From Corynebacterium mastitidis DSM 44356 (lineage in GTDB: Bacteria > Actinomycetota > Actinomycetes > Mycobacteriales > Mycobacteriaceae): a stretch of 64,000 nt of DNA. The notes below the pieces were generated by a model. The model did no database searches. It worked only from the letters and a program-made list of their open reading frames with translations, and was not told where the DNA came from. Positions 1 to 64,000 of this stretch are shown piece by piece. The position numbers and the translations under genes are program-made. Numbering within the stretch: the stretch's first letter is position 1; each line of letters opens with the position of its first letter. The DNA lies in contig NZ_AQXB01000003.1 of assembly GCF_000375365.1 (NCBI RefSeq), positions 124,001 through 188,000 of the forward strand. Reading direction: 5' to 3'.

Positions 1-343
<343 letters not shown>

Positions 344-454
344 GGGGATAGTGTAGTGGCCTGCGGGGAGGGGGAGGAAAAAATTAACCCCGAGCGACCT
401 GCGCCGGTGTGCGGCCGGGCCGGGCGCGAGGAACTAGCGGTACCCTCGGGAAAC

Positions 455-1849
455 ATGGAACGCATGGCCGGGGTAGACGAGGCGATCGCCCGCCTGGTGG
501 AGCTGTACGACGCCGCCACGGCGCGGGCAGCGGACATCTTCGCGTCGGGGGACTACGAGGCGTACCGGGAGGTGACCTACCCGCGCCTGGAGGTGGAGGT
601 CACGCGGTGGCGGCCCATCGACCGCCGCGCCCCCTTCGGCTACGTGGACGAGGCCGGGCGCTACGGCGCGGAGTTCACCAAGCCCCGCCTGCTGCGCGGA
701 TACCTACGGGAACAGCTCACCCGGCTGGTGGGCAACTACCCCTGCGAGATCTCCGTGGGCCCCTCCCGCACGCGCATCCCGCCCGAGTACATCCGGGGCC
801 TGGAAAACGTGGACGAGGCGCGCCGGGCGGGCGACCTCGGGGACGCGGTGCCCCGGCCCTCCCTGGACGAGGTGGACGACGGGATCGTGGATGGCCACTG
901 GGAGGCCTTTCACGGGCCGGTCAAGCCGCTGTTCCACTTTGGCCCGCAGCGCTGCGACATCGCCTGCGCGCGCATCGAGCACTACACCGGAATCCCGGTG
1001 GACACGCTGCAAAAGTACATCCTGTTTACCAACTACCCCATGCACACCAGCGAGTTCGTGGACTTCGGGCTGCGGGAACTAGGCCGGGAGGGCTCGCGCT
1101 ACACCGAGCTGGTGCTGCCCAGCGGGCAGCGCGCCACCGGCGGCGAGGAGCGGGTGGATAAGACCGCCACCAGCCAGATGCCCCGCTACGACCTGTGCAC
1201 GCCCGGCGGCGACGGCATCAGCATCATCAACATCGGCGTGGGCCCCTCCAACGCCAAGACCATCACCGACTGCCTGGCGGTGCTGCGCCCTGAGGCCTGG
1301 ATCATGATCGGCCACTGCGCCGGGCTGGACGGCCGCATGCGCATGGGCGACCTCATCCTGGGCAACGCCTACCAGCGCGAGGATCACGTGATGGACGGGC
1401 GCATCCGCCGCGACGTCCCCATCCCCGCCGTCCCGGAGATCCAGCGCGCCCTGGAATCCAGCGTGGACGCCGTGTACGGCCAGGATCATTCCCTCATGCG
1501 CACCGGCACCGTGCTCTCCACCGACGACCGCAACTGGGAGTGGCACACCGCCCGCGAGCTGTGGGAATGGCTGCGCGACTCCACCGCCGTGGCCGTGGAC
1601 ATGGAATCGTGCACGCTGGCGGCCAACGGCTACCGCTACCGGGTGCCCTACGGCACGCTGCTGAGCGTCTCGGATCTTCCGCTGCACGCGGTGCCCAAGC
1701 TGCCCGCGCAGGCGCAGGCCTTCTACTCCTCCTCCAAGGAGGCGCACGTGATGTGCGCGGTGCGGGCGATGGAGTACCTGGCGCAGGACCCGGAGCGGCT
1801 GCGCACCCGCAAGCTGCGGCGCGCCATCGGGGAGGTGCCGTTTAGGTAG
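455..1849 (+). CDS. amn: AMP nucleosidase
   Basis: AMP nucleosidase hydrolyses AMP to adenine and ribose 5-phosphate in the cytosol and helps set the adenylate pool. The protein is 464 residues, close to the roughly 480 of the E. coli enzyme. The N-terminal part is the family-specific domain. The C-terminal half has the nucleoside-phosphorylase-like fold, including the stretch IINIGVGPSNAKTITDCL near residue 255, MIGHCAGL and the late AVDMESCTLAANGYRYRVP segment expected for the nucleoside pocket. The open frame extends further upstream, but that extension is compositionally unlike the family. I chose the ATG at 455; the ATG at 464 is possible. It converges with the antitoxin-like gene, with only 3 bases between stops. 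Confidence 0.93.
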   Translation: MERMAGVDEAIARLVELYDAATARAADIFASGDYEAYREVTYPRLEVEVTRWRPIDRRAPFGYVDEAGRYGAEFTKPRLLRGYLREQLTRLVGNYPCEISVGPSRTRIPPEYIRGLENVDEARRAGDLGDAVPRPSLDEVDDGIVDGHWEAFHGPVKPLFHFGPQRCDIACARIEHYTGIPVDTLQKYILFTNYPMHTSEFVDFGLRELGREGSRYTELVLPSGQRATGGEERVDKTATSQMPRYDLCTPGGDGISIINIGVGPSNAKTITDCLAVLRPEAWIMIGHCAGLDGRMRMGDLILGNAYQREDHVMDGRIRRDVPIPAVPEIQRALESSVDAVYGQDHSLMRTGTVLSTDDRNWEWHTARELWEWLRDSTAVAVDMESCTLAANGYRYRVPYGTLLSVSDLPLHAVPKLPAQAQAFYSSSKEAHVMCAVRAMEYLAQDPERLRTRKLRRAIGEVPFR

Positions 1850-1852
1850 GCG

Positions 1853-2161
1853 CTAGGCGGCGTCGTTTTTGGCGATGTGATATCCCGCCTGGTCGAGGGC
1901 CGTGTGCAGGGCGCTGACGAGGGTGGCGTCGAGGGCGTTCGGGGTCAGCGAGCCGAGCAGGAGGCTCCGGGCAAAGGACGAGGGGGGCTGCTGGCCTGCG
2001 GCCTGCGTGAGACGCAGGAACTCCTCCTCGGAGAGGCGGATCTGGAGGGTCCTATTCCTGGAGGTGCCGGGGCGGGAAATAACGGTATCCGCTCGGGCGG
2101 CGGCACCTGATTCCACCTGCGGGGTTTCCTCGATGGCCTGCTGCAGCTTGGGGGGGATCAT
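1853..2161 (-). CDS. Ribbon-helix-helix-like antitoxin candidate
   Basis: This is a 102-residue protein. Its centre (about residues 41-70) reads as a basic strand plus two helices, TLQIRLSEEEFLRLTQAAG followed by SFARSLLLG, a pattern common in RHH antitoxins and MobC-like DNA-binding proteins. The start codon overlaps the stop of the upstream toxin-like gene by 4 bases, so the two are translationally coupled in the toxin-first order. I infer that it binds the neighbouring toxin and represses the shared promoter. The family assignment rests on pattern only, and a plain small regulator remains possible. Confidence 0.55.
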   Translation of the reverse strand: MIPPKLQQAIEETPQVESGAAARADTVISRPGTSRNRTLQIRLSEEEFLRLTQAAGQQPPSSFARSLLLGSLTPNALDATLVSALHTALDQAGYHIAKNDAA

Positions 2162-2430
2162 GGGTCTTCCTCTCGGTAGCGGGCTTGATCGCGCGGGTTG
2201 GAGCGCCAGCAGTTGACCCCGTAGACCGCGCCGTCCTCGGTGACGGTGATGACGGTAAGGATGGCGTTGGCCCCGGCGGAAAAGCCGATGGTGCGGTCGC
2301 TCACCCCGCTGAGGCTCGCGGGATCGGGGCTGTACGTGACGGCGCGGGGATCGGCCAGCGCCTCGTTGGCCTCCGCGACGGTGACGCCGTGCTTGGCTAT
2401 GTAACCGGAGCGATAGGACCAATCGACCAC
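2158..2430 (-). CDS. BrnT-like toxin candidate
   Basis: This protein of about 90 residues starts [20 protein letters not shown] and ends in [15 protein letters not shown]. The 'KHGV...EA' opening and the terminal arginine-rich S/N-x-R-x-x-x-RY tail resemble BrnT-type RNase toxins. The central part has the alternating hydrophobic strands expected of that small fold. The GTG at 2430 is preferred because a TACAGT -10 element ends 7 bases upstream, which would give a leaderless message. The open frame continues further 5' without support. It overlaps the RHH-like gene by 4 bases. RNase activity is inference from the family, and sequence similarity is only partial. Confidence 0.5.
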
Positions 2431-2546
2431 ACGACTCACTGTACTACGTGCGTATTGCGCGGGGCGGAAGCCAAGGGCTCGCGCCGGTCGGCGCCGCTGC
2501 GCGCAGGGAAACGCCACCCCCTACACTGGCGTGGGAAGGAGGAACT

Positions 2547-3320
2547 ATGACTCAGAACACCATCACCGAGGAGCGCCGCGGCCGCGTGGCGCTCATTACG
2601 CTCAACCGCCCCACGGCGCTCAACGCTCTCAACGCGGAGCTCATGGGGGAGGTGACGGAGGCGGTGACCCGCCTGGACGCCAGCCCGGAGGTCGGCGCGA
2701 TCGTCCTCACGGGCTCCGCCAAGGCCTTTGCCGCCGGGGCGGACATCAAGGAGATGGCGGAGAAGGGCGCCACGGAGATGTACAACGCCGATTGGTTCGG
2801 CGGCTGGGACGCCCTGACCCGGGCCCGCACCCCCATCATCGCGGCGGTCTCCGGCTACGCCCTGGGCGGGGGCTGCGAGCTGGCCATGATGTGCGATCTC
2901 ATCATCGCCGCCGAGGGTGCGCGCTTCGGTCAGCCGGAGATCAACCTGGGCATCCTGCCGGGCATGGGCGGTTCCCAGCGGCTCGTTCGCGCGGTGGGCA
3001 AGGCCAAGGCGATGGAGATGTGCCTGACCGGGCGCATGATGGACGCCCGGGAGGCGGAGCGCTCCGGCCTGGTGGCCCGCGTGGTGCCGGACGATTCCCT
3101 GCTGGAGGAGGCCCTGGAGACGGCCCGGGTGATCGCCTCCAAGTCCAAGGTGGCGTCCACGATGGTCAAGGAGGCCGTGAACGCGGCCTTCGAGGCGAAC
3201 CTGTCCCAGGGGCTGCTCTTCGAGCGCCGCCTGGTGCACTCGGTCTTTGCCTCGGAGGATCAGAAGGAGGGCATGGCGGCCTTCGTGGACAAGCGCGAGC
3301 CGGAGTTTCGCCACCGCTAG
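2547..3320 (+). CDS. Enoyl-CoA hydratase/isomerase family protein (crotonase)
   Basis: This is a 257-residue crotonase that would hydrate trans-2-enoyl-CoA to 3-hydroxyacyl-CoA. The sequence shows the oxyanion-hole segment [12 protein letters not shown], the block [15 protein letters not shown] with the first catalytic Glu, and [17 protein letters not shown] with the second. Both acid residues expected of true hydratases are therefore present. Length is typical of the short EchA type. The start at 2547 has an AAGGAGG ribosome binding site about 6 bases upstream. It stands alone, and the other beta-oxidation-like genes of this window are about 28 kb away. Substrate chain length cannot be read from sequence. 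Confidence 0.92.
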
Positions 3321-3478
3321 GGGCACCGGTCACCGCCGCCGGTGGTTGCAGGGCGTCGATAGGGGCGGGAGAGGGCCCGGCGGCGATGGTCGGGTGACGC
3401 CTCCCGGACCGCCCTGTGTATCGTGTACCACATTGCACGACGGGGTGCCGAGCCACCCACACAACCGGAAGGCTCCTG

Positions 3479-5080
3479 ATGTCCACGGAAACCACCGCAG
3501 AAACCACGGCAGAACCACGCACCGCATTGGGTCGATGGGGGGATCGCTTCCTCGGCACCATCGAGGCCGTGGGCAACAAGCTGCCCACGCCCTTTTTGCT
3601 CTTTCTTATTCTCTTTCTCCTCACCGCCGTGGCCTCCTCGCTCATGGCGTGGTCGGGTGCCGCGGTGGAGGTGCCCGGATCGGGGGAGACCCTCAGCATT
3701 AAGGGTCTGTTTACCAACGAGGGCCTGGTGTGGTTCACGGAGAACATCGGGGAGAACTACCTGGGCTTTCCGCCGCTGGTGACCGTGCTGCCCATCATGC
3801 TGGCGGTGGGCATCGCGGAGCGCTCCGGGATGCTCGCGGCGCTGATCCGCAAGCTCTTTGGCTCCGCGAACAAGACGGTGCTGCCCTACGCCGTGGGCGT
3901 GACGGGCGTGACGGCCTCGGTGATGGCGGACGCCGCCTTCGTGGTGGTGCCGCCGTTGGCCGCGATGGTGTTCAAGGCCGCCGGGCGGCACCCCGTGGCG
4001 GGCCTGCTCGGCGGCTTTGCCGCCGTGGGGGCGGGGTACTCCACCTCCCTGGTGCCCAGCAGCCTCGACGCCCTCTTCGCGGGGATCACCAACGCAGTGA
4101 TGGAGGGCCTGCCCGGCCTGGCGGCCCAGGAGGTCAATCCGGTATCCAACTATTACTTCAACATCGCGTCCGCGATCCTGCTGGGCGTGATCGCGGGATT
4201 CCTCATCGACCGCGTGCTGGAACCGCGCATGGCGCGCCAGAACGTGCCCACCGAGCAGCGGGCGCTGGACGACGATCCCCAGGACCCCGGGCAGGAGGAC
4301 CTCTCAGCGGAGCTGGACCCCCGGGAGTGGCTGGCGCTGAAGGTGTCCCTGTGGGGCACGCTGCTGGTGACCGCCGCGGCGCTCGTGGCCGTGATGCTGC
4401 CGGGCTCCCCGTGGCGCAACGAGAGCGGCGGCTTCCTGCCGCAGTCGCCGCTGCTGAACTCCATCGTGTTCCTGGTCATGCTCTTCTTCTTTGTCATGGG
4501 CGTCTCCTACGGCGTGGTGGCGGGCACGATCCGCAGCGTGGACGACGCGGTGGACATGATGACGGAGTCCTTCAAGGGGATGCTGGAGTTCCTGGTGCTG
4601 GCCTTCATCCTGGGGCAGTTCGTGGCCCTGTTCAACTGGACCGGCATCGGCACCTGGACGGCGGTCAAGGGCGCGGCGGGCCTGGAGTCCGTGGGGCTGA
4701 CGGGCTTTGCCGCCGTGCTGGCCTTCATCGTTCTGGCGAGCGTTTTGAACCTCCTCATCATCTCCGGCTCCGCGATGTGGACGCTCATGGCGGCGGTGTT
4801 CGTGCCGATGTTCGCCCTGCTGGGCTACGAGCCGGGCTTTGTGCAGGCGGCGTTCCGCGTGGGAGACTCCGCCACCCAGATCATCACCCCGCTCAACCCG
4901 TACATGATCGTGATCCTGGGCATGCTGCGCCGCTACGAGCCGCGGGCGGGGCTGGGCACCCTGATGTCCCGCATGTTCGTCTTTGTTGTTCCCTTCGGGC
5001 TGACCTGGGTGCTGCTGCTGGCGCTCTGGTTCTACGCGGATCTCCCGCTGGGGCCGGGCGCGGGGATATTCCTGGGATAG
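3479..5080 (+). CDS. AbgT family transporter (p-aminobenzoyl-glutamate type)
   Basis: This 533-residue polytopic membrane protein belongs to the AbgT family. Members import p-aminobenzoyl-glutamate, a folate breakdown product, or in the MtrF type export sulfonamides. After a short Thr/Glu-rich cytoplasmic tail come many hydrophobic helices, with conserved hairpin-type segments such as VMADAAFVVVPPLAAMVF, TSLVPSSLDALFAGIT and GDSATQIITPLNPYMIVIL, the last matching a typical AbgT C-terminal block. A GGAAGG site precedes the ATG at 3479. The next gene on the strand is an M20 amidohydrolase related to aminobenzoyl-glutamate hydrolases, which supports an uptake-and-cleavage pair. A drug-efflux role is the alternative. 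Confidence 0.9.
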   Translation: MSTETTAETTAEPRTALGRWGDRFLGTIEAVGNKLPTPFLLFLILFLLTAVASSLMAWSGAAVEVPGSGETLSIKGLFTNEGLVWFTENIGENYLGFPPLVTVLPIMLAVGIAERSGMLAALIRKLFGSANKTVLPYAVGVTGVTASVMADAAFVVVPPLAAMVFKAAGRHPVAGLLGGFAAVGAGYSTSLVPSSLDALFAGITNAVMEGLPGLAAQEVNPVSNYYFNIASAILLGVIAGFLIDRVLEPRMARQNVPTEQRALDDDPQDPGQEDLSAELDPREWLALKVSLWGTLLVTAAALVAVMLPGSPWRNESGGFLPQSPLLNSIVFLVMLFFFVMGVSYGVVAGTIRSVDDAVDMMTESFKGMLEFLVLAFILGQFVALFNWTGIGTWTAVKGAAGLESVGLTGFAAVLAFIVLASVLNLLIISGSAMWTLMAAVFVPMFALLGYEPGFVQAAFRVGDSATQIITPLNPYMIVILGMLRRYEPRAGLGTLMSRMFVFVVPFGLTWVLLLALWFYADLPLGPGAGIFLG

Positions 5081-5100
5081 CGCCGCGCGGCCTTGAGGGG

Positions 5101-5116
5101 CGTTTCACGTGAAACA
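5101..5116. other. parS-like ParB binding site
   Basis: The sequence CGTTTCACGTGAAACA matches the 16-base bacterial parS consensus TGTTTCACGTGAAACA at 15 of 16 positions, with a perfect 14-base palindrome at 5102-5115. It lies in the intergenic space after the AbgT gene. Chromosomal parS sites cluster around the origin in corynebacteria, so it would act in ParB-dependent origin segregation. Confidence 0.85.
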
Positions 5117-5223
5117 TCGCGGCGCGCACGTGGCCGCGCCCGCGCAGCGCGTCGGCAGAAAAACATAGCGCCGACCCGCCGCCCCCTCTACCCTGGGTGA
5201 CGCCGACACACGAAAGGACGCCC

Positions 5224-6551
5224 ATGCCTGCCCAGCCCTCCACCGCCTACCTCGACGCGATGAGGGAGGGGATCGAGCGCCGCGCCCGGCGGGCCCGCGC
5301 GCAGGCCCCGGCGCCGGAGCGGGGGAGGCGTACCCGGGCCAGCGCCGCGCCTGGGACCGGGCGGCCCGGGCCGGGGAGGAGCTACGCGATGACCTCCGGA
5401 ACCTGGCCCTTGACCTGCACGATCACCCGGAGGAGGCGTTCGAGGAACGTCACGCCGCGCGGAGCATTGCCGCGCTGCTGCGCGCGCACGGCCACGAGGT
5501 CGAGGTGGGGGTGGGCGGGCTGGACACCGCCCTGCGCGCCGAGCACCGCGCGCCGGGCTTCGACCCCCAGCGCGATCCCACCGTGGCGATCCTCGCGGAG
5601 TACGACGCCCTGCCGGGCATCGGCCACGGCTGCGGGCACAACATCATCGCGGCGGCGGGGGTGGGGGCGTTCCTGGCGGCGTCGAGAAGCGCGGGCGCGG
5701 CGTGCGGCAGGATCGTGCTGCTGGGCACCCCCGCCGAGGAGGGGCACACGGGCAAGGAGTACCTGATCCGCGCGGGGGCGTTCGAGGGTATCGACGCCGC
5801 CATGATGGTGCACCCCTTTTCCTTCGACCTCGCGGAGCACGCCTGGGTGGGGCGGCGCACCCTGACCGCCACGTTCCGCGGCGTGGCCGCCCACGCCTCC
5901 TCCGAGCCCTTCATGGGGCGCAACGCCCTCGACGCCGCCACCCTGGCCTACCAGGGCTTCGGCCTGCTGCGCCAGCAGATGCCGCCCTCGGACCGCCTGC
6001 ACGCCGTGATCACCGAGGGCGGCCAGCGCCCCTCCGTGATCCCGGACACCGCCACCATGACCATCTACGTGCGCTCGCTCATGGCCCGCACCCTGAGCGA
6101 CCTCTCCGGGCGCATCGATGCCGTGCTCGACGGCGCCGCGCTCATGGCCGGGGTGGAGGTGAGCAAGGAGTGGGACGGCCACCCCGCCAGCCTGCCGGTG
6201 CGCAACAACCGCGCGTTGGCGCAGCGCTGGGCCGCCACCCAGGAGCGGCGCGGGCGGCGCGCCCTGCCCGGCGGGGTGGTGCCGGACACCCTGGCGGCCT
6301 CCACGGACTTCGGCAACGTCTCCCACCTCGTGCCCGGCATCCACCCGATGGTGAAGATCGCCCCGGAGGGTGTGGCGCTGCACACCCGGGCCTTTGCGGA
6401 ATACGCGCGCTCGGAGGAGGCGGTGGACGCGGCCGTGGACTCCGCGATCGGCCTGGCCCAGGTGGCCCTGGACGCGCTCGGGGAACCCGCGTTGCTGGAA
6501 GCCGCGCGGGAGGAGTTCGAGGCCGCCGGTGGGGTGCTGCGGGCGCAGTGA
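5224..6551 (+). pseudogene. M20 family amidohydrolase (aminobenzoyl-glutamate hydrolase-like), frameshifted
   Basis: The gene starts at the ATG at 5224, behind a GAAAGGA site, and reads about 33 residues (MPAQPSTAYLDAMREGIERR...). The family sequence then continues in another frame: AYPGQRRAWDRAAR, then ELRDDLRNLALDLHDHPEEAFEE. The switch falls at the run of five G at 5321-5325, where a sixth G would restore one 442-residue frame. The rest is a good M20 enzyme: metal-site and catalytic blocks ILAEYDALPGIGHGCGHN and GTPAEEGHTGKEYL, then a dimerisation domain and a C-terminal H segment. It follows the abgT-like gene, so hydrolysis of aminobenzoyl-glutamate or similar N-acyl amino acids is the likely role. 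It may be a true pseudogene, a phase-variable tract or a sequencing error. Confidence 0.8.
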
Positions 6552-6656
6552 CGTGTCGAAATATCGGCGGAAAATCGACACGTCGCGGGGATATGTCGAT
6601 GCGATCGACACGTGGGGCGGATATGTCGATTTTTCGGGAAAATTTCGACATATCGG
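6551..6656. promoter_or_regulatory. TCGACA/TGTCGA dyad array upstream of fic
   Basis: Two 27-base units at 6574-6600 and 6604-6630 each carry ATCGACA and TGTCGAT as an inverted repeat with a 13-base spacer, and the units are 30 bases apart. Related outer half-sites GTGTCGAAATATCGG (6553-6567) and TTCGACATATCGG (6644-6656) flank them. The array ends 27 bases before the fic start codon, so it is a likely operator cluster. Confidence 0.7.
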
Positions 6657-6682
6657 TTTTCGAGGGAGGGTATCCTCGGTGC

Positions 6683-7774
6683 ATGACCGCCGCCGCCTTT
6701 GATCCAAGCACTCCCTACAACGAGCTGCCTCCGTTGCCGCCGGGCGTTCCCCTGGAAACGGTTCCCGTGCTCAAGGCGGTGATCGGAGCCCGCAGTCGGC
6801 TCGCGGCCCTGGACAAGGCCTGCGAGCTTATCCCGAACCCGCAGATTATTACCACCACTATTCCGTTGCGGGAGGCCCAGGCGTCCTCGGAGATCGAGAA
6901 CATCGTGACCACCAACGACGAGTTGTTCCGCGCGGCGTGGCGGGTGGAGGCCATTCAGACCCCGGCCACGAAGGAGGCGCTGAGGTATAACGACGCCCTC
7001 TTCCTGGGCCAGCGACGCCTCCGGGAGCGTGGGGGTGTATCCGCAAAGTTGGCCGCGGAAATCTGCTCCGTTCTTCATGGAACCACCGTGGGGGTGCGGC
7101 CCTTTCCCGGCACCTACATCGGTGATCCGTCCTCCAAGCGGCACGTGTACACGCCCCCGGAGGGCAAGGAGGTGATCGAGCGGCACCTCTCGGCGTGGGA
7201 GCGCTTTCTCTATTCGGAGCATGGCCTCGATCCTTTGGTGCTGATGGCGGTGTCTCATTACCAGTTCGAGGCCATCCATCCATTCCCGGACGGCAACGGA
7301 CGCACCGGGCGTATCCTCAACATCCTCTTTCTCATGCAGGAAAAGGTGTTGAGGCTCCCCGTCCTTTACCTCTCCGGCTACATCGTGCGCAACAAGTCTG
7401 AGTATTATCGCCGCCTGCGCCGGGTGACCACGCATGGGGAATGGGAGCCGTGGCTGCTCTACATGGTTAATGCGGTGGAGTCCGCGGCGAGGGAGGCCAC
7501 GGAGATGATCGATCGCCTGCGGCTCATTCAGGAGGAACTCGCCGGACGCATGCGCGAGGAGGGTAGGGTGGCCGCGCCGGAAAAGCTGGCGGAGATCTTC
7601 ATGCGTAACCCCTACGTGCGCATCGGGGATGTGGTGGACGAGGGCCTGGCCAAGCGGCAGACGGCCTCCGCGTGGTTAGCCAGCCTCGTGGAGCTGGGAT
7701 TGCTGCGTGAGGTCAGGGTGGGCAGGGAGAAGATCTTTGTGAACCGCGCGGCCTTGGCGGCGCTCACGGCCTAA
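6683..7774 (+). CDS. Fic family protein, class II (N-terminal inhibitory helix)
   Basis: This 363-residue Fic-domain protein would transfer AMP, or another nucleotide-derived moiety, to hydroxyl side chains of a target protein. The active loop HPFPDGNGRTGR at residues 199-210 matches HxFx(D/E)GNGRxxR in full. An inhibitory motif SSEIEN at residues 68-73 fits (S/T)xxxE(G/N) placed N-terminal to the core, which defines class II. The C-terminal 60 residues look like a winged-helix domain (VGDVVDEGLAKRQTASAWL then LGLLREV), common in stand-alone Fic proteins and probably DNA-binding. The dyad array just upstream fits autoregulation by that domain. There is no separate antitoxin gene. The target is unknown. 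Confidence 0.92.
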   Translation: MTAAAFDPSTPYNELPPLPPGVPLETVPVLKAVIGARSRLAALDKACELIPNPQIITTTIPLREAQASSEIENIVTTNDELFRAAWRVEAIQTPATKEALRYNDALFLGQRRLRERGGVSAKLAAEICSVLHGTTVGVRPFPGTYIGDPSSKRHVYTPPEGKEVIERHLSAWERFLYSEHGLDPLVLMAVSHYQFEAIHPFPDGNGRTGRILNILFLMQEKVLRLPVLYLSGYIVRNKSEYYRRLRRVTTHGEWEPWLLYMVNAVESAAREATEMIDRLRLIQEELAGRMREEGRVAAPEKLAEIFMRNPYVRIGDVVDEGLAKRQTASAWLASLVELGLLREVRVGREKIFVNRAALAALTA

Positions 7775-7806
7775 GACTCCTGAGCCTCCTGTGCGTATTC
7801 CGCCCC

Positions 7807-8364
7807 TTAGCGCCGCCCCCGCCGCCCGCTCACGGTCTTGTCCCCCGGTATCCAGAACCGCAGCGGGGCCTCGGCGTTCTTGGTGATCCCGATGCGCGGC
7901 CCGCGCACCCACTCCGGCTCCTCCGTGCGCGGTCGTAACACAAAGTCCGGCCCGGTCACCGGGGCGCCGTTGTCCGCCAGGTCGAGGCCCAGCGCCGAGC
8001 CGAGGTTGCCGGGCCCCTGCGCCAGGCGGTGAAAGGGGACGTCGCCTCGGCGCTGCCAGGCGATCTCCTCGCCGTCGATGACCTCCCCCGCGCGCAGCAG
8101 GCAGCCCTGCCCGACGCCCTCGGGGGCGCACACGATGTTGCCCGCCCGGTGAATCCCGTAGGAGAGGTACACGTACATGTGTCCGCCGGGGCCGAACATC
8201 GCCCGGTTGCGTGGGGTTATGCCCCGGTAGGTGTGGGCGGCGGCGTCCTCGGCGCCGAGGTAGGCCTCCACCTCGGTGAGCCGCACGGTCACCCCGGCGT
8301 GGGTGAGGGCGCAGCCGAGCAGTTGGGGTGCCACCGCGTCGGCGGTGGCGGAGAAGTCGATCAC
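7807..8364 (-). CDS. DNA-3-methyladenine glycosylase (AAG/MPG family)
   Basis: This base-excision repair glycosylase removes 3-methyladenine, hypoxanthine and similar alkylated or deaminated purines. The 185-residue protein has the family's LLGCALTH opening, the active-site block LTEVEAYLG with the catalytic Glu, then YRGITPRNRAMFGPGGHMYVYLSYGIH and the late QGPGNLGSALGL segment, all in order. The start is GTG at 8364. The ribosome-binding position is occupied by AAGGGGTGCCACC, an arm of the dispersed repeat family seen later in the window. The stop codon falls in another half-arm (CCCCTTAGCGCC at 7804-7815). Genes on both sides are not obviously linked to repair. Confidence 0.92.
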   Translation of the reverse strand: MIDFSATADAVAPQLLGCALTHAGVTVRLTEVEAYLGAEDAAAHTYRGITPRNRAMFGPGGHMYVYLSYGIHRAGNIVCAPEGVGQGCLLRAGEVIDGEEIAWQRRGDVPFHRLAQGPGNLGSALGLDLADNGAPVTGPDFVLRPRTEEPEWVRGPRIGITKNAEAPLRFWIPGDKTVSGRRGRR

Positions 8365-8449
8365 GGTGGCACCCCTTCGGGTCGTCGGGGCCGCGCGGGC
8401 CCGTGGAGCGGCGCCCCGGCTGCACGGGGCGCGGCAGTGATAAGCGGGG

Positions 8450-8854
8450 TCAGCGGCGCGTGCGCAGCGCCCCGGCGAGCGGGCCGAGCAGCCAGTTCAC
8501 CAGTCCCATCACCAGGGCGCCAAGGAAGGCCGCGCGGAACCCGCTCACGCTCAGGCCCAGCCCGAGGGCGGAGGAGACGGAGCCCGCCAGGAGGAACACG
8601 GCGGCGTTGATGAACAGCGCGAACAGGCCCAGGGTGAGGATGGTCAGCGGGAGGCCCAGCAGCCGCAGCGCCGGGCGCACCGTCATGTTGAGCACCACGA
8701 TCACGGCGGCGGAGCCGAGGAAGGAGACCCAGCGCTGCTCGGGATGGGCGCCGTAGACGGACAGCCCCGCGACTACCTCGGTGACCACCCACAGCGCCAC
8801 CGCCGTGCCCGCCGAACGGACGAGGAAGTTCCAGAGAGCGCCCACGCTATGCAC
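8450..8854 (-). CDS. Phage holin family (4-TM, YvlD-like) membrane protein
   Basis: This is a 134-residue integral membrane protein with four predicted hydrophobic helices and short loops. The pattern VVLNMTVRPALRLLGLPLTILTLGLFALFINA is characteristic of the DUF360/YvlD family that databases label phage holin family protein. The name does not imply a phage origin, and no phage genes are nearby. Its start overlaps the end of the upstream acetyltransferase gene by 8 bases, so the two are probably one transcript. Function is unknown. Homologues are widespread in actinobacteria as single-copy chromosomal genes. Confidence 0.8.
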   Translation of the reverse strand: MHSVGALWNFLVRSAGTAVALWVVTEVVAGLSVYGAHPEQRWVSFLGSAAVIVVLNMTVRPALRLLGLPLTILTLGLFALFINAAVFLLAGSVSSALGLGLSVSGFRAAFLGALVMGLVNWLLGPLAGALRTRR

Positions 8855-9365
8855 CGTCCCCTCGGTGCGCCAGGGGCGGGATCACGCCGCTGGGGACGCG
8901 GTCGCCGCGCAGCGGCAGGGCGAGGACCTCGACCTCGGGGCCGGTGCCCCGCTCGATGTCGAGCCGGATGCCGGGCGCGGGGCGGAAGCCGAACCTGCGG
9001 TAGAACTCCGGGTTGCCCAGGGCCGCCACGCCGCTCGTCCCGGCGTCGCGCAGCTCCTCGACGGCCCGGGTAACAAGCCCGGTGCCCACGCCACGGCGGC
9101 GCGCCGGGGGCTCCACCACCAGGGGGCCGAGCACGCTCCAGCCTGCGGCGTCCCCGAGGCGCACCCGCGTGGCGCCGAGGAATCCCACGATGTCCGTCTC
9201 CGCGATGGCCACGAGGCTTAGGGCGAGCCGGTCGGCGTCGCGCAGCTCTTCCACCAGCTCCTGCTCGTTGTGCCAGGAGTGGTAGTCGTCCGCGAAGGCG
9301 CGGGTGATGAGGGCTCGGATGGCGGTGATGTCCGCCTCCGTTTCCCGGCGGATGGTCAGTTCCAT
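8847..9365 (-). CDS. GNAT family N-acetyltransferase
   Basis: This is a 172-residue acetyl-CoA-dependent acetyltransferase of the GNAT fold. The opening IRRETEADITAIRALITRAF, the core VEPPARRRGVGTGLVTRAVEELR with the R/Q-x-x-G-x-G/A acetyl-CoA loop, and FYRRFGFRPAPGI are in the usual order. This resembles the YhbS-like branch of predicted N-acetyltransferases. The ATG at 9365 is preferred over the one at 9374 because a TAGGAT -10 element ends 7 bases before it. It overlaps the downstream membrane-protein gene. The acceptor substrate cannot be told from sequence. Confidence 0.85.
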   Translation of the reverse strand: MELTIRRETEADITAIRALITRAFADDYHSWHNEQELVEELRDADRLALSLVAIAETDIVGFLGATRVRLGDAAGWSVLGPLVVEPPARRRGVGTGLVTRAVEELRDAGTSGVAALGNPEFYRRFGFRPAPGIRLDIERGTGPEVEVLALPLRGDRVPSGVIPPLAHRGDGA

Positions 9366-9390
9366 GCCGCTCATCCTACAAAGCCCGCCG

Positions 9391-10692
9391 CTAGGCGGCG
9401 GCGGGGGCGCGCCAGGGCTGCTCGTCGAGGATGCCCGCGCGCTTGGACACCACGGCGGCCACCAGGGCCTGGCCGGTGACGTTGACGGCGGTGCGGCCCA
9501 TGTCGATGATCGGCTCGATGGCCAGCAGCAGGCCCACGCCCGCCAGGGGCAGGCCCAGGGTGGACAGCGTGAGGGTGAGCATCACCGTGGCCCCGGTGGT
9601 GCCCGCCGTGGCCGCCGAGCCGATCACGGAGACGAACACGATGAGCAGGTAGTGGGTGAGGTCGAGGTGCACCCCGTAGAACTGGGCCACGAAGATCGCG
9701 GCCACCGCCGGGTACACGGCGGCGCAGCCGTCCATCTTGGTGGTGGCCCCCAGCGGGATGGCAAAGGAGGCGTACTCGCGCGGCACGCCGAGGGATTCCT
9801 CGGAGACGCGCTGGGTCACCGGCATCACGCCCATGGAGGAGCGGGTGACAAAGCCCAGGGAGGTCACCGGCCATACCCGGCGGTAGAAGCCCACCACGGG
9901 CAGCCCGGTCAGGCGCAGCACCGCCGGGTAGACCACGCCGAGCACCAGGGCCAGGCCCACGTAGATGGCGATGACGAACTTGCCCAGGGAGCCCAGGGCG
10001 TCCCAGCCGTAGCTGGCCACGGCGTTGCCGATGAGCGCGGCGGTGCCGAGGGGCGCCAGGCGGATGATCCACCACAGCACCTCCTGGATGACCTTGAGGA
10101 AGGACTCCGTGAAGGCCAGGAAGGGCTCGGCGGCCTTGCCCGCGCGCACGGCGGCCACGCCGAGGGCGAGGGAGAGCACCAGGATCTGGAGCACGTTGAA
10201 GCTCAGCGAGACGCCCCCGGAGGAGCCCTCGGCGGCGGAGAGGCCGAGGAAGTTCACCGGCACGATGGACTCGAGGAAGCCCAGCCAGCTTCCGGTGCGC
10301 GAGGGGTCGGCCGCCGTGGCGGGGTCGATCGCGGTGCCCTCGCCGGGCCGGAGCACCAGGGCCACGAGGATGCCCACCAGCACGGAGAGGAACGCCGTGA
10401 TGGCGAACCACAGCAGAGTGGAGGCGGCCAGCCGGGCGGCGTTGGTGACCTTGCGCAGGTTGGCCACGGAGGTGACCACGGCGGCAAAGACCAGTGGGGG
10501 GATGAGCAGCTTGAGCAGCTGCACGTAGGTGGAGCCCACGGCGTCCAGGGTGGCGGTGAGCCAGTTGCCCTCGGCCATCGCGCGGGCGCTCAAGCCCAAA
10601 ACCAGGCCGAGGATAAGGCCCGCTACCACCTGGGCGCCAAAGTTGGTCATCCAGGCCGGGAGCCGGCGTGTGGAGGAGGGGGAGGAGGTCAT
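9391..10692 (-). CDS. Dicarboxylate/amino acid:cation symporter (DAACS family)
   Basis: This 433-residue membrane symporter of the GltP/DctA family takes up glutamate, aspartate or C4-dicarboxylates with protons or sodium. Visible family signatures are the early LLKLLIPPLVFAAVVTSVANL segment, the serine-rich-type hairpin RSSMGVMPVT, the IPLGATTKMDGCA block equivalent to the conserved NMDGT site, and the C-terminal IDMGRTAVNVTGQAL helix that binds substrate. The ATG at 10692 follows an AAAAGGTG site; upstream in-frame codons lack one. It is a single gene. Choice between amino acid and dicarboxylate cannot be made from sequence alone. Confidence 0.92.
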   Translation of the reverse strand: MTSSPSSTRRLPAWMTNFGAQVVAGLILGLVLGLSARAMAEGNWLTATLDAVGSTYVQLLKLLIPPLVFAAVVTSVANLRKVTNAARLAASTLLWFAITAFLSVLVGILVALVLRPGEGTAIDPATAADPSRTGSWLGFLESIVPVNFLGLSAAEGSSGGVSLSFNVLQILVLSLALGVAAVRAGKAAEPFLAFTESFLKVIQEVLWWIIRLAPLGTAALIGNAVASYGWDALGSLGKFVIAIYVGLALVLGVVYPAVLRLTGLPVVGFYRRVWPVTSLGFVTRSSMGVMPVTQRVSEESLGVPREYASFAIPLGATTKMDGCAAVYPAVAAIFVAQFYGVHLDLTHYLLIVFVSVIGSAATAGTTGATVMLTLTLSTLGLPLAGVGLLLAIEPIIDMGRTAVNVTGQALVAAVVSKRAGILDEQPWRAPAAA

Positions 10693-10837
10693 GCGGCACC
10701 TTTTCATCACCGTCGGATCATGCGTACCCTCCGCCCAACGCGGCGCCGGGGGCCGTTATGCCCGCGCGGGCCCCGGTTGTGAGCAAACTGACAGGATGGT
10801 TCGTCTTTTAAGAACCGATCTGTCTACCGGAGGGAGT

Positions 10838-11944
10838 CTAAGAAGAGGCTACCAGGCTGAGGCTCAGCGGCTCGCGCAGCACCAGATCCAGCGCGGCCGC
10901 GCGCATGATGGCGTGCACGATCTCCGCGTGCGAGGGGAGCATGCGCAGCTCCACGCTGCGGTTGCGGCAGCCGAAGTTGCCCAGGGACTCGCGCACGGTG
11001 GAGGCGAAGAGGCGGGGCGCCTCCGGGTCCTCCGTGAAGGCGCTCCCGGCGATGACCAGCCGCTGCGGCCGGTGCCGGCGCACCAGCTCCACCGCGAGCT
11101 GGGCCAGCCCCACGGCGCGGTCGTCCAGCAGCGGGCGCGCCGCCGGGTGCGCTACGGCGTCGGCCAGCGTGGGGGCCTCCACCCCGAGGTTGCGGACCTC
11201 CCGCAGCAGGCAGGAGGTGGTCAGCGGGGTGCCGGGGTTGCTCAGCGCGGTGACTCCGGTGGGGGAGTCCAGGGCGGCGCTGAGGGAATCGTCCGCGAAG
11301 AGCACCAGGGTGGTCTGGGTGGCGGCCGGGTGGGCGTCGGTGAGGCGCTCGGCGGCCAGGATGGCCGGGGCCACGCCGGAGACGGTGACGGGGACGTGGA
11401 AGTAGTAGCGCAGGTCCGCCGCGATGTCGGTGTCCGTCCAGCCCAGGTTGGGCGCGTCCACCCGGCCCGCCTCGTCCACGTGCCCGGAGACGGTCACCCC
11501 CATGCTCACCAGGCGGCGGCTCATGGGGGTGAGCACGCGGTGCAGGGCGGCGATGATGTGCTCCAGGAAGTCATACCTGCTTACCGACGCCGCCGAGGCG
11601 GTCACCCGGGTGCGCCGCAGGAGCTGGCCGCGCAGGTCGTAGAGCCCCACGGTGGTCTCCGAGGTGCCCACGGCGATGCCCGCGAACATGGAGTCGTCGA
11701 GGCTGAGCTCCAGGGGGATGGTGGGGCGGCCCCGGTGGCCGATCTCCGCGAGGTCCGGGCGGCGGGTGATGTAGCCGGCGTCGAGAAGCGCCGACACCGC
11801 CCGGGTCACGGTGGACTGGGAGAAGCCGGTGGCCTCGATGAGCTCCAGGCGGGTGGCGGTGGCGGACTGGCGCATCACCTGAAGGCACTGAGCCGCGGGG
11901 CTTAAGGGGCGGGCAAAGGGCTTCGAGGTGATGCTGTGTGGCAT
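10838..11944 (-). CDS. ROK family transcriptional regulator
   Basis: This is a 368-residue ROK-type regulator. The N-terminal winged helix-turn-helix covers roughly residues 15-75 (TATRLELIEATGFSQSTVTR then LLDAGYITRRP). It is joined to an actin-fold ROK domain with DLRGQLLRRTRVTA and later VIAGSAF. The usual zinc-binding cysteine cluster and the sugar-kinase catalytic motif are not evident, so it is likely a pure regulator. The ATG at 11944 lies about 6 bases after a TAGTAT -10 element, suggesting a leaderless message; a GTG at 11950 is possible. An ACTAG/CTAGT dyad at 11953-11981 overlaps its promoter and may be an autoregulatory site. The target genes are unknown; the CitMHS gene lies upstream on the same strand. 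Confidence 0.87.
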   Translation of the reverse strand: MPHSITSKPFARPLSPAAQCLQVMRQSATATRLELIEATGFSQSTVTRAVSALLDAGYITRRPDLAEIGHRGRPTIPLELSLDDSMFAGIAVGTSETTVGLYDLRGQLLRRTRVTASAASVSRYDFLEHIIAALHRVLTPMSRRLVSMGVTVSGHVDEAGRVDAPNLGWTDTDIAADLRYYFHVPVTVSGVAPAILAAERLTDAHPAATQTTLVLFADDSLSAALDSPTGVTALSNPGTPLTTSCLLREVRNLGVEAPTLADAVAHPAARPLLDDRAVGLAQLAVELVRRHRPQRLVIAGSAFTEDPEAPRLFASTVRESLGNFGCRNRSVELRMLPSHAEIVHAIMRAAALDLVLREPLSLSLVASS

Positions 11945-12022
11945 GGTCACATACTAGGCATGATGAACCGCATAGTCTAGTTGGCCCCGAGTTTCCTCAG
12001 ACAAAGCAGTCTGGGCTGCGCT

Positions 12023-12083
12023 TTTTAGGCCAACACGAGGCCAGCACTAGGCCACCACCAGGCCGCCGTTAGGCCAGCACCCC
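12023..12083. repeat. Short imperfect tandem repeat at the 3' end of the citrate transporter gene
   Basis: Five imperfect copies of an 11-12 base unit, TAGGCCANCACN on the plus strand, run across the last codons and stop of the transporter gene and continue about 40 bases beyond it. Read in the coding direction, the final Val-Leu-Ala-stop coding unit is repeated. Replication slippage is the simplest origin. Confidence 0.7.
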
Positions 12084-13433
12084 GCCCAGCAGCGCCACCG
12101 TGACCAGCACGGCGGACAGCCCCCACGCCAGCGGGAAGGAGAGCCGGAGGTGGCGCCCCATGTCCGCCCGGGCCAGCCCGATGGCCAGCCACAGCGCGGG
12201 GGAGAAGGGGGAGACGAAGGTTCCGATGATGTTGCCGATGATGAGCGCGGAGGCCGCCCCCAGGGCCGAGACCCCGAAGCTCCCCGCCGTCTCCTGCACG
12301 ATGGGCAGCACGGAGAAGTAGTAGGCGTCCGTGGAGGTGGCCAGGTCCAGGGGTACGCCCAGGTAGCCCACGATGACGTGCACCCACGGCCCCACCGAGG
12401 CGGGCAGGACGTTCAGCAGGGAGAGCGCGATCTGCTTGAGCATCCCGGAGCCGCCGAGCACCCCCAGGAACATCGCCGCCGCGATGATGACCGAGGCCAT
12501 CGCCAGCGCCGAGGGGGCGTGGCGGCGCATCGCGTCCGTCTGCTCCGTGGGGGACTCGAAGTTCAGGGGCAGGATCAGCGTGGTGGCGATGAGGAAGGCC
12601 GGGGCCGGGGGTAGCAGTCCGGTGACCAGCACCGCGAGCAGCGCCACGGAGATGAGCGCCGTGGCGGCCGAGGCCCAGCGGGCCCGGCGGACGCGATACC
12701 CCTGCGCTGCCCGCTCGGCGCGCTGCGACTCCACGAACTCGCGGGCAATCGCGTGCACGTCCACCTCCCCGCGCCCTACGAACTCCGGGCTGCGGCGCAG
12801 CCGCGCTATGCGACGCCGCTCCGAGAGGCCCAGCAGCAGCGCGACGACGAACACCAGGGCCAGCGCCACGCCCTGCATGGGCAGCAGGTGACGCCAGATC
12901 TCCGTGGGGGACAGCTCGATGACCGAGGAGGTGCGCCCCACCGGCCCGGCCCAGGGCACCATGTTCATCACGCTGGCCGCAAGCGAGACGATGGCCAGCA
13001 GCACGTACCGGCTCATGTGCATGGCCCGGTACAGGGGCAGCAGGGCGGGGATGGTGAGCAGGAAGGTGGTGGCCCCCGCGCCGTCGAGGTGCGCCACGGT
13101 GGCGATGGCCGCCGTGCCCAGGGTCACGAGGACCACGTTGCCGCGCGTGGCCCGGATGAGTGCGGTGACCACCGGGGTGAACAGGCCGATGTCCTGGAGG
13201 ATGCCAAAGTAGATGATGGCAAAGATGAACATCACCACCACGTTCATCACGGAGGTCAGGCCGGTGCCAAAGAACTCCCCGATCTCCGCCGCGCTGAACC
13301 CCAGCAGCAGGGCCCCGGCGGCGGGCACGAGCGTCATGGCCACCACCGGGCTGGTCTTGCCTCGGATGAGCAGGCCCACGGTGAGGGCGATGATGGCCAG
13401 CCCGGCGAGGGTGAGGCCCAGGGGTGTGTGCAT
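12069..13433 (-). CDS. CitMHS family citrate/metal transporter
   Basis: This 454-residue integral membrane protein belongs to the CitMHS family, whose members import citrate complexed with Mg, Ca or other divalent cations. Family-type blocks are visible: IIYFGILQDIGLFTPVV, TVAHLDGAGATTFLLTIPALLPLY, MNMVPWAGPVGR, and the C-terminal DLATSTDAYYFSVLPIVQET and GTFVSPFSPALWLAIGLA. Length is normal. The ATG at 13433 has an AAAGG site; the open frame extends upstream without one. No CitA/CitB two-component genes are nearby. The ROK gene downstream could regulate it, but that is only positional. Citrate as the substrate is inference from the family. Confidence 0.9.
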   Translation of the reverse strand: MHTPLGLTLAGLAIIALTVGLLIRGKTSPVVAMTLVPAAGALLLGFSAAEIGEFFGTGLTSVMNVVVMFIFAIIYFGILQDIGLFTPVVTALIRATRGNVVLVTLGTAAIATVAHLDGAGATTFLLTIPALLPLYRAMHMSRYVLLAIVSLAASVMNMVPWAGPVGRTSSVIELSPTEIWRHLLPMQGVALALVFVVALLLGLSERRRIARLRRSPEFVGRGEVDVHAIAREFVESQRAERAAQGYRVRRARWASAATALISVALLAVLVTGLLPPAPAFLIATTLILPLNFESPTEQTDAMRRHAPSALAMASVIIAAAMFLGVLGGSGMLKQIALSLLNVLPASVGPWVHVIVGYLGVPLDLATSTDAYYFSVLPIVQETAGSFGVSALGAASALIIGNIIGTFVSPFSPALWLAIGLARADMGRHLRLSFPLAWGLSAVLVTVALLGGVLA

Positions 13434-13600
13434 GAGCGACCTTTCGTTCGGGAAGATTCTCAATGTGAGTCGATGCACATCACTGTAGGGTCTGTGGGGT
13501 GCGATCCCCGCATGGGGCCGCGAGGAGGGCGCCGGGGCGCCCCGCGCGCGGGTCCGGCGGCGGCCCCGGCGCCCTTCGGTCACCCTGCGCCTCGTCCCCC

Positions 13601-13629
13601 TTGACCTGCCCCTTTTTTCCGCCTATCGT
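13601..13629 (+). promoter_or_regulatory. Sigma70-type promoter of the C39-like gene
   Basis: TTGACC at 13601-13606 and TATCGT at 13624-13629 are separated by 17 bases, a near-ideal housekeeping promoter. It lies about 70 bases before the start codon of the secreted C39-like protein. Confidence 0.7.
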
Positions 13630-13697
13630 GGCGGGGTCTTGGGAGGGCGCGGGGGAACCCCTGTGGCCTCCCGCCCCCCACCACGCAAGGAAGTTAC

Positions 13698-14384
13698 ATG
13701 CTGCTTCGCTTCAAGCGCGCCCTCACCGCCGCCGCCCTCGTCGCGTCCTTCTCCGCCACGGGCGCGATGGGCGTGACGGGCACCGCCGCCCAGGCCCACG
13801 CCCTGGGTCTGGGCGATGTCGCCTCCTGGGCGTCGTCCTCCACCACGTCCACCTCCCCTCGTTTTCACCTCGTCCAGCAGGAGCAGGGGCAGCAGTATCA
13901 GTCCGCGGACTGTGGCCCGGCGGCCATCCTCATGGCCCTGCTGGACAACGGCGGCCGGCTGCCCAAGAGCTACAGCCGGGATAGCCAGGCCGCGGCCATG
14001 ACCGAGCTGCGCGGCGAGGTCCCCAACCCCGAGAAGTCCAAGAAGCACTTCCTGTTTGTCGGGGACATCGTCACCATTCTGCAGGACCACGGCGTGCAGG
14101 GAACCGTGTACTCCAAGGACAAGACCGTGGAGATCGTGGACCTGATTAAGCAGGGGAAGAAGGCCGTGGTGCTCATCCAGAGCGGCCAGGTTCCCAACGC
14201 CAAGGGCGGCCCCGGCGGCGGGCACTTTGTGTACGTCTCCGGGTATGACGCGCGCACCAAGACCTTTACCGTCAACGATCCCGCGATGGTGAACGACGAG
14301 GCCTATCACGCGAGCGAGAAGGACCTGCTGCGCCTGATTACCAACCCGGCCCCGGGTAACAATCAGTGGTCCTTTGTTATTTAG
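13698..14384 (+). CDS. Secreted C39-like (papain-fold) cysteine peptidase
   Basis: This is a 228-residue exported protein. A Sec signal peptide covers about residues 1-33 (basic LLRFKRA, hydrophobic core, ending AAQAHA). The mature part matches the peptidase C39-like family: QYQSADCGPAAILMALL puts the catalytic Cys at residue 72, GGGHFVYVSGYD the His at 176, and VNDPA the following Asp near 194. Unlike bacteriocin-processing C39 domains, it has no fused ABC transporter and no bacteriocin gene nearby. It therefore probably acts alone at the cell surface or outside on unknown peptide substrates. A strong promoter precedes it. Residues 43-55 form a Ser/Thr-rich linker. Confidence 0.82.
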   Translation: MLLRFKRALTAAALVASFSATGAMGVTGTAAQAHALGLGDVASWASSSTTSTSPRFHLVQQEQGQQYQSADCGPAAILMALLDNGGRLPKSYSRDSQAAAMTELRGEVPNPEKSKKHFLFVGDIVTILQDHGVQGTVYSKDKTVEIVDLIKQGKKAVVLIQSGQVPNAKGGPGGGHFVYVSGYDARTKTFTVNDPAMVNDEAYHASEKDLLRLITNPAPGNNQWSFVI

Positions 14385-14604
14385 GAGAGGGGTGCGCCGC
14401 AACAGCGCAGCGGCGTAACAGCGCAATAGCGCAGCCGGGTGGGCGGTACGGTGCTGCCTACCTGGCTTTTCCTTTTATGGATTCTTAGCTGCATCTCTAA
14501 GAGATTGAAAGAATAATGACCGCCTAAACATAAAGTTGGAGGGCATTGTTTCCTCTGTGTGGCCGCTGGCACGCCCCAAAGAAGTGTGGTTAAGATAGCG
14601 GGCT

Positions 14605-16290
14605 ATGAGTTCCCTGGATTCCGTGCGCCCGGCGGCACCCCAGCCTGCGCGCCAGCCCTCCCTGCTTGACGCCTCCTGCGAGGCCTTCGTGCGGGACACG
14701 GCGGCGCTGACCCCCACCGCGGCCACGCACCTGGGCATCGAGGGCTACGACGGCGAGCTTCAGGACTTCTCCCCGGAGTACTGGTCCGCCGTGGCCGAGC
14801 GCACCCGCGAGATGGTGATGGACGTGGTGGCCTTCGACGAGGGCACCGACGAGTGCGACGACGAGGACGACTTCGACGCCGTGGACTACGTCACCGCCGC
14901 CGCGCTGCGCGACCGCCTGGGCATCGAGCTGGACAAGCACCACCAGAACGAGGACCTGCGCCTGCTCAACAACATCGACTCCCCGGTGCAGACCATCCGC
15001 GACGTATTCCTGGTGATGGGCACGGACACCCCGGAGCAGCGCGACCAGGTGCGCTCCCGCCTGTCCAAGGTGCCCGCCGCCCTCCAGGGCTACCGCGAGT
15101 CCCTCTCCCTGGCCTCCGGCTGCGGCAAGGTGGCCCCCCTGCGGCAGATCGACGCCGTGATCGGCCAGTGCGAGGCCCTGGCGGACTCCGGCTCCATGCT
15201 GGAGAACCTGGGCGTGGAGCCCGAGTCCCCCGAGGTGGAGGGCGCCAAGGAGGCCTTCGCGGAGATGGCGGACTGGCTGGGCGAGCAGCTCGTGCCCGCC
15301 GCCCCCACCTGCGACGCCGTGGGCCGCGAGCGCTACGAGCTGTTCTCCCACGAGTTCGTGGGCGACGAGGTCGACCTCGACGAGGCCTACTGCTGGGGCC
15401 TGGAGCGCCTGCGCGAGATCACCGCGCAGCAGGAGGAGGTGGCCCGCAGGCTCTACGGCGAGGACCTCACCGTGCGCCAGGCCATGCACCGCCTGAATAA
15501 GGAGGAGCGCTACCGCATCACCGGCACGGAGAACCTGCGCGCCTGGATGCAGGACACCGCCGACGGTGCGATCCGCGACCTGGCGGGCCCCCACTTTGAC
15601 ATCCCCGAGGCGCTGCGCCGCGTGGACGCCAGGATCGACCCCGCCGGCACCGGCGGCATCTTCTACACCCCGCCCAGCGACGACCTCTCCCGCCCCGGCC
15701 AGATGTGGTGGTCCGTGCCCAAGGGGCAGGAGACCTTCCACACCTGGCAGGAGCTGACCACCGTGTTCCACGAGGGCGTGCCCGGCCACCACCTCCAGTG
15801 CGGCACCGCGCTGCTCCAGGGGGACGCGCTAAACCTGTGGCGCCGCTCCTGCTGCTGGATCTCCGGCCACGGCGAGGGCTGGGCGCTCTACGCCGAGCAG
15901 CTCATGGCCGACCTCGGCTATGAGGAGGACCTGGGCTACCGCATGGGGCTTCTCGATGCCCAGCGTCTGCGCGCCGCCCGCGTGGTGCTGGACATCGGCG
16001 TGCACCTGGGCAAGAAGGTGCCGGAGGGCTCCGGGATCTGGGACGCCTCCTACGCCAAGGCCTTCCTGCGGGACAACACCGCGATGGAGGAGGCCAACCT
16101 GGCCTTCGAGCTGGACCGCTACCTCGGGTGGCCGGGCCAGGCCCCCTCGTACTCCCTGGGGCAGCGCATGTGGGAGGGCGTGCGCGACGAGGCCCTGGCG
16201 GCGGGCATGACCCTGCCGGAGTTCCACTCCAAGGCGCTGGCCCTGGGGTCCATCCCCATGTCCGTGCTGCGGGACGAGGTGCTGGGGTAG
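14605..16290 (+). CDS. DUF885 family metallopeptidase-like protein
   Basis: This is a 561-residue cytosolic DUF885 protein. The domain runs nearly full length. The zinc-site-type motif HEGVPGHH is at residues 389-396, followed by the acid-bearing GHGEGWALYAEQL about 30 residues later, as in gluzincin-like peptidases. The opening ALTPTAATHLGIEGYDG, with an early FSPEYW, is also typical. There is no signal peptide. Peptidase activity is assumed from the motif and has been poorly characterised for the family. A TAAGAT element ends 8 bases before the ATG, so the message is probably leaderless. The upstream 220-base gap holds only this promoter and short AGCGCA direct repeats. Confidence 0.88.
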   Translation: MSSLDSVRPAAPQPARQPSLLDASCEAFVRDTAALTPTAATHLGIEGYDGELQDFSPEYWSAVAERTREMVMDVVAFDEGTDECDDEDDFDAVDYVTAAALRDRLGIELDKHHQNEDLRLLNNIDSPVQTIRDVFLVMGTDTPEQRDQVRSRLSKVPAALQGYRESLSLASGCGKVAPLRQIDAVIGQCEALADSGSMLENLGVEPESPEVEGAKEAFAEMADWLGEQLVPAAPTCDAVGRERYELFSHEFVGDEVDLDEAYCWGLERLREITAQQEEVARRLYGEDLTVRQAMHRLNKEERYRITGTENLRAWMQDTADGAIRDLAGPHFDIPEALRRVDARIDPAGTGGIFYTPPSDDLSRPGQMWWSVPKGQETFHTWQELTTVFHEGVPGHHLQCGTALLQGDALNLWRRSCCWISGHGEGWALYAEQLMADLGYEEDLGYRMGLLDAQRLRAARVVLDIGVHLGKKVPEGSGIWDASYAKAFLRDNTAMEEANLAFELDRYLGWPGQAPSYSLGQRMWEGVRDEALAAGMTLPEFHSKALALGSIPMSVLRDEVLG

Positions 16291-16362
16291 CATCGGCGTT
16301 GCTCGGGGCGGCGCGGGCGCGCGGCCCCCGTTGCCCACCGTCCTAGGGGAATGGGGAATCCG

Positions 16363-16584
16363 ATGAACACCCTCGTCAAGTCCGGCCTCGCGGCGTTTGT
16401 TCTTTCCGGCGTGTCCCTCCTGTGCGCGCTGCTCGCCATGGGGGAGGAATACCGCAGGCTGGAGGCCCGGGGAATCATGCCGGGCCCCACCTCCGAGTGG
16501 ATCCTGTACTGGGCCTATATCTCCCTGGCGGTGGGCTTCATCGGGGTGATCGTGCTGGTCACCGGCATCCTCCGCCGCCGCTAA
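16363..16584 (+). CDS. Small two-helix membrane protein
   Basis: This protein of about 73 residues has two hydrophobic segments (LAAFVLSGVSLLCALLA and YISLAVGFIGVIVLVTGIL) separated by a short polar loop, ending in an arginine-rich tail that points to a cytoplasmic C-terminus. I do not recognise a family. The ATG at 16363 has a GGGGA site; an in-frame ATG at 16351 would add four residues. Its stop overlaps the stop of the convergent AbrB gene by two bases. It follows the DUF885 gene by 70 bases and may share its transcript. Confidence 0.6.
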   Translation: MNTLVKSGLAAFVLSGVSLLCALLAMGEEYRRLEARGIMPGPTSEWILYWAYISLAVGFIGVIVLVTGILRRR

Positions 16585-17666
16585 CCCCGCCACCGATCCC
16601 AGGCGCGCAGCGCCCGGGGCAGCCATCCGGCCAGGGCGAACACGGCGATGAGCCGGATCATCTGCATGGCCACCACCACGGCCCCGGCCCCGCCCTCGTG
16701 GGAGATCGCCAGCACCGTCTCCAGCGCGCCGGGCGTGGTGGCCAGGTAGCCCTCGAGGCCGCTGGCCCCCATCCAGCGCGCCAGCACCCACCCCGCGCCC
16801 GCGCACAGCGCCATCAGCCCGAGGATGAAGGCCACGGTGGCGGGGAGCTGGCGGGCAAAGAGCCTGAGCGCGGGCAGGGAGAGCCCGCCGCCGCAGATCC
16901 AGCCGATGGAGAGGAAGGCCATGACGGCGAACACGGGCGGCGGCTCCAGCGACCACTCCGGGGGCAGCACCAGCCCGCACGCCACGGTGAGCAGCAGCGG
17001 CCCCAGCACCCCGGCGGCGGGCAGCCGCAGCAGCCTGCCCACCGCGTCCCCGCCCAGGGCTACCGCGAGGATCAGCGCCGTGGCCCCGAGGTGAAAGTGG
17101 TAGCCCTCCTGCGCAGCGCTTGCAGTGCCCGCAGCGCTTGCAGCATCCGGCGGGGTGAAAAGGTGCGCCACCAGCGGCAGCGTCACGGAGACCACCAGCA
17201 GCCGCAGGTACTGGGTGAGCGCCACGAAGCGGTAGTCCGCCCCCAGGTCCCGGGCCATGATCGGCATGGTGGAGGCCCCGCCCGGCAGCATGGCCAGCAC
17301 CCCCGTCTCCCGGCTGACCTCGCTCTGCGAGCGCGCCAGCAGCAGCCCCACCGCCACCCCGAGCCCCAGGGTGAGCACGGAGAAGAGCAGCCCCGGCAGG
17401 AGGAAGGGGGCCAGGGCGCCGGGGGCCACGCCCACCAGCGGCAGCCCCGCCATGATGCCGATGATCCCGCGCCCAAAGCGGTAGTAGTGGGTGTTCACGC
17501 GCAGCTCCCGCCCCCGGCCCAGGGCCACCGCCCCGGAGACCGCGATGGCCGCCACGATCCACGCCGCCGGGACGCGCCAGTGGCTCAGCAGCGCGCCCGC
17601 CGCCACGGAGAGCGGCACCACCGCCGCCCAGGCGCGGGCCGTGCTGCGATCGGGAAGGCTTACCAT
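16581..17666 (-). CDS. AbrB family membrane protein (putative ammonia monooxygenase regulator/transporter)
   Basis: This 361-residue polytopic membrane protein belongs to the AbrB family (duplicated AbrB domain, about 10 helices). Diagnostic blocks appear twice: PAAWIVAAIAVSGAVALGRG with LPGGASTMPIMARDLGADYRFVAL in the first half, and PAAGVLGPLLLTVACGLVLP with TTPGALETVLAISHEGGAGAV in the second. Family annotation as ammonia monooxygenase is historical, and actual function is unknown. The ATG at 17666 sits just after GGGTGGC; the in-frame ATG at 17696 would overlap the divergent TauE start codon. The two membrane-protein genes therefore share a compact promoter region. Confidence 0.83.
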   Translation of the reverse strand: MVSLPDRSTARAWAAVVPLSVAAGALLSHWRVPAAWIVAAIAVSGAVALGRGRELRVNTHYYRFGRGIIGIMAGLPLVGVAPGALAPFLLPGLLFSVLTLGLGVAVGLLLARSQSEVSRETGVLAMLPGGASTMPIMARDLGADYRFVALTQYLRLLVVSVTLPLVAHLFTPPDAASAAGTASAAQEGYHFHLGATALILAVALGGDAVGRLLRLPAAGVLGPLLLTVACGLVLPPEWSLEPPPVFAVMAFLSIGWICGGGLSLPALRLFARQLPATVAFILGLMALCAGAGWVLARWMGASGLEGYLATTPGALETVLAISHEGGAGAVVVAMQMIRLIAVFALAGWLPRALRAWDRWRG

Positions 17667-17694
17667 GCCACCCAAGGGTATTAGAGTGTCCCCC

Positions 17695-18477
17695 ATGACG
17701 ATGGATCTGGGACTGCACACCTGGGCGCTGTTCCTCGGCGGGGCAGCGCTGGCGGGCTGGGTGGACGCCCTGGTGGGCGGCGGCGGGCTCATCCTCATCC
17801 CGCTGCTGCTGGCCGGGGCGCCGCAGATCCCCTACGCCACGGTGCTGGCCAGCAACAAGCTGGCCTCGGTGAGCGGGACGGCGTCGGCGGCGGTGACGCT
17901 GAGCCTGCGGGTGCGCCCGCCGCTGAGGGTGCTGCTCCCCGCCGTGCCGCTGGCCCTGGCCTGTGCCGTGGCGGGCGCGCTGCTGGCCACCAGCCTGGAC
18001 AGCGCGGTCATGCGCCCGGTGACCATCGCGCTGCTGGTGGGGGTGGGGATCTTCGTGGCGCTGCGCCCGGACTTCGGCGCGCGGGCCCGCCCGCGCCCCT
18101 GGACGGGGTGGCGCGCGGCGGCGGTGCTGGCGGCGGTAGGCGTGATCGCCGCCTACGACGGCTTCTTTGGCCCCGGCACCGGCATGTTCCTCATCATGGC
18201 CTTCACCGCGCTGCTGGGCCGCACCTTCCTCGAATCCGCCGCGATGTCCAAGGTCATCAACACCGCCACCAACCTGGGCGCGCTGTGCGTGTTCCTCGCG
18301 GGCGGCCACGTGTGGTGGGCCTTCGGCCTGGCGCTGGCGGCGGCCAACGTCTGCGGCGCGCAGCTGGGGGCGCGCACCGTGCTCGGCGGCGGCACCAGGC
18401 TGGTGCGCTACGCCCTGCTGGCCCTCGTGGTGGTGATGAGCGCATACCTGGGATACCAGCAGTTCCTTGGCAGCTAG
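17695..18477 (+). CDS. TauE/SafE family sulfite/anion exporter-like protein
   Basis: This is a 260-residue inner-membrane protein of the TauE/SafE family. The repeated signature is visible in both halves: AGWVDALVGGGGLILIPLLL near the N-terminus, then ASNKLASVSGTASAAV, and in the second half YDGFFGPGTGMFLIMAFTALLG with SKVINTATNLGAL. Members export sulfite, sulfoacetate or other organosulfur anions, but the substrate here is not predictable. The start at 17695 lies about 8 bases after a TTAGAG/TAGAGT-like -10 element and overlaps the divergent gene's upstream region. No sulfur-metabolism genes are nearby. Confidence 0.87.
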   Translation: MTMDLGLHTWALFLGGAALAGWVDALVGGGGLILIPLLLAGAPQIPYATVLASNKLASVSGTASAAVTLSLRVRPPLRVLLPAVPLALACAVAGALLATSLDSAVMRPVTIALLVGVGIFVALRPDFGARARPRPWTGWRAAAVLAAVGVIAAYDGFFGPGTGMFLIMAFTALLGRTFLESAAMSKVINTATNLGALCVFLAGGHVWWAFGLALAAANVCGAQLGARTVLGGGTRLVRYALLALVVVMSAYLGYQQFLGS

Positions 18478-18507
18478 GCGGCAGGGTGAGGCCCTAGCCT
18501 GGTGCGC

Positions 18508-18807
18508 ATGAAGCACAGTACGGACGCCCTCGTGGCGCGGGTTCCCCGGGGATGGGGCGAGCGGCACGGTGAGGACATCATCAGGGGGCTGTGCCGGGCC
18601 TCCCGCCTCCTGGGGCTTATCGACGCCCACCTGGTGGCCGAGGCCGGGGACCTCCCCGCCCTGGCGGTGGCCGCCGCCCGCTCCGGCGAGGAGCTGCCCG
18701 CCGGGTTCCAGCTCTGCCAGCGCGGCGCCTGCGAGCGGCGCGGGGTGTTGGTGGACGGCCCCTTCCTCCTGCGGCTCGCCCGGGTGGAGTACCCGGTGGC
18801 GGCGTAG
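18508..18807 (+). CDS. Hypothetical protein
   Basis: This 99-residue soluble protein is rich in Arg, Ala and Leu, with no membrane segment or signal peptide. Visible features are a C-x4-C pair in LCQRGACERRG and a hydrophobic C-terminal strand VLVDGPFLLRLARVEYPV. I do not recognise a family. A TAGCCT element lies 8 bases before the ATG, consistent with leaderless expression. It converges with hrpB, with 8 bases between stops. One copy of the GCTTNTCGACGCC word lies inside it. Confidence 0.55.
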   Translation: MKHSTDALVARVPRGWGERHGEDIIRGLCRASRLLGLIDAHLVAEAGDLPALAVAAARSGEELPAGFQLCQRGACERRGVLVDGPFLLRLARVEYPVAA

Positions 18808-18815
18808 GCGGGGAC

Positions 18816-21191
18816 CTACATCCGCCTCTTGGTCCGCGCCGTGGCGGGGGCGCTCCACGGGTCCTCCGGCCACGGGTGCTTGGGGTAGCGTCCGCGCATC
18901 TCCGCGCGCACCTGGGCGTAGGGCCCGGACCAGAAGCTGGCGAGGTCGTCCGTGATGGCCAGGTCCCGCCCGGCGGGGGAGAGCAGCCTAAACTGCACCG
19001 GCACCCCCGCGCAGGTCGGGGACTCCGCCAGGCCGAAGCACTCCTGGAGCTTGACCCGCACCACGGGGCGGCCCTCGTCGTAGTCCACCCGGGGCCGGGA
19101 GCCGCTGGGCACCGCCAGCCGCTCCGGGGCCAGCTCCTCCATGCGGGCGGCCTCCGGCCAGGGCAGCAGCCTCGTCAGGGCGGGGTAGAGGTCCACCCGC
19201 CCCGCCGGGGCGCCCCCGGCCAGGGCGTCTAGCTCCGGGCGCAGCCACACCGCGGGGTCGGCGGCGGCCACGTCCGGCCAGGGCTCGCCCAACCGCGAGC
19301 GCAGGAACGCCAGGCGGTCGAGCAGGCGGCTGGCGGCGTCGGACAACGAGAACATGCCCAGCCCGTCCGCGCGCACGGTGGCCGCCAGCGCCTCGGCGGC
19401 CCGCTCGGGCGGCACGGACACCGGGGTGGCGGACAGCTCGATGGCGCCCAGGCGGCGCACCAGCCGCCCCCGCACCTTTCCCTTGTGCACCAGCGCGCGG
19501 CGCTCCTCGGTTACCCCCACGGCGGCCACGGCGGCGGCCTCGTCCAGCCGCGCGGCGGCCCGGATCACCGCGCCCGACCCCGCGCGCGAGACCTCCGCCA
19601 CCGCCAGCCACGGGGCGTCCGCGAGCGCGGAGCCGGAGGGCAGGCGGGCCCGCGTGCCCGAGGCCAGCAGGTACTCCCCGCCCTCGCGGCGGGCCACCAG
19701 GTGCGGGTACGCCAGCGCGGTGACCTCCCCCGGGGTTACGCGCCTCCGCTGGCCGGGAACCCCGGGCGCTCCGGACGCTCCGGGCACCAGGCGACACAAC
19801 CGCTCCACCTCGCGCGCCGGGGGCCGGGCCGCCGCCACGTCCCCCGAGGGGGAGCCCGCCAGCGCCGCCACCGTCTCCGCCGCGCCGGGGCCTAATTCCC
19901 GCAGCGCGCGGCCCAGGCGGGGGTCCAGCGGCAGGGCCGCCAGGGCGCGCCCGGCCTCGGTGGCGGAGCCGTCGGCGGCGAGGGCGCCGATGCCGCGCAG
20001 GGTGGCCTCGGCGGCGTCCAGGGCGGGGGCGGGCGGGGCGTCGAGAAGCGGCAGGCCCTCCCCGCGCGGGGTGCCCCAGCAGGCCAGCCACAGGGCGGCC
20101 TGGGTGAGGTCGCTCACCGCGATCTCCGGGGTGGGCTCGGCGGGCAGGCGCTGAAACTCCTGCTCGGAGTAGGCGCGGAGGACCCGGCCCGGCCCCTCGC
20201 GCCCCGCCCGGCCCGCCCGCTGCTCGGCGGTGGGCCGGGCGCAGGAGAGAGTGACCAGGCCGTTCATCCCGCGCGCGGCGTCGCGGCGCGGCTGGCGCGA
20301 CAGCCCCGAGTCCACCACCGCCCGCACCCCCGGCACCGTGAGGGAGGACTCCGCGATGGAGGTGGCCACGATCACCCGGGGCCCATCGCCCGGCCGCAGC
20401 GCCGCCTCGGTCCGGGCGGCGTCGAGGCGCCCGTGCAGCGGCAGCCCCAGCCCGCCCAGGTGGCCCACCACCCGCTCCACCTCGCGCACCCCGGGCGCGA
20501 ACACCAGCACGGAGTCCCCGTGGCGCTCCACCTCGCGGCGCGCCAGGGCGGCCAGGTGCTCGTAGAACCCCGGGGAGCCGGTGAGGCGGCCGGGGTGCGG
20601 GGCGTAGCCGATCTCCAGGGGGTGGATCGCCGCCGGGCTGTCCACCACGGGCGCGCCCCCCAGCAGCTCCGCGTAGCGCCGCGCCTGCAGGGTGGCGGAC
20701 ATCGCCACCAGCACCAGGTCCTCGCGCAGCTCCGCGACCTCCACGAGCATGCCCAGCAGCAGGTCCGCGTCCAGGTGCCGCTCGTGCACCTCGTCCACCA
20801 CCACCGCCGAAATCCCTTCCAGCGCGGGATCGCGCAGCACCATGCGCAGCAGCACCCCGGGGGTCACAAACTCCACGGCCTTACCCGCCACGCTGTGCCC
20901 GCGCATGCGGTGCCCCACCCGATCGCCCAGGGCGGAGCCGTCCAGGTGCGCCAGGCGCTGCGCGGCGGCGCGCACCGCCACCCGACGCGGCGCGCACACG
21001 AGCACCCGGGAGCCCGGGGCGCGGCGCGCCAGGAGGTTCGCCAGGGCAGGGGGCACCAGCGTGGTCTTGCCCGAGCCCGGCGGGGCCTGCACCACGGCGC
21101 GGCGCCGGGCGGCGCAGGTCTCCTCCAGGGCGGGCAGCGCGGCGGCAAAGGGCAGGCCCGCGCCGATGCGGTCGAGGTCGAAGGGGCGCAT
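18816..21191 (-). CDS. hrpB: ATP-dependent RNA helicase HrpB
   Basis: This is a 791-residue DEAH-family helicase, close to the usual HrpB length of about 800-840. Motifs in order: Walker A APPGSGKTT at residues 36-44, DEVH box in VVVDEVHERH, motif III MSATLQ, motif VI QRAGRAGREGPG, then the ratchet and the HrpB-specific C-terminal domain with PRVDYDEGRPVVRVKLQECF and the final PxYPKHPWPEDP-like segment. HrpB is thought to act in RNA metabolism, but its exact bacterial role is not settled. Four bases separate it from the upstream acetyltransferase gene on the same strand, so they may be cotranscribed. Confidence 0.95.
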   Translation of the reverse strand: MRPFDLDRIGAGLPFAAALPALEETCAARRRAVVQAPPGSGKTTLVPPALANLLARRAPGSRVLVCAPRRVAVRAAAQRLAHLDGSALGDRVGHRMRGHSVAGKAVEFVTPGVLLRMVLRDPALEGISAVVVDEVHERHLDADLLLGMLVEVAELREDLVLVAMSATLQARRYAELLGGAPVVDSPAAIHPLEIGYAPHPGRLTGSPGFYEHLAALARREVERHGDSVLVFAPGVREVERVVGHLGGLGLPLHGRLDAARTEAALRPGDGPRVIVATSIAESSLTVPGVRAVVDSGLSRQPRRDAARGMNGLVTLSCARPTAEQRAGRAGREGPGRVLRAYSEQEFQRLPAEPTPEIAVSDLTQAALWLACWGTPRGEGLPLLDAPPAPALDAAEATLRGIGALAADGSATEAGRALAALPLDPRLGRALRELGPGAAETVAALAGSPSGDVAAARPPAREVERLCRLVPGASGAPGVPGQRRRVTPGEVTALAYPHLVARREGGEYLLASGTRARLPSGSALADAPWLAVAEVSRAGSGAVIRAAARLDEAAAVAAVGVTEERRALVHKGKVRGRLVRRLGAIELSATPVSVPPERAAEALAATVRADGLGMFSLSDAASRLLDRLAFLRSRLGEPWPDVAAADPAVWLRPELDALAGGAPAGRVDLYPALTRLLPWPEAARMEELAPERLAVPSGSRPRVDYDEGRPVVRVKLQECFGLAESPTCAGVPVQFRLLSPAGRDLAITDDLASFWSGPYAQVRAEMRGRYPKHPWPEDPWSAPATARTKRRM

Positions 21192-21194
21192 GAG

Positions 21195-21863
21195 CTAGGG
21201 CCGCCCCGGCTGTTCTGGTTTCTCGGCTTTCTCGGCGCGTTCCGACAGGTCTGTTAGCTCCGCCAGTTCCGCCTCCTCGGCCCGGGCGCGCCGGGGGTCG
21301 CGGCCCCGCACCACCTGGGCGGGCTGGCCCAGGGCCACCGAGTCATCCGGGATGTCGCGGGTGACCAGCGAGCCCGCGCCGATGGTCACCCGATCCCCGA
21401 TGCGCACCCCCGGCAGCACGATCACGCCCGCGCCAATCCACGTATCGCAGCCCACCTCGATGGGCGCGGCCTTCTCCCAGCCCTCGTTGCGCATGCCCAC
21501 CGCGTCCACCGGGTGTCCCACGGTGAGGAACTGGCAGTTGGGCCCCACGAGGGTACGCGCGCCGATGGTCACCGGCGCGCTGCTGAGCACCGTGACCCCC
21601 ATGTTGATGAACACGTCGCGCCCCAGGCGCAGGTGGCAGCCGTACTCGACGCTGGCCGGGGCGATCACGGTGGCGGTGGCGTGGTCGGCGCGGGTCAGCT
21701 CCCGGACGATCTCGCGGGCGGCGTCCGGGTCCGTGTTGCCCAGGGCGTTGAGATCGCGCAGCAGCCGGGCGCTGCGCATCTGCTCCGCGCTCAGCTCCGG
21801 GCTGCCGGGCAGGTGCCAGGCCCCGGAGGCCATCTGGGCCAGGGAGGTGGGGTGAGTGCTCAT
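21195..21863 (-). CDS. Maltose/galactoside O-acetyltransferase family protein
   Basis: This 222-residue left-handed beta-helix acetyltransferase (LbH, Maa/LacA type) transfers acetyl from acetyl-CoA to a sugar hydroxyl. The N-terminal Maa cap covers about residues 10-60 (MASGAWHLPGSPELSAEQMR). It is followed by hexapeptide repeats with the family block NMGVTVLSSAPVTIGARTLVGPN, the catalytic His in TVGHPVDAVGM, then WIGAGVIVLPGVRIGDRVTIGAGSLV. The last 35 residues are a charged Ala/Glu/Arg tail not found in the core family. A CACAAT element 7 bases before the ATG suggests a leaderless start. The sugar acceptor is unknown. Confidence 0.9.
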   Translation of the reverse strand: MSTHPTSLAQMASGAWHLPGSPELSAEQMRSARLLRDLNALGNTDPDAAREIVRELTRADHATATVIAPASVEYGCHLRLGRDVFINMGVTVLSSAPVTIGARTLVGPNCQFLTVGHPVDAVGMRNEGWEKAAPIEVGCDTWIGAGVIVLPGVRIGDRVTIGAGSLVTRDIPDDSVALGQPAQVVRGRDPRRARAEEAELAELTDLSERAEKAEKPEQPGRP

Positions 21864-21936
21864 AGCCCCATTGTGGCGGACGGGGCGCGAAAGAAACGAA
21901 CAAGGTGTGACGCGGGACTCGCTATAGTGAGGAGCC

Positions 21937-22677
21937 ATGAGTGAGCGTAAGCGCAAGATAGCCGTGGTCACCGGGGCCTCCTCCGGCATCGGGGAGGCCG
22001 CAGCCCGGGCGCTGGCGGCCGACGGCTGGCACGTCCTCGCAGCCGCCCGCCGCTACGAGCGGGTGGCCGCCCTGGCCGAGGAGATCGGAGGCGAGCCCCA
22101 CCGCCTCGACGTCACCGACGACGCCTCCGTGGCCTCCCTCGCGCGGAGCGTGGACGACCTCGGCGGCTGCGACCTGCTGGTCAACAACGCCGGCGGCGCC
22201 CGCGGGCTCGACCCGGTGACGGAGGCCGACATCGAGAAGTGGCGCTGGATGTACGAGGTCAACGTGCTGGGAACCCTGCGCATGAGCAACGCCCTGCACG
22301 GGGCGCTGGCGGCCTCCCCGCGCGGCGGGCTCGTCATCAACATCGGCTCCGTGGCCGGGCTCACCCCGTACCCCGGCGGGGCCGGGTACAACGCCGCCAA
22401 GTTCGGCCTGCGCGCCCTTACCCGGGTGCAGCGCATCGAGGAGGCCTCCGCCGCCCCCGAGGGGCTGCGCGTGACCCAGATCGACCCCGGCCGCGTGCAC
22501 ACCGAGGAGTTCTCCCTCAACCGCTTCGGCGGCGACGCCGAGCGCGCCGCCGCCGTGTACAGCGACGTGCTCAGCCTCACCGCGCAGGACGTGGCGGAGG
22601 CCGTGCGCTGGGTGGCCTCCCTGCCCGCCCACGTCAACGTGGACCACCTGCACCTCATGCCCAAGGACCAGGCGTGA
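21937..22677 (+). CDS. SDR family NAD(P)-dependent oxidoreductase
   Basis: This 246-residue classical short-chain dehydrogenase is related to the YdfG/serine 3-dehydrogenase branch. The nucleotide-binding TGASSGIG is at residues 12-19, NNAG near 87, the catalytic Ser in NIGSVAGLTPYPGG, and the YxxxK pair in YNAAKFGLRAL. The C-terminal IDPGRVHTEEFSLNRF and HVNVDHLHLMP segments are typical of this branch. A TATAGT -10 element and a GAGGAG site both precede the ATG. Its stop overlaps the GTG of the LysE-type gene by 4 bases, so the two are cotranscribed. NADP and a hydroxy-acid or amino-acid substrate are inferred from the branch. Confidence 0.92.
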   Translation: MSERKRKIAVVTGASSGIGEAAARALAADGWHVLAAARRYERVAALAEEIGGEPHRLDVTDDASVASLARSVDDLGGCDLLVNNAGGARGLDPVTEADIEKWRWMYEVNVLGTLRMSNALHGALAASPRGGLVINIGSVAGLTPYPGGAGYNAAKFGLRALTRVQRIEEASAAPEGLRVTQIDPGRVHTEEFSLNRFGGDAERAAAVYSDVLSLTAQDVAEAVRWVASLPAHVNVDHLHLMPKDQA

Positions 22678-23372
22678 CGGCCACCGCCTTCCTCGCGCTG
22701 CTGGTCACCTGGTGCACCGCGATCGTCAGCCCCGGGCCCGACATCGTGCAGATCACCCGCGTGGGCGCGCGCAGCCGCCGCGCCGGGGTGTGGTGCGCCG
22801 TGGGCATTATGACCGGCAACGCCGTGTGGATCGTCGCCTCGCTCGCCGGGCTGGCCGCCCTCATGCAGGCCTACCCCGCCATCCTCGGGTGGCTCCAGCT
22901 CGTCGGCGGCTCCTACCTCGGCTGGATGGGGTACAAGGCGCTGCGCGCCGGGCTGCGGAGCAGAAGTCAGCGGCGCGGGGCGGAGGAGTTTTCCCGGGCG
23001 TCCGCCGCGAGTCCCGGGGAGGGGGCCGGACGGGGCTCCGCGCCCAGCACCGAGTCGAGCCCCAAGTTAAGCCCCGCGCGGGCCTGGCGCTCCGGCCTGG
23101 CCACCAACATGGCCAACCCCAAGGCCATCGTGTTCTTCGGCGCCGTGTTCTCGCAGTTCATCCGCCCGGACATGGGCGCGCACTGGACCATCATCGTGGC
23201 CGCCGTGCTCGTGGCGGTGGGGCTGGCCTGGTTCGTGGGCTTTGCCCTGGCGGTGCGCGCGCTGTCCGCGAGGATCGCCCGCAACGGGGCGGCCATCGAC
23301 GTGGTCACCGGCGCGATCTTCCTCCTGCTCGCCGCCTACATGGTGGTGGAGGGGTTCGGGGCGGTGGTGTGA
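22674..23372 (+). CDS. LysE family amino-acid exporter
   Basis: This is a 232-residue membrane translocator of the LysE/RhtB family. The first helix ends in the family motif SPGPDIVQITRVGARSRRAG, equivalent to the conserved PGP signature, then GIMTGNAVWI and LVGGSYLGWMGYKALRAG follow. A long polar loop of about 40 residues rich in Ser and Gly separates helices 3 and 4. It is followed by GLATNMANPKAIVFFGAVFSQF, another family block. The GTG start is coupled to the SDR stop (GTGA overlap), and the two genes could clear and oxidise the same amino acid. Substrate is not deducible. Confidence 0.9.
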   Translation: MTATAFLALLVTWCTAIVSPGPDIVQITRVGARSRRAGVWCAVGIMTGNAVWIVASLAGLAALMQAYPAILGWLQLVGGSYLGWMGYKALRAGLRSRSQRRGAEEFSRASAASPGEGAGRGSAPSTESSPKLSPARAWRSGLATNMANPKAIVFFGAVFSQFIRPDMGAHWTIIVAAVLVAVGLAWFVGFALAVRALSARIARNGAAIDVVTGAIFLLLAAYMVVEGFGAVV

Positions 23373-23453
23373 GTCCATGATGAATGGTGCTGCGAACCCT
23401 ACGCGCCTCCGCGGGGCGGATTCTCTCCCCGCGCCCCGCTACACTTAACCCTC

Positions 23454-23750
23454 ATGCAGGTAGCTGAGGTACCCATCCGGGAAGAGAGCATCAAGCTCGG
23501 GCAGTTCATCAAGCTCGCCAGCCTGGTGGCCACGGGCGGCGAGGCCAAGGAGGCGATCGCCGCCGGGATCGTCACCGTGAACGGGGAACAGGAGCAGCGC
23601 CGGGGGCGCACCCTGCGCTCCGGCGACGTGGTGTGCGTGGAGGGCGCCTGCGCCCGCGTGCTCGCCGCCAGCCAGGCCCCGGAGGATGACTACTTCGACG
23701 AGGCCACCGCGGACGACGACTTCGACCCCGAGAAGTGGAGGAACCTCTGA
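23454..23750 (+). CDS. S4 domain RNA-binding protein
   Basis: This 98-residue protein has an S4 RNA-binding domain over about residues 8-65: KLGQFIKLASLVATGGEAKEA, GIVTVNGE, RRGRTLRSGDVV. This layout matches the YaaA/RlbA-type small S4 proteins. The last 25 residues are acidic (EDDYFDEATADDDFD). It probably binds structured RNA, perhaps ribosomal, but no partner is established. A TACACT element ends 8 bases before the ATG, implying a leaderless message. It overlaps the VOC gene by one base (TGATG), giving a two-gene operon. Confidence 0.9.
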   Translation: MQVAEVPIREESIKLGQFIKLASLVATGGEAKEAIAAGIVTVNGEQEQRRGRTLRSGDVVCVEGACARVLAASQAPEDDYFDEATADDDFDPEKWRNL

Positions 23751-24547
23751 TGCCCGCTTTTCACGCCGAGCCCGGCATGCCCTACTGGATCGACCTCAAC
23801 ACCTCCGACCCGCGCCGCAGCGAGCACTTCTACGGCGAGCTGCTGGGCTGGGAGTTCGAGGAGGTCGGGGACCGGGGGCAGCGCGTGGCCAAGCGGCAGG
23901 GCCTGCCGGTGGCGGGGCTGCTGCCGCAGCCGGAGGACGCCGCGCTGCCGGACACCTGGGTCACCTCCTTCCTGGCGCGCGACCTCGACGCCCAGGTGGG
24001 GGACGTGGAAAAGCACGGCGGGCGGGTGCTCGGGGAGCCGCAGCCCGCGCAGGTGGGCCGCCTGGCGGTGCTGGCGGACGCCTCCGGCGCCCTGCTGGGC
24101 CTGGTGGAGCCCCGGCCGGGGGAGGCCTTCGTGGCGGCGGGCGAGCCGGGCACCCCGGTGTGGCACGAGCTGACCGCCACCGCGCGCTACGCGCAGGCGG
24201 TGGAGTTCTACCGGGGGCTGCTGGGCTGGACGGTGGACTCGCAGGACGGCTACGCCACGGCGCTTGCCGACTCCGCCGCCTTCGCCGGCATCGTGGACGC
24301 CCAGGGGCAGTTCCCGCCCCAGGTCCCCAGCTTTTGGCAGAGCTACCTCGGCATCGAGGATATCGACGCCGGGGTGCGGCGGGTGCCGGAGCTGGGCGGC
24401 GAGGTGATCCGCGCCCCCTGGGATAGCCCCTTTGGTCGGCTGGCGATCGTCGCGGACTCCACCGGCGCCACCGTCACGCTGTGCGAGGTGGAGCCCTACA
24501 CGGAGCCGGACATCCGGGAGGGAGACGACATCTTCGGGGCGTTGTAA
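23750..24547 (+). CDS. VOC family (glyoxalase/bleomycin-resistance fold) protein, two domains
   Basis: This 265-residue protein has two consecutive vicinal-oxygen-chelate modules. The first begins PYWIDLNTSDPRRSEHFYGELLGWEF, the second WHELTATARYAQAVEFYRGLLGWTV. Each carries the strand-helix pattern and downstream GxxxG-type strands with a late Glu (LLGLVEPR and VTLCEVEP). This two-module layout resembles actinobacterial glyoxalase-like proteins, but glyoxalase activity should not be assumed. It is translationally coupled to the S4 gene. No drug-resistance genes are nearby. Confidence 0.88.
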   Translation: MPAFHAEPGMPYWIDLNTSDPRRSEHFYGELLGWEFEEVGDRGQRVAKRQGLPVAGLLPQPEDAALPDTWVTSFLARDLDAQVGDVEKHGGRVLGEPQPAQVGRLAVLADASGALLGLVEPRPGEAFVAAGEPGTPVWHELTATARYAQAVEFYRGLLGWTVDSQDGYATALADSAAFAGIVDAQGQFPPQVPSFWQSYLGIEDIDAGVRRVPELGGEVIRAPWDSPFGRLAIVADSTGATVTLCEVEPYTEPDIREGDDIFGAL

Positions 24548-24563
24548 CGCGCGCGGACCGGCG

Positions 24564-24580
24564 TTATATACATATATATG
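24564..24580 (+). promoter_or_regulatory. Leaderless promoter -10 region
   Basis: An AT-only stretch, TTATATACATATATATG, appears abruptly in a very GC-rich background. TATATA at 24566-24571 places the expected transcription start on the GTG at 24580, so the message should be leaderless. Confidence 0.6.
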
Positions 24581-25464
24581 TGAACAATTCCCTCCGCCCC
24601 CTCGTCCTCTCCGGCGCGGCGCTCGCCCTGGGCTCCGCCCTCGCGGCCCCCGCCGCCCAGGCGCTGACCATCGACCCCGCCTTCGTGCCCGAGCGCACCC
24701 AGGTGACGCTGAACGTCACCGGCGGCCCCACCATCGCCACCGCCAACGCCTCGGAGTCGCGCCCCGCGCTCTCCCTGTCCAAGCTCTACCTCGGATACTG
24801 GGTGCTGGCCCACGGTTCCCCCGAGGACGCCGCCCGGGTGGAAAACATGATCCGCTACTCCGAGGACCACACGGCCTCCGCCCTGGATGCCCGCTACAGG
24901 CAGGCGATTCCCGAGGTCATCGCCCAGTTTGGCCTGGGCGATACCCACTACAACGGCTTCTGGGGCAACACCACCACCAGCACCAACGATGTGGCCGCCT
25001 TCCTGGAGGCCACCCGCAACGACCCCGTGGCCCAGCCCCTCTTCGAGGGCATGCGCACCGCCGCCCCCTTCGCCGCCGACGGCTACGCCCAGGACTACGG
25101 CACGGCACGCCTGCCCGGCGTGCTGGGCACCAAGTTCGGCTGGGCGGACGACCGCAGCGCCCACGCCACGGCCTCCTTCGGCCCCGGCTTTAGCATCGCG
25201 GCCAATACCTATGGGCCGCCGGACCAGCTCACCCGGGACGTGCAGGGCGCCGTGGTCCCGGACTCCCCGCTGGCCCCGGTCCTCCCGGAGGCCCCCGTGG
25301 TGAACGAGACGAGCACCACGGCGGAGACCAGCGAGATGGCCACCGGCGAGGAGCTTAAGGACCGCGTGGCCTGCGTGGACCCCCTGGGCGTGCGCGACGC
25401 CCTCATCACCGACGACGCCGCCCTCCCCGGCGCCCTGGTGCGCGCGCTGCCCGGCTGCGCCTAA
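24580..25464 (+). CDS. Secreted serine-hydrolase/penicillin-binding-like protein
   Basis: This is a 294-residue exported protein. The signal peptide covers about residues 1-28 (LRPLVLSGAALALGSALA ... AAQA). Three motifs appear with beta-lactamase/DD-peptidase-like order and spacing: S65-L-S-K68 inside RPALSLSKLYLGYW, S94-E-D in MIRYSEDHTAS in the place of SxN, and K185-F-G in GTKFGWAD in the place of K(T/S)G. The non-canonical second and third motifs mean activity is uncertain. It could be a degenerate or specialised class A-type hydrolase acting on peptidoglycan or another periplasmic ester. The last 60 residues are a Thr/Glu-rich linker plus a C-x-n-C-containing end. The GTG start follows an AT-rich -10 element. 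Confidence 0.72.
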   Translation: MNNSLRPLVLSGAALALGSALAAPAAQALTIDPAFVPERTQVTLNVTGGPTIATANASESRPALSLSKLYLGYWVLAHGSPEDAARVENMIRYSEDHTASALDARYRQAIPEVIAQFGLGDTHYNGFWGNTTTSTNDVAAFLEATRNDPVAQPLFEGMRTAAPFAADGYAQDYGTARLPGVLGTKFGWADDRSAHATASFGPGFSIAANTYGPPDQLTRDVQGAVVPDSPLAPVLPEAPVVNETSTTAETSEMATGEELKDRVACVDPLGVRDALITDDAALPGALVRALPGCA

Positions 25465-25483
25465 ACAGCCCGGCCGCCGCGAC

Positions 25484-25655
25484 GCTAAGGGGTGCCACTG
25501 GGGGCGCGGAGGGGGCGTCGGCACGCGCAATGGCACCCCTTGCGCCCTCGCAGTGCCCCGCAGTGCCCCGCAGCGCCCCGGGACGTTGCCGAAGGGGTGC
25601 CAGCACCGGGGGAGCGCCCGGCCCCACCCCGCTACCGGCACCCCTTAGCGCCGCG
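25484..25655. repeat. Dispersed inverted-repeat family, two units
   Basis: Unit 1 pairs AAGGGGTGCCA (25487-25497) with TGGCACCCCTT (25531-25541). Unit 2 pairs AAGGGGTGCCA (25592-25602) with GGCACCCCTTAGCG (25637-25650). They fill the 217-base gap between two convergent genes. Confidence 0.85.
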
Positions 25656-25681
25656 ACGGGTCAGCCCGGCGGCGCCGTATC

Positions 25682-26563
25682 CTACGCCGCGCCGCGCAGG
25701 AACTCCGCCACCGCGCGCACCTTGGCCCGCGCCACCTCCGGGGTGGAGACGCGGTGCCGGGCCGTGAACTCCTGCACCTCCACGTGGGCCTCCCCGTCGA
25801 TGCCGGACGGGCGGGCGGCGATCTCGTCCTGGCGCGCGACCTGCACGAGGGCGCGCGGCCACCGCCGCACCGGCGGCAGGCTCAGACCGCCGCGCACCTC
25901 CTCCGGGAGCTTGTCCACCGATCCGAGGTCCGGGAAGGTGAGCACGAGGGCGTCGAAAAGCGGGGAGGCGAGGACCGCGAGCGCCCCGCCGGAGGAGTAC
26001 CCCCAGCCCGTGACGCTCCGGGCGCCGCGGGCGCGGGCGTACTCCACGCCCACGCGCACCGCCTCGCGCATATCCGCGAGGGTGTGGGCGGGGGCCAGGG
26101 GATAGTCCAGGTCCAGGATGGTGGTGCCGGACAGCGCCGCGGCGGCGGCCACCTCGGGGCGCCACTGGTGCTCCAGGGCCTCCCCGGAGCCGCGCCACCA
26201 TCCGCCGGAGTGCAGGGACACGGCCCACGCGCCGCTGGGGCGCGGCGGCTCGAACACCCGCCCCGCCGCCTCCGGGGCCTCGCGGGTGGTCACCCCGGAG
26301 CCGAAGGCCACGCCCGGCATGGAGTGATCCAGGCCCGCGCCGAGCATGAGCATGGCGGCGTGGGTGAGGCGGTCGGGCAGCAGCGCGGTCCACCGATCGG
26401 CGGGCTGGGGGTCGCCCGCGCCCCCGGCCCACGGCGGGGCGAAGGAGGGCAGAGGATAGTGGGCGTCGATGTAGGTGCCGATCTGCTCGAGCTGCTGCTT
26501 CTCGGTGAAGGGGCGGTCCACGCCGCCCACCTGAAAGTCCTGGCGTTCACGGGTCTCGTCCAT
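25682..26563 (-). CDS. Alpha/beta hydrolase
   Basis: This 293-residue alpha/beta hydrolase is close to the hormone-sensitive-lipase-like type. SLHSGGWWRGSGEAL supplies an HGGG-like oxyanion element with Ser in place of one Gly, followed by LDLDYPLAPAHTL. GWGYSSGGALAVLA contains the nucleophile elbow GYSSG. A C-terminal VARQDEIAARPSG and the His in TARHRVSTPE are plausible Asp and His of the triad. It is probably an esterase on short acyl esters, and the natural substrate is unknown. No signal peptide is present. It lies 22 bases after the end of the M13 peptidase gene on the same strand and may be cotranscribed. Confidence 0.83.
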   Translation of the reverse strand: MDETRERQDFQVGGVDRPFTEKQQLEQIGTYIDAHYPLPSFAPPWAGGAGDPQPADRWTALLPDRLTHAAMLMLGAGLDHSMPGVAFGSGVTTREAPEAAGRVFEPPRPSGAWAVSLHSGGWWRGSGEALEHQWRPEVAAAAALSGTTILDLDYPLAPAHTLADMREAVRVGVEYARARGARSVTGWGYSSGGALAVLASPLFDALVLTFPDLGSVDKLPEEVRGGLSLPPVRRWPRALVQVARQDEIAARPSGIDGEAHVEVQEFTARHRVSTPEVARAKVRAVAEFLRGAA

Positions 26564-26585
26564 GCCACCAGGGTAATTCAGGGGC

Positions 26586-28526
26586 CTACCAGATGCGCAC
26601 CCTGTCCTCCGGGGCCACCCACATCGGGGAATCCGGGCCCACCTCGGGGAAGGCCTCGTAGAACTCCGCCACGTTGGCGGCGATCACGTTGCAGCGGAAC
26701 TCCGCGGGGGAGTGGGGGTCGATGGCCAGGTATTGGGTGGCCATCTCCGGGCGGATGGCGGTGCGCCACACCCGGGCCCAGGCCAGGAAGAGGCGCTGGA
26801 AGCCGGTGAACTGCGCGCCCGCCACGGCGGGGTCGGCGCCCTCCACCTCGAAGGGGGCCGTCTCGGAGCCGTCCTGGCCGTGGTCGGTCAGCCAGCGCTT
26901 GTAGGCCACCACGGCGATGCCCAGCCCGCCCAGGTCCCCGATGTTCTCGCCCAGGGTAAAGCGCCCGTTCACGCCCGCGCCCTGCACCCCGGACTCGCGC
27001 AGCACGGTGGGCACCAGGCCGTCGAACTGCTCCACCAGCTTTTCTGTCAGTTCGCCGAAGGCGGCGCGATCCTCGTCCGTCCACCAGCTCCGCAGGTTGC
27101 CGTGGCCGTCGAACTGCGAGCCCTGATCGTCGAAGCCGTGGCCGATCTCGTGGCCGATTACCGCGCCGATGGCGCCGAAGTTCTCCGCCGCGTCCGCCTC
27201 CGGGTCAAAGAACGGCGGCTGGAGGATCGCGGCGGGGAAGGTGATGTCGTTGACGGTGGGGTTATAAAAGGCGTTGACGGTCTGCGGGGTGCTCACCCAC
27301 TCGGCGCGGTCCGTGGGCTTGCCCACCTTGGCCACCTCGTAGTCGTGGAGGAAGGCCGAGCCCGCGCGCACGTTGGCCACCAGGTCCGCGCCCGCAGGGG
27401 AGAAGGAAAGGCCCTCGTAGGAGCGCCAGGTGGCGGGGTAGCCGATCTTGGCCTGGAACAGGCCCAGCTTGTCCAGGGCGCGCTCCTTGGTGGCCTGCGT
27501 CATCCAATCCAGGGCCTCGATGCGCTCCCGGTAGGCCGCCGTGAGGTAATCCACCAGGCCGAGCATCTGCTCCTTGGAGCTGGCCGGGAAGCGCTCCTGC
27601 ACATAGGCGCGCCCGATCTGGTGGCCCACCAGGGACTCCGCCAGGCCCACCGCGCGCTTCCAGCGCTCGCGCTGCTCCGTGGCCCCGGAGAGGCGGCGGC
27701 CGAAGAAGTCAAAGTTCGCCTCGGAGATCTCCGGGCTGAGCACCCCGGCCCGGCTGCTCAGGATGTGCCAGGCCGCCCAGAGCTTCCACTCCTCCAGGTG
27801 CTCCGGGGTGAGCAGCCCGGCCAGGTGCTCCACGTAGGAGGGCTCGCGCACGATGAGGCGGCGCTCCGGCAGGCGCGCCCCGCGCAGCAGGGTCTGGACG
27901 ATCGCGGGGAGATCGCCGAACTCCGTGGGGTTGTTGGTCTTAATGGCGTCGCGGCTGGCCACCACGTCCCAGTGGCCCCGGGCGAGGCGGGCCTCGAACT
28001 CCACGACGGTCGCGGCGGCCTTCGCGGGGGCGTCGGCGGCGCCCAGCGCCTCCGGCTCCAGGAACCCGAGCATGCGCTCCACGTGCTCCCGGTAGGCCGC
28101 CAGCGTCTCCGCGTGCTCCTCGGCGCGGTAATAGGCCTCGTCGGGCAGGCCCAGGCCGGACTGCACCAGGTAGGCCACGTCCGTATCGCCCTCGGAGTCC
28201 TTGGCCACCCAGAAGCTCAGCGGCGCGCCCACGCCCTCGCGGTCCAGCTCCCCGAGCACCCGGGCCAGCTCCTCGGGGGTGGCGGCCGCGCGCACGCGCG
28301 CCAGGTCCTCCCGCAGCGGGGCCACCCCGGCGTCCGTCAGGGCGTCGGTATCCATGAAGGAGGCGTAGAGGGTTCCGCCCAGCCCCTCGTCGGACTGGAG
28401 GATGCGGTGGACGTCCGCCTCGGCGGCGTCGCGCAGGGCGTGGAAGATGCCATCCACCCCGCGATCAGCGGGAATGGTGTGCGTGGCCAGCCAGGGACCG
28501 TTAATAAAATCGTAGAGATTCTGCAT
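26586..28526 (-). CDS. M13 family zinc metallopeptidase (PepO-like)
   Basis: This is a 646-residue neprilysin-family endopeptidase. The zinc site HEIGH is at residues 459-463 (HEIGHGFDDQGSQFDGHGN), with the second signature ENIGDLGG about 60 residues later and NAFYNPTVNDITFPAAIL before it. The N-terminus NLYDFINGPWL matches the M13 N-terminal domain, and VNAFY is the usual substrate-binding NAFY. No signal peptide or membrane anchor is visible, so it is probably cytosolic and degrades oligopeptides. A TACAGT element ends 8 bases before the ATG, giving a leaderless message from a promoter that faces the divergent gene. Confidence 0.95.
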   Translation of the reverse strand: MQNLYDFINGPWLATHTIPADRGVDGIFHALRDAAEADVHRILQSDEGLGGTLYASFMDTDALTDAGVAPLREDLARVRAAATPEELARVLGELDREGVGAPLSFWVAKDSEGDTDVAYLVQSGLGLPDEAYYRAEEHAETLAAYREHVERMLGFLEPEALGAADAPAKAAATVVEFEARLARGHWDVVASRDAIKTNNPTEFGDLPAIVQTLLRGARLPERRLIVREPSYVEHLAGLLTPEHLEEWKLWAAWHILSSRAGVLSPEISEANFDFFGRRLSGATEQRERWKRAVGLAESLVGHQIGRAYVQERFPASSKEQMLGLVDYLTAAYRERIEALDWMTQATKERALDKLGLFQAKIGYPATWRSYEGLSFSPAGADLVANVRAGSAFLHDYEVAKVGKPTDRAEWVSTPQTVNAFYNPTVNDITFPAAILQPPFFDPEADAAENFGAIGAVIGHEIGHGFDDQGSQFDGHGNLRSWWTDEDRAAFGELTEKLVEQFDGLVPTVLRESGVQGAGVNGRFTLGENIGDLGGLGIAVVAYKRWLTDHGQDGSETAPFEVEGADPAVAGAQFTGFQRLFLAWARVWRTAIRPEMATQYLAIDPHSPAEFRCNVIAANVAEFYEAFPEVGPDSPMWVAPEDRVRIW

Positions 28527-28531
28527 GGGCC

Positions 28532-28548
28532 CCACTGTACTGTGGTGT
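28532..28548. promoter_or_regulatory. Overlapping divergent leaderless promoters
   Basis: CCACTGTACTGTGG contains TACTGT for the plus-strand gene and TACAGT for the minus-strand M13 gene on the same bases. Only 24 bases separate the two start codons, so both -10 elements overlap and polymerase binding should be mutually exclusive. Confidence 0.55.
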
Positions 28549-28550
28549 CC

Positions 28551-29087
28551 ATGCCCAGATACCGACTCCAGCCGGACAGGCCCACGCTGCTGTGGTGGGG
28601 CCTCGTGGCGCTCACCGCCGCGTACTTTGGCGCCCCCGCCGCCCTCAACGCCGCGATCCCGGAGCGCTCCGCCACCGCGGACCCCGTGGTCCTCGGCGCC
28701 GACGGCTACGACTGGGAGATCCCCGTGGCGGGCCTGGACTGCCGCGGTAGCGCCCTCTCCCTCACCAAGAGCTGGACCTGCGGCGATACCCTCGTGCACT
28801 CGACGATCGTGGGCGGCGTGCAGGACGAGGAGGTCACCCTCGGCAGGCTCGTGCGCGGCACCAGCGAGGCCATGCTCTACCCCAGCGAGGGCGCCACCGT
28901 CACCGAGCACAACGGCGTGCCCATGCTCATCGACGGCGACACCGTGGCCCTGCTCTACCACGGGCCCGAGGAGGACTACCTGGGCGTGGTTGTGGAGGGG
29001 CCCCAGCACGGGGTGCTCGACAAGATCTTCGACGCACTGGACGCGGACTCCCAGGACGGCCCCGGGAACAAGGAGGAGCAGGAATGA
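28551..29087 (+). CDS. Membrane-anchored protein of unknown function upstream of prsW
   Basis: This 178-residue protein has one N-terminal transmembrane anchor (LLWWGLVALTAAYFGAPAAL, about residues 13-32) and an extracytoplasmic beta-rich domain. The domain has two Cys (GLDCRGS and SWTCGDT) that may form a disulfide. The acidic C-terminal tail is disordered-looking. I do not recognise the family. It overlaps prsW by 4 bases (ATGA). A partner or substrate of the intramembrane protease is an attractive but unproven reading of the coupling. Confidence 0.75.
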   Translation: MPRYRLQPDRPTLLWWGLVALTAAYFGAPAALNAAIPERSATADPVVLGADGYDWEIPVAGLDCRGSALSLTKSWTCGDTLVHSTIVGGVQDEEVTLGRLVRGTSEAMLYPSEGATVTEHNGVPMLIDGDTVALLYHGPEEDYLGVVVEGPQHGVLDKIFDALDADSQDGPGNKEEQE

Positions 29088-30010
29088 ACCGACTGAGCGC
29101 GATCTCCCTGGGCATCGCCACCGTCCTCGGGCTGGGCGCGATGGCGTTCCAGCTGCTCACCGCCCTCATCATCAGCCCCGTCTCCCTGGGCATTGGGGCG
29201 GGCCTGGGCCTCCTCTACGTGCTCCTCGTGGTGCTCCTGCTCGGCCGCAGCCCCATGTGGCCGCGCGGCGCGTACCTCTGGGCGCTCCCCGCCCTCGTGT
29301 GGGGCGGCGGGGTATCCCTGGGCCTGGCCACCACCGTGGGGCTGCCCGTCTCGGAGATCCCGGAGAAGCTGGGCTGGGACCTCGTGGCGGCCTCCATCGG
29401 CGGCGCCTACCCCGAGGAGTTCAGCAAGGCCCTGGGCGTGGCGATCATCCTGCTGAGCTTCCGACGCCTCAACCGCCCCTGGCACGGCCTCATCGTGGGG
29501 GCCGTGGTGGGCCTGGGCTTCGAGACGATAGAAAACCTCGTCTACGGGCTCACCGGCGCGATCCTCGACCCGAACTCCGACACCGCCGGCGCGCTTGGCC
29601 TCTGGGGCCTGCGGCTGCTGGCGGGCCCCTGCCTGCACATCATCTTCACCGGCATCGCTGGCTGGGGGATTGGGCTGGCCCTCTACACCGCCGAGGTTTC
29701 TCTTATGTGGCGGCTCTGCCGGGTGCTCGGCTGGTTCCTCGTGGCCTTCGGCCTGCACTTCTCCTGGAACCTCCTCTACGGCAACGAGGCTGCCCAGATT
29801 GCCAACATGATCGCCGTGGCGCTGGTGATGTACCCACTGGCGGTGTGGCTGTTCATCCGGGGCAATCGACGCGCGCGCCGGGACGACACCTACGCCTACA
29901 CCGAGCGACCGCTGCGCACGGTGGCCGAGGCTGTGGCCGTGGGTGGTCGCGGGGCTTCCGCTACCGCCGCTGCTCCTGCCGCGCGATCGGCGCAAACACC
30001 GCCCCGGTAG
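29084..30010 (+). CDS. PrsW family glutamic intramembrane protease
   Basis: This is a 308-residue multi-spanning protease of the PrsW/CPBP-like glutamic type, which in Bacillus cleaves an anti-sigma factor. Expected elements are present: EEFSK with the double Glu at residues 111-112, the following GLGFETIENLVYG with the second conserved Glu pair, H in CLHIIFTGIAGWG, and a late FGLHFSWNLLYG histidine/asparagine segment. The C-terminal 55 residues are a basic cytoplasmic tail of low complexity. Translation is coupled to the anchored protein upstream. Its last 50 bases overlap the convergent ybaK gene. The substrate is unknown. Confidence 0.9.
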   Translation: MNRLSAISLGIATVLGLGAMAFQLLTALIISPVSLGIGAGLGLLYVLLVVLLLGRSPMWPRGAYLWALPALVWGGGVSLGLATTVGLPVSEIPEKLGWDLVAASIGGAYPEEFSKALGVAIILLSFRRLNRPWHGLIVGAVVGLGFETIENLVYGLTGAILDPNSDTAGALGLWGLRLLAGPCLHIIFTGIAGWGIGLALYTAEVSLMWRLCRVLGWFLVAFGLHFSWNLLYGNEAAQIANMIAVALVMYPLAVWLFIRGNRRARRDDTYAYTERPLRTVAEAVAVGGRGASATAAAPAARSAQTPPR

Positions 30011-30476
30011 CCCGCGCCAGCGCCTGCGGGCTTAGGCTGATATCGAAGCCGCGCCTGCCCCCGGACACCACGACGGCGGGAGGCCCCTCCAGGGAGGAAT
30101 CCACCACCGTGGGCAGGCGCTTCTTCTGCCCGAGCGGGCTGATCCCGCCCACCACGTACCCCGTGACCCGCTCCGCCACGGCGGGATCGCACATGGTGGC
30201 CCTCTTGGAGCGCAGCGCGGACGCCATCGCCTTGAGATTGAGCTGATGGGTGACCGGCACCACCGCCACCGCGATCCCCGAGTCTGTCTCCACCAGCAGC
30301 GTCTTGGCGATGTGATCCGGGGATATGCCGCGTGCTTTCAGCGCGGCGGCCGCCTCCCGGCCGAAGTGGTGGTTGGCGGGATCGTGCTCGAAGCTCAGGG
30401 GCTCGAAGGGCAGGCCCGCCTTCTCCAGGGCCAGCGTGGCGGGTGTGGCGTGTGCGTGGTGGGCTTTCTTGGCCAT
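29961..30476 (-). CDS. ybaK: Cys-tRNA(Pro)/Cys-tRNA(Cys) deacylase YbaK
   Basis: This is a 171-residue trans-editing enzyme of the YbaK/EbsC family that hydrolyses mischarged Cys-tRNA(Pro). The sequence shows the family start THATPATLALEKAG-like region, FEHDPANHHFGREAAAAL, the conserved AKTLLVE lysine, VVPVTHQLNLKAMASAL, GYVVGGISPLGQKKRLPTVVD, and the C-terminal RGFDISLSP. Length is typical. The ATG at 30476 lies 8 bases after a TAGACT -10 element, so it is probably leaderless; the upstream open frame runs through repeat DNA and is not coding. Its 3' end overlaps the convergent prsW by 50 bases. Confidence 0.93.
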   Translation of the reverse strand: MAKKAHHAHATPATLALEKAGLPFEPLSFEHDPANHHFGREAAAALKARGISPDHIAKTLLVETDSGIAVAVVPVTHQLNLKAMASALRSKRATMCDPAVAERVTGYVVGGISPLGQKKRLPTVVDSSLEGPPAVVVSGGRRGFDISLSPQALARATGAVFAPIARQEQRR

Positions 30477-30519
30477 GTAGACCAGTCTAGGGCCGGGGCT
30501 CTGGCGGCTGTGGGGCGCG

Positions 30520-31025
30520 GCCGTGGGGGTGCCATTGGAGGTCGGGACGGCCGTGTGTGGGGCGCACTGGCACCCTTTCGCGCCGGGGCGCGCGGGTGAG
30601 GAGGGGGAGGGGTGGGGACGTGAGGTGGCCTCGTGGTGGCGCGAGCGCGTTGGGGAATGGCGGGGAAACGGCCGCAGGGGTGCCAGTTCAGCCCGGAACA
30701 CCGGGCGACGCCCCGAGGTGGCACCCCTTAGCGCGTTGCCGGGCGCGCCGCGCCGCACGGCTGCGGCGTGTGATCGTGCGGTGCGGGTCGTGGCGTCGTT
30801 CGTGCCGTGGGGAGTCGCGTGGCGCGCGGCCGTGAGGGTGTCACCGGGGATCAGCCGGGGCGGGTTCGGGCTGAACTGGCACCCCTTAGCGCCGCCGGGG
30901 AGCGTGACGGGGAGCGCAGCGCCGCGAAATCGGACAGCCCCTGCCGGGGTGCGCGACCGTAGGGGTGCCACCGCGGCCGCAGAAACCAGGCGACACCCCG
31001 CGCTGGCACCCCTACGGCGGCGCCC
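30520..31025. repeat. Dispersed inverted-repeat family, cluster of four units
   Basis: This 620-base non-coding gap (30477-31097) holds four tandem-spaced units: GGGGGTGCCA near 30525 with TGGCACCCTTTCGCGCC; AGGGGTGCCA (30676-30685) with TGGCACCCCTTAGCGC (30719-30734); AGGGTGTCA near 30835 with TGGCACCCCTTAGCGCC (30877-30893); AGGGGTGCCA (30961-30970) with TGGCACCCCTACGG (31004-31017). Units 2 and 3 also share an inverted TGCCAGTTCAGCCCG segment. I see no gene here. Confidence 0.85.
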
Positions 31026-31043
31026 CGCCCCCGCCCCCGCACA

Positions 31044-31079
31044 TAAAAAGAGGACCGGCGCGCACGCACCGGCCCTCTT
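31044..31079 (-). terminator. Rho-independent terminator of the acyl-CoA oxidase gene
   Basis: On the minus strand the arms AAGAGG-CCGG and CCGG-CCTCTT form an 11-base stem with one mismatch, followed by five T. It starts 18 bases after the stop codon of the 31098 gene. Confidence 0.85.
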
Positions 31080-31097
31080 AAGAAAGCACCAGGGAGG

Positions 31098-33131
31098 TTA
31101 CTTCACCGGGTCCACCCCGGAGTCGTTCAGCATGGGAACGTCCACCAGGACGTCGGGGATGCCAAAGGCATCCACCAGCACGCCGGACCACGGTCCGATG
31201 GAGTCCACCAGGTCGTTGACCGCCGCGCGGGCGGCCTTGGTGCGGTTGCCGGTGAGGATGTTCTGCTCCTGGTACCAGCCCGCGTGCTTGAGGATGGTGG
31301 AGAAGGCGAAGAGGTGGCGCACCTGCTCCAGCACCGGGAAGGCGGGGGAGTCCTTGGGCAGCTCCTCCTCGGCCTCGACGAGGGCCTCGATGAGCATGCT
31401 GTCGATGCGCGCCCAGGCCAGGTCGATGAGGTGATCCTGGGCCTTGTCCACCAGCTTCACGGCGTCGGCGGGCTCCATCTTCTTGGCGTCCTTGAGGCGG
31501 CGGGCCAGGGACTTGAGCAGGTTGTACTCGCGCTCCTGGATGATCTTGATCTGGTAGCCCGCGTCGAAGAGGGAGTTGTCCTCGCGGTCGCTCACCCGGT
31601 CGATGAGGCTCTGCACGGTCAGCGGGATGGAGGTGCGCTGGCGCAGCACGTCGCTGATGCTTTCCACGCTGAACTTCACCATGTCGATGGGCGAGAGCTC
31701 GGAGAGGTCGCGGGCGTAGGCGGTAATCATCTCCTTGCCCACGAGCTGCAGGAGCACGGTGTTATCGCCCTCGAAGGTGGTGAACACGTCGGAGTCGGCC
31801 TTGAAGATGGTCAGGCGGTTCTCCGCCATGTACCCGGCGCCGCCGCAGGCCTCGCGGCACTCCTGGATGGTGTCGGTGGCGTGGGCGGTGGCGGCCACCT
31901 TCACGGCGGCGGCCCGGGACTCCGTCTCGCGCTGCTTGCGCAGCTGCTCCTCGGTGGGGTTGGCCACGTCCCATTCCCCGCGGTTGATGGCGGAGGTCTG
32001 GTCGTGCAGGCGCTCGATCATCTGGTTCTGCAGCATGGCCAGCGCGTAGGAGCGGGCCAGGCGGGGCAGCAGGCGCAGGCGGTGGGCGCGGTGGTCGATC
32101 AGGCGCTTCTCCTTGCCCGGCAGGCCCTCGAACTGGCGGCGCCGCATCGCGTAGCGCAGCGCGATCGTCAGGGAGGCGCGGGTGGCGGCGCCGCCGGCGG
32201 CGCCCACGGCCACGCGGCCGCGAATCAGCGTGCCGAGCATAGTGAAGAAGCGCCGGTTGCGCGACTCGATGGGGGAGGAGTACACGCCGTCCTCGGAGAC
32301 GTCGCCAAAGCGGTTGAGCAGGGCCTCGCGGGGCACGCGCACCTTGTCAAAGCTCAGGGTGCCGTTGTCCACGCCGAGCAGGCCGCCCTTGTGCCCGTGG
32401 TCGCCGATGGTCACGCCGGGCAGGGTGTTGCCCTCCTCGTCGCGGATGGGCACGAGCAGGCAGTGCACGCCGTGGGATTCCTTGACGCCGGGGGTGTAGA
32501 GCTGGGCGAATACCGCGGCCATGCGCCCGTGCTTGGCGGCGTTGCCGATGTAGACCTTCTCCGCGGAGGGGGTGGGGGAGTCCACGATGAACTCCTTGGT
32601 CTCCGGGTCGTAGGTGGCGGTGGTCTCGATGTTCTGGACGTCGGAGCCGTGGCCGCGCTCGGTCATGCCGAAGCAGCCCAGGAGTTTGAGGTCGATGATG
32701 TCCTGGACGTAGTGGGAGTGGCGCTCGGTGCCCAGGGCGTCCACGGCACCGCCCCACAGGCCCCACTGCACGCCGCCCTTGACCATGGTGGAGAGGTCCG
32801 CGTAGCCCACCATCTCCAGGCCGGTGAGGGTGGCGCCGGTGTCGCCCTCGCCGCCGTTCTCCGGGGCAAACACGCCCTTTTGCATCTCGGTCTCCGCGAG
32901 GATGCCGAGCTTGCCCAGCATCGCCTCGCGCGCCTCGTCCATGCTCAGCGTGGGGTCGTGCAGCAGCTTCGCGCCGGTCTCCCCGCTGATGGCCTTGCGG
33001 AAGGTGTCGCGGGTGCTGGCCCAGCGGCCGTCGAGGAGCAGGCGCAGGTCCTTGGCGGCGGCGGGGTCGGGGGTGGTGGGCAGGGTGCGGGGGCTGCCCT
33101 TTTCCGGGGTGGCGCGGTTCTTGTCAGTCAT
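31098..33131 (-). CDS. Acyl-CoA dehydrogenase/oxidase (ACOX-like)
   Basis: This 677-residue flavoprotein would catalyse the first oxidation of an acyl-CoA to the 2-enoyl-CoA. The layout is that of long acyl-CoA oxidase-like proteins rather than the 380-residue dehydrogenases. CFGMTERGHGSDVQNIETTA is the FAD/acyl-CoA block of ACOX enzymes, GVTIGDHGHKGGLLGVDNG and RVPREALLNRFGDV follow, and CREACGGAGYMAENRLTIFKAD with FEGDNTVLLQL is the C-terminal FAD site. The remaining 200 residues form the second helical ACOX domain. It lies 26 bases after the thiolase gene on the same strand, so it is a two-gene operon with its own terminator. Whether oxygen or an electron-transfer flavoprotein accepts electrons cannot be read here. 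Confidence 0.9.
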   Translation of the reverse strand: MTDKNRATPEKGSPRTLPTTPDPAAAKDLRLLLDGRWASTRDTFRKAISGETGAKLLHDPTLSMDEAREAMLGKLGILAETEMQKGVFAPENGGEGDTGATLTGLEMVGYADLSTMVKGGVQWGLWGGAVDALGTERHSHYVQDIIDLKLLGCFGMTERGHGSDVQNIETTATYDPETKEFIVDSPTPSAEKVYIGNAAKHGRMAAVFAQLYTPGVKESHGVHCLLVPIRDEEGNTLPGVTIGDHGHKGGLLGVDNGTLSFDKVRVPREALLNRFGDVSEDGVYSSPIESRNRRFFTMLGTLIRGRVAVGAAGGAATRASLTIALRYAMRRRQFEGLPGKEKRLIDHRAHRLRLLPRLARSYALAMLQNQMIERLHDQTSAINRGEWDVANPTEEQLRKQRETESRAAAVKVAATAHATDTIQECREACGGAGYMAENRLTIFKADSDVFTTFEGDNTVLLQLVGKEMITAYARDLSELSPIDMVKFSVESISDVLRQRTSIPLTVQSLIDRVSDREDNSLFDAGYQIKIIQEREYNLLKSLARRLKDAKKMEPADAVKLVDKAQDHLIDLAWARIDSMLIEALVEAEEELPKDSPAFPVLEQVRHLFAFSTILKHAGWYQEQNILTGNRTKAARAAVNDLVDSIGPWSGVLVDAFGIPDVLVDVPMLNDSGVDPVK

Positions 33132-33157
33132 GATGGGAAACTCCTAACAAAAAGTGA

Positions 33158-34453
33158 TTAACGCTCGATGATGGCGACGACGCCCTGGCCGCCGGCGGCG
33201 CAGATGCTCACCAGGGTGCGGCCGCCGCCGTTTTCTTCCAGGGTCTTGGCGGCGGTGGCCAGGATGCGGCCGCCGGTGGCGGCGAAGGGGTGACCGGCGG
33301 CAAGCGAGGAGCCCTTGACGTTGAGCTTGCTGCGGTCGATGGCGCCCAGGGGGGCGTCGAGACCCAGGCGGTCGCGGCAGTAGTCGGTGGATTCCCAGGC
33401 CGCCAGGGTGGCCAGCACCTGGGAGGCGAAGGCCTCGTGGATCTCGTAGAAGTCGAAGTCCTGGAGGCTCAGGCCGTTGCGGGCCAGCAGGCGCGGCACC
33501 GCGTAGGTGGGGGCCATGAGGAGGCCGTCGGGGCCGTGCACGAAGTCCACGGAGGCGGTCTCGGAGTCCACCAGCCAGGCGCGCACGGGGATGTTGTGCT
33601 CGCGGGCCCAGTCCTCGGAGGAGAGCAGGGCCACGGAGGCGCCGTCGGTCAGCGGCGTGGAGTTGCCCGCCGTCATGGTGGCCTGGGCGCCGTGCTGCTC
33701 GGCGTCCTTGCGGCCGAATACCGGCTTGAGCTTGGCGAGCTTCTCCGCGCTGGTGTCCGGGCGCAGGTTGGTGTCGCGCTGCACGCCCAGGAAGGGGGTG
33801 ATGAGGTCGGTGAAGAAGCCCGCCTCGTAGGCGGCGGCCAGGTTCTTGTGGGACTGCACCGCCAGCTCGTCCTGGTCGGCGCGGCTGATGCCGAACTCGC
33901 GGGCGGTGATGGCCGCGTGCTCGCCCATGGACAGGCCGGTGCGGGGCTCGCCGTTGCGGGGCTGCTCGGGGGCGAGCTGCGAGGGGCGGATGGAGCCGAG
34001 CAGCTTGAGGCGGTCGGCGGCCGTCTTGGCGGTGTTGAGCTTGATGAGGGTGCGGCGCAGGTCGTCGCCCACGGCCAGGGGGGCGTCCGAGGTGGTGTCC
34101 ACGCCGCCGGCCAGGCCGGACTCGATGCGCCCCAGGGCGATCGCGTCCGCGACCTGGATGGCGCTGGTCAGGCCGGTGCCGCAGGCGTGCTGCACGTCGA
34201 AGGCGGGGGTGCGCGACCCGAGCGCGGAGCCGAGCACGCACTCGCGGGTGAGGTTGAAGTCGCGCGAGTGCTTGAGCACGGCGCCCGCCACGACCAGGCC
34301 GAGGTCCTCGTCCTGGAGGCCGTACCGGGCCACGGCACCGTCGATGGCGGCGGTGAGCATGTCCTGGTTGGAGGCGTTGGCGTACTCCTTGTTGGAGCGC
34401 GCGAAGGGGATGCGGTTTCCGCCGAGGATCGCAACCTTGCGGGGGGTAGTCAT
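33158..34453 (-). CDS. Acetyl-CoA C-acyltransferase (thiolase, FadA2-like)
   Basis: This is a 431-residue thiolase that cleaves 3-ketoacyl-CoA in beta-oxidation or runs in the reverse direction. The nucleophilic Cys91 lies in VQHACGTGLTSA, the NEAF-type block reads EIHEAFASQVLA, the His is in AAGHPFAATGGR, and the second catalytic Cys in SICAAGGQGVV. EIHEAF instead of NEAF and the length place it near the FadA2/FadI branch. In mycobacteria FadA2 adjoins fabG4 and htdX, the same neighbours as here. A GGAGCAC site precedes the ATG at 34453. It is divergent from fabG4 across a shared promoter region. Confidence 0.92.
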   Translation of the reverse strand: MTTPRKVAILGGNRIPFARSNKEYANASNQDMLTAAIDGAVARYGLQDEDLGLVVAGAVLKHSRDFNLTRECVLGSALGSRTPAFDVQHACGTGLTSAIQVADAIALGRIESGLAGGVDTTSDAPLAVGDDLRRTLIKLNTAKTAADRLKLLGSIRPSQLAPEQPRNGEPRTGLSMGEHAAITAREFGISRADQDELAVQSHKNLAAAYEAGFFTDLITPFLGVQRDTNLRPDTSAEKLAKLKPVFGRKDAEQHGAQATMTAGNSTPLTDGASVALLSSEDWAREHNIPVRAWLVDSETASVDFVHGPDGLLMAPTYAVPRLLARNGLSLQDFDFYEIHEAFASQVLATLAAWESTDYCRDRLGLDAPLGAIDRSKLNVKGSSLAAGHPFAATGGRILATAAKTLEENGGGRTLVSICAAGGQGVVAIIER

Positions 34454-34520
34454 GTGTGCTCCGTCCTGTAGGGTTCTGCGTGACATCTTAACGTGACTCA
34501 AAGCATAAGCGTTGAAAATC

Positions 34521-34526
34521 TATAAT
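34521..34526 (+). promoter_or_regulatory. TATAAT -10 element between thiolase and fabG4 genes
   Basis: A perfect TATAAT lies in the AT-richest part of the 157-base divergent region, 84 bases before the fabG4 start. A TAAGAT on the opposite strand may serve the thiolase operon. A -35 element is not clear. Confidence 0.5.
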
Positions 34527-34610
34527 GTGAATCACTGACTTGGCTGCTACGGTAGACAAAGATGTGGCGTGAGCACAACGCCGTCCCCCACAGAGTTAGG
34601 AGATTACACC

Positions 34611-35945
34611 GTGCCCTCCAAGCAAAAAGGCCTGCTAGAGCAGTTGATTAACTCCCCCCTCGCGGGCAAGGCGGGGGTGCCGCAGGGCGAGCCGCTGCGC
34701 CGCTACACCCCCGGCGAGCCGCTTCTCGACGCCCCCGTGGTCACCGGGGGTGCCCCCGGTAGCCGCTACGAGGCGGGGCTGAAGGACCTGCTCGGCGGCG
34801 ACTACCAGTACATCGGCCCCGAGGCCGACACCAAGCGCGGCGCCATCGTCTTCGACGCCACCGGCATCGCCCGCCCCGAGGACCTGCACGAGCTGTACGA
34901 CTTCCTCCAGCCCCAGATGCGCAAGCTCGCCCCCTGCGCCCGCGTGGTGGTGCTGGGCACCACCCCGGAGCTGGTGGCGGACCGCGACGAGCACATCTGC
35001 CAGCGCGCGCTGGAGGGCTTCACCCGCTCCCTGGCCAAGGAGCTGCGGCGCGGCGCCACCGCGCAGCTCGTGTACCTCGCCCCCGAGGCCCCCCTCAAGG
35101 CCGCCGAGTCCACCCTGCGCTTCCTGCTCTCCGGCAAGTCCGCCTACGTGGACGGCCAGGTCATCCGCGTGACCACCGACGCCCCCGGCACCGCCGACTG
35201 GGAGCGCCCCCTCGACGGCAAGGTGGCCGTGGTCACCGGCGCCGCGCGCGGCATCGGCGCCACCATCGCGGAGGTCCTGGCCCGCGACGGCGCCAAGGTC
35301 ATCTGCGTGGACATCCCCCAGGCGGGCGAGGGGCTCACCGAGACCGCCAACAAGGTCAAGGGCACGGCCCTGCCGCTGGACGTGACCGCCCCCGACGCCG
35401 CCGACCGCCTCCGCGAGCACGCCGCCGACCGCCACGGCGGGCCCATCGACATCATCGTGCACAACGCGGGCGTGACCAGGGACAAGCTGCTGGCCAACAT
35501 GAACGAGGGCCAGTGGAAGATGGTGCAGAACATCAACCTGGTGGCCCCCGTGCGCATCACCGAGGGCCTGCTGGCCAACGGCGGGCTTGCCGACGGCGGC
35601 CGCGTGGTGGGCGTTTCCTCCATGGCGGGCATCGCGGGCAACCGGGGCCAGACCAACTACGCCACCACCAAGGCCGGCGTGGTGGGCCTGGTGGACACCT
35701 TCTCCGAGGAGCTGGCGGAGCGCGACATCACGGTCAACGCCGTGGCCCCCGGCTTCATCGAGACCGCCATGACCGCCGCCATGCCCTTCGGCCCGCGCGA
35801 GGTGGGGCGCCGCCTGAACTCCCTGTCCCAGGCTGGCCAGACCATCGACGTCGCCGAGACCATCGCCTACCTCGCGGGCAACGCCTCCGGCGCGGTCACG
35901 GGCAACACCGTGCGCGTGTGCGGCCAGAACCTCCTGGGGGCGTAA
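34611..35945 (+). CDS. fabG4: High-molecular-weight 3-oxoacyl-ACP/CoA reductase (FabG4-like)
   Basis: This is a 444-residue double-Rossmann reductase. The N-terminal half is a degenerate flavodoxin-like domain ([19 protein letters not shown]). The C-terminal half is a true SDR with [44 protein letters not shown] and [11 protein letters not shown]. This build is the HMW FabG4 of mycobacteria, which uses NADH on 3-oxoacyl-CoA/ACP. The GTG at 34611 has TTAGGAG 8 bases before it, and its product begins [16 protein letters not shown], which aligns with the FabG4 start. The GTG at 34569 lacks a site. The htdX-like gene follows immediately, so the two encode consecutive reduction and dehydration steps. 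Confidence 0.92.
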
Positions 35946-36854
35946 ATGGCACACCACGACCTTCCCGCCATCCCGGACCTGATGGCCGAATACCGCAACG
36001 CGGCGCGCGACCTCCTGCCGGTGGTAGGAACCACGCGGCGCGCTACCGGGGACCCCAGCACCTCCTACGGGGTGCGCGGGGTGACCATCGACCCCGCCCA
36101 CCTCGCCGCGTACACCCAGGCCACCGGCCTGCGGCTGGGCAACACCGTGCCGGTGACCTACCCCTACGTGCTGGCCTTCCCCCTGGCCATCAAGGTGATG
36201 GGCGCCCCGGACTTTCCCTTCAACGCCGTGGGGGCCGTGCACCTGACCAACGTGATCGAGCAGCACCGCCCCATCGCGCTCACCGACGCCCTCGATATTA
36301 AGGTGCACGCGGAGAACCTGCGCCCGCACCGCAAGGGGCTGCTCATCGACATGGTCACGGAGGTGACCGTGGGCGGCGAGCTGGCGTGGCGGCAGACCTC
36401 CGGCTTCCTGGCCAAGGGGGCCAAGCTCTCCGGCCCCGCGGCCTCCGGCGGTGCCCGGCCGGAGGACAACGGCTCCCTGTTCGGCGGCCACCCGGAGATC
36501 CCCGGCGGCACCCCCACGGCCCAGTGGCGGGTGACCCCGGCGGAGATCAAGCGGTACGCGCAGGCCTCCGGGGACAAGAACCCCATCCACGTCTCCGCGC
36601 TGGGGGCCAAGGCCTTCGGCTTCCCCACCACCATCGCCCACGGCATGTGGTCCGCCGCAGCCATGCTCTCCGGGCTGGAGGGGCGCATCGCGGACGCCGT
36701 GCGCTACAGCGTGGAGTTTGCCAAGCCCGTGGTGCTTCCCGCGCGCGTGTCCTACTACGCCCAGGCGGGCACGGGCGGCGCGTGGGACCTGCAGCTACGC
36801 AAGACCAGCAAGCCCGCCACCCTGCACGCGGTGGCCCGGCTGGAGGCGCTGTAG
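35946..36854 (+). CDS. MaoC-type 3-hydroxyacyl-CoA/ACP dehydratase (HtdX-like)
   Basis: This 302-residue double-hotdog dehydratase would remove water from 3-hydroxyacyl-CoA/ACP made by the reductase upstream. The C-terminal hotdog carries the hydratase-2 motif in YAQASGDKNPIHVS and the nearby AHGMWSAAAMLSGLE. The N-terminal hotdog is degenerate, with LTNVIEQHRPIALTDALDI. Size and neighbour match mycobacterial HtdX, adjacent to fabG4. The ATG directly follows the fabG4 stop codon, so translation is coupled. It probably serves an acyl-chain elongation or remodelling route separate from the type I fatty acid synthase; this role is inference. Confidence 0.9.
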   Translation: MAHHDLPAIPDLMAEYRNAARDLLPVVGTTRRATGDPSTSYGVRGVTIDPAHLAAYTQATGLRLGNTVPVTYPYVLAFPLAIKVMGAPDFPFNAVGAVHLTNVIEQHRPIALTDALDIKVHAENLRPHRKGLLIDMVTEVTVGGELAWRQTSGFLAKGAKLSGPAASGGARPEDNGSLFGGHPEIPGGTPTAQWRVTPAEIKRYAQASGDKNPIHVSALGAKAFGFPTTIAHGMWSAAAMLSGLEGRIADAVRYSVEFAKPVVLPARVSYYAQAGTGGAWDLQLRKTSKPATLHAVARLEAL

Positions 36855-36865
36855 GGGTTATCCAC

Positions 36866-37070
36866 GGCGCTAAGGGGTGCCATTGGGCCGGGCGGGGAGC
36901 CGCCACCGGGCCCGGTGGCACCCCTTCGGTCGTTCGAGGGGGCGCGGCCCCGAGGGGAAGGCCCGGTCGGGGCGGGGTCGAGACGCCGGCGCGCGGCGGC
37001 GCTTAAGGGTGCCACCTTAGCCCCCGATCGCGCCGACCCCGCCCCGGTGGCACCCCTAAGAGCGCGGCGC
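36866..37070. repeat. Dispersed inverted-repeat family, two units
   Basis: Unit 1 pairs GGCGCTAAGGGGTGCCA (36866-36882) with TGGCACCCCTT (36916-36926). Unit 2 pairs AAGGGTGCCACC near 37005 with GGTGGCACCCCTAAG (37046-37060). They fill the gap between the convergent htdX and emb genes. Confidence 0.85.
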
Positions 37071-37093
37071 CCCAACCCCCAAGCCCCCGACCC

Positions 37094-40000
37094 CTAGTGC
37101 TTGGTGTCGATGTTCATCTCGCCGGGGTTCCACAGCCCGGACCGGGTGACCTCGCGGTGGGTGATCTCGGCGGTGTCGGGGGCCCGGCCGTCGGCGTTGG
37201 TGCGCGGCTCGTAGATCTCGATGGAGCCCCAGTCGCGGCCCCAGTCGTCGCGCAGGTAGCTGGGCAGCTCGTAGGACTCGTTGACGGCCTCCACGGTGCC
37301 CATCGGGCCGCCGCCGGTGTAGTTCTGCACCGGCGTCAGGGTGGACTTGCCGGGGTAGTCCGGGGAGATGCGGTAGGAGGGGATCTCCGTCACGCCCGCG
37401 TAGTGGTCGAAGGTGCGCTGGCAGGGGAACTGCAGCGGCACGGGCCAGTCCAGCAGGCCGGGGCGCTCGGAGCCGATGACGCTCTCGATGCTGTCCAGGG
37501 TGGGCACGCGCGGCGGGGTGATGCCCAGCCACTCGTCCTCGTCGAGGTTGACGTCCTCGGCCACGATGCGCACCACGGTGGCGCCCTCGGGGAGGTCGGC
37601 CAGCGGGTAGCGCAGGTTGCGCCAGTTGGGGGTGGGGCCGGCGTCGTGCATCTCCACGGCGCCGGTGTCCGTGACGGAGCCGTCCGCCTGGCGCGTGCCG
37701 TACTCCAGAACCAGGTTCTGGCCGTCCTGCTCCACGCCGTTGATGTCGTGGTGCTTGATCTTGCCAAAGGCGGAGACCACCACCAGCGGCGCCTCCTCGG
37801 TCCGTTCGGCGGGCAGCTCGTACCAGGCGGTGGTGACCTTGGCCGGGCGCTGGTTGTCCTCCTGGTAGGAGCCGAGCACCGGGACCACCTCGTAGTCGAG
37901 GTCGAAGGGCAGCTCGTGGGTGGAGCCGTTCACGCCGCGCTGGTTGGTGGAGCGGGAGCCGCCGGAGTTGCCGTTGTCCTGCCCGGAGTCGGAGCTGCCC
38001 TGGGCGTTATCGGACTCCACCTGGTCCGCGATCGCGGAGCCCGGCCCGCGGGAATCGGAGGACTCGTCCTCCACGCTGCCCGGCAGGTTGTTCGGGCCGA
38101 AGCCTCGGTTCTCCCCGGCCTCCAGGGACTCCCCCAGGGGGATGCCGTCGGTGGGGGTGAGGAAGGAGTCGTTCGTGTTGGTCTCGACCAGCGCATCCGA
38201 GGCCAGGCCGCAGCTATTGCCGCCCAGGTTGCGCAGGTTGCCCGCGCCCACCGTGTAGGCCGGGTACTGGCTGGCGAAGGCCTTGCCGAAGCTCAGCAGG
38301 GAGAACGCCACCACCACGGCGCTGAGCACGGCGATCGGCGCGGAGGCCAGGCCCGCCCAGCGCGAGGAGGCGTTGCGACGCCGCCGCTGGGCCAGCATCT
38401 CGTCCACGGTGCCCAGCGCCTCGGCGCGGGCGCGGCGCATGTCCCCGAGGAAGGAGAGCACCACGCCCACCACCAGGATGGCGATGGCGGCGTACAGGAC
38501 CACGGAGGAGGCCTCGATCGCGTGGAGCTGCACCGGCTTATCCCACCACGGGACGCGGAAGCTGGACACGTACCACCAGCCGTTGTTGCCCGCCAGCGCC
38601 AGCGCGAAGAGCAGGAGGAACCCGCCGATGGTCATGGCGCGGGCGCGCGCCGAGCGCACCACCATCGCGCTGAGCGCCACCGAGGCCACGGCGGCCAGCG
38701 CCGCGGCGGTGCCCGCGTTGGCGCCGAAGTGGTGCGTCCACTTGGTGGGCGTGAACATGAGGAAGAAGAACGTCCCCACCACGATGATCACCAGCCGCAC
38801 GGTGGGGCCGGACGCCGCGCCCGCGATCTTCTTGTTGCGCAGCAGCGTGATGGCCACGATCGCCAGCGAGGCGAGGAACATGAACATGGGGAAGCGGCGG
38901 GTAAACGAGCCGTCCACCGAGGAGGTGGACAGCAGCGACTGGTAGCGCGCGAACTCCTCGTGCCACGGCAGGGCGGGGCCGATCTCCGAGCGCACCCGGG
39001 TGGCCTCCAGCACGGCGGCCAGGGTCTGGTCCCCGAACATCCCCACCAGCACGGCGGTGCCCGTGGCGAGCACCGGGGCGAGCATCGCCAGGGCGGCCAC
39101 GACGTTGGCCCCCGCCGTGGCGCGCTCCTCGCCGCCGAGCAGCGGCAGGCGCGCGTACAGGATGCGCAGCAGGGGGGACAGGGCGGCGAACAGCGCCGCC
39201 ACCGCCATGAGGCCCGTGGGCCCGGTGGCCAGGGAGAGCGCCGCGAGCAGCACGCCCATCGCGCCGGGGAACAGGCGCCTGGTCTCGATGGCGCGCTCGA
39301 AGGCGGCCCAGGCGAGGACGGACCCCATGGCGATGATGGGCTCCGGGCGGGTGCCGTTGTTGTAGGGCAGCCAGAACGCCAGCAGCACCAGGGCGGCGGT
39401 CCACTGGGCCAGGCGGCGCTGGCCCACCCGCCCGCCGAGCCGGGGCAGCAGGTAGCGCGAGAGCACGAACCAGATGATCAGCCCGGAGAGCAGGGCGGGC
39501 AGCCGCATCCACGTCGAGGCCGTGGTGACCTTCGCCATGAGGGTGAGCAGGTCGTAGTAGGGCCAGCCGAAGGGGGCCTCCGGCACGCCGAACCAGCGGT
39601 AGTAGTTCGCCATGTAGCCGGAGTGCTCGGCCAGGCGCGCCATGGAGAGGATGTAGCCGTCGTCGGCGGTGTTGGCGCCGAAGAAGTGCCAGGCCACCAG
39701 GACGGAGCCCACGAGGGCGTCCAGGGCGCGGGGGCGCCACCACCGGGGCGGCAGCATCGCGGCGGGGCGGGCGCCGTCCAGGCGATCCAGGCGGCGCAGG
39801 CACCACAGGGAGACCAGCATCATGGCCACGCCGACCCACCCGGCGGCCTGCTTGAGCAGCGTGGGCGAGGAGGTAAAGCGGGAGTTGATCTCCACGTGGG
39901 CGCTTAAGCCGGCGTCGATGAGCCCCCGCGCGGCGTCGTCGTTGAGCTCCGTGTACAGGCCGGTGACCTGGGGGCGGACGTCCTCCTTGGATGTGGAATC

Positions 40001-40504
40001 CGCGGTGGCGGAGTAGTCGGTGCCCTCCACCCAGGCCCTGGTCTCCTCCTCGGTGGAGCTTAGGGAGAGCACGGCCTGGTCCGGCAGCGCGCGGGCCTGA
40101 TCGGCGCTCAGCTCGAAGAAGGCCTCGCCGCGCACCGAGACGTCGATGGCGCCGTCGAAGGAGCGCACGAACAGCCCGCGGTGGGCGGCGTCCGTGGAGT
40201 CGCCCGGCAGGGTTCCCAGCAGCAGGGACTGGCCCTCGCGCAGGTTCCCCGCCGCCGAGAGCGGGATCTGCGCCTCCATGCTCTGCGGCGTGTAGGAGAT
40301 CAGGGGCGCGTTGACGGAGTTGACGCTGCCGTTCTGCGGCCACTGGAGGCTGGACTGCACCTGGTGCACCGGCAGCAGCGGGGTGGCCAGGAAGAGCAGG
40401 AAGCCGAGCAGGCCGGTGACGATGGCCAGATACTTCAGCCAGCCCGGGGCCTGCTGCGCGGGAGCGTGTGGTGGTGCGGGGGACGCTTCGGAGGTAACAG
40501 ACAC
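37094..40504 (-). CDS. emb: Arabinosyltransferase Emb (EmbC-like)
   Basis: This 1136-residue GT-C glycosyltransferase adds alpha-1,5-linked arabinofuranose from decaprenyl-phospho-arabinose to the growing arabinan of arabinogalactan. Such proteins are ethambutol targets in mycobacteria. After the first helix comes an extracytoplasmic domain (about residues 45-210), then a set of 13 or so helices with the family motif TADDGYILSMAR near residue 280. A large C-terminal carbohydrate-binding-type domain follows from about residue 750. Within it, a roughly 60-residue Ser/Gly/Asn/Asp-rich insert (SSDSGQDNGNSGGS) looks disordered. A single emb gene is the corynebacterial situation. It is 6 bases after aftA on the same strand. 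Confidence 0.95.
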   Translation of the reverse strand: MSVTSEASPAPPHAPAQQAPGWLKYLAIVTGLLGFLLFLATPLLPVHQVQSSLQWPQNGSVNSVNAPLISYTPQSMEAQIPLSAAGNLREGQSLLLGTLPGDSTDAAHRGLFVRSFDGAIDVSVRGEAFFELSADQARALPDQAVLSLSSTEEETRAWVEGTDYSATADSTSKEDVRPQVTGLYTELNDDAARGLIDAGLSAHVEINSRFTSSPTLLKQAAGWVGVAMMLVSLWCLRRLDRLDGARPAAMLPPRWWRPRALDALVGSVLVAWHFFGANTADDGYILSMARLAEHSGYMANYYRWFGVPEAPFGWPYYDLLTLMAKVTTASTWMRLPALLSGLIIWFVLSRYLLPRLGGRVGQRRLAQWTAALVLLAFWLPYNNGTRPEPIIAMGSVLAWAAFERAIETRRLFPGAMGVLLAALSLATGPTGLMAVAALFAALSPLLRILYARLPLLGGEERATAGANVVAALAMLAPVLATGTAVLVGMFGDQTLAAVLEATRVRSEIGPALPWHEEFARYQSLLSTSSVDGSFTRRFPMFMFLASLAIVAITLLRNKKIAGAASGPTVRLVIIVVGTFFFLMFTPTKWTHHFGANAGTAAALAAVASVALSAMVVRSARARAMTIGGFLLLFALALAGNNGWWYVSSFRVPWWDKPVQLHAIEASSVVLYAAIAILVVGVVLSFLGDMRRARAEALGTVDEMLAQRRRRNASSRWAGLASAPIAVLSAVVVAFSLLSFGKAFASQYPAYTVGAGNLRNLGGNSCGLASDALVETNTNDSFLTPTDGIPLGESLEAGENRGFGPNNLPGSVEDESSDSRGPGSAIADQVESDNAQGSSDSGQDNGNSGGSRSTNQRGVNGSTHELPFDLDYEVVPVLGSYQEDNQRPAKVTTAWYELPAERTEEAPLVVVSAFGKIKHHDINGVEQDGQNLVLEYGTRQADGSVTDTGAVEMHDAGPTPNWRNLRYPLADLPEGATVVRIVAEDVNLDEDEWLGITPPRVPTLDSIESVIGSERPGLLDWPVPLQFPCQRTFDHYAGVTEIPSYRISPDYPGKSTLTPVQNYTGGGPMGTVEAVNESYELPSYLRDDWGRDWGSIEIYEPRTNADGRAPDTAEITHREVTRSGLWNPGEMNIDTKH

Positions 40505-40510
40505 AGGCCG

Positions 40511-42496
40511 TTAGTCTACGGCACCGGCCCGATCCCCCTCCGGCGAGACTCGCGTGACCACCACGAACGGCCCGATCTGCGCGGCCGCCCAGCGGTCCGG
40601 GTCCGCGAAGGCGTCCGGGTTGAAGAACACGCCCCGGTACCGCACGTTGGGGTGGTTCGGGTAGATGTCCTCCGCCAGGTGGAGCTTGAACCCGGTCTTG
40701 GTGTCCGTGGCGGCGTCGCGCTCGGCCTCCAGGTCCCCGCGGAAGAGGAAGACGTCGGGCGCGCGCCAGGGCTTCTCGTGCAGCGCGGCGTCGAAGGCCT
40801 CCGGGGTGGCGAGGTCGTCCCAGGAGCGCAGCGCCCACTGCTCGATGGCGGCGTTGCGGCGGTCGAACTCCCCCAGGGGGTTGGCGTAATGGCTGGTAAA
40901 GGCCTGGAAGCCGTAGTAGGGGTGGAAGCTCATGAAGCGCGTCTCATCCGCCAGCACCACCGTATCGGCGGGGTCGTGGCCGTGGCTTTGGATCTCCCGG
41001 TCGATCTCCGCGTAGTACTGCGTGGCGTTGGGCGCAAAGCGATCCGCGCGCTCCCCGTACCCGTCCGTGTCAGAGTAGGCGTAGTCCAGGTTCTCCTGGT
41101 GATGGGTGGGAATGTTCTGCGCGTACCGCACCCCGGCAAAGCACAACACCACCACCAGCGCCACCGTGATGCCGCGCTGCGTGGCCCGCCAGGTGCCCGC
41201 CCCCAGCCGCTGCGCGTAGAGCGTGGGGTAGAACGTGCTGATCCCCCGGCGGCGCATCCAGGCCAAGCCCATCACGCCCGCCGTGGCCAGTTGCAGGGCC
41301 ACCAGCATCTCCACGCGGAAGCCCAGCAGCGTCACCCCCACCAGGGTGAGCACCATCGAGGCCAGGCACCAGGAGTACTGGCACAGCAGCACCAGCAGCA
41401 GCGCCCCCTCCTCGGCCCGGCGCCAGCGGGTGAGCAGATACACCAGGCCCACCATGCACAGCACCCCCACGATGGAGGCCGCGAGGAAGGGCATGGGGAA
41501 CTCCGCGCCCTCGCCCGGCAGGTAGTGCATGGCGGTGGCCCCGGAGCGCTCCCGGCGGTGCAGCGTGGCCCACAGGTAGGGGCCCCAGGTCACCAGGGCG
41601 AGACACACCGCGCCGGTGCCCACCGCCGCCAGGCGCGCCACCGGCCGCCAGGAGCGCCGGGCCGCCGCCAGCGCCAGGGCCAGCACCACCACCGAGCCCG
41701 CCGCGATGGCCGTGAACAGGGTGTACATGGTGGCGGACACGCCCAGGAACACCGACACCCCCGCCGCCGCGAACCAGGAGCCCGCCAGCGCCCTGCGCGC
41801 GATCACGGACATCGCGGGCACGCCGAGCGCCACGATCACCGCGTACGGCTCCTGCGGTCCCAGTTGCAGCATGAGGCACGTGCTCACCAGGGCGATGCCC
41901 GTGGCCGCGGGCAGCGAGCCGAGCAGGCGCTGCCACACCGGCACCAGCAGGCACGCCGCCGCCGAGATGGACACCAGCGCCCACGGCTGGTACACCTCCC
42001 AGCCCGGCATGCCCAGCGCGTTGGCCAGGCGGCCGCCCAGCCAGAACCACGTGGGCGGGTAGTAGGTGGGCATGTCGATGTAGTTCATGTCCGACAGCGA
42101 GGCGGTCTGCGCCATCCGGCCCAGGAACTGCGTGCGGAAGGCCTGATCCACCTGAAGCCCGTCGATGTACAGGCGGGTGGCCGCCAGCGGCATGCCCGTG
42201 GTGGTAAACACTAGGGCGGCGGGCGCGAGGTACCCGGCGGCGTGGGTGAGCACCGCGTGCCACCGGGGTATCGCGCCGCCGCGCATCCACCAGGCCATCA
42301 GCGCCCCCACCACCACGATCACGGCGGCGCTGCCCGCCGTGGCGAGCGCGCGCGTGACCATCGAGGTGCTAAACGCGGGCAGGGACACCTGCTTGGCCAG
42401 GAACCAGAGCAGCAGCGTCAGCGCGGCCCCCGCCGCGGGGGCCAGCGCCATCGCGGCGAGGGTGCCGCGCCGCCCCAAACGGTCTGTAGAACTCAT
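40511..42496 (-). CDS. aftA: Galactan 5-O-arabinofuranosyltransferase AftA
   Basis: AftA primes arabinan synthesis by adding the first arabinose from decaprenyl-phospho-arabinose to galactan. The 661-residue protein has an N-terminal GT-C membrane region of about 11 helices. The first outer loop carries the acidic/polar segment YIDGLQVDQAFRTQFLGRM, with NYIDMPTYYPPTWFWLGGR next, both characteristic of AftA. The periplasmic C-terminal domain (about residues 460-661) contains DETRFMSFHPYYGFQAFT. I chose the ATG at 42496, and upstream in-frame sequence falls in repeat DNA. It is followed 6 bases later by emb, its functional successor. A terminator upstream separates it from dprE2, so it must have its own promoter. 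Confidence 0.95.
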   Translation of the reverse strand: MSSTDRLGRRGTLAAMALAPAAGAALTLLLWFLAKQVSLPAFSTSMVTRALATAGSAAVIVVVGALMAWWMRGGAIPRWHAVLTHAAGYLAPAALVFTTTGMPLAATRLYIDGLQVDQAFRTQFLGRMAQTASLSDMNYIDMPTYYPPTWFWLGGRLANALGMPGWEVYQPWALVSISAAACLLVPVWQRLLGSLPAATGIALVSTCLMLQLGPQEPYAVIVALGVPAMSVIARRALAGSWFAAAGVSVFLGVSATMYTLFTAIAAGSVVVLALALAAARRSWRPVARLAAVGTGAVCLALVTWGPYLWATLHRRERSGATAMHYLPGEGAEFPMPFLAASIVGVLCMVGLVYLLTRWRRAEEGALLLVLLCQYSWCLASMVLTLVGVTLLGFRVEMLVALQLATAGVMGLAWMRRRGISTFYPTLYAQRLGAGTWRATQRGITVALVVVLCFAGVRYAQNIPTHHQENLDYAYSDTDGYGERADRFAPNATQYYAEIDREIQSHGHDPADTVVLADETRFMSFHPYYGFQAFTSHYANPLGEFDRRNAAIEQWALRSWDDLATPEAFDAALHEKPWRAPDVFLFRGDLEAERDAATDTKTGFKLHLAEDIYPNHPNVRYRGVFFNPDAFADPDRWAAAQIGPFVVVTRVSPEGDRAGAVD

Positions 42497-42574
42497 GGGC
42501 ACAGTCTCCCACACGCGCCCCGCCCCGCGCGGCGCGCCGGGCGGGGGAGCGGTGTGTGCTTGCCCTCTCGCGCC

Positions 42575-42765
42575 GGGCCTCAAGGGGTGCCACCTCGGCC
42601 CCGGGTGGGGCCCGCGCCCCGGAGGCGGCACCCCGTGGGGTGGAGCGGGGGTCGCCGCCCCGCCGCTCGACGCCGCCCCTCCCGCGGGGCCCGCGCCCGG
42701 CCCAAGGGGTGCCGGTGGGGGCGTGGTGGGCCGCCCGGCGGGGCCGGTGGCACCCCAACGGCCCC
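42575..42765. repeat. Dispersed inverted-repeat family, two units in the aftA-dprE2 gap
   Basis: The 334-base gap 42497-42830 holds unit 1, AAGGGGTGCCACC (42582-42594) with GGCGGCACCCCGTGG near 42625, and unit 2, AAGGGGTGCCGGTGG from 42714 with GGTGGCACCCCAACG near 42747. Then comes a terminator. The rest up to aftA is presumably its promoter, though no clear -10 is seen. Confidence 0.8.
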
Positions 42766-42778
42766 GCGTCCGGGGCGC

Positions 42779-42809
42779 AAAAAAGCGGCGTCCCGCCGGG
42801 GGACGCCGC
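42779..42809 (-). terminator. Rho-independent terminator of dprE1-dprE2
   Basis: On the minus strand, GCGGCGTCCC pairs with GGGACGCCGC across a short loop and is followed by six T. It lies 22 bases after the dprE2 stop codon, and separates dprE1-dprE2 from aftA-emb. Confidence 0.9.
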
Positions 42810-42830
42810 CTGGGGTGGTGCCGCCGCGCC

Positions 42831-43592
42831 TTAGAAGGGCAGGAGGCGGAAGATCTGGCGGGGGATGAAGGCGAAGGCCGCCGTCACCCACCGGAAGGCC
42901 GGGTGGACAAAGATGATGTCCTTGCCGTCCGCCACGGCGGCCACGGTGTCCTTGGCCACGCGCTCGGCGGACACGGTCAGCGGCGCCTCCTTGACGCCCG
43001 CGGACATCTTGGTGCGCACCTGGCCGGGGCGCACGGTGAGGACCTTCACGCCCGAGCCGCGCAGGGCCTCCCCGAGCTGGGTATAAAAGCCGTCGAGGCC
43101 CGCCTTGGCCGCGCCGTAGACAAAGTTGGAGCGGCGCACCCGCACGCCGGCCACGGAGGAGAGCGCCACGATGCTGCCGTGGCCCTGCTTCTTCATCGCC
43201 TGGCCCAGGAGCACGCCCACGGAGACGGGGCCGGTGTAGTTCACCTGCGCGGAGGCCACGGCCTTGGCCTGGTCCTGCCACAGCTCCTCCTGGTCGCCCA
43301 GGGTGCCAAAGGCCACGATGGCCACGTCCACGTCGCCGTGGGAGAAGGCCCGGGCGATGACCTCGGGGTGGGTATCAAAGGCGGTGGCGTCGAAGTCCAG
43401 CACCTCCACCTCCGTGGCGCCGGCCTGGGTGAGCTGGGCCGCGGCGGCGTCGATACGCGGGCTGTCGGCGCGGGCGGCCAGGGTGACGCGGGCGGGGCCG
43501 CGCTGGAGGAACTCGGCGGCGATGGCCAGGCCGATCTCCGAGGTTCCGCCGAGGACGAGGATGTTTTGGGCTTGGCCCACTGCGTTCAACAT
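42831..43592 (-). CDS. dprE2: Decaprenylphosphoryl-2-keto-ribose reductase DprE2
   Basis: DprE2 is an SDR that reduces decaprenylphosphoryl-2-keto-ribose to decaprenylphosphoryl-arabinose, completing the epimerisation begun by DprE1. The 253-residue protein shows [14 protein letters not shown] as the NAD-binding loop, [10 protein letters not shown], the catalytic Ser in [15 protein letters not shown] with Y and K in [21 protein letters not shown], and the family C-terminus with [21 protein letters not shown], a membrane-associated tail. It starts 10 bases after the dprE1 stop codon and shares its transcript. The coupling and gene order match other Mycobacteriales. Confidence 0.95.
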
Positions 43593-43602
43593 GGTGTGCT
43601 CC

Positions 43603-45018
43603 TTAGCGCAATTCGAGGCGGCGGGACATATCGGAGGCAAAGACCCCGTGGGGGTCGATGGCGTTGCGGGTGCGCAGCCAGCCCTCCATGCCGGGGTACA
43701 TGGCGTGGAAGTTCTCGGCCGAGGTGCGGGACTCCTTGGCCAGGTACAGGCGGCCGCCGAACTCCATGACCTGGCGGTCGAGGTCGTCGAGCAGCGCGCC
43801 CAGCCCGGGGCGGATGGGGAAGTCCACGCACACGTTCCAGCCCGGCATGGGGTAGGAGAGCGGGGCGCGGTTGCCGGGACCAAACAGCTTGAACACGTTG
43901 AGCGCGGAGTAGTGCCCGGAGGCCTGGATCTGCTTGATGATGTCCTTGAACGGCTCCACGGCCTCCACGGGCACCACGAACTGGTACTGGAGGAAGCCCT
44001 TGGAGCCGTAGCCGCGGTTCCACTCGCCGATGAGGTCGAGGGGCTGGTAGAACTGCGTGAGGTTCTTCACCTGATTGCGCGCCGGGGCGCCCATCAGATA
44101 GTAGGCCTGGCCCACGGCGGAGAGGCTGAGCTTGTTGAGCGTCCAGGAGGGGAACACGTCCGGCACCGTCATGAGCTGCGGGGCGTGGAACTTCAGGGGG
44201 TCCTTGGCCAGCTTGGGGGAGAGCTCGCGGAGCTGATCCAGGGTGGCCAGCGAGCCCCGCGAGATGGTGGCGCGGCCCAGTTTGGGGGCGGGGGAGATGG
44301 CGTCGAACCACGCGGAGGAGTATGTGTAGTTCACCTCGGAGCCGTCCGAGTGGAAGGCGATCGTCTCGTCCAGGGTGTCGGTGCGGTCGGTGTCCGCGAT
44401 GAAGAAGGCCGTCTCCGTCTTGGTCATGCGGATCGCGGCGCGCAGGATGATGCCGGTCAGGCCCATGCCGCCCACGGTGGCCCAGAACAGCTCGCCCTCG
44501 GGGTCGTCCGCGGAGCCCTCGGGCTCCAGGTGCAGCACGCGGCCGTCGGCCACCAGCAGCTCCATGGACACCACGTGGTTGCCAAAGGAGCCTGCCGAGT
44601 GGTGGTTCTTGCCGTGGATGTCCGGGCCGATGGCGCCGCCGATGGTCACCTGCCGGGTACCCGGCAGCACGGGAACCCACAGGCCGTAGGGCAGGGCCGC
44701 CTTCATGAGCTGATCGAGGGTCACCCCGGCGTCCACGTCCACGAGGGCGGAGTCCGGGTCGATGGAGTGGATGCGGTTGAGCGGCTGCATGTCCACCACG
44801 AGGCCGCCGCCGTTTTGCGCCGGGTCGCCGTAGGAGCGGCCCATGCCGCGCGCGATCACGCCGCGGCGGGCGTACTCGGGCTTGGCGGAGTTCTGGTCCG
44901 CCACCTGGGCCACGGCCTCGATGATCGTCTCCACGTCCGGGGTGGACAGCACGTGGGCCGTGGACGGCGCGGTGCGGCCCCATCCGTAGAGGGACTGTTC
45001 CTTGGTCTGGAATGCCAT
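43603..45018 (-). CDS. dprE1: Decaprenylphosphoryl-beta-D-ribose oxidase DprE1
   Basis: DprE1 is a 471-residue FAD enzyme that oxidises decaprenylphosphoryl-ribose at C2 at the outer face of the membrane. The FAD-binding half has [15 protein letters not shown] and [24 protein letters not shown]-type blocks, the latter with the conserved His. The substrate half carries [18 protein letters not shown] with Cys397, which corresponds to the Cys387 of M. tuberculosis that benzothiazinones attack. So the drug-binding residue is conserved; susceptibility is inference. The ATG at 45018 has a GGAAAG site. Its upstream 230 bases hold a probable -10 region and a 20-base direct repeat (see 45117). Confidence 0.96.
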
Positions 45019-45116
45019 GATGTGTCAGGAATCTTTCCGAAAAGGCGTACTAGATACTGCACCTACCTTAGCGGCACCGCGGGGCGGGGCTTAAGGGCGG
45101 AGGCGCGGATCACAGG

Positions 45117-45167
45117 TGGGTGGGCGCGGGTGCGGGTGTGCCTGGCCGGGTGGGCGCGGGTGCGGTG
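45117..45167. repeat. Direct repeat upstream of dprE1
   Basis: Two copies of GTGGGCGCGGGTGCGG, about 30 bases apart, lie in the G-rich 233-base gap between dprE1 and the 45252 gene. The rest of this gap shows no gene; GCGGCACCG-type GC-rich words recur near 45210-45240. Confidence 0.6.
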
Positions 45168-45251
45168 GCCCCGCTGCGCCTCGGGGTCCGACGCCGCCCC
45201 CGACCCGGCACCGTCGCGGCGCCGGCCCGGCACCGCCCCGCAGGCGAGCCC

Positions 45252-45470
45252 CTAGAGGTCCATGATCTCCCGGATGCGCTCGGGCAGCCCCTCCTGCGAG
45301 GTGATCTCGGGCCCCTCGTAGGCGCGCAGCTCCTGGTACACCAGCACCCGGCTGGCGGAGTCGAGCAGCGGCAGCTCCTGGGCCAGCAGGCGCGTCATGA
45401 AGTCGTCCAGGGGCAGGTTGGTGCGCTGCGCGGCCTCGTGGCTCTCCGGGTGGCCTTTTCTTCCGAACAT
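45252..45470 (-). CDS. Small conserved-type hypothetical protein
   Basis: This 72-residue soluble protein starts FGRKGHPESHEAAQRTNLPL and continues with two probable amphipathic helices (DDFMTRLLAQELPLLDSASRVLVYQELRAYE and EGLPERIREIM). I do not recognise a family. The ATG at 45470 is 9 bases after a TATCCT element and near GGGAG. It is divergent from the 45500 gene, with 29 bases between starts. It lies between dprE1 and the gtrA gene, so it is one of four small genes inserted in the arabinogalactan locus. Confidence 0.7.
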   Translation of the reverse strand: MFGRKGHPESHEAAQRTNLPLDDFMTRLLAQELPLLDSASRVLVYQELRAYEGPEITSQEGLPERIREIMDL

Positions 45471-45499
45471 GGCTCCCAAGGATAGCTAGGGTGGTGGGC

Positions 45500-45925
45500 A
45501 TGACGCAGACGGATTATTACAGCGTGGACGATACCCGCGCGGGCCGGCTCGCCCAGGCGGCGTTCACGGGAGCCTGGGAGGCCCTGCAGGATTACATCCC
45601 CTCGCGCCCCCGCCGCCTCCTTGCCAGGACCGCCCTGCTCGCCGGGGGTCTTGGCCTCGTGGCGGCGCTGAACATGCACGACGAGGACCCCAACAACGAC
45701 CCCGCCGCCCTGCTCGAGGAGGTGGACCTTACGCCCGCCCAAACCTGGGCCGCCTTCCTCGGGGGCGTCGCCGCGCTGGCGGCCTCCTCCAAGACCAGCG
45801 GCTGGTGCCGCGACCGGATCGCCGGGATGCTGCGCCGCCGGGGCGTGGCCCGCCCCTACACGGCCTGGGGCCTGGCGGTGGGCGCCGTGACCTTTGTGGT
45901 CTCGGAAGCGCAGGCGCGCCGATGA
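45500..45925 (+). CDS. Hypothetical membrane protein
   Basis: This is a 141-residue protein with two or three hydrophobic helices (LLARTALLAGGLGLVAALNM, TWAAFLGGVAALAAS and AWGLAVGAVTFVVSEAQA) and a polar N-terminal 40 residues. I do not recognise the family. The ATG at 45500 follows a TAGGGT element by 8 bases. It overlaps the next gene by 4 bases (ATGA), so these small genes form an operon read toward gtrA. Confidence 0.7.
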   Translation: MTQTDYYSVDDTRAGRLAQAAFTGAWEALQDYIPSRPRRLLARTALLAGGLGLVAALNMHDEDPNNDPAALLEEVDLTPAQTWAAFLGGVAALAASSKTSGWCRDRIAGMLRRRGVARPYTAWGLAVGAVTFVVSEAQARR

Positions 45926-46374
45926 TCGCGGTGGTCGACGAGCGGCCCGACGCCACCGTGGTGTGGCACGTGCAGACCACCGTGGGCGATACCGCCGTGA
46001 TGTCCGGGGCGTGGATCGTGGAGGACCCCGCCGACCTGCTGGTGGGCGCGGTGCGGGTGGAGCCGGGAGCCGAGGTGGTCGAGGACCTCGCCCGCGCCAT
46101 CTCCGCCGAGCGCGACCGCGTGCGCGAGGCCTGCGAGGGCGCGGTCAAGGGGCTGCGCCTGGACCCCCTGGTGGTGCCGGACCTCGGCGTCCTGGCCTCC
46201 GCCTACCAGGGCGAGCCCGTCGCCCAGCGCGCGTGGGTCACCGCCACCGCCCTGGCCCAGCTCGTGCAGCAGTGGCACACCCTGGAGACCCAGCGCCGCT
46301 CCCGCAAGCACCTTCAGGAGGTCTTTGGGCGGGAGATCCGGCCCCTCCCGCTGCGGAACCATGCCGAGGCATAG
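45922..46374 (+). CDS. Hypothetical protein
   Basis: This is a 150-residue soluble protein. The first half is beta-rich (IAVVDERPDATVVWHVQTTVGDTAVMSGAWIVEDP). The second half is helical and acidic/basic, with a long probable helix VEDLARAISAERDRVREACEGAVKGLRLD. I do not recognise a family. Its ATG overlaps the upstream stop, and its own stop lies 13 bases inside the next frame, so it is an internal gene of the small operon. Confidence 0.7.
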   Translation: MIAVVDERPDATVVWHVQTTVGDTAVMSGAWIVEDPADLLVGAVRVEPGAEVVEDLARAISAERDRVREACEGAVKGLRLDPLVVPDLGVLASAYQGEPVAQRAWVTATALAQLVQQWHTLETQRRSRKHLQEVFGREIRPLPLRNHAEA

Positions 46375-46769
46375 CGCCACCGTGGTCCTCCAGACCTCTA
46401 GCGTGCAGGGGGACGTGGAGGTCTACCGGCACCTCGGCGTGGATTCCTCGCTGACGCTGCGGGACCTCCACCGCGTGCTCGGGCTGAGCTTTGGGCTTAT
46501 CGACGCCCCCCTCCCCCTGGGGATTCACGCGGGCCGGCCACGCGATCAGCGGCGACGCCCTCGTGGGCGACCACCTGGGCGCGGCGGGCGCGGAGCTGAC
46601 GTACCACTGGGGGCTGTGGCAGGTGCGGCTCCACACCATCGACGCCTCCGAGCGCGACCCCCGGGTGCCCCGGGCGAGGTGCGTGGGCGGCTCCGGGAGC
46701 TTCCGGCACGCGCCCTTCGACCTCTACGCCATCAACGCCGCGCTGGAGTCCCTGCCGGATCGGGGGTAG
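46361..46769 (+). pseudogene. pRiA4b ORF-3-like protein, frameshifted
   Basis: From the ATG at 46361 the frame reads VVLQTSSVQGDVEVYRHLGVDSSLTLRDLHRVLGLSFGL and then goes into nonsense. The continuation AGHAISGDALVGDHLGAAG and TYHWGLWQVRLHTIDASERD is in another frame. The join falls in the two C runs at 46506-46511 and 46513-46517, where one C too many would explain the shift. An intact gene would make about 136 residues. The strand-helix pattern and the LTLRDLHRVL signature resemble pRiA4b ORF-3-family proteins, of unknown function; that assignment is moderate. It could be decay, a sequencing error or a real slippage tract. The start overlaps the upstream gene. Confidence 0.65.
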
Positions 46770-46919
46770 GGGCGTGGTTGGTGGGGTGCGGGTTTGGTTG
46801 GTGGAGTTGGTGGAGTGCGGCGCGGTGCCTGGGTGGCGTGGATGGCGGGGAATGGCCGGTGCGGCGAGTAGACGGCGGGGCGCGCGTGCGCCCGCGCGAA
46901 TGAAGTAGGCTGACGGTTT

Positions 46920-47321
46920 GTGCAGGATCTCAAGAGCCAGGGTATTCGTTTTCTGATCAGCGGCGGCATCTCCGCCGTGGTGGATCTGGGCCTGACCTGG
47001 GTGTGCAACGTGCTGGTGGGCATGAGCATCCCTGCCTCGCGCACCATCGGCTTCGTCTTTGGGACCCTGGTCGCCTACATGATTAACCGCCGCTGGACGT
47101 TCAGCGCCGAGCCCTCCTGGCGGCGCTTCCTCGCCGTGATGTGCCTCTACGCCGTCACCTACGGCATCAACGTGGGCGGCCAGACCGTGTGCCAGCGGCT
47201 CTTCCAGGACTGGGGCTGGGACCACAATCTCGCGCTGCTGGTGGCCTTCGTGCTCTCCCAGGGGACGGCCACGGTCATCAACTTCGTGATGCAGCGCACG
47301 TTCATCTTCCGCACGCGCTAG
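46920..47321 (+). CDS. GtrA family membrane protein (Rv3789-like)
   Basis: This is a 133-residue protein with four transmembrane helices of the GtrA family. FLISGGISAVVDLGLTWVCN opens the first helix. RTIGFVFGTLVAYMINRRWTF is the most conserved block, and LSQGTATVINFVMQRTFIF closes it. In mycobacteria a GtrA protein (Rv3789) lies next to dprE1 and has been tied to decaprenyl-phospho-arabinose translocation or to AftA anchoring. The same locus position supports that role here. The GTG at 46920 lies about 9 bases after a TAGGCT element, so it is probably leaderless. Confidence 0.88.
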   Translation: MQDLKSQGIRFLISGGISAVVDLGLTWVCNVLVGMSIPASRTIGFVFGTLVAYMINRRWTFSAEPSWRRFLAVMCLYAVTYGINVGGQTVCQRLFQDWGWDHNLALLVAFVLSQGTATVINFVMQRTFIFRTR

Positions 47322-47360
47322 GCGCGTTGTGTCGGGGGGCGTGGTGGCGCGGGGACACCG

Positions 47361-47421
47361 CGCTTTGGGGTGCCAGTGCGCGGGGGACGGGGCCGCCGCG
47401 GGCGCCACTGGCACCCCAAAG
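47361..47421. repeat. Dispersed inverted-repeat family, single unit with perfect arms
   Basis: CTTTGGGGTGCCAGTG (47363-47378) pairs perfectly with CACTGGCACCCCAAAG (47406-47421) over 16 bases. Compared with the consensus, AAGGGG has become TTTGGGG and CCCCTT has become CCCCAAA, a compensatory change. It lies between convergent gtrA and glfT1. Confidence 0.9.
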
Positions 47422-47492
47422 TGCCGTGAGAGGCGGCGGTGCGGGGTGTCCGCGCACGGGTGGGGGTGCGTGGTGGGAGCTGCGCGGCGTCG

Positions 47493-47516
47493 AAAAGCGC
47501 CCCGGTTAGTCGGGGC
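47493..47516 (-). terminator. Terminator overlapping the glfT1 stop codon
   Basis: On the minus strand, GCCCCG and CGGGGC form a stem with the TAA stop codon of glfT1 in the loop, followed by GCTTTT. This is a compact terminator in which the stem starts inside the coding sequence. Confidence 0.65.
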
Positions 47517-48414
47517 GGTGGAAGCGTTCCTTCCTGCCCAGGCGGTGCAGCCGGAACCACTCCCGGAAACCGGCGGGGTCGTGCTGCTGGACGAGGAAGA
47601 ACCAGGCAAAGCGCGCATATTCCTGGGGAAGGAGCTTGCGCATGCCGGGCTGGCTCATGAGGTACCCGCGGTTGCGGTACGTGAAAAACCGCTTGGCCTC
47701 GCTGCCGGGATACTGGGTGTGCATGCGGCCCCCCAGGATGGGCTTGAACTCCTCGGAGCCGTCCGGGTGCAGATACGCCGTGGTCAGCGCCGTGCCAAAG
47801 CGCAGGCCCGAGCGGGCGAGGCGCCGGTGGTACTCCACCTCGTCGCCGCGAATGAAGAGCCGATAGTCGGGCACCCCGATGATTTCCATGGCGCGGGCCG
47901 AGATGAGCGCCCCGTTGAACAGGCTGGCGATCCCGGGGAGGAAGTCCCCCTCAAGCTGATCCACGGAGCGTTTCCACGTCAGGCCCTGGCGCAGGGGGAA
48001 GGCCAGCCTGGTGGGATGCTCGATGTTGCACACCACCGGGGAGACCTCGTGCAGCCCGTGGCGCTGGGCCACGTCGGTGAGCGTGGCCAGCACGCTCTCG
48101 TCCTGGGGCCGTCCGTCGTCGTCCGCGCACCATATGGAGTCCGCACCGAGCGCGAGTGCCGTGAAAAACCCGTAGGCGAAGCCCCCGGCCCCGCCGAGAT
48201 TGGTGGCGCTCGGCACGTACACGCCGCGCTCCCCGGCCACCTCGTTCACGAGGTCCCGCACGGCATCCTCGGCGGCATTATCCACCACGATCACCCACCG
48301 CACCGGCCTGGTTTGTTGGCACACCTTCTCCAAGGAGGCGCGCAACTGCTCGACGCGCCTGTGCGTGACAATCACGGCGGCAACGGAATCAGACCAGTTC
48401 AGAGGCGGGATCAT
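47506..48414 (-). CDS. glfT1: Galactofuranosyltransferase GlfT1
   Basis: This 302-residue GT-2 enzyme adds the first galactofuranose residues to the rhamnosyl-GlcNAc-PP-decaprenol linker of arabinogalactan. The GT-A fold begins VAAVIVTHRRVEQLRASLEKV. NLGGAGGFAYGF is a hallmark of this subfamily, WCADDDGRPQDES gives the metal-binding DDD, and FIRGDEVEYHRRL with a later His matches the catalytic region. It lies in the same locus as the ABC exporter and DprE genes, as in mycobacteria. It overlaps the upstream DUF559-like gene by 4 bases, so it is translationally coupled to it. Confidence 0.9.
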   Translation of the reverse strand: MIPPLNWSDSVAAVIVTHRRVEQLRASLEKVCQQTRPVRWVIVVDNAAEDAVRDLVNEVAGERGVYVPSATNLGGAGGFAYGFFTALALGADSIWCADDDGRPQDESVLATLTDVAQRHGLHEVSPVVCNIEHPTRLAFPLRQGLTWKRSVDQLEGDFLPGIASLFNGALISARAMEIIGVPDYRLFIRGDEVEYHRRLARSGLRFGTALTTAYLHPDGSEEFKPILGGRMHTQYPGSEAKRFFTYRNRGYLMSQPGMRKLLPQEYARFAWFFLVQQHDPAGFREWFRLHRLGRKERFHRPD

Positions 48415-49370
48415 GCCCTACATTCTGCCACGCTCCTATGCCACCGCCACACGGGATGATCCCCGAACGGGGAGCGGCGTCCCTGCGCAATGGCGATGAT
48501 GTCCGCCACCACCTCGTTGAGGTGATGATCCACGCATTCCGAGGTGTAGCGCAGGGCGTAGTACCCCTGGCTGATGGCGTCGTTGGTTTTCCAGCGGTCC
48601 TTGACAAAGGCCTCGGTGCCGCTATGGAACCTTGTTCCGTCGATGTCGATGAGCACCTTTTTCTTGCCGTGGACAAGGCAGTCCCAGTAATGGCTCCCTA
48701 CCTTCACGTTTTGGGCGATCTTCCACCCCTCGCGTTTGAGCATGCGGAATACCTTGCGCTCCGTTTCGCTGTCCGCGCCGATGGACGCCCTGTTCAGGAT
48801 GGGCATGAGGGCCTTGCGGGACGCGGTTCCCAGCCGAGCGAGGTCCCTGCACAGGGCGGGCGGCCCTTTTCGTCCGGCGTAGCTGAGTTCCACGACGCGC
48901 ATGAGCACGTCCTGCGAGCTATCGCGCAGGCGGCGTCGGACGGGCTTGAGCGCCGAGACGAGCGCGCGCGGTGAGAGCAGAGAAAGGTCGCGGACCACCG
49001 CCGCCGCGCACATGACGGAGATGCCGTCCACGAGGGTGGTGGGGATGCGGCGCCGACGGGTCAGGACGAGGCAACGATTCCCCTTGTCCGACTTGCCCCG
49101 GGGCACCACGGCGTGGAGGGGCAGGGTCACCTCCTGGCCGAGCAAGAGCTGAATGGCGGTGATCCCTGTGAAGGCCAGGTGGGGCTTGAGCAGTGAGTAT
49201 GCCTCGCAGAGCTGGCGCGGGGTGAGCCGCTGCTCCGAATACAGCCCGCGCATAATCCTGTGCAGCGTGCCGTTGTGAAGCCGACGCGCAATGGAGTGCC
49301 GCGTCTCTCCCATGCGCCTGAGCTCGGCGGTGGAGACCACCAGGATGCCCCCGATTCCCATGCGTACCAT
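48411..49370 (-). CDS. AbiEi-like/DUF559 domain protein
   Basis: This 319-residue protein has two apparent parts. The N-terminal 60 residues (LVVSTAELRRMGETRHSIARRL, GTLHRIMRGLYSEQRL) resemble the winged-helix opening of AbiEi-type antitoxin proteins. The C-terminal 110 residues (ETERKVFRMLKREGWKIAQNV, WDCLVHGKKKVLIDIDGTRFHS) resemble DUF559, a Vsr/restriction-endonuclease-like fold with the D-x-n-(I/V)DIDG pattern. Such fusions are common, uncharacterised actinobacterial proteins. There is no AbiEii partner nearby. It overlaps glfT1 by 4 bases and separates glfT1 from the exporter genes, an insertion relative to the mycobacterial order. Nuclease activity is inference. Confidence 0.75.
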   Translation of the reverse strand: MVRMGIGGILVVSTAELRRMGETRHSIARRLHNGTLHRIMRGLYSEQRLTPRQLCEAYSLLKPHLAFTGITAIQLLLGQEVTLPLHAVVPRGKSDKGNRCLVLTRRRRIPTTLVDGISVMCAAAVVRDLSLLSPRALVSALKPVRRRLRDSSQDVLMRVVELSYAGRKGPPALCRDLARLGTASRKALMPILNRASIGADSETERKVFRMLKREGWKIAQNVKVGSHYWDCLVHGKKKVLIDIDGTRFHSGTEAFVKDRWKTNDAISQGYYALRYTSECVDHHLNEVVADIIAIAQGRRSPFGDHPVWRWHRSVAECRA

Positions 49371-49492
49371 CTCTACCCCCGTGTTGATCTTGGTTGTTGC
49401 TCACCCTAGCGCGGCGGTGGGACACGAGTGTTCGAATGACGGCGCGGGCTGTGGATAACGTGCGTGGGGGTTTGCGGCTGTGGATAATGCTG

Positions 49493-49765
49493 GCCGTAGG
49501 GGTGCCACCGGGCAGGGGGCGGGTGCCGACGCCCCGCTGGTGGCACCCTCTAGCGCCGCAGCGCGGCGCCCGGGTGGTTAGGCGGCCGACTACTCGCCGC
49601 GGCCACCAGGCCAGGGGCGGCGAGCGGACCGGTTGGACCCGTCCCTGGGACCAGCCCGGAGGGGCCAACCCGGCGGCGTCGATACGCGGCGACGGGGCGG
49701 AAGGGGTGCCACCGGTGGGGAAAGGAGCCGCCGAACCCCCGAGATGGCACCCCTTAGCGCCGCAA
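49493..49765. repeat. Dispersed inverted-repeat family, two units in a 445-base gap
   Basis: Unit 1 pairs GTAGGGGTGCCACC near 49497 with GGTGGCACCCTCTAGCGCC (49539-49557). Unit 2 pairs AAGGGGTGCCACC (49701-49713) with TGGCACCCCTTAGCGCCGC (49745-49763). Between them, 49560-49690, I see no gene. Bases 49385-49490 hold the upstream region of the DUF559-like gene with two TGTGGATAA words. Confidence 0.85.
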
Positions 49766-49815
49766 CGCCCCGCAAACCCCCGCCACACCACCTCACCCCC
49801 CCAAAAAAACAGCCG

Positions 49816-50601
49816 CTACCCCTGGAACTCCGCGAGCATCTCGCGCATGCGCTTACCGGCCTCGGGCCCCTCGTAGGCCTCCACGACCTCGTCCACTAGC
49901 CCGGCCTGCCGGATGGTGCCGTGGTCCACCCAGAGCGCGGTGCTGCAGAGCTGGGCGAGGAAGTCGTTGGAGTGGGAGGCAAAGACGAGGATGCCGGAGC
50001 GCTTGACCATCTCCTGGAGGCGCACGCGGGCCTTGGCCATGAAGGCGGCGTCCACGGCGCCGATGCCCTCGTCGAGGAGCAGGATCTCGGGTTCGATGGA
50101 GGTGACCACGCCCAGGGCCAGGCGCACGCGCATGCCGGTGGAGTAGGTGCGCAGCGGCATGTTGAGGTATTCGCCCAGCTCGGAGAACTCCGCGATGTCG
50201 TCCATCTTCCGGCGCATGGCGCGCCGGGTCTGGCCGAGGAAGAGCCCGCGGATGATGATGTTCTCGTATCCCGAGATCTCCGGGTCCATTCCCACGCCGA
50301 GGTCAAAGACGGGGGCCACCCGGCCGCGCACGGTGGCGGATCCCCGGGTGGGCTCGTAGATGCCGGAGAGCAGGCGCAGCAGCGTGGACTTGCCGGCGCC
50401 GTTGTGGCCCACCAGGCCCACGCGGTCGCCCTCGCGCAGGTGCAGGTTGATGTCCCGCAGCGCCTCCACCACCACGGTGTTCTGGGTGTTGCGGCCGATG
50501 GCCCCGCCGGCCGCGCCGAGGAAGGCCTTCTTCATGGAGCGGGACTTGGCGTCGAAGATGGGGAAATCCACGCAGGCGTTGTGGGTATCAATGGAAACCA
50601 T
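49816..50601 (-). CDS. Galactan/polysaccharide ABC exporter, ATP-binding subunit (Wzt-type)
   Basis: This is a 261-residue ABC ATPase of the polysaccharide-export class. The Walker A motif is GHNGAGKS, with the Q-loop region GVGMDPEISGYENIIIRG, signature TYSTGMRVRLALG and Walker B ILLLDEGIGAVD, all in order. It lacks the extra C-terminal carbohydrate-binding domain of long Wzt proteins. With the permease upstream it would flip or export galactan-linked lipid intermediates, as proposed for the Rv3781/Rv3783 pair. A strong AAAGGAGGT site lies 7 bases before the ATG, the best Shine-Dalgarno in this region. It is 26 bases after the permease gene. Confidence 0.92.
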   Translation of the reverse strand: MVSIDTHNACVDFPIFDAKSRSMKKAFLGAAGGAIGRNTQNTVVVEALRDINLHLREGDRVGLVGHNGAGKSTLLRLLSGIYEPTRGSATVRGRVAPVFDLGVGMDPEISGYENIIIRGLFLGQTRRAMRRKMDDIAEFSELGEYLNMPLRTYSTGMRVRLALGVVTSIEPEILLLDEGIGAVDAAFMAKARVRLQEMVKRSGILVFASHSNDFLAQLCSTALWVDHGTIRQAGLVDEVVEAYEGPEAGKRMREMLAEFQG

Positions 50602-50627
50602 GATGTACCTCCTTTCCTCTATATTTC

Positions 50628-51506
50628 CTATACCCAGTAGCTCACGCGGAACCGCCACGTGCGCATGGCCACCAGGGTCAGCGCCAGCCCGGCCCCGGTG
50701 AGCGCCAGGACCACCCACCAGTGATAGGTGGGCAGCGGGGCGCCGATCATGGGGGCGCGCACGATCTCCAGGTAGTGGTAGAGCGGGTTGAGCTGCGCGA
50801 GGTGGGCGCGCTGGTCGGAGCCGCCCACGTTATCGCGCAGGGTGGAGGTCATCCACACGATGGGGGTGACGTAGAAGAGGAGCTGCGTCCCGGCGTCGAG
50901 CAATGGCGATACATCGCGGTATCTGGTGGCGATGATGCCAAAGAACATGGACACCCATATTCCGTTAATAATAAGGAGGGCGAACGCCGGGATCATCAGC
51001 AGCACGTCCCAGCCCAGGTGCCGGGGGAAGATGAGCATGAGTAGAACCCAGATCACCAGGTTGTGGGCGAGGAAGAGCGTCTGCCGCCACACCAGGCGAT
51101 ACACGTGCACCGACAGCGCGGAGGGGAGCTGTTTGATGAGCCCCTCGTTGTCGATGAAAATGTCCGCGCCCTCTTTAATGCAGCCGGAGATAAACCCCCA
51201 AATGATAAGCCCCACGGTCACGTGCGGAAGGAACTCCGCGAGCGGCACCTTGAACAGCACTGAATACAGGAAGCCCAGGGCCAGGGCCATCACGCCCGTG
51301 GCGATGGTGATCCACAGCGGGCCCAGCACCGAGCGCTTGTAGCGCTGCTTGATGTCCTGCCAGCCGAGCTGAAGCCACAGCTCGCGCTGCTGAAAACCGC
51401 GCGTCAGGTCCGCCCAGGCGGCCCGGAAGGTGCGGGACCGGGAGGCGGGGGCGGCGTCGCCGGTATCCTCCGTCATCCGGGCGATGTCTGCTCTGAGGGG
51501 TTGCAT
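50628..51506 (-). CDS. Galactan/polysaccharide ABC exporter, permease subunit (Wzm-type)
   Basis: This is a 292-residue ABC-2-type permease with six helices. The N-terminal cytoplasmic part contains the conserved amphipathic block ELWLQLGWQDIKQRYKRSVLGPLW. It is followed by FLPHVTVGLIIWGFISGCIKEGA and the late TRYRDVSPLLDAGTQLLFYVTPIVW, which is a signature of polysaccharide ABC exporters. Position beside the ATPase and glfT1 makes galactan precursor export the likely role. The ATG at 51506 follows a TAGGCT element by 8 bases, so the message may be leaderless. Confidence 0.93.
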   Translation of the reverse strand: MQPLRADIARMTEDTGDAAPASRSRTFRAAWADLTRGFQQRELWLQLGWQDIKQRYKRSVLGPLWITIATGVMALALGFLYSVLFKVPLAEFLPHVTVGLIIWGFISGCIKEGADIFIDNEGLIKQLPSALSVHVYRLVWRQTLFLAHNLVIWVLLMLIFPRHLGWDVLLMIPAFALLIINGIWVSMFFGIIATRYRDVSPLLDAGTQLLFYVTPIVWMTSTLRDNVGGSDQRAHLAQLNPLYHYLEIVRAPMIGAPLPTYHWWVVLALTGAGLALTLVAMRTWRFRVSYWV

Positions 51507-51629
51507 GGTGTTCCAGCCTAGTGGAGCGGGGTCGCGGCGGCGGGGATCAGGGCGTTGACGTGCGCATGTGGTGGTTGGCCACGCCTTGGCAATACACTCT
51601 GAGGATGATGCTGTGAGAAAGAGGAGGCT

Positions 51630-52829
51630 ATGGGCTACGACGTGGCGGGGGTCCGGGGGCTGTATAGCGCGCTCGGTGATGGTTGGACCTACCTCAACGC
51701 GCACGAACAACCCCAGATCCCGGAGCGGGTCATGGCGGGCGTGGCGCGGGCCTTCCGCACGGCACCCGCGCCGATCCGGGGCGGCGCCCCGTCCAAGCAC
51801 GGCCACGTGGCGCGCCTCGAGCGCGACCTCCACATCCACGCGGCCCGGGTGGCGGTGGCCGACCTGGTGGGCGCCACCCCCGAGCGCGTGGTGCTGGGCT
51901 CCAGCGTGGAGGCGCTCTACCGCAACCTGCTTCGGTGCATGAGGCCCATGCTCCGCCACGGCTCCTCCGTGGTGGCCTCCAGCCTGGATCGCCCCGAACT
52001 CTCCCAGGCGCTTATCGACGCCGTCCCCGACGTGCGCTGGGCGCAGCCCGACCTCGCCACCGGGGAGCTGCCCGCCTACCAGTACGCCACCCTCGTGGAC
52101 CGCAGCACGCGGCTCGCGGCGCTGCCTGCCGCCCACGATCTCCTCGGCGTGGTGACCCCGGTCCGGGAGATCGTGGAGACCGCCCACCAGCTTTCCCGCC
52201 TGTGGGTCCTGGTGGACGCTTCGGCCTACGCGCCGTACCGCCTCATCGAGGCCGACGAATGGGACGCGGACATCATCGCCCTCGACCTGGCCGCGCTGGG
52301 CGGCCCGCAGCTCGGCGCCCTGGTATTCCGGGACGAGCGCATGCTGCACCGCCTGGAGCGCCCGGAGAGCCTGGAGGACCCCATCTCGGCGGGGCTGGCG
52401 GGCGGGGTATCGGCCCTGGTGGATCACCTGGCGTCCCTGGTGGAGGGCGCGGCGGGGAGCCGCCGCGACCGGCTGCGCTACTGCATGGATCACCTGGACT
52501 ACTACCTCAGCGACCTGGGGCGCGACCTGGTGTTTTTCCTGGGCTCCCTGCCGAGCGTCCACATCATTGGGGTGTCCGGGGAGGCCGCCGCCGAGGCGCA
52601 CGTGGACCGGGTGCCGCGCATCTCCTTCGCCGTGCGGGGGGTCCCGGCGCACACCGTCTACCAGCGCCTGCTGGACAACGACCTCTACACCACGCTGACC
52701 CCGAACACCCCGCTGCTGGACACGATGGGCCTCACGGAGATCGGGGGCGCGGTCACCGTGTCCCTGGCCCCCTTCAACCAGGGCCACGACGTGGATCACC
52801 TCACCCGCGTGGTGGCCTCCCTGGGCTAG
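51630..52829 (+). CDS. Cysteine desulfurase-like aminotransferase fold protein (Rv3778c-like)
   Basis: This is a 399-residue protein of the aminotransferase class V / cysteine desulfurase-like fold. The start DVAGVRGLYSALGDGWTYLNA and the end GGAVTVSLAPFNQGHDVDHL are typical of the branch. The strand VLVDASAYAPY keeps the Asp that pairs with the PLP ring. However, where the PLP lysine is expected (before LGGPQLGALVF) the sequence reads ALDLAALGG, with no Lys. It may therefore be PLP-independent or non-catalytic. An AGGAGG site precedes the ATG. Its neighbour, the quinone oxidoreductase, matches the Rv3777/Rv3778c order. Confidence 0.82.
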   Translation: MGYDVAGVRGLYSALGDGWTYLNAHEQPQIPERVMAGVARAFRTAPAPIRGGAPSKHGHVARLERDLHIHAARVAVADLVGATPERVVLGSSVEALYRNLLRCMRPMLRHGSSVVASSLDRPELSQALIDAVPDVRWAQPDLATGELPAYQYATLVDRSTRLAALPAAHDLLGVVTPVREIVETAHQLSRLWVLVDASAYAPYRLIEADEWDADIIALDLAALGGPQLGALVFRDERMLHRLERPESLEDPISAGLAGGVSALVDHLASLVEGAAGSRRDRLRYCMDHLDYYLSDLGRDLVFFLGSLPSVHIIGVSGEAAAEAHVDRVPRISFAVRGVPAHTVYQRLLDNDLYTTLTPNTPLLDTMGLTEIGGAVTVSLAPFNQGHDVDHLTRVVASLG

Positions 52830-52838
52830 GCGCCGCGG

Positions 52839-53813
52839 TTAGGCCGCCGGGTCCTCGGAGACCCGCAGCGCCACCTTGCCTGTGACCTCCCCGGAGCGCA
52901 GCGCGGCGTGGGCCCGTGCGGCCTCGGCCAGCGGGAAGGTGGCGTGCACGCGGTGGCGAAGCGCCCCGCTGGCGAGCATGGGCCATACGTTGTCCACGGT
53001 GGCGGACACGATGCTGGCCTTGTCGGCCACGCTGCGCGCGCGCAGCGTGGTGGCGTGGATGCTCTGGCGGCGCGGCAGCATCGCCCCGAGGTTGACCTCG
53101 GCCTTGGTGCCGCCCTGGAGGCCGATGATGACGAGCTGGCCGTCGAGCGCCAGGCAGCGCATGTTGCGGTCCAGGTACTTGGCCCCGATGATGTCCAGGA
53201 TCACGTCGCAGGAGCCGCGCAGTTCTTGGGCAAAGTCCTGCTCGCGGTAGTTGATGAGGATGTCCGCCCCGAGATCGCGGCAGAACTCGAGCTTCTCCCC
53301 GGACCCGGCCGTCACGGCCACCTCCGCGCCGAGCGCCTTGGCCACCTGGATCGCGCAGGCGCCGATTCCGCCCGCGCCGCCGTGGATGAGCAGCCGCTGC
53401 CCGGTGGTAAGCCCGGCGACCATGCCCAGGTTGGACCACACGGTGCAGGCCACCTCCATGAACGAGCCGGTCTCGGCCAGGGAAAGCCCCTCCGGGATCG
53501 GAGCGAGCTGCCCCTCCGGCACGGCCACGTACTCGGCGTATCCGCCGCCGGCGAGCAGGCAGCCCACCTTGTCCCCGGGGCGTCGTGAGGTGTCCCCGGC
53601 GTCCACGATCGTGCCGGAGCACTCCAGGCCGATGGTCTCCGGGGCGCCCGGGGGCGGCGGGTAGTGCCCCTGCGCCTGGAGCAGGTCCGCGCGGTTGACC
53701 CCAGCGGTGTGCACCTTCACCAGCACCTCCCCCGGGCGCGGCGTGGGTGTGGGGGCGTCGCGCAGCGCCAGCGAGGCGGCGTCGGCGGGGTCGGTCAGGG
53801 TGATTGCCTTCAT
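52839..53813 (-). CDS. NADPH:quinone oxidoreductase-like (zinc-free MDR, Rv3777-like)
   Basis: This is a 324-residue medium-chain reductase of the QOR/PIG3 type. The start MKAITLTDPADAASLAL is typical, GVNRADLLQAQGHYPPPPGAPE is the family block after the first strands, and IHGGAGGIGACAIQVAKALGAEV is the NADPH-binding glycine motif. The zinc-binding residues of alcohol dehydrogenases are absent. The ATG at 53813 lies 8 bases after a TACCCT element. It converges with the desulfurase-like gene, with 9 bases between stops. Physiological substrate is unknown. Confidence 0.9.
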   Translation of the reverse strand: MKAITLTDPADAASLALRDAPTPTPRPGEVLVKVHTAGVNRADLLQAQGHYPPPPGAPETIGLECSGTIVDAGDTSRRPGDKVGCLLAGGGYAEYVAVPEGQLAPIPEGLSLAETGSFMEVACTVWSNLGMVAGLTTGQRLLIHGGAGGIGACAIQVAKALGAEVAVTAGSGEKLEFCRDLGADILINYREQDFAQELRGSCDVILDIIGAKYLDRNMRCLALDGQLVIIGLQGGTKAEVNLGAMLPRRQSIHATTLRARSVADKASIVSATVDNVWPMLASGALRHRVHATFPLAEAARAHAALRSGEVTGKVALRVSEDPAA

Positions 53814-53875
53814 GGCCCCCAGGGTAGAGGGTGCGCGCGGGTTGGGTAGGGTAATGGGTGCCGCCGTGGCGGCGA

Positions 53876-53960
<85 letters not shown>

Positions 53961-53978
53961 CTTTTTTCTGCGCCGCGT

Positions 53979-54285
53979 CGCGCTAAGGGGTGCCACCGGG
54001 CCGGGTGGGGCCTCCCGAACCCCCGCACCGTCACCCCTACGCGCGCTCGCCGCTTATCGACGCCCACCCCTGCTTCCGGCCTCGGCGGCCGAAGGGGTGT
54101 CAGCGGCGGGGTGAGGTGGCGCCCGACGGCGGTAGTGGCACCCCTTAGCGCCGTGCGGGGCGGAGTGGACCGAGAAGCCGTGCGGGGCGGCAACGAGGCT
54201 CGGGTGAGGGGCGTCGAGACGCCGAAGGGGTGCCACCTCGGCGGGGAAGACCCGGCGTGGGCCGCCAATGGCACCCCTTAGCGCG
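53979..54285. repeat. Dispersed inverted-repeat family, three units in a 365-base gap
   Basis: The gap 53961-54325 holds unit 1, CGCTAAGGGGTGCCACC (53981-53997) with TCACCCCTACGCGCG; unit 2, GAAGGGGTGTCA near 54091 with GTGGCACCCCTTAGCGCC (54135-54152); unit 3, AAGGGGTGCCACC near 54225 with ATGGCACCCCTTAGCGC (54269-54285). I see no gene there. It lies between tRNA-Ser and the end of the aminotransferase gene. Confidence 0.87.
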
Positions 54286-54325
54286 GCAGAAGCCCCGCAG
54301 GCGAGGGCCGGAGCCGCCGCAGACC

Positions 54326-55363
54326 CTACAGGCCCAGCTCGCGCCAGGCGGCGAGGACCTGATCCACCTCGTCCGTGGTGGTCACGCTGATGCGTACGCC
54401 GTCGGGGAAGGCGCGGACGAGGATGTTGCGGGCGGCCAGGGCGTCGGAGACGCGGGTGGGGTACTCGGGGTCGTCGGCGGGGGTGGGCAGCCAGACGAAG
54501 TTGCCCTGGGAGGGCAGCGCGCCGGTGGCCTCGGAGAGGCGGTCGCGCTGCGCGATGACCTCGTCGAGGCGGCGCATGGCGTCCTCGTGGGCGTCCAGGG
54601 AGGCGAGCGCCCCGGCCTGGGCCACGGAGGAGATGGAGAAGGGGATGCAGACCTTGTTGAGGGCCTCGATGTACTCCACGGGCCCGAAGGCGTATCCCAC
54701 GCGCGCCCCGGCCAGGCCGTAGGCCTTGGAGAAGGTGCGCAGCGCCACGAGGTTGGGCCAGCGGCCAACCTCCACGGTGCCCTCGGGGGTGTCCTCGGCG
54801 CGGTTGAACTCGTAGTAGGCCTCGTCGAGGGCCACGGTGATGCGCTCGGGGACGCGCCGCATGAAGGAGTCGAACTCCGCCTGCGTGATGGTGGAGCCGG
54901 TGGGGTTGTTGGGGTTGCACAGGAAGATGAGCGTGGTGCGCTCGGTGATGGCCTCGATCATGGCGTCGAGGTCGTGGCGCCCGGCGTCATCCAGGGGCAC
55001 CATCACGGGCTTGGCGCCCACGACCTGGGCGAAGATGGGGTAGGCCTCGAAGCTGCGCCAGGGGAAGATCACCTCGTCCCCGGGGCCGCTGGTGATCTGC
55101 ACGAGCTGCTGGCACAGGGCGGACGAGCCGCAGCCGGTGGCCACCTGCTCCACCGGGAGGCCGAGGTGCTCGGCGAGGCGGTGGCGCAGCGCGTTGACGC
55201 CCATGTCGGGGTAGCGGTTGGCCCCGTCGGCGGCGCGGCTCATGGCCTCGGCCACGGCGGGCAGCGGCGGGGTGGACATCTCGTTGGAGGAGATCTTGAT
55301 GGCCTGCTCAAGGTTCTCGCCGGGGACGTACGCGGGGATGGAATCGAGGTCGGGGCGAATCAT
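54326..55363 (-). CDS. pat: Aromatic amino acid / histidinol-phosphate aminotransferase
   Basis: This is a 345-residue PLP aminotransferase of fold type I. The IRPDLDSIPAYVPG opening and ISSNEMSTPPLP match the HisC/Pat family. NPNNPTG (residues about 156-162) binds PLP phosphate, LDEAYYEF carries the Asp, and TFSKAYGLAGARVGYAF has the PLP Lys. The ITTDEVDQVLAAW C-terminus is usual. In corynebacteria the equivalent gene encodes the phenylpyruvate aminotransferase Pat, and in mycobacteria a hisC2 lies in the same neighbourhood. Phenylalanine/tyrosine synthesis fits the prephenate dehydrogenase gene 7 kb away. A TAGACT element 6 bases before the ATG implies a leaderless message. Confidence 0.9.
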   Translation of the reverse strand: MIRPDLDSIPAYVPGENLEQAIKISSNEMSTPPLPAVAEAMSRAADGANRYPDMGVNALRHRLAEHLGLPVEQVATGCGSSALCQQLVQITSGPGDEVIFPWRSFEAYPIFAQVVGAKPVMVPLDDAGRHDLDAMIEAITERTTLIFLCNPNNPTGSTITQAEFDSFMRRVPERITVALDEAYYEFNRAEDTPEGTVEVGRWPNLVALRTFSKAYGLAGARVGYAFGPVEYIEALNKVCIPFSISSVAQAGALASLDAHEDAMRRLDEVIAQRDRLSEATGALPSQGNFVWLPTPADDPEYPTRVSDALAARNILVRAFPDGVRISVTTTDEVDQVLAAWRELGL

Positions 55364-55431
55364 GCGGTTAGTCTATCGTGCTGCCGGTTTGTCATCACAA
55401 CGCTCCACCGGGTAGCATTCCAGGAGGCTTA

Positions 55432-55520
55432 GGAGACGTGCCAGAGCGGCCGAATGGGGCTCACTGCTAATGAGTTGTCCTCTTAACGGGGGACCGGAGG
55501 TTCAAATCCTCTCGTCTCCG
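55432..55520 (+). tRNA. tRNA-Ser (anticodon GCT)
   Basis: This is an 89-base class II tRNA. GGAGACG and CGTCTCC form the acceptor stem, with discriminator G and no encoded CCA. The anticodon arm CTCACTGCTAATGAG gives anticodon GCT. The long variable arm follows, then the T arm GGAGGTTCAAATCCTC. It lies 4 bases before a tRNA-Arg gene, so the two are probably cotranscribed. Confidence 0.96.
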
Positions 55521-55524
55521 CCAC

Positions 55525-55600
55525 GCGCCCGTGGCTCAACGGATAGAGCATCTGACTACGGATCAGAAGGTTGGGGGTTCGAATCCCTCCGGGCGCACCA
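55525..55600 (+). tRNA. tRNA-Arg (anticodon ACG), copy 1
   Basis: This tRNA has acceptor GCGCCCG/CGGGCGC, discriminator A and an encoded CCA at 55598-55600. The anticodon loop CTACGGA gives ACG, read as ICG after deamination by TadA, whose gene starts at the end of this window. The 73-base body is identical to the copy at 59552. Confidence 0.97.
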
Positions 55601-55605
55601 CGCAC

Positions 55606-55637
55606 AGCCTCCCCGGCGGATACCGGGGAGGCTTTTT
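55606..55637 (+). terminator. Rho-independent terminator of the tRNA-Ser/tRNA-Arg unit
   Basis: AGCCTCCCCGG (55606-55616) pairs with CCGGGGAGGCT (55623-55633) over 11 bases with a 6-base loop, followed by a T5 run. It closes the tRNA transcript. Confidence 0.93.
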
Positions 55638-55710
55638 CTGTGTCGCGGGGTGGTGTCTGTGGCGCCGGACTGGCGAGTGCGGAGCCGGGGCCGCACCGCG
55701 CCAGCCCGGG

Positions 55711-56496
55711 TTATTCCTCGGGGACGGGCAGTACCACGCCGTCGCGCACGTAGGTCTTGGTGGATTCCACGTCGTAGGCGTGGATCGCGGAGACCACGGG
55801 GGTGAGCAGGGGATTGAGGCGCGCCGCGTTCTCCTGGGAGAAAAAGGCCTCGCGCTCCTCGTCGGAGGGGAATCCGAGGATGAGGCTGGCATGGAGCCGC
55901 TGGTCCCGGGGGTTGTCATGGGCCACGTTGGGGGTGTCCCACAGCTTTTTGCTCCAGGGCAGGAAGCTCTGCGTGCGCAGCTCCGTCAGCGCGGCCTCGC
56001 GGACAAGGGCGGGCACGAGCTGCCGGTACAGCGCCTTGTTGAGCGCCGGGGCATGGACGCCCGGGCGGCGGCGCAGGTAGAGGACGGCCCGGGAGCGCGT
56101 GGGCTGGCCGGGGGCGACGTGGTACCAGCGGGAGGTATAGGGCGCCCCGCCGTAGTACAGGGTGCGGCGGAACACGTTGACCTCGTCCCTAAAGGCCAGG
56201 GCGGTCTGCGCGCGCCCCTTGATCGGGGCCAGGGCGTGGGCGTGGGTGACCTCCGCGATGCCGTCGATGCGGCGGTCGGCGGGGATGAGGGTCTCCAGTC
56301 CGTCGGCGTGGGGCCAGCGCCCGGGGTTGTTCTCCGCGAGGTGGACCTGGCGGTACTCGCGGAGGCCGGGCGTGGCGGAGATGATCCGCGAGTGGGGGCC
56401 GCTCCAGTACGCCATGCTGGCGGCGCGGGGCTGATCGGCGCGCGCCCACAGGAGGATGGAGGAGGTGAAGTGCTTGGTGTGGCGGAGGGTGGTCAT
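55711..56496 (-). CDS. EthD-like dimeric alpha-beta barrel protein
   Basis: This is a 261-residue soluble protein. The N-terminal part (SMAYWSGPHSRIISATPGLREYRQVHLAENNPGR) has the layout of EthD-type dimeric alpha-beta barrels, in which a PGLxxYxQxH segment is typical. A second barrel-like half runs from about residue 110 with RRTLYYGGAPYTSRWYHV. The assignment is by pattern and only moderate. It is 23 bases after the alpha/beta hydrolase gene on the same strand, and both probably respond to the divergent TetR regulator. A role in handling a small aromatic or ester compound is inference. Confidence 0.6.
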   Translation of the reverse strand: MTTLRHTKHFTSSILLWARADQPRAASMAYWSGPHSRIISATPGLREYRQVHLAENNPGRWPHADGLETLIPADRRIDGIAEVTHAHALAPIKGRAQTALAFRDEVNVFRRTLYYGGAPYTSRWYHVAPGQPTRSRAVLYLRRRPGVHAPALNKALYRQLVPALVREAALTELRTQSFLPWSKKLWDTPNVAHDNPRDQRLHASLILGFPSDEEREAFFSQENAARLNPLLTPVVSAIHAYDVESTKTYVRDGVVLPVPEE

Positions 56497-56519
56497 GGGT
56501 GCTCCTTGGCGTGGTGGGA

Positions 56520-57374
56520 TTAGGGGCGGAAGAACTCGGCGGCGAGGGGGGCGAACTTTTCCCAGTACTGGAAGATCCCGCCGTGCCCGGAGTTCGGGTA
56601 GATGATGAGCTCGCTGTGGGGGATGCGGCGGTGCAGGTCCCCGGACAGGGGCATGGGCACCATGCGGTCGTTGTCCCCGTTGGCGATGAGGGTGGGGTGG
56701 GTGATCTCGGAGAGGTCGGCGGGCCGGGAGCGCCCGTAGCGCTGGATGGCCTTGAGCTGCGTTCGGAACGCCGCGACGGTGATGGGGGCGTCGCGCGCCT
56801 CGGTGCGCTCGTGGAGCCTGCGGATGTACTCCTTGCCGGCGCGCTTGCCCTGCGCGTCCCGGTGGAAGAAGAGGAACTCTTTGGGATCGGAGCGGGTGAG
56901 GGTGGCGCGCAGGATGTCCCAGTAGGTGGTGGCCACGACCTTGTCGATGTCCTTGCCGCCCCGGGGTCCGGTGCCGGTGAGGGCGATCCTGCGCACGAGG
57001 TCGGGGTGGGCCAGGAGGAGGTCCTGGGCGATGAAGCCGCCCATGGAGAAGGCGAAGACGTCCACGGTGCGGTACCCCAGCCCGGTGATGAAGTCGTAGG
57101 CGTCCTGCGCGGCCTCCTCGATCGTGCCTGGGACGACGCCGCCGGAGACGCCCACCCCCTGCTGGTCGAAGGTGATGACGTGGCGCCGCTGGGCGATGGC
57201 GTCCACGATGCGGGGGTCCCAGTTATCGAGCGTGGCCGCGAGGTGGGCGAAGAACACCACGGGGACGTCGTCGTGGCCCTGGGCGGGGCCGAGTTCCCGG
57301 TAGGCGAAGGTCTTGCCGTGGGTGGTGAGGGTGGAGGTGGTGGCGTGGGCGTAGGAGGTGAGGGGATTTGACAC
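56520..57374 (-). CDS. Alpha/beta hydrolase (haloperoxidase/esterase-like)
   Basis: This is a 284-residue alpha/beta hydrolase. The core shows VVFFAHLAATLDNWDPRIVDAIAQRRHVITFDQQGVGVSGG with an H-x-x-x oxyanion region. The nucleophile elbow FAFSMGGFIAQDLLL holds the catalytic Ser, NGDNDRMVPMP the acid, and NSGHGGIFQY the His. It is in the family of epoxide-hydrolase/perhydrolase-like proteins. It heads a two-gene unit with the EthD-like gene. The intergenic region to the TetR gene contains two palindromic operators, so expression is likely to be derepressed by a ligand. The substrate is unknown. Confidence 0.88.
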   Translation of the reverse strand: MSNPLTSYAHATTSTLTTHGKTFAYRELGPAQGHDDVPVVFFAHLAATLDNWDPRIVDAIAQRRHVITFDQQGVGVSGGVVPGTIEEAAQDAYDFITGLGYRTVDVFAFSMGGFIAQDLLLAHPDLVRRIALTGTGPRGGKDIDKVVATTYWDILRATLTRSDPKEFLFFHRDAQGKRAGKEYIRRLHERTEARDAPITVAAFRTQLKAIQRYGRSRPADLSEITHPTLIANGDNDRMVPMPLSGDLHRRIPHSELIIYPNSGHGGIFQYWEKFAPLAAEFFRP

Positions 57375-57425
57375 TGGTTGTTCCTCGTAGACAGTGGAGG
57401 GAGGGCGTCGCGCGACGCCGTATGA

Positions 57426-57454
57426 TGAACGCGTTCAATTATGAATGCGTTCAT
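57426..57454. promoter_or_regulatory. Two TetR-type operators between hydrolase and tetR genes
   Basis: TGAACGCGTTCA at 57426-57437 is a perfect 12-base palindrome. ATGAATGCGTTCAT at 57441-57454 is a close match with one asymmetric pair. They lie side by side in the divergent region, 50 bases from the hydrolase start and 35 from the tetR start, as expected for sites of the TetR protein. Confidence 0.75.
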
Positions 57455-57488
57455 GAATGCTGTCAAGAAACTACCCTCAGGAGGCGCT

Positions 57489-58103
57489 ATGACCACCGAT
57501 GCCGCACCCACGGGGCGCCGCGAACGGGCAAAGGAGGAGAAGCGTAGGCGCATCGTCGCCGCCGCCCAGAGGCTCTTCGCGGAGGAGGACGTGGACTGCG
57601 TCACCGCGCAGCGCCTCGCGCGGGAGGCTGAGGTGGCCACCGGCACCCTGTACCTCTATGCCGCCACCAAGGCGGAGCTGCTCATCATGGCAAAGAACGA
57701 CAAGTTCGCCTCCGCCATCTGTGAGGGTGCGGCCGCAGTGGCGGCGGCGGTGTCGGACGAGGGGCCCGTGCAGCGGGTGATGCTGCTGCTGGAGCCGGTG
57801 GTCCGGTGCATCCGCGAGCAGCCGCACAACGGCCGCGCCTACATGAACGAACTGCTCTACGGGAACCCGCAGGAACCGCACCGGGCCCGGGGGCTGGAGC
57901 TCTCCTTTGCCCTGGAGGAGTCCGTGGCGGGCGTGCTGGTGGACAGCGCTGGCCTTGACGCGCCCCGGGCGGCTACCCTGGCCCGGGTGGTGACGGCGAT
58001 TATGCAGTTAACCACCACGGCCACGCTGCACGCGGAGGATACCGTCGCGGAGATCCTGGACACGATCCGCACGCAGCTCCACGCCGTCTTGTCCGCACGC
58101 TAG
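57489..58103 (+). CDS. TetR/AcrR family transcriptional regulator
   Basis: This is a 204-residue one-component repressor. The N-terminal HTH runs over about residues 11-60: RERAKEEKRRRIVAAAQRLF, then QRLAREAEVATGTLYLYAATKAEL, the classical TetR helix pair and tail. The C-terminal 140 residues are helical and ligand-binding, with no recognisable specificity. The ATG at 57489 has a CAGGAGG site; the open frame extends into the operator region and was rejected. It is divergent from the alpha/beta hydrolase and EthD-like genes and probably represses them and itself through the two palindromes at 57426-57454. Confidence 0.9.
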   Translation: MTTDAAPTGRRERAKEEKRRRIVAAAQRLFAEEDVDCVTAQRLAREAEVATGTLYLYAATKAELLIMAKNDKFASAICEGAAAVAAAVSDEGPVQRVMLLLEPVVRCIREQPHNGRAYMNELLYGNPQEPHRARGLELSFALEESVAGVLVDSAGLDAPRAATLARVVTAIMQLTTTATLHAEDTVAEILDTIRTQLHAVLSAR

Positions 58104-58146
58104 TCACGGCGCCCCACCGGGCGGCCGAGGGGAATGGGGAACCGCA

Positions 58147-59484
58147 ATGTCCGCCGAGAAGACCACCATCACGCGCCTGGACCTCGATCCGGCCCGCGCC
58201 CCGCAGCTCTCCGAGGAGCTGGCGGACGCCCCCATCCACGAGGTGATCGAGCTGGTGGAGCGCAGCAGCGCCACCCGCGCCGCGCTGGTGCTGCGCCTGC
58301 TCTCCCGCAGCCGCGCCATCGAGGTGTTCGACGCCCTGGACCCCGCGCACCAGGCGGACCTCATCGGCGCCCTGCAGAGCAAGGAGACCTACGAGTTCTT
58401 CGTGGACATGGACCCGGACGATCGGGTGTCCCTCCTCGACGAGCTGCCCGCCGAGATCGCCGAGCAGCTCCTGCGCGACCTCGACGCCACCGAGCGCGAC
58501 ATCACCGGCGTGGTCCTGGGTTACCCCAGGGGCTCGGTGGGCCGCCGCATGTCCCCCGAGGTACCCACCATCTACGCGGACATGACGGCCGCCCGGGCCC
58601 TCGACGAGTTGCGCCGTCAGGCGCACGACGTGGAGACGATCTACCTCATCCCCGTCACCAACCGGGACCGCACCCTGGTGGGGGTGTGCTCGCTGCGCAC
58701 CCTGTTCACCGCCGACCCGGAGGCCCCGCTGGCGGACCTCATGGCGGCCCCGGTGTTCGCCAACGCGCACGACGACGCCGAGGAGACCGCCCGCTGGTTC
58801 CTCCCCCTGGACTACCTGGCCATCCCCATCGTGGACGACTCCACGCGGCTGGTGGGCATCCTCACCTTCGACGACGCCGCCGACATCGCCGAGGAGGCGG
58901 AGTCCGAGGACTCCGCCCGCGCCGGTGGCTCCGAGCCGCTGCAGCAGCCGTACCTTTCCACCCCGCTGCTCAAGCTGGTGCGCTCCCGCGTGGTGTGGCT
59001 GCTGGTGCTGGCGGTCTCCGCGCTGCTCACGGTCAAGGTGCTGGATAGTTTCGAGGCCACGCTCTCCCAGGCGGTGGTGCTCTCCCTGTTCATCCCGCTG
59101 CTCACCGGCACGGGCGGCAACACCGGCAACCAGGCGGCCACCACGGTCACGCGCTCGCTGGCCCTCGGCGACGTGCGCAAGCGGGACGTGGCCCAGGTGA
59201 TGTGGCGCGAGCTGCGGGTGGGGCTGACGCTGGGCGCGCTGCTGGGCTCGCTCGGCTTCGTCCTGGCCACTGTGGTCTACGGGCTGCCCATGGGCACGGT
59301 GATCGGGCTGACCATGCTGGCGGTGTGCACCATGTCCGCCACCGTGGGCGGGGCCATGCCGATCATCGCCAAGGCCGTGGGGGCGGACCCCGCGGTGTTC
59401 TCCAACCCCTTCATCTCCACCTTCTGCGACGCCACGGGGCTCGTGGTGTACTTTTGCATCGCCAAGGCCATCCTCGGGCTGTGA
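58147..59484 (+). CDS. mgtE: Magnesium transporter MgtE
   Basis: This is a 445-residue MgtE-family Mg2+ channel. The N-domain (about residues 10-135) has HEVIELVERSSATRAALVLRLL and MDPDDRVSLLDELPAE. A CBS pair follows (about 140-255), with ETIYLIPVTNRDRTLVGVCSLRTLF and IPIVDDSTRLVGILTFDDAADIAEEAESEDSA. Five helices then include VLSLFIPLLTGTGGNTGNQA, a pore signature, and a C-terminal GLVVYFCIAKAIL. Acidic residues of the Mg sensor are present in both soluble domains. It is 43 bases after the tetR gene and may be a separate unit. Confidence 0.96.
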   Translation: MSAEKTTITRLDLDPARAPQLSEELADAPIHEVIELVERSSATRAALVLRLLSRSRAIEVFDALDPAHQADLIGALQSKETYEFFVDMDPDDRVSLLDELPAEIAEQLLRDLDATERDITGVVLGYPRGSVGRRMSPEVPTIYADMTAARALDELRRQAHDVETIYLIPVTNRDRTLVGVCSLRTLFTADPEAPLADLMAAPVFANAHDDAEETARWFLPLDYLAIPIVDDSTRLVGILTFDDAADIAEEAESEDSARAGGSEPLQQPYLSTPLLKLVRSRVVWLLVLAVSALLTVKVLDSFEATLSQAVVLSLFIPLLTGTGGNTGNQAATTVTRSLALGDVRKRDVAQVMWRELRVGLTLGALLGSLGFVLATVVYGLPMGTVIGLTMLAVCTMSATVGGAMPIIAKAVGADPAVFSNPFISTFCDATGLVVYFCIAKAILGL

Positions 59485-59551
59485 CCAGGTAATTTGTCGA
59501 TCCCCGGGAGGCGGGGTAACTTCTTCTCCCAGAGCAACAGTGTTGTTGCCT

Positions 59552-59624
59552 GCGCCCGTGGCTCAACGGATAGAGCATCTGACTACGGATCAGAAGGTTG
59601 GGGGTTCGAATCCCTCCGGGCGCA
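59552..59624 (+). tRNA. tRNA-Arg (anticodon ACG), copy 2
   Basis: This is a 73-base body identical to the copy at 55525. It lacks the encoded CCA; the sequence after the discriminator A is CTTTTTTC, which probably acts as the terminator. The two copies are in the same orientation 4.0 kb apart. Confidence 0.97.
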
Positions 59625-59685
59625 CTTTTTCATATCCGGGGGTTACGCGCTGAAAAAACCGCCGTGCTCTGCCACAATGATCCGC

Positions 59686-61524
59686 GTGAAACATCAGCGT
59701 CTCCTTCCCCTCAGCACCGCCGGCGCCCTCGGCGCGGCCCTCCTCGCGCTCGGCTGCCTGCCCGCCCCCGCCCTGGCCCAGGAACCGGTGCGCCTGAGCG
59801 TGCAGAACATCACCGACTTCCACGGCCACTTCTCCGAAACCAAGGACGATCCCGGGGCCGCGCGGCTCTCCTGCGCCCTGGACCGGGCCGCCGAGGGCGG
59901 GCCCCGCGTGCTCACCGCCTCCGGCGACAACATCGGCGGCTCCCCCTTTAACTCCGCGATCCTGGGCGACGAGCCCACCGTCGAGGTGCTCAACCAGATG
60001 GGCCTGGACGCCACCGCCGTGGGCAACCACGAGTTCGACAAGGGCTACGCGGACCTCACCGACCGCGTGCTGCCCAACGCGCGGTTCGCCTTGCTCGGGG
60101 CCAACGTCTCCGGGGGCGAGCGCCCCCTGGACCCCTTCCTCATCAAGGAGATCGACGGCGTGCGCGTGGCCCTCGTCGGCGCCGTCACCGCGGACACCCC
60201 GCAGCTGGTGGCCGGGGACGGCGTGGCCGGTCTGGCCTTCACCGACCCGATCGAGGCCGTCAACATCACCGCCGACACCCTGGTGGAGGAGGGGCAGGCC
60301 GACGTCGTGGTGGCCCTGCTCCACGAGGGCCTGCAGGGCGACGAACGCTGGTCGCCCAACGTGGACGTGGTCTTTCCTGGCCACACCCACCGCGTGGTCG
60401 AACCCACCGGCGGCGGCGAGGGGGAGGGCCCGCTCGTGGTGCAGGCCGGGCAGTACGGGCGCAACCTCGTGGACGTGGACCTCAGCGTGGACAGGGCCGC
60501 GCGGCGCGTCACCGTCGAGGGCGTGCACCTCCTGGACGCCGAGGCCATCCGGGGCTGCGAGCGCCCCAACCCGGAGATCGCCGCGACCGTCGCCGCCGCC
60601 GAGGCCCAGGCAGAGGAGGAGGGCAAGGAGGCGGTGAGCACCGTGGGCTCCGCCTTCTATCGGGGCACCAACCGCGCCGTGGAGTCCCAGCTCAACAACC
60701 TCCTGGCCGAGGTGGCCCGGGAGGGCATCACCAAGAACACCGACGTCACCGCGGACATCGGCGTGATGAACGCCGGCGGGGTGCGCGCCGACCTGCAGGC
60801 GGGCGAGGTCACCTACGCCGACGCCTTCGCCGTGCAGCCCTTCGGCAACGAGAACACCTACACCCGGCTCAAGGGCGCGGACTTCAGGGAGGCCCTGGAG
60901 CAGCAGTGGCAGGCCCAGGAGAGCCGCCCGGCGCTGTCCCTGGGGCTCAGCGACAACGTGACCTACACCTACGATCCCTCCCGCCCCATCGGGGACCGCG
61001 TGACCTCCGTTACCATCGACGGCGCGCCCCTGGACCCCGAGCGCGAGTACGTGGTGGTGGGCTCCACCTTCCTGCTCGGCGGCGGCGACGGCTTCGAGGC
61101 CCTCACCCGCGGCACCGACCTGGCCCCCACCGGGTACATCGACGTGGAATCCTTCATCGAATACCTGCGCAACCACCCCGGATTGAAGCCGCGCTCCGGG
61201 CAGTCCAACGTGGCCGTCACCCCGCGTGGCCCGTGGACGCCGGGCTCCACGGTGACCCTCGACCTGGCCTCCCTGCTGTACTCCCAGGGGGAGACCGCCA
61301 CCACCGTGACCGCGCGGCTGGGCGAGTCCGAGGCCAGTGCCCCCATCGACCCGGACTTCGGCCACCCCGACTTCGGCGAGGCCGGCAAGGCCACCGTGGC
61401 GCTGCCCATCCCCGCGGGTCTGACCGGGGAGCAGACCCTGACGATCACCACGGACGCCGGGACCCGCATCGACCTCCCGGTGCATCTCGACGCCGCCCCC
61501 GCGCCCTCCCCGCTCAGCTCCTAG
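59686..61524 (+). CDS. Secreted bifunctional metallophosphatase/5'-nucleotidase
   Basis: This is a 612-residue exported enzyme of the UshA/CD73 class that dephosphorylates extracellular nucleotides. A signal peptide covers about residues 1-31 (LLPLSTAGALGAALLALGCLPAPALA). The calcineurin-like domain has ITDFHGHF, GDNIGGSPFNSA, VGNHEFDKGY and FPGHTHRVVE as metal ligands. The C-terminal substrate domain includes GVMNAGGVRADL, AFAVQPFGNENTYTRL and STFLLGGGDGFEAL. No LPxTG or C-terminal membrane anchor is visible, so it is released or loosely held. A GTG at 59686 lies 7 bases after CACAAT, suggesting leaderless expression; the ATG at 59677 is possible. Confidence 0.93.
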   Translation: MKHQRLLPLSTAGALGAALLALGCLPAPALAQEPVRLSVQNITDFHGHFSETKDDPGAARLSCALDRAAEGGPRVLTASGDNIGGSPFNSAILGDEPTVEVLNQMGLDATAVGNHEFDKGYADLTDRVLPNARFALLGANVSGGERPLDPFLIKEIDGVRVALVGAVTADTPQLVAGDGVAGLAFTDPIEAVNITADTLVEEGQADVVVALLHEGLQGDERWSPNVDVVFPGHTHRVVEPTGGGEGEGPLVVQAGQYGRNLVDVDLSVDRAARRVTVEGVHLLDAEAIRGCERPNPEIAATVAAAEAQAEEEGKEAVSTVGSAFYRGTNRAVESQLNNLLAEVAREGITKNTDVTADIGVMNAGGVRADLQAGEVTYADAFAVQPFGNENTYTRLKGADFREALEQQWQAQESRPALSLGLSDNVTYTYDPSRPIGDRVTSVTIDGAPLDPEREYVVVGSTFLLGGGDGFEALTRGTDLAPTGYIDVESFIEYLRNHPGLKPRSGQSNVAVTPRGPWTPGSTVTLDLASLLYSQGETATTVTARLGESEASAPIDPDFGHPDFGEAGKATVALPIPAGLTGEQTLTITTDAGTRIDLPVHLDAAPAPSPLSS

Positions 61525-61532
61525 GCGGGCGA

Positions 61533-61692
61533 CCGAAGGGGTGCCAGCGGGCGTCGAAAAGCGTGGCGACGGCCCCCACCGGCACTCCTAAGCGCTTGGC
61601 CGAGCGGAACCGGAGCCATCACGCGGCCCAAGGGGTGCCACCTCCGGGGCGCAGCCCCCGCCGGGCGGCCTCAGTGGCACCCCTTAGGGCGC
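61533..61692. repeat. Dispersed inverted-repeat family, two units
   Basis: Unit 1 pairs GAAGGGGTGCCAGCGGG near 61535 with CCGGCACTCCTAAGCGC (61579-61595). Unit 2 pairs AAGGGGTGCCACC (61630-61642) with AGTGGCACCCCTTAGGGCGC near 61673. The elaA stop codon at 61684-61686 lies inside the second arm of unit 2. The genes on either side converge. Confidence 0.87.
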
Positions 61693-62136
61693 GGGCCGGG
61701 GCTCCAGGCGCATGGGGACGTGGGGGATGCCGTCCTCCACGTATTCCGGGCCCGCAGGCCGGAAGCCGAAGGAGCCGTACCACCGTGTGAGCGGGGCCTG
61801 CGCGTCCAACACCACGGGGGCGCCGGGGTCGAGCTCGCGGCAGGTGTCCACCCCGAAGCTAAAGAGCCGCCGGGCCACCCCGGAGCCGCGGTGGTCGGGG
61901 TGGGCCACCACGCGGCCGATCCGCAGCGCCGTGGGCTCGCGCAGCACGCGCAGGGCGGCCGCCACGCGCTCCCCGTCCGCGGCCCAGAGGTGCAGGGCGC
62001 CGGGCTCGAGGTCCCGGCCGTCGAGCTCGGGGAAGGGGCAGCGCTGCTCCACCACGAAGGCGTCGGCGCGCAGCTTGAGCACGCGGTAAAGCGTGGCGGG
62101 CTCCATCTCCTCCAACGGCGAGCGCAGCAGCCGCAC
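61684..62136 (-). CDS. elaA: ElaA-type GNAT N-acetyltransferase
   Basis: This is a 150-residue GNAT protein of the ElaA branch. The family opening is LYRVLKLRADAFVVEQRCPFPELDGRDLE, a region diagnostic of ElaA. The acetyl-CoA loop RVVAHPDHRGSGVARRLF follows, and the late LDAQAPLTRWYGSFGFRPAGPEYVEDGIPHVPM is also typical. Its start is the base after the tyrA stop, so it is cotranscribed with tyrA. The stop codon falls in an arm of the dispersed repeat family. The physiological acceptor is unknown. Confidence 0.93.
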   Translation of the reverse strand: MRLLRSPLEEMEPATLYRVLKLRADAFVVEQRCPFPELDGRDLEPGALHLWAADGERVAAALRVLREPTALRIGRVVAHPDHRGSGVARRLFSFGVDTCRELDPGAPVVLDAQAPLTRWYGSFGFRPAGPEYVEDGIPHVPMRLEPRPAP

Positions 62137-63162
62137 CTAGAACACCTCGATCCGCGCGCCCAGGGACTCCGCCTGGATGAGCTGCCGCTCCCACCCGGGG
62201 CCCCCGGGGTGCACGCGCAGCACCGGGCGGGCGGAGATGCGGATGGGGCTCACGGAGTCCTTCAGCGCCCCGGAGCGGGCCTCGAAGCGCACGCGGGAGC
62301 GGTGCCCGGCGTCCGTGAGCTCGTGCAGCTGGGGGCTCGGGCCGGTGAGCTGGGCGCGGGCGTCGCTGAGCAGGGCCAGGGCCTCGTCCAGGGCGGTCAC
62401 CAGGGCCTCCGAGTTCGTCTCGCACATCGCACGCACGAGGGAGGGGGCGGTGCCGGCCACGCGGGTGCCGTCGCGGAAGCTCCCGGCGGCCAGGGACAGC
62501 GCCAGCGCGCCGCCGTTATCGCCGGTGATGGCCAGGGCCTCAGCCAGCAGGTGCGGCAGGTGGCTGACCCGGGCCACGGCGGCGTCGTGCCCGCCCACGC
62601 GCGCGGGGATCGCCTCGGCGCCCACGGCGGCGATCATGCGCGCCACGTCGGTCCACAGGTCCACCCAGGCGGGGTCGGGGGCGGCGTCGCAGGCGTGATC
62701 GAAGGCGTGGTCGAAGGAGATGACCCAGGCGGCGGCGTCGAAAAGTCCCCGGTGGGAGGCTCGCCAGCCGGACTGGGCGGTGCCCGCCATGGGGTGCCCG
62801 CCCACGTAGCGCCCCGCCATGCCCCGGGCGCGCACCATCGCGTACACGGGGGCCTTGACGGAGGCCACGTCCGTGATGCCGCAGTGGGGGGCGTGGTCGG
62901 CGATGGCGTCGAGCAGCTCCTCGAAGGAGGGCAGCGGGGTGGCGAGCACGATGAGCGCGCCGTCCGCCTCCGCGCGGCGCAGGGTGGCCAGGAGGTCGGA
63001 GCCGACGTCGAATCCCTCGCGCGCGGCGGTGCGCGCGCCGGAGGGGGAGCGGTTGTAGCCGTACACGGGGTGCCCGAGGGCGTGAAGATCGCGCAGGAGG
63101 GAGCCGCCGATGAGGCCGATGCCGAGGATGCACACGGGGCGAGAAATCACGGTGGAGGTCAC
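62137..63162 (-). CDS. tyrA: Prephenate dehydrogenase
   Basis: Prephenate dehydrogenase makes 4-hydroxyphenylpyruvate, or acts on arogenate as in C. glutamicum, on the route to tyrosine. The protein of about 341 residues has the NAD(P) loop CILGIGLIGGSLLRDL, the block TDVASVKAPVY, GHPMAGTAQSGWRAS with the catalytic His, and RVSHLPHLLAEALA. It is a single-domain form without an ACT or chorismate mutase domain. It resembles the C. glutamicum TyrA along its length and ends ESLGARIEVF. The GTG at 63162 was chosen; an ATG at 63180 adds six residues. It is divergent from the deaminase-associated gene, and elaA follows without a gap. Confidence 0.93.
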   Translation of the reverse strand: MTSTVISRPVCILGIGLIGGSLLRDLHALGHPVYGYNRSPSGARTAAREGFDVGSDLLATLRRAEADGALIVLATPLPSFEELLDAIADHAPHCGITDVASVKAPVYAMVRARGMAGRYVGGHPMAGTAQSGWRASHRGLFDAAAWVISFDHAFDHACDAAPDPAWVDLWTDVARMIAAVGAEAIPARVGGHDAAVARVSHLPHLLAEALAITGDNGGALALSLAAGSFRDGTRVAGTAPSLVRAMCETNSEALVTALDEALALLSDARAQLTGPSPQLHELTDAGHRSRVRFEARSGALKDSVSPIRISARPVLRVHPGGPGWERQLIQAESLGARIEVF

Positions 63163-63200
63163 CTGACAAGTGTGGCACATTCAGACTACCGTTACGGGGT

Positions 63201-63686
63201 ATGGAACCCGAGGACTACGGCGAGAGCTTTGCCGTGACGGTCACCCGCACGGGGGGCCAATGGCAGGTGCGCGAGTACGACGACGAGCTGGAGACCATCT
63301 CCACCGCCGTGGCCGCCGTGCGCGCTCTGCGCAGCGAGGGCCCGGCCTTCGCGCTGCTGTGCGTGGAGGACGACTACTTCGTCATCGTGCGCCCCACCCC
63401 CCAGCGCGTGCAGTTGCTCATCTCCGACGCCGTGGCCGCCGTGGACGACGACCTCGCGGCCTCCGTCCTCGACGAGCTCGACGCCGAGATCCCCTACGAC
63501 GCCGCCGAGGACGACGCCTGGGCCGACGGGGACTTCGACATCCTCGCGGACCTGGGCCTGTCCGAGCAGGTCATGGGCGTGATCGCGGACGACGACGAGG
63601 CCTGGGCCTCCGAGCAGCTCATCCGCATCGCCGAGGAGCTGGACTTCGACTCGGAGCTGCTCGACGCCACCGGGCTCGACGACTAG
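63201..63686 (+). CDS. tRNA adenosine deaminase-associated protein
   Basis: This is a 161-residue, strongly acidic protein of the actinobacterial family found directly before tadA. The start SFAVTVTRTGGQWQVREYDD and the region DDLAASVLDELDAEIPYDAAEDDAWADGDFDILADLGLSE are typical. It has no known catalytic motif and may assist or bind the deaminase. The ATG at 63201 lies 8 bases after a TACCGT element. The stop overlaps the tadA GTG by one base, so the pair is coupled. Confidence 0.92.
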   Translation: MEPEDYGESFAVTVTRTGGQWQVREYDDELETISTAVAAVRALRSEGPAFALLCVEDDYFVIVRPTPQRVQLLISDAVAAVDDDLAASVLDELDAEIPYDAAEDDAWADGDFDILADLGLSEQVMGVIADDDEAWASEQLIRIAEELDFDSELLDATGLDD

Positions 63687-64000
63687 TGCCCGTGCTGCCG
63701 ACGCCCGCGGGGCAGCGCCGCGCCGAGCGCGCCATGCGCCGCGCCCTGGAGGTGGCGCGCCACACCCCGCCCGGCGACGTGCCCGTGGGCGCGGTGATCC
63801 TCGGCCCCGACGGCCGCGAGCTCGCCCGCGCCACCAACCGGCGCGAGGCCGACGCCGACCCCACCGCGCACGCCGAGGTCCTGGCCATCCGGGCGGCCGC
63901 CCGCGCGCGCGGCGACGGGTGGCGGCTCACCGACTGCACCCTGGTGGTCACCCTGGAGCCCTGCACCATGTGCGCGGGCGCCCTCGTGGGGGCCCGCGTG
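63686..64000 (+). CDS. tadA: tRNA(adenine-34) deaminase TadA, N-terminal part
   Basis: TadA deaminates A34 of tRNA-Arg(ACG) to inosine, the only tRNA of this type in most bacteria, and the window carries two copies of that tRNA. The visible 105 residues start VPVLPTPAGQRRAERAMRRAL. They include the zinc and catalytic site THAEVLAIR, with His62 and the proton-shuttling Glu, and LEPCTMCAGALVGARV with the two Cys ligands. The gene runs off the right edge of the window; a full TadA is about 150-170 residues. The GTG overlaps the preceding stop by one base. Confidence 0.93.
   Translation, partial: MPVLPTPAGQRRAERAMRRALEVARHTPPGDVPVGAVILGPDGRELARATNRREADADPTAHAEVLAIRAAARARGDGWRLTDCTLVVTLEPCTMCAGALVGARV

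What the first reader, a model, noticed from the sequence alone, without database searches (positions are those of the whole stretch)
6551..6656. Fic gene preceded by a regular dyad array
Two 27-base units 30 bases apart (about three helical turns) each contain ATCGACA and TGTCGAT in inverted order with a 13-base spacer, flanked by diverged half-sites. The Fic protein ends in a probable winged helix. A self-regulated AMPylator with a multi-dimer operator is a testable unit with no separate antitoxin.
Basis: partly seen in the sequence, partly recalled or inferred. Interest (0 to 1): 0.52.

Follow-up and report, generated by a model that had tools for sequence, protein, structure and literature searches.

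The report
Fic toxin's self-binding promoter array
A bacterial anti-phage enzyme of the SoFic kind carries, in front of its gene, a precisely spaced set of DNA sites that its own DNA-binding tail very probably grips to control its production; the same spacing recurs in distant bacteria and the letters of the sites change together with that tail.

Summary
Six exact TGTCGA half-sites (6554-6650) stand at start-to-start distances 21-19-11-19-21, a palindrome centred on about 6602: two 27-bp dyads TGTCGA-N15-TCGACA around a 17-bp dyad. The gene (6683-7774) encodes a SoFic-like class II Fic protein with a C-terminal winged helix. In the genus, 27 of 29 full-length orthologues carry the 27-bp dyad upstream. 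Of 143 de-duplicated SoFic-like loci from many phyla, 113 have half-sites in this ruler, against 1 of 429 shuffled controls; an E. coli SoFic locus has it too. Half-site letters change with the recognition helix (four of the five best covarying of 354 columns are residues 321-326; an S-R-Q-T helix meets TGTTAR in two distant clades). In most Corynebacterium loci half-sites coincide with the -35 and -10. Best explanation: the Fic protein binds the array through its winged helix and represses its own, probably leaderless, promoter. Binding and repression are inferred, not shown. An autorepressing Fic-HTH protein is known (CccR, Yersinia), so this is a new variant of a known kind; I found the shared ruler and helix-operator code in none of the paper listings I saw.

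The parts
6554..6580 (.). operator dyad 1: TGTCGA (6554-6559, forward half-site) - N15 - TCGACA (6575-6580, reverse half-site)
   Evidence: same 27-bp dyad upstream of 27 of 29 genus orthologues with at most 2 mismatches in the 12 outer letters
6594..6610 (.). central dyad TGTCGA (6594-6599) - N5 - TCGACA (6605-6610), exact TGTCGATNNNATCGACA, only perfect copy in the genome
   Evidence: the 11-bp spacing recurs 32 times in 109 loci
6624..6650 (.). operator dyad 2: TGTCGA (6624-6629) - N15 - TCGACA (6645-6650); last half-site lies at -38 to -33 from the start codon
6554..6650 (.). whole array, half-sites at 21-19-11-19-21, palindromic about position 6602
   Evidence: spacing string; inverted pair I1, 81% complementary
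6671..6676 (+). probable -10 element TATCCT starting 12 nt before the start codon; leaderless transcript inferred
   Evidence: same offset in 27 of 27 genus loci, start codons chosen with a preference for such a hexamer; the consensus promoter scan found none
6683..7774 (+). fic gene, SoFic-like class II Fic protein, 363 aa
6884..6901 (+). codons 68-73, inhibitory motif SSEIEN (S/TxxxE-G/N)
   Evidence: motif definition recalled
7277..7312 (+). codons 199-210, Fic catalytic motif HPFPDGNGRTGR
7580..7747 (+). codons 300-355, C-terminal winged helix (SoFic-like_C); recognition helix 325-337
   Evidence: Pfam 300-355; predicted secondary structure

Best explanation
The array is the operator of the fic gene and the Fic protein is its own regulator. 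SoFic-like dimers bind pairs of TGTCGA half-sites with the N-terminal part of the recognition helix of their C-terminal winged helix (around residues 321-330). The main unit is the 27-bp dyad (half-sites 21 bp apart, two helical turns, same face); several dimers fill the 21-19-11-19-21 ruler side by side. Bound protein blocks the promoter, because half-sites lie on or next to the -35, the -10 and, in part of the relatives, the start codon of a leaderless message. The toxic AMP-transferring enzyme thus keeps its own level low without a separate repressor. Shown here: array, conservation, ruler, covariation, positions relative to the start codon. Inferred: binding, dimers per site, cooperativity, repression, leaderless start. 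Recalled or from papers: AMPylation and the anti-phage role of SoFic.
For: Conservation with the gene: 27 of 29 genus orthologues; half-sites 18.3 per kb upstream against 0.66 per kb in flanks, at least 2 half-sites in 83 of 109 loci against 2.0 expected from dinucleotide shuffles; ruler array in 113 of 143 loci against 1 of 429 mononucleotide-shuffled controls. Fixed ruler: 21 (77 times), 19 (67), 11 (32) in 109 loci, same in E. coli strain KW21. Helix-operator code: mostly [KQRHG]RQT with TGTCGA; SRPTA with TGTAAA/TGGAAA; SRQTA with TGTTAR; RQAA(S/A)R with TGTCGC/T; [ST]R[IL]TAT with TGTATA; SRATAT with TGAGAA. Of 354 protein columns the five best by mutual information include 322, 321, 324, 326; in the smaller set 324, 322, 321, 318 lead 356 columns. 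Repeats on a tree built without the winged helix: SRQT/TGTTAR twice, TGTCGY at least twice, and L083 (RQTASR, TGTCGA) among RQAASR/TGTCGY relatives. Exact sites of the own genome only at fic. In 27 genus loci a half-site (one mismatch or a listed variant allowed) starts at -35 in 20, at -16 in 18 and at -5 in 12. Precedent: CccR, a Fic-HTH protein, binds palindromes in its own promoter and represses it (PMC9755527).
Against: No binding data. The covariation p value (7.6e-6) ignores shared ancestry; with independent pairs only 6 pairs were usable and the sign test is not significant (3.5 for, 0.1 against, p 0.125). Among pairs under 55% identical and not both TGTCGA, same recognition residues gave the same half-site in 7 of 113, different residues in 2 of 1776: right direction, low absolute rate. 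Exceptions to the code: AxRQTAS helices also with TGTTTA or TGTTGA (L077, L081, L089); HRET, KRQQ and KRQAASV helices with TGTCGA; an SRLTAT helix with a best hexamer TGCCGC (L198); RQAASR members without a site (L072, L112). By mutual information divided by column entropy in the larger set, near-invariant columns lead and 326 is sixth. 30 of 143 loci have no array by my score, among them the four Xanthomonas loci; two genus orthologues lack a clear dyad (L032, L033). No sigma-70 consensus promoter was found; in the window the last half-site is at -38 and none lies on the -10.
Confidence: 0.87

Rival explanations
1. The Fic protein binds the array, but the point is not simple repression: it activates its promoter at low level, or DNA binding switches the enzyme itself between active and silent forms, so the array is a holding or sensing device as well as an operator.
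For: The ruler reaches over about 100 bp or more with nearly fixed spacing in distant phyla, more than a simple repressor needs; DNA binding induces (de)AMPylation in a related wHTH Fic enzyme, CbFic2 (PMC10628234, title and passages).
Against: Half-sites sit on the -35 and -10 in most of 27 genus loci, which fits blocking; in CccR, mutations that broke dimerisation and repression hardly changed toxicity (PMC9755527, section 10 part 1).
Confidence: 0.2
2. Another, unlinked transcription factor binds the array and the Fic winged helix has a different job.
For: N15 dyads with AT-rich cores exist without a recognisable SoFic gene nearby in G117, G142, G056, G033, G031 and G041.
Against: Half-site letters change with the Fic recognition helix; in the own genome the exact sites occur only at fic; the ruler accompanies the gene from Corynebacterium to E. 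coli. At least one orphan lies where a related species has fic.
Confidence: 0.05
3. The array is not an operator but a structured RNA, a recombination site or the end of a mobile element.
For: In 10 of 29 de-duplicated genus loci a second group of half-sites follows the stop codon; a single array without fic marks the putA locus in G117; two copies of one array core enclose a CRISPR-Cas locus in G033.
Against: The window's half-sites lie upstream of the inferred start of the message; the half-site changes letters with the protein's recognition helix, which an RNA or recombination site would not need; 19 of 29 genus loci, the window included, have fewer than two half-sites downstream.
Confidence: 0.04

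Closest known systems
SoFic of Shewanella oneidensis (SO_4266; PDB 3eqx, 3zcn, 3zec) and E. coli Sofic, an anti-phage Fic protein
   Same: Full-length homology (phmmer E 4.4e-100 to 9vjc), same three domains, same fold (Z 45.0, rmsd 2.0 over 357 residues to 3zcn), PADLOC SoFic model E 1.6e-103; an E. coli relative, full-length match to 9vjc at 732 bits, has the same operator ruler.
   Different: Below NCBI's equivalog cut-off for SoFic (431 of 550 bits). DNA binding of SoFic not demonstrated as of 2023 (PMC10628234, passage). 9vjc is labelled only 'Protein adenylyltransferase'; that it is E. coli Sofic is my inference. Titles of 9vjc, 9tb0, 9tc4, 9tch and 9tcl were not visible, so newer DNA work cannot be excluded.
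CccR of Yersinia pseudotuberculosis, Fic-HTH toxin that represses its own gene (PMC9755527)
   Same: Fic domain plus C-terminal HTH; palindromic operator at its own promoter; no separate repressor.
   Different: CccR protects one 46-nt site, AGATAATCAT-N26-ATGATAATCT, half-sites 36 bp apart; here several TGTCGA half-sites at 21, 19 and 11 bp. CccR is described as a T6SS effector; nothing of that was looked for here.
Coxiella CbFic2 (PMC10628234)
   Same: Fic protein with C-terminal winged helix that binds DNA.
   Different: Bound DNA of random sequence with high affinity and modifies histone H3 (title and passages); no operator in the passages seen.
Type II toxin-antitoxin operators (antitoxin binds inverted repeats in its own promoter; recalled)
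   Same: Autoregulation of a toxin gene through repeated inverted sites.
   Different: Here the DNA-binding part is fused to the toxin itself; no adjacent antitoxin gene recognised.

Membership tests
SoFic-like Fic proteins | Fic_N + Fic + SoFic-like_C domains above Pfam cut-offs | tested here: met
   77.2, 52.9 and 62.8 bits against cut-offs 26.7, 24 and 27
SoFic-like Fic proteins | NCBIfam equivalog NF046030 at or above its cut-off | tested here: not met
   431.1 bits, cut-off 550; so 'SoFic-like', not filed as the SoFic equivalog
SoFic-like Fic proteins | Catalytic motif HxFx(D/E)GNGRxxR | tested here: met
   HPFPDGNGRTGR, residues 199-210, 11 of 12 positions invariant in 14 aligned relatives; motif definition recalled
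SoFic-like Fic proteins | Class II inhibitory motif (S/T)xxxE(G/N) N-terminal to the Fic motif | tested here: met
   SSEIEN, residues 68-73; S68, E72, N73 invariant in 14 relatives
SoFic-like Fic proteins | AMP transfer, toxicity, anti-phage defence | not testable with these tools
   sequence only; stated for E. coli Sofic in PMC12249575 (abstract in the listing, section 5)
Autorepressing Fic-HTH proteins (CccR type) | C-terminal HTH on a Fic protein | tested here: met
Autorepressing Fic-HTH proteins (CccR type) | Inverted-repeat sites at its own promoter conserved with the gene | tested here: met
Autorepressing Fic-HTH proteins (CccR type) | CccR's operator layout, 10-bp half-sites with a 26-bp spacer | tested here: not met
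   half-sites here are 21, 19 and 11 bp apart
Autorepressing Fic-HTH proteins (CccR type) | Measured binding and derepression on deletion | not testable with these tools
   needs bench work
Type II toxin-antitoxin module | Adjacent antitoxin gene | tested here: inconclusive
   the fic stop ends at 7774 and the Mpg gene occupies 7807-8364 on the other strand; ORFs of 25 aa or more in 7600-8300 include only a 31-aa and a 64-aa one on the fic strand after the gene, the latter antisense to Mpg; the AS1 sequence was not at hand

The most novel reading that the evidence does not exclude
The ruler is kept over phyla because SoFic proteins assemble on it into one defined nucleoprotein body that is itself the regulated form of the enzyme: operator-bound SoFic is a held, silent store, and events that strip or destroy operator DNA, such as phage takeover of the host chromosome, release it to AMPylate its targets. 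In part of Corynebacterium the same arrays also flank the gene on both sides and serve as homologous repeats through which the defence gene is lost or gained.
Probability: 0.12. Interest if true: 0.85.

Novelty: new variant of a known kind. Interest (0 to 1): 0.6.

Why it matters
SoFic-like proteins occur in many bacterial phyla and SoFic is an anti-phage defence whose control is described as elusive (abstract of PMC12249575 in the listing). A conserved operator that can be read off the sequence, with a readable link between recognition helix and half-site, makes that control directly testable in many bacteria, predicts binding sites for uncharacterised members, and says where the level of a self-toxic immune enzyme may be set. 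It also suggests that the enzyme's DNA-binding tail, for which no DNA binding had been shown in SoFic by 2023 (PMC10628234), works at its own promoter.

Tried and rejected
A regulon of many genes: not supported in the own genome (with 3 mismatches allowed, one search counted 71 matches on either strand against 10 of the reversed control, listed in part and not followed up). The N15 pattern alone is not specific: 68 of 151 genus genomes have at least one exact match, several with GC-rich cores (listing capped). First motif search by over-represented 8-mers gave mixed registers and was replaced by the spacing score. Promoter scan found nothing. Downstream-type arrays: one search used a pattern one base short and found 0 of 151; with a shorter pattern found 9 of 151. 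Phage records: 1 of 50,697 matched (E 7e-63, 37% identity), not followed up; plasmids: 210 records, not followed up. Literature: seven full-text searches; I saw only the listed rows (10-25 each of 20 to 10,202 papers), none of which, by title and start of abstract, is about a SoFic operator; one search matched 'fic' inside any word and was useless. The library lacks most subscription journals and all preprints. The structure list did not include the newest SoFic entries.

Rows dropped before counts: of the hits only the 30 with loci were used (own plus 29; of the 29, L021, L022 and L031 are near-copies of L017, L019 and L030); fragments in G062, G063 and G147 were left out. L039-L050 (about 30-35% identical, another Fic branch) were left out of the 109 and 143 sets. 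L172 (own), L173 (partial) and L174 (same as L097) were not used. De-duplication removed 5 of 114 and 6 of 149. In one search classes were assigned by a hand-written table from the spacing score. In one search, 12 loci below the score threshold received hand labels from dyads or sub-threshold scores seen, L164's label (best hexamer TGTCAG) was overridden to TTAR, and L198 (TGCCGC) was left unlabelled. In one search the hexamer was required to begin with TG, a register taken from the unrestricted run.

Full report
What is there. The window lies in a genome of a genus that is Corynebacterium, judged from four named loci (L051-L054) that are near-identical to unnamed genus loci. At 6683-7774 (+) a 363-residue protein is encoded with Fic_N, Fic and SoFic-like_C domains, the Fic motif HPFPDGNGRTGR and the class II inhibitory motif SSEIEN. 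Its predicted model (mean pLDDT 89.1) matches Shewanella SoFic over the full length (3zcn, Z 45.0, rmsd 2.0, 357 residues). It scores below NCBI's SoFic equivalog cut-off (431 of 550 bits), so I call it SoFic-like. Upstream is an M20 peptidase gene, downstream on the other strand (7807-8364) a methylpurine-DNA glycosylase gene.

The array. Exact half-sites: TGTCGA at 6554, 6594, 6624 (forward) and TCGACA at 6575, 6605, 6645 (reverse), start-to-start 21-19-11-19-21. The outer arms 6554-6580 and 6624-6650 are 81% complementary, so the whole array is a palindrome about 6602. In the 64 kb window no unrelated hexamer comes near in the spacing score (23; next unrelated 5). The exact 17-bp central dyad is unique in the genome, and both exact N15 dyads of the genome lie here.

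Conservation in the genus. Of 151 genus genomes, 88 have some match to the protein, many of them only to distant Fic proteins; 30, the own one included, gave full-length orthologues with loci. Of the 29 others, 25 have an exact TGTCGA-N15-TCGACA upstream, one has 1 mismatch (L014), one 2 (L023), one 3 (L033), and one none (L032); three of the 29 are near-copies of others.

Conservation beyond. With 80 named loci from many phyla, 109 de-duplicated loci hold 354 TGTCGA half-sites in 19.3 kb of upstream DNA, 18.3 per kb, against 0.66 per kb in the flanks; 83 of 109 have at least two, against 2.0 expected. Distances are almost discrete: 21 (77 times), 19 (67), 20 (15), 11 (32), and mainly 30, 40, 70 on one strand. 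With more loci, 113 of 143 have a ruler array for some hexamer, against 1 of 429 shuffles. With half-site variants allowed, the complete string 21-19-11-19-21 occurs in 7 of 87 TGTCGA/TGTTTA-type loci, the window among them. E. coli strain KW21, whose Fic protein matches PDB 9vjc over its full length (732 bits), has nine detected half-sites in the same ruler, TGTCGA and TGTTTA mixed, the last at -7 to -2, next to the start codon. At least 45 of 5,426 E. coli genomes have a related gene (probably a lower bound, since no match covered 80% of the query).

Helix-operator code. Half-sites found from spacing alone and then with a TG register fall into classes that follow the recognition helix: mostly [KQRHG]RQT with TGTCGA (85 loci); RQAA(S/A)R with TGTCGC/T (6); SRPTA with TGTAAA or TGGAAA (4), and once, SRPTAS, with TGTCAA; SRQTA with TGTTAG/TGTTAA (7), once TGTCAG; [ST]R[IL]TAT with TGTATA (3); SRATAT with TGAGAA (1); ERHAAS with TGGAAC (1). 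Mutual information between half-site and protein column puts 324, 322, 321 and 318 first of 356, and 322, 321, 324, 326 among the first five of 354 in the larger set (hypergeometric p 7.6e-6 for residues 318-331, which ignores shared ancestry). The predicted recognition helix is 325-337. On a FastTree tree from residues 1-298 only, TGTTAR/SRQT arises twice (Actinomycetota, and L194 from the class of the genome of L097), and TGTCGY at least twice, always with RQAA(S/A)R, with L083 (RQTASR, TGTCGA) beside RQAASR/TGTCGY relatives. Limits: only 6 independent pairs, p 0.125; pair test 7 of 113 against 2 of 1776; after normalising by column entropy the larger set is led by near-invariant columns and 326 is sixth; AxRQTAS helices also go with TGTTTA (L077, L081) and TGTTGA (L089); RQAAS with V or S after it keeps TGTCGA (L065, L066, L069, L074), as do HRET helices (L111, L116, L177, L180) and KRQQ (L024); L198 (SRLTAT) scored TGCCGC; L072 and L112 (RQAASR) have no site.

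Promoter. In 27 of 27 de-duplicated genus loci a TANNNT hexamer starts exactly 12 nt before the start codon. Start codons were chosen with a preference for such a hexamer within 11-16 nt, so the presence is partly by construction; the constant offset is not. Relative to these starts a reverse half-site (at most one mismatch) begins at -35 in 20 of 27, a forward one (TGTCGA or one of four listed variants) at -16 in 18, and a reverse one (at most one mismatch) at -5 in 12. The ruler's 19 and 11 thus coincide with -35 to -10 and -10 to start codon, and TCGACA itself resembles the -35 consensus TTGACA (recalled). In the window the last half-site is at -38 and the -10 is TATCCT (6671-6676). A consensus scan found no sigma-70 site. 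A leaderless message is my inference.

Mechanism. I commit to autorepression by the Fic protein through its winged helix, 0.87. Conservation and covariation tie operator to protein; position ties it to promoter blocking; CccR is an experimental precedent for a Fic-HTH protein (PMC9755527, passages and section 10 part 1). That the array's length and phasing serve more than repression stays open; CbFic2 shows that DNA can change Fic activity (PMC10628234, title and passages).

Known or new. PMC10628234 states that DNA binding of SoFic had not been demonstrated. PMC12249575 on E. coli Sofic has no occurrence of 'DNA-binding', 'winged' or 'autoregulat' in its main text. A 2026 AMPylation review mentions CccR and has no occurrence of SoFic (PMC12894286, passages). 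No row listed by the seven searches is, by title and abstract start, about an operator of SoFic. So: a new variant of a known kind, with the caveat of unseen journals and of SoFic structures too new for the structure library.

Side finding. In 10 of 29 de-duplicated genus loci two or more half-sites follow within 160 bases after the stop codon. At the putA / aldo-keto reductase locus G117 has one array and no fic, where G044 and, by partial matches, G046 have array-fic-array between homologues of the two genes; in G044 a further ORF on the other strand (L012 2699-3172, 157 aa) lies between the second array and the reductase gene, and in G117 the reductase ORF follows the array within about 110 bases, so the two loci differ by more than fic. 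In G033 two identical array cores 11.6 kb apart enclose Cas genes incl. Cas3, Cse1 and Cas1. The window's own fic has no exact half-site within 160 bases after its stop codon. Recombination between such repeats could delete the gene; not tested.

Noticed in passing
L008-L013, L015, L016, L018, L020 (Corynebacterium fic loci), within 160 bases after the stop codon: A second group of half-sites lies directly downstream of the gene, so fic is flanked by like-built arrays; in L015 the two copies are nearly identical over about 45 bases.
   Followed up: partly
L209:3725-3751 (G117), compare L012 and L015: A lone array without fic between putA and an aldo/keto reductase gene, where G044 has array-fic-array (and one further ORF) between homologues: an empty site or a deletion scar.
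   Followed up: partly
L205:3566-3592 and L205:15163-15189 (G033): Two identical array cores with like flanks enclose a CRISPR-Cas locus with Cas3, Cse1, CT1975-like and Cas1 genes; best fic-like tblastn hit there only E 0.013.
   Followed up: partly
L206, L207, L208, L210 (G041, G031, G142, G056): Further N15 dyads, mostly with AT-rich cores, and no fic-like tblastn hit better than E 0.1 within about 3.7 kb.
   Followed up: no
window 5224-6551: The M20 peptidase gene before fic seems frameshifted near 5310-5330: frame 5224 carries a plausible N-terminus, frame 5226 the continuation. Sequencing error or broken gene, not settled.
   Followed up: partly
L040, L042, L044-L050: In a more distant Fic branch (about 30-35% identity) 9 of 12 loci have a perfect 8+8 dyad of their own upstream, e.g. 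TTAGAATA-type twice in L042 and L046 (no control run); suggests autoregulation beyond SoFic.
   Followed up: no
plasmid hits: 210 plasmid records carry a SoFic-like gene (E limit 1e-60), 172 of them predicted conjugative, 160 from Salmonella; listed in part, not fetched.
   Followed up: no
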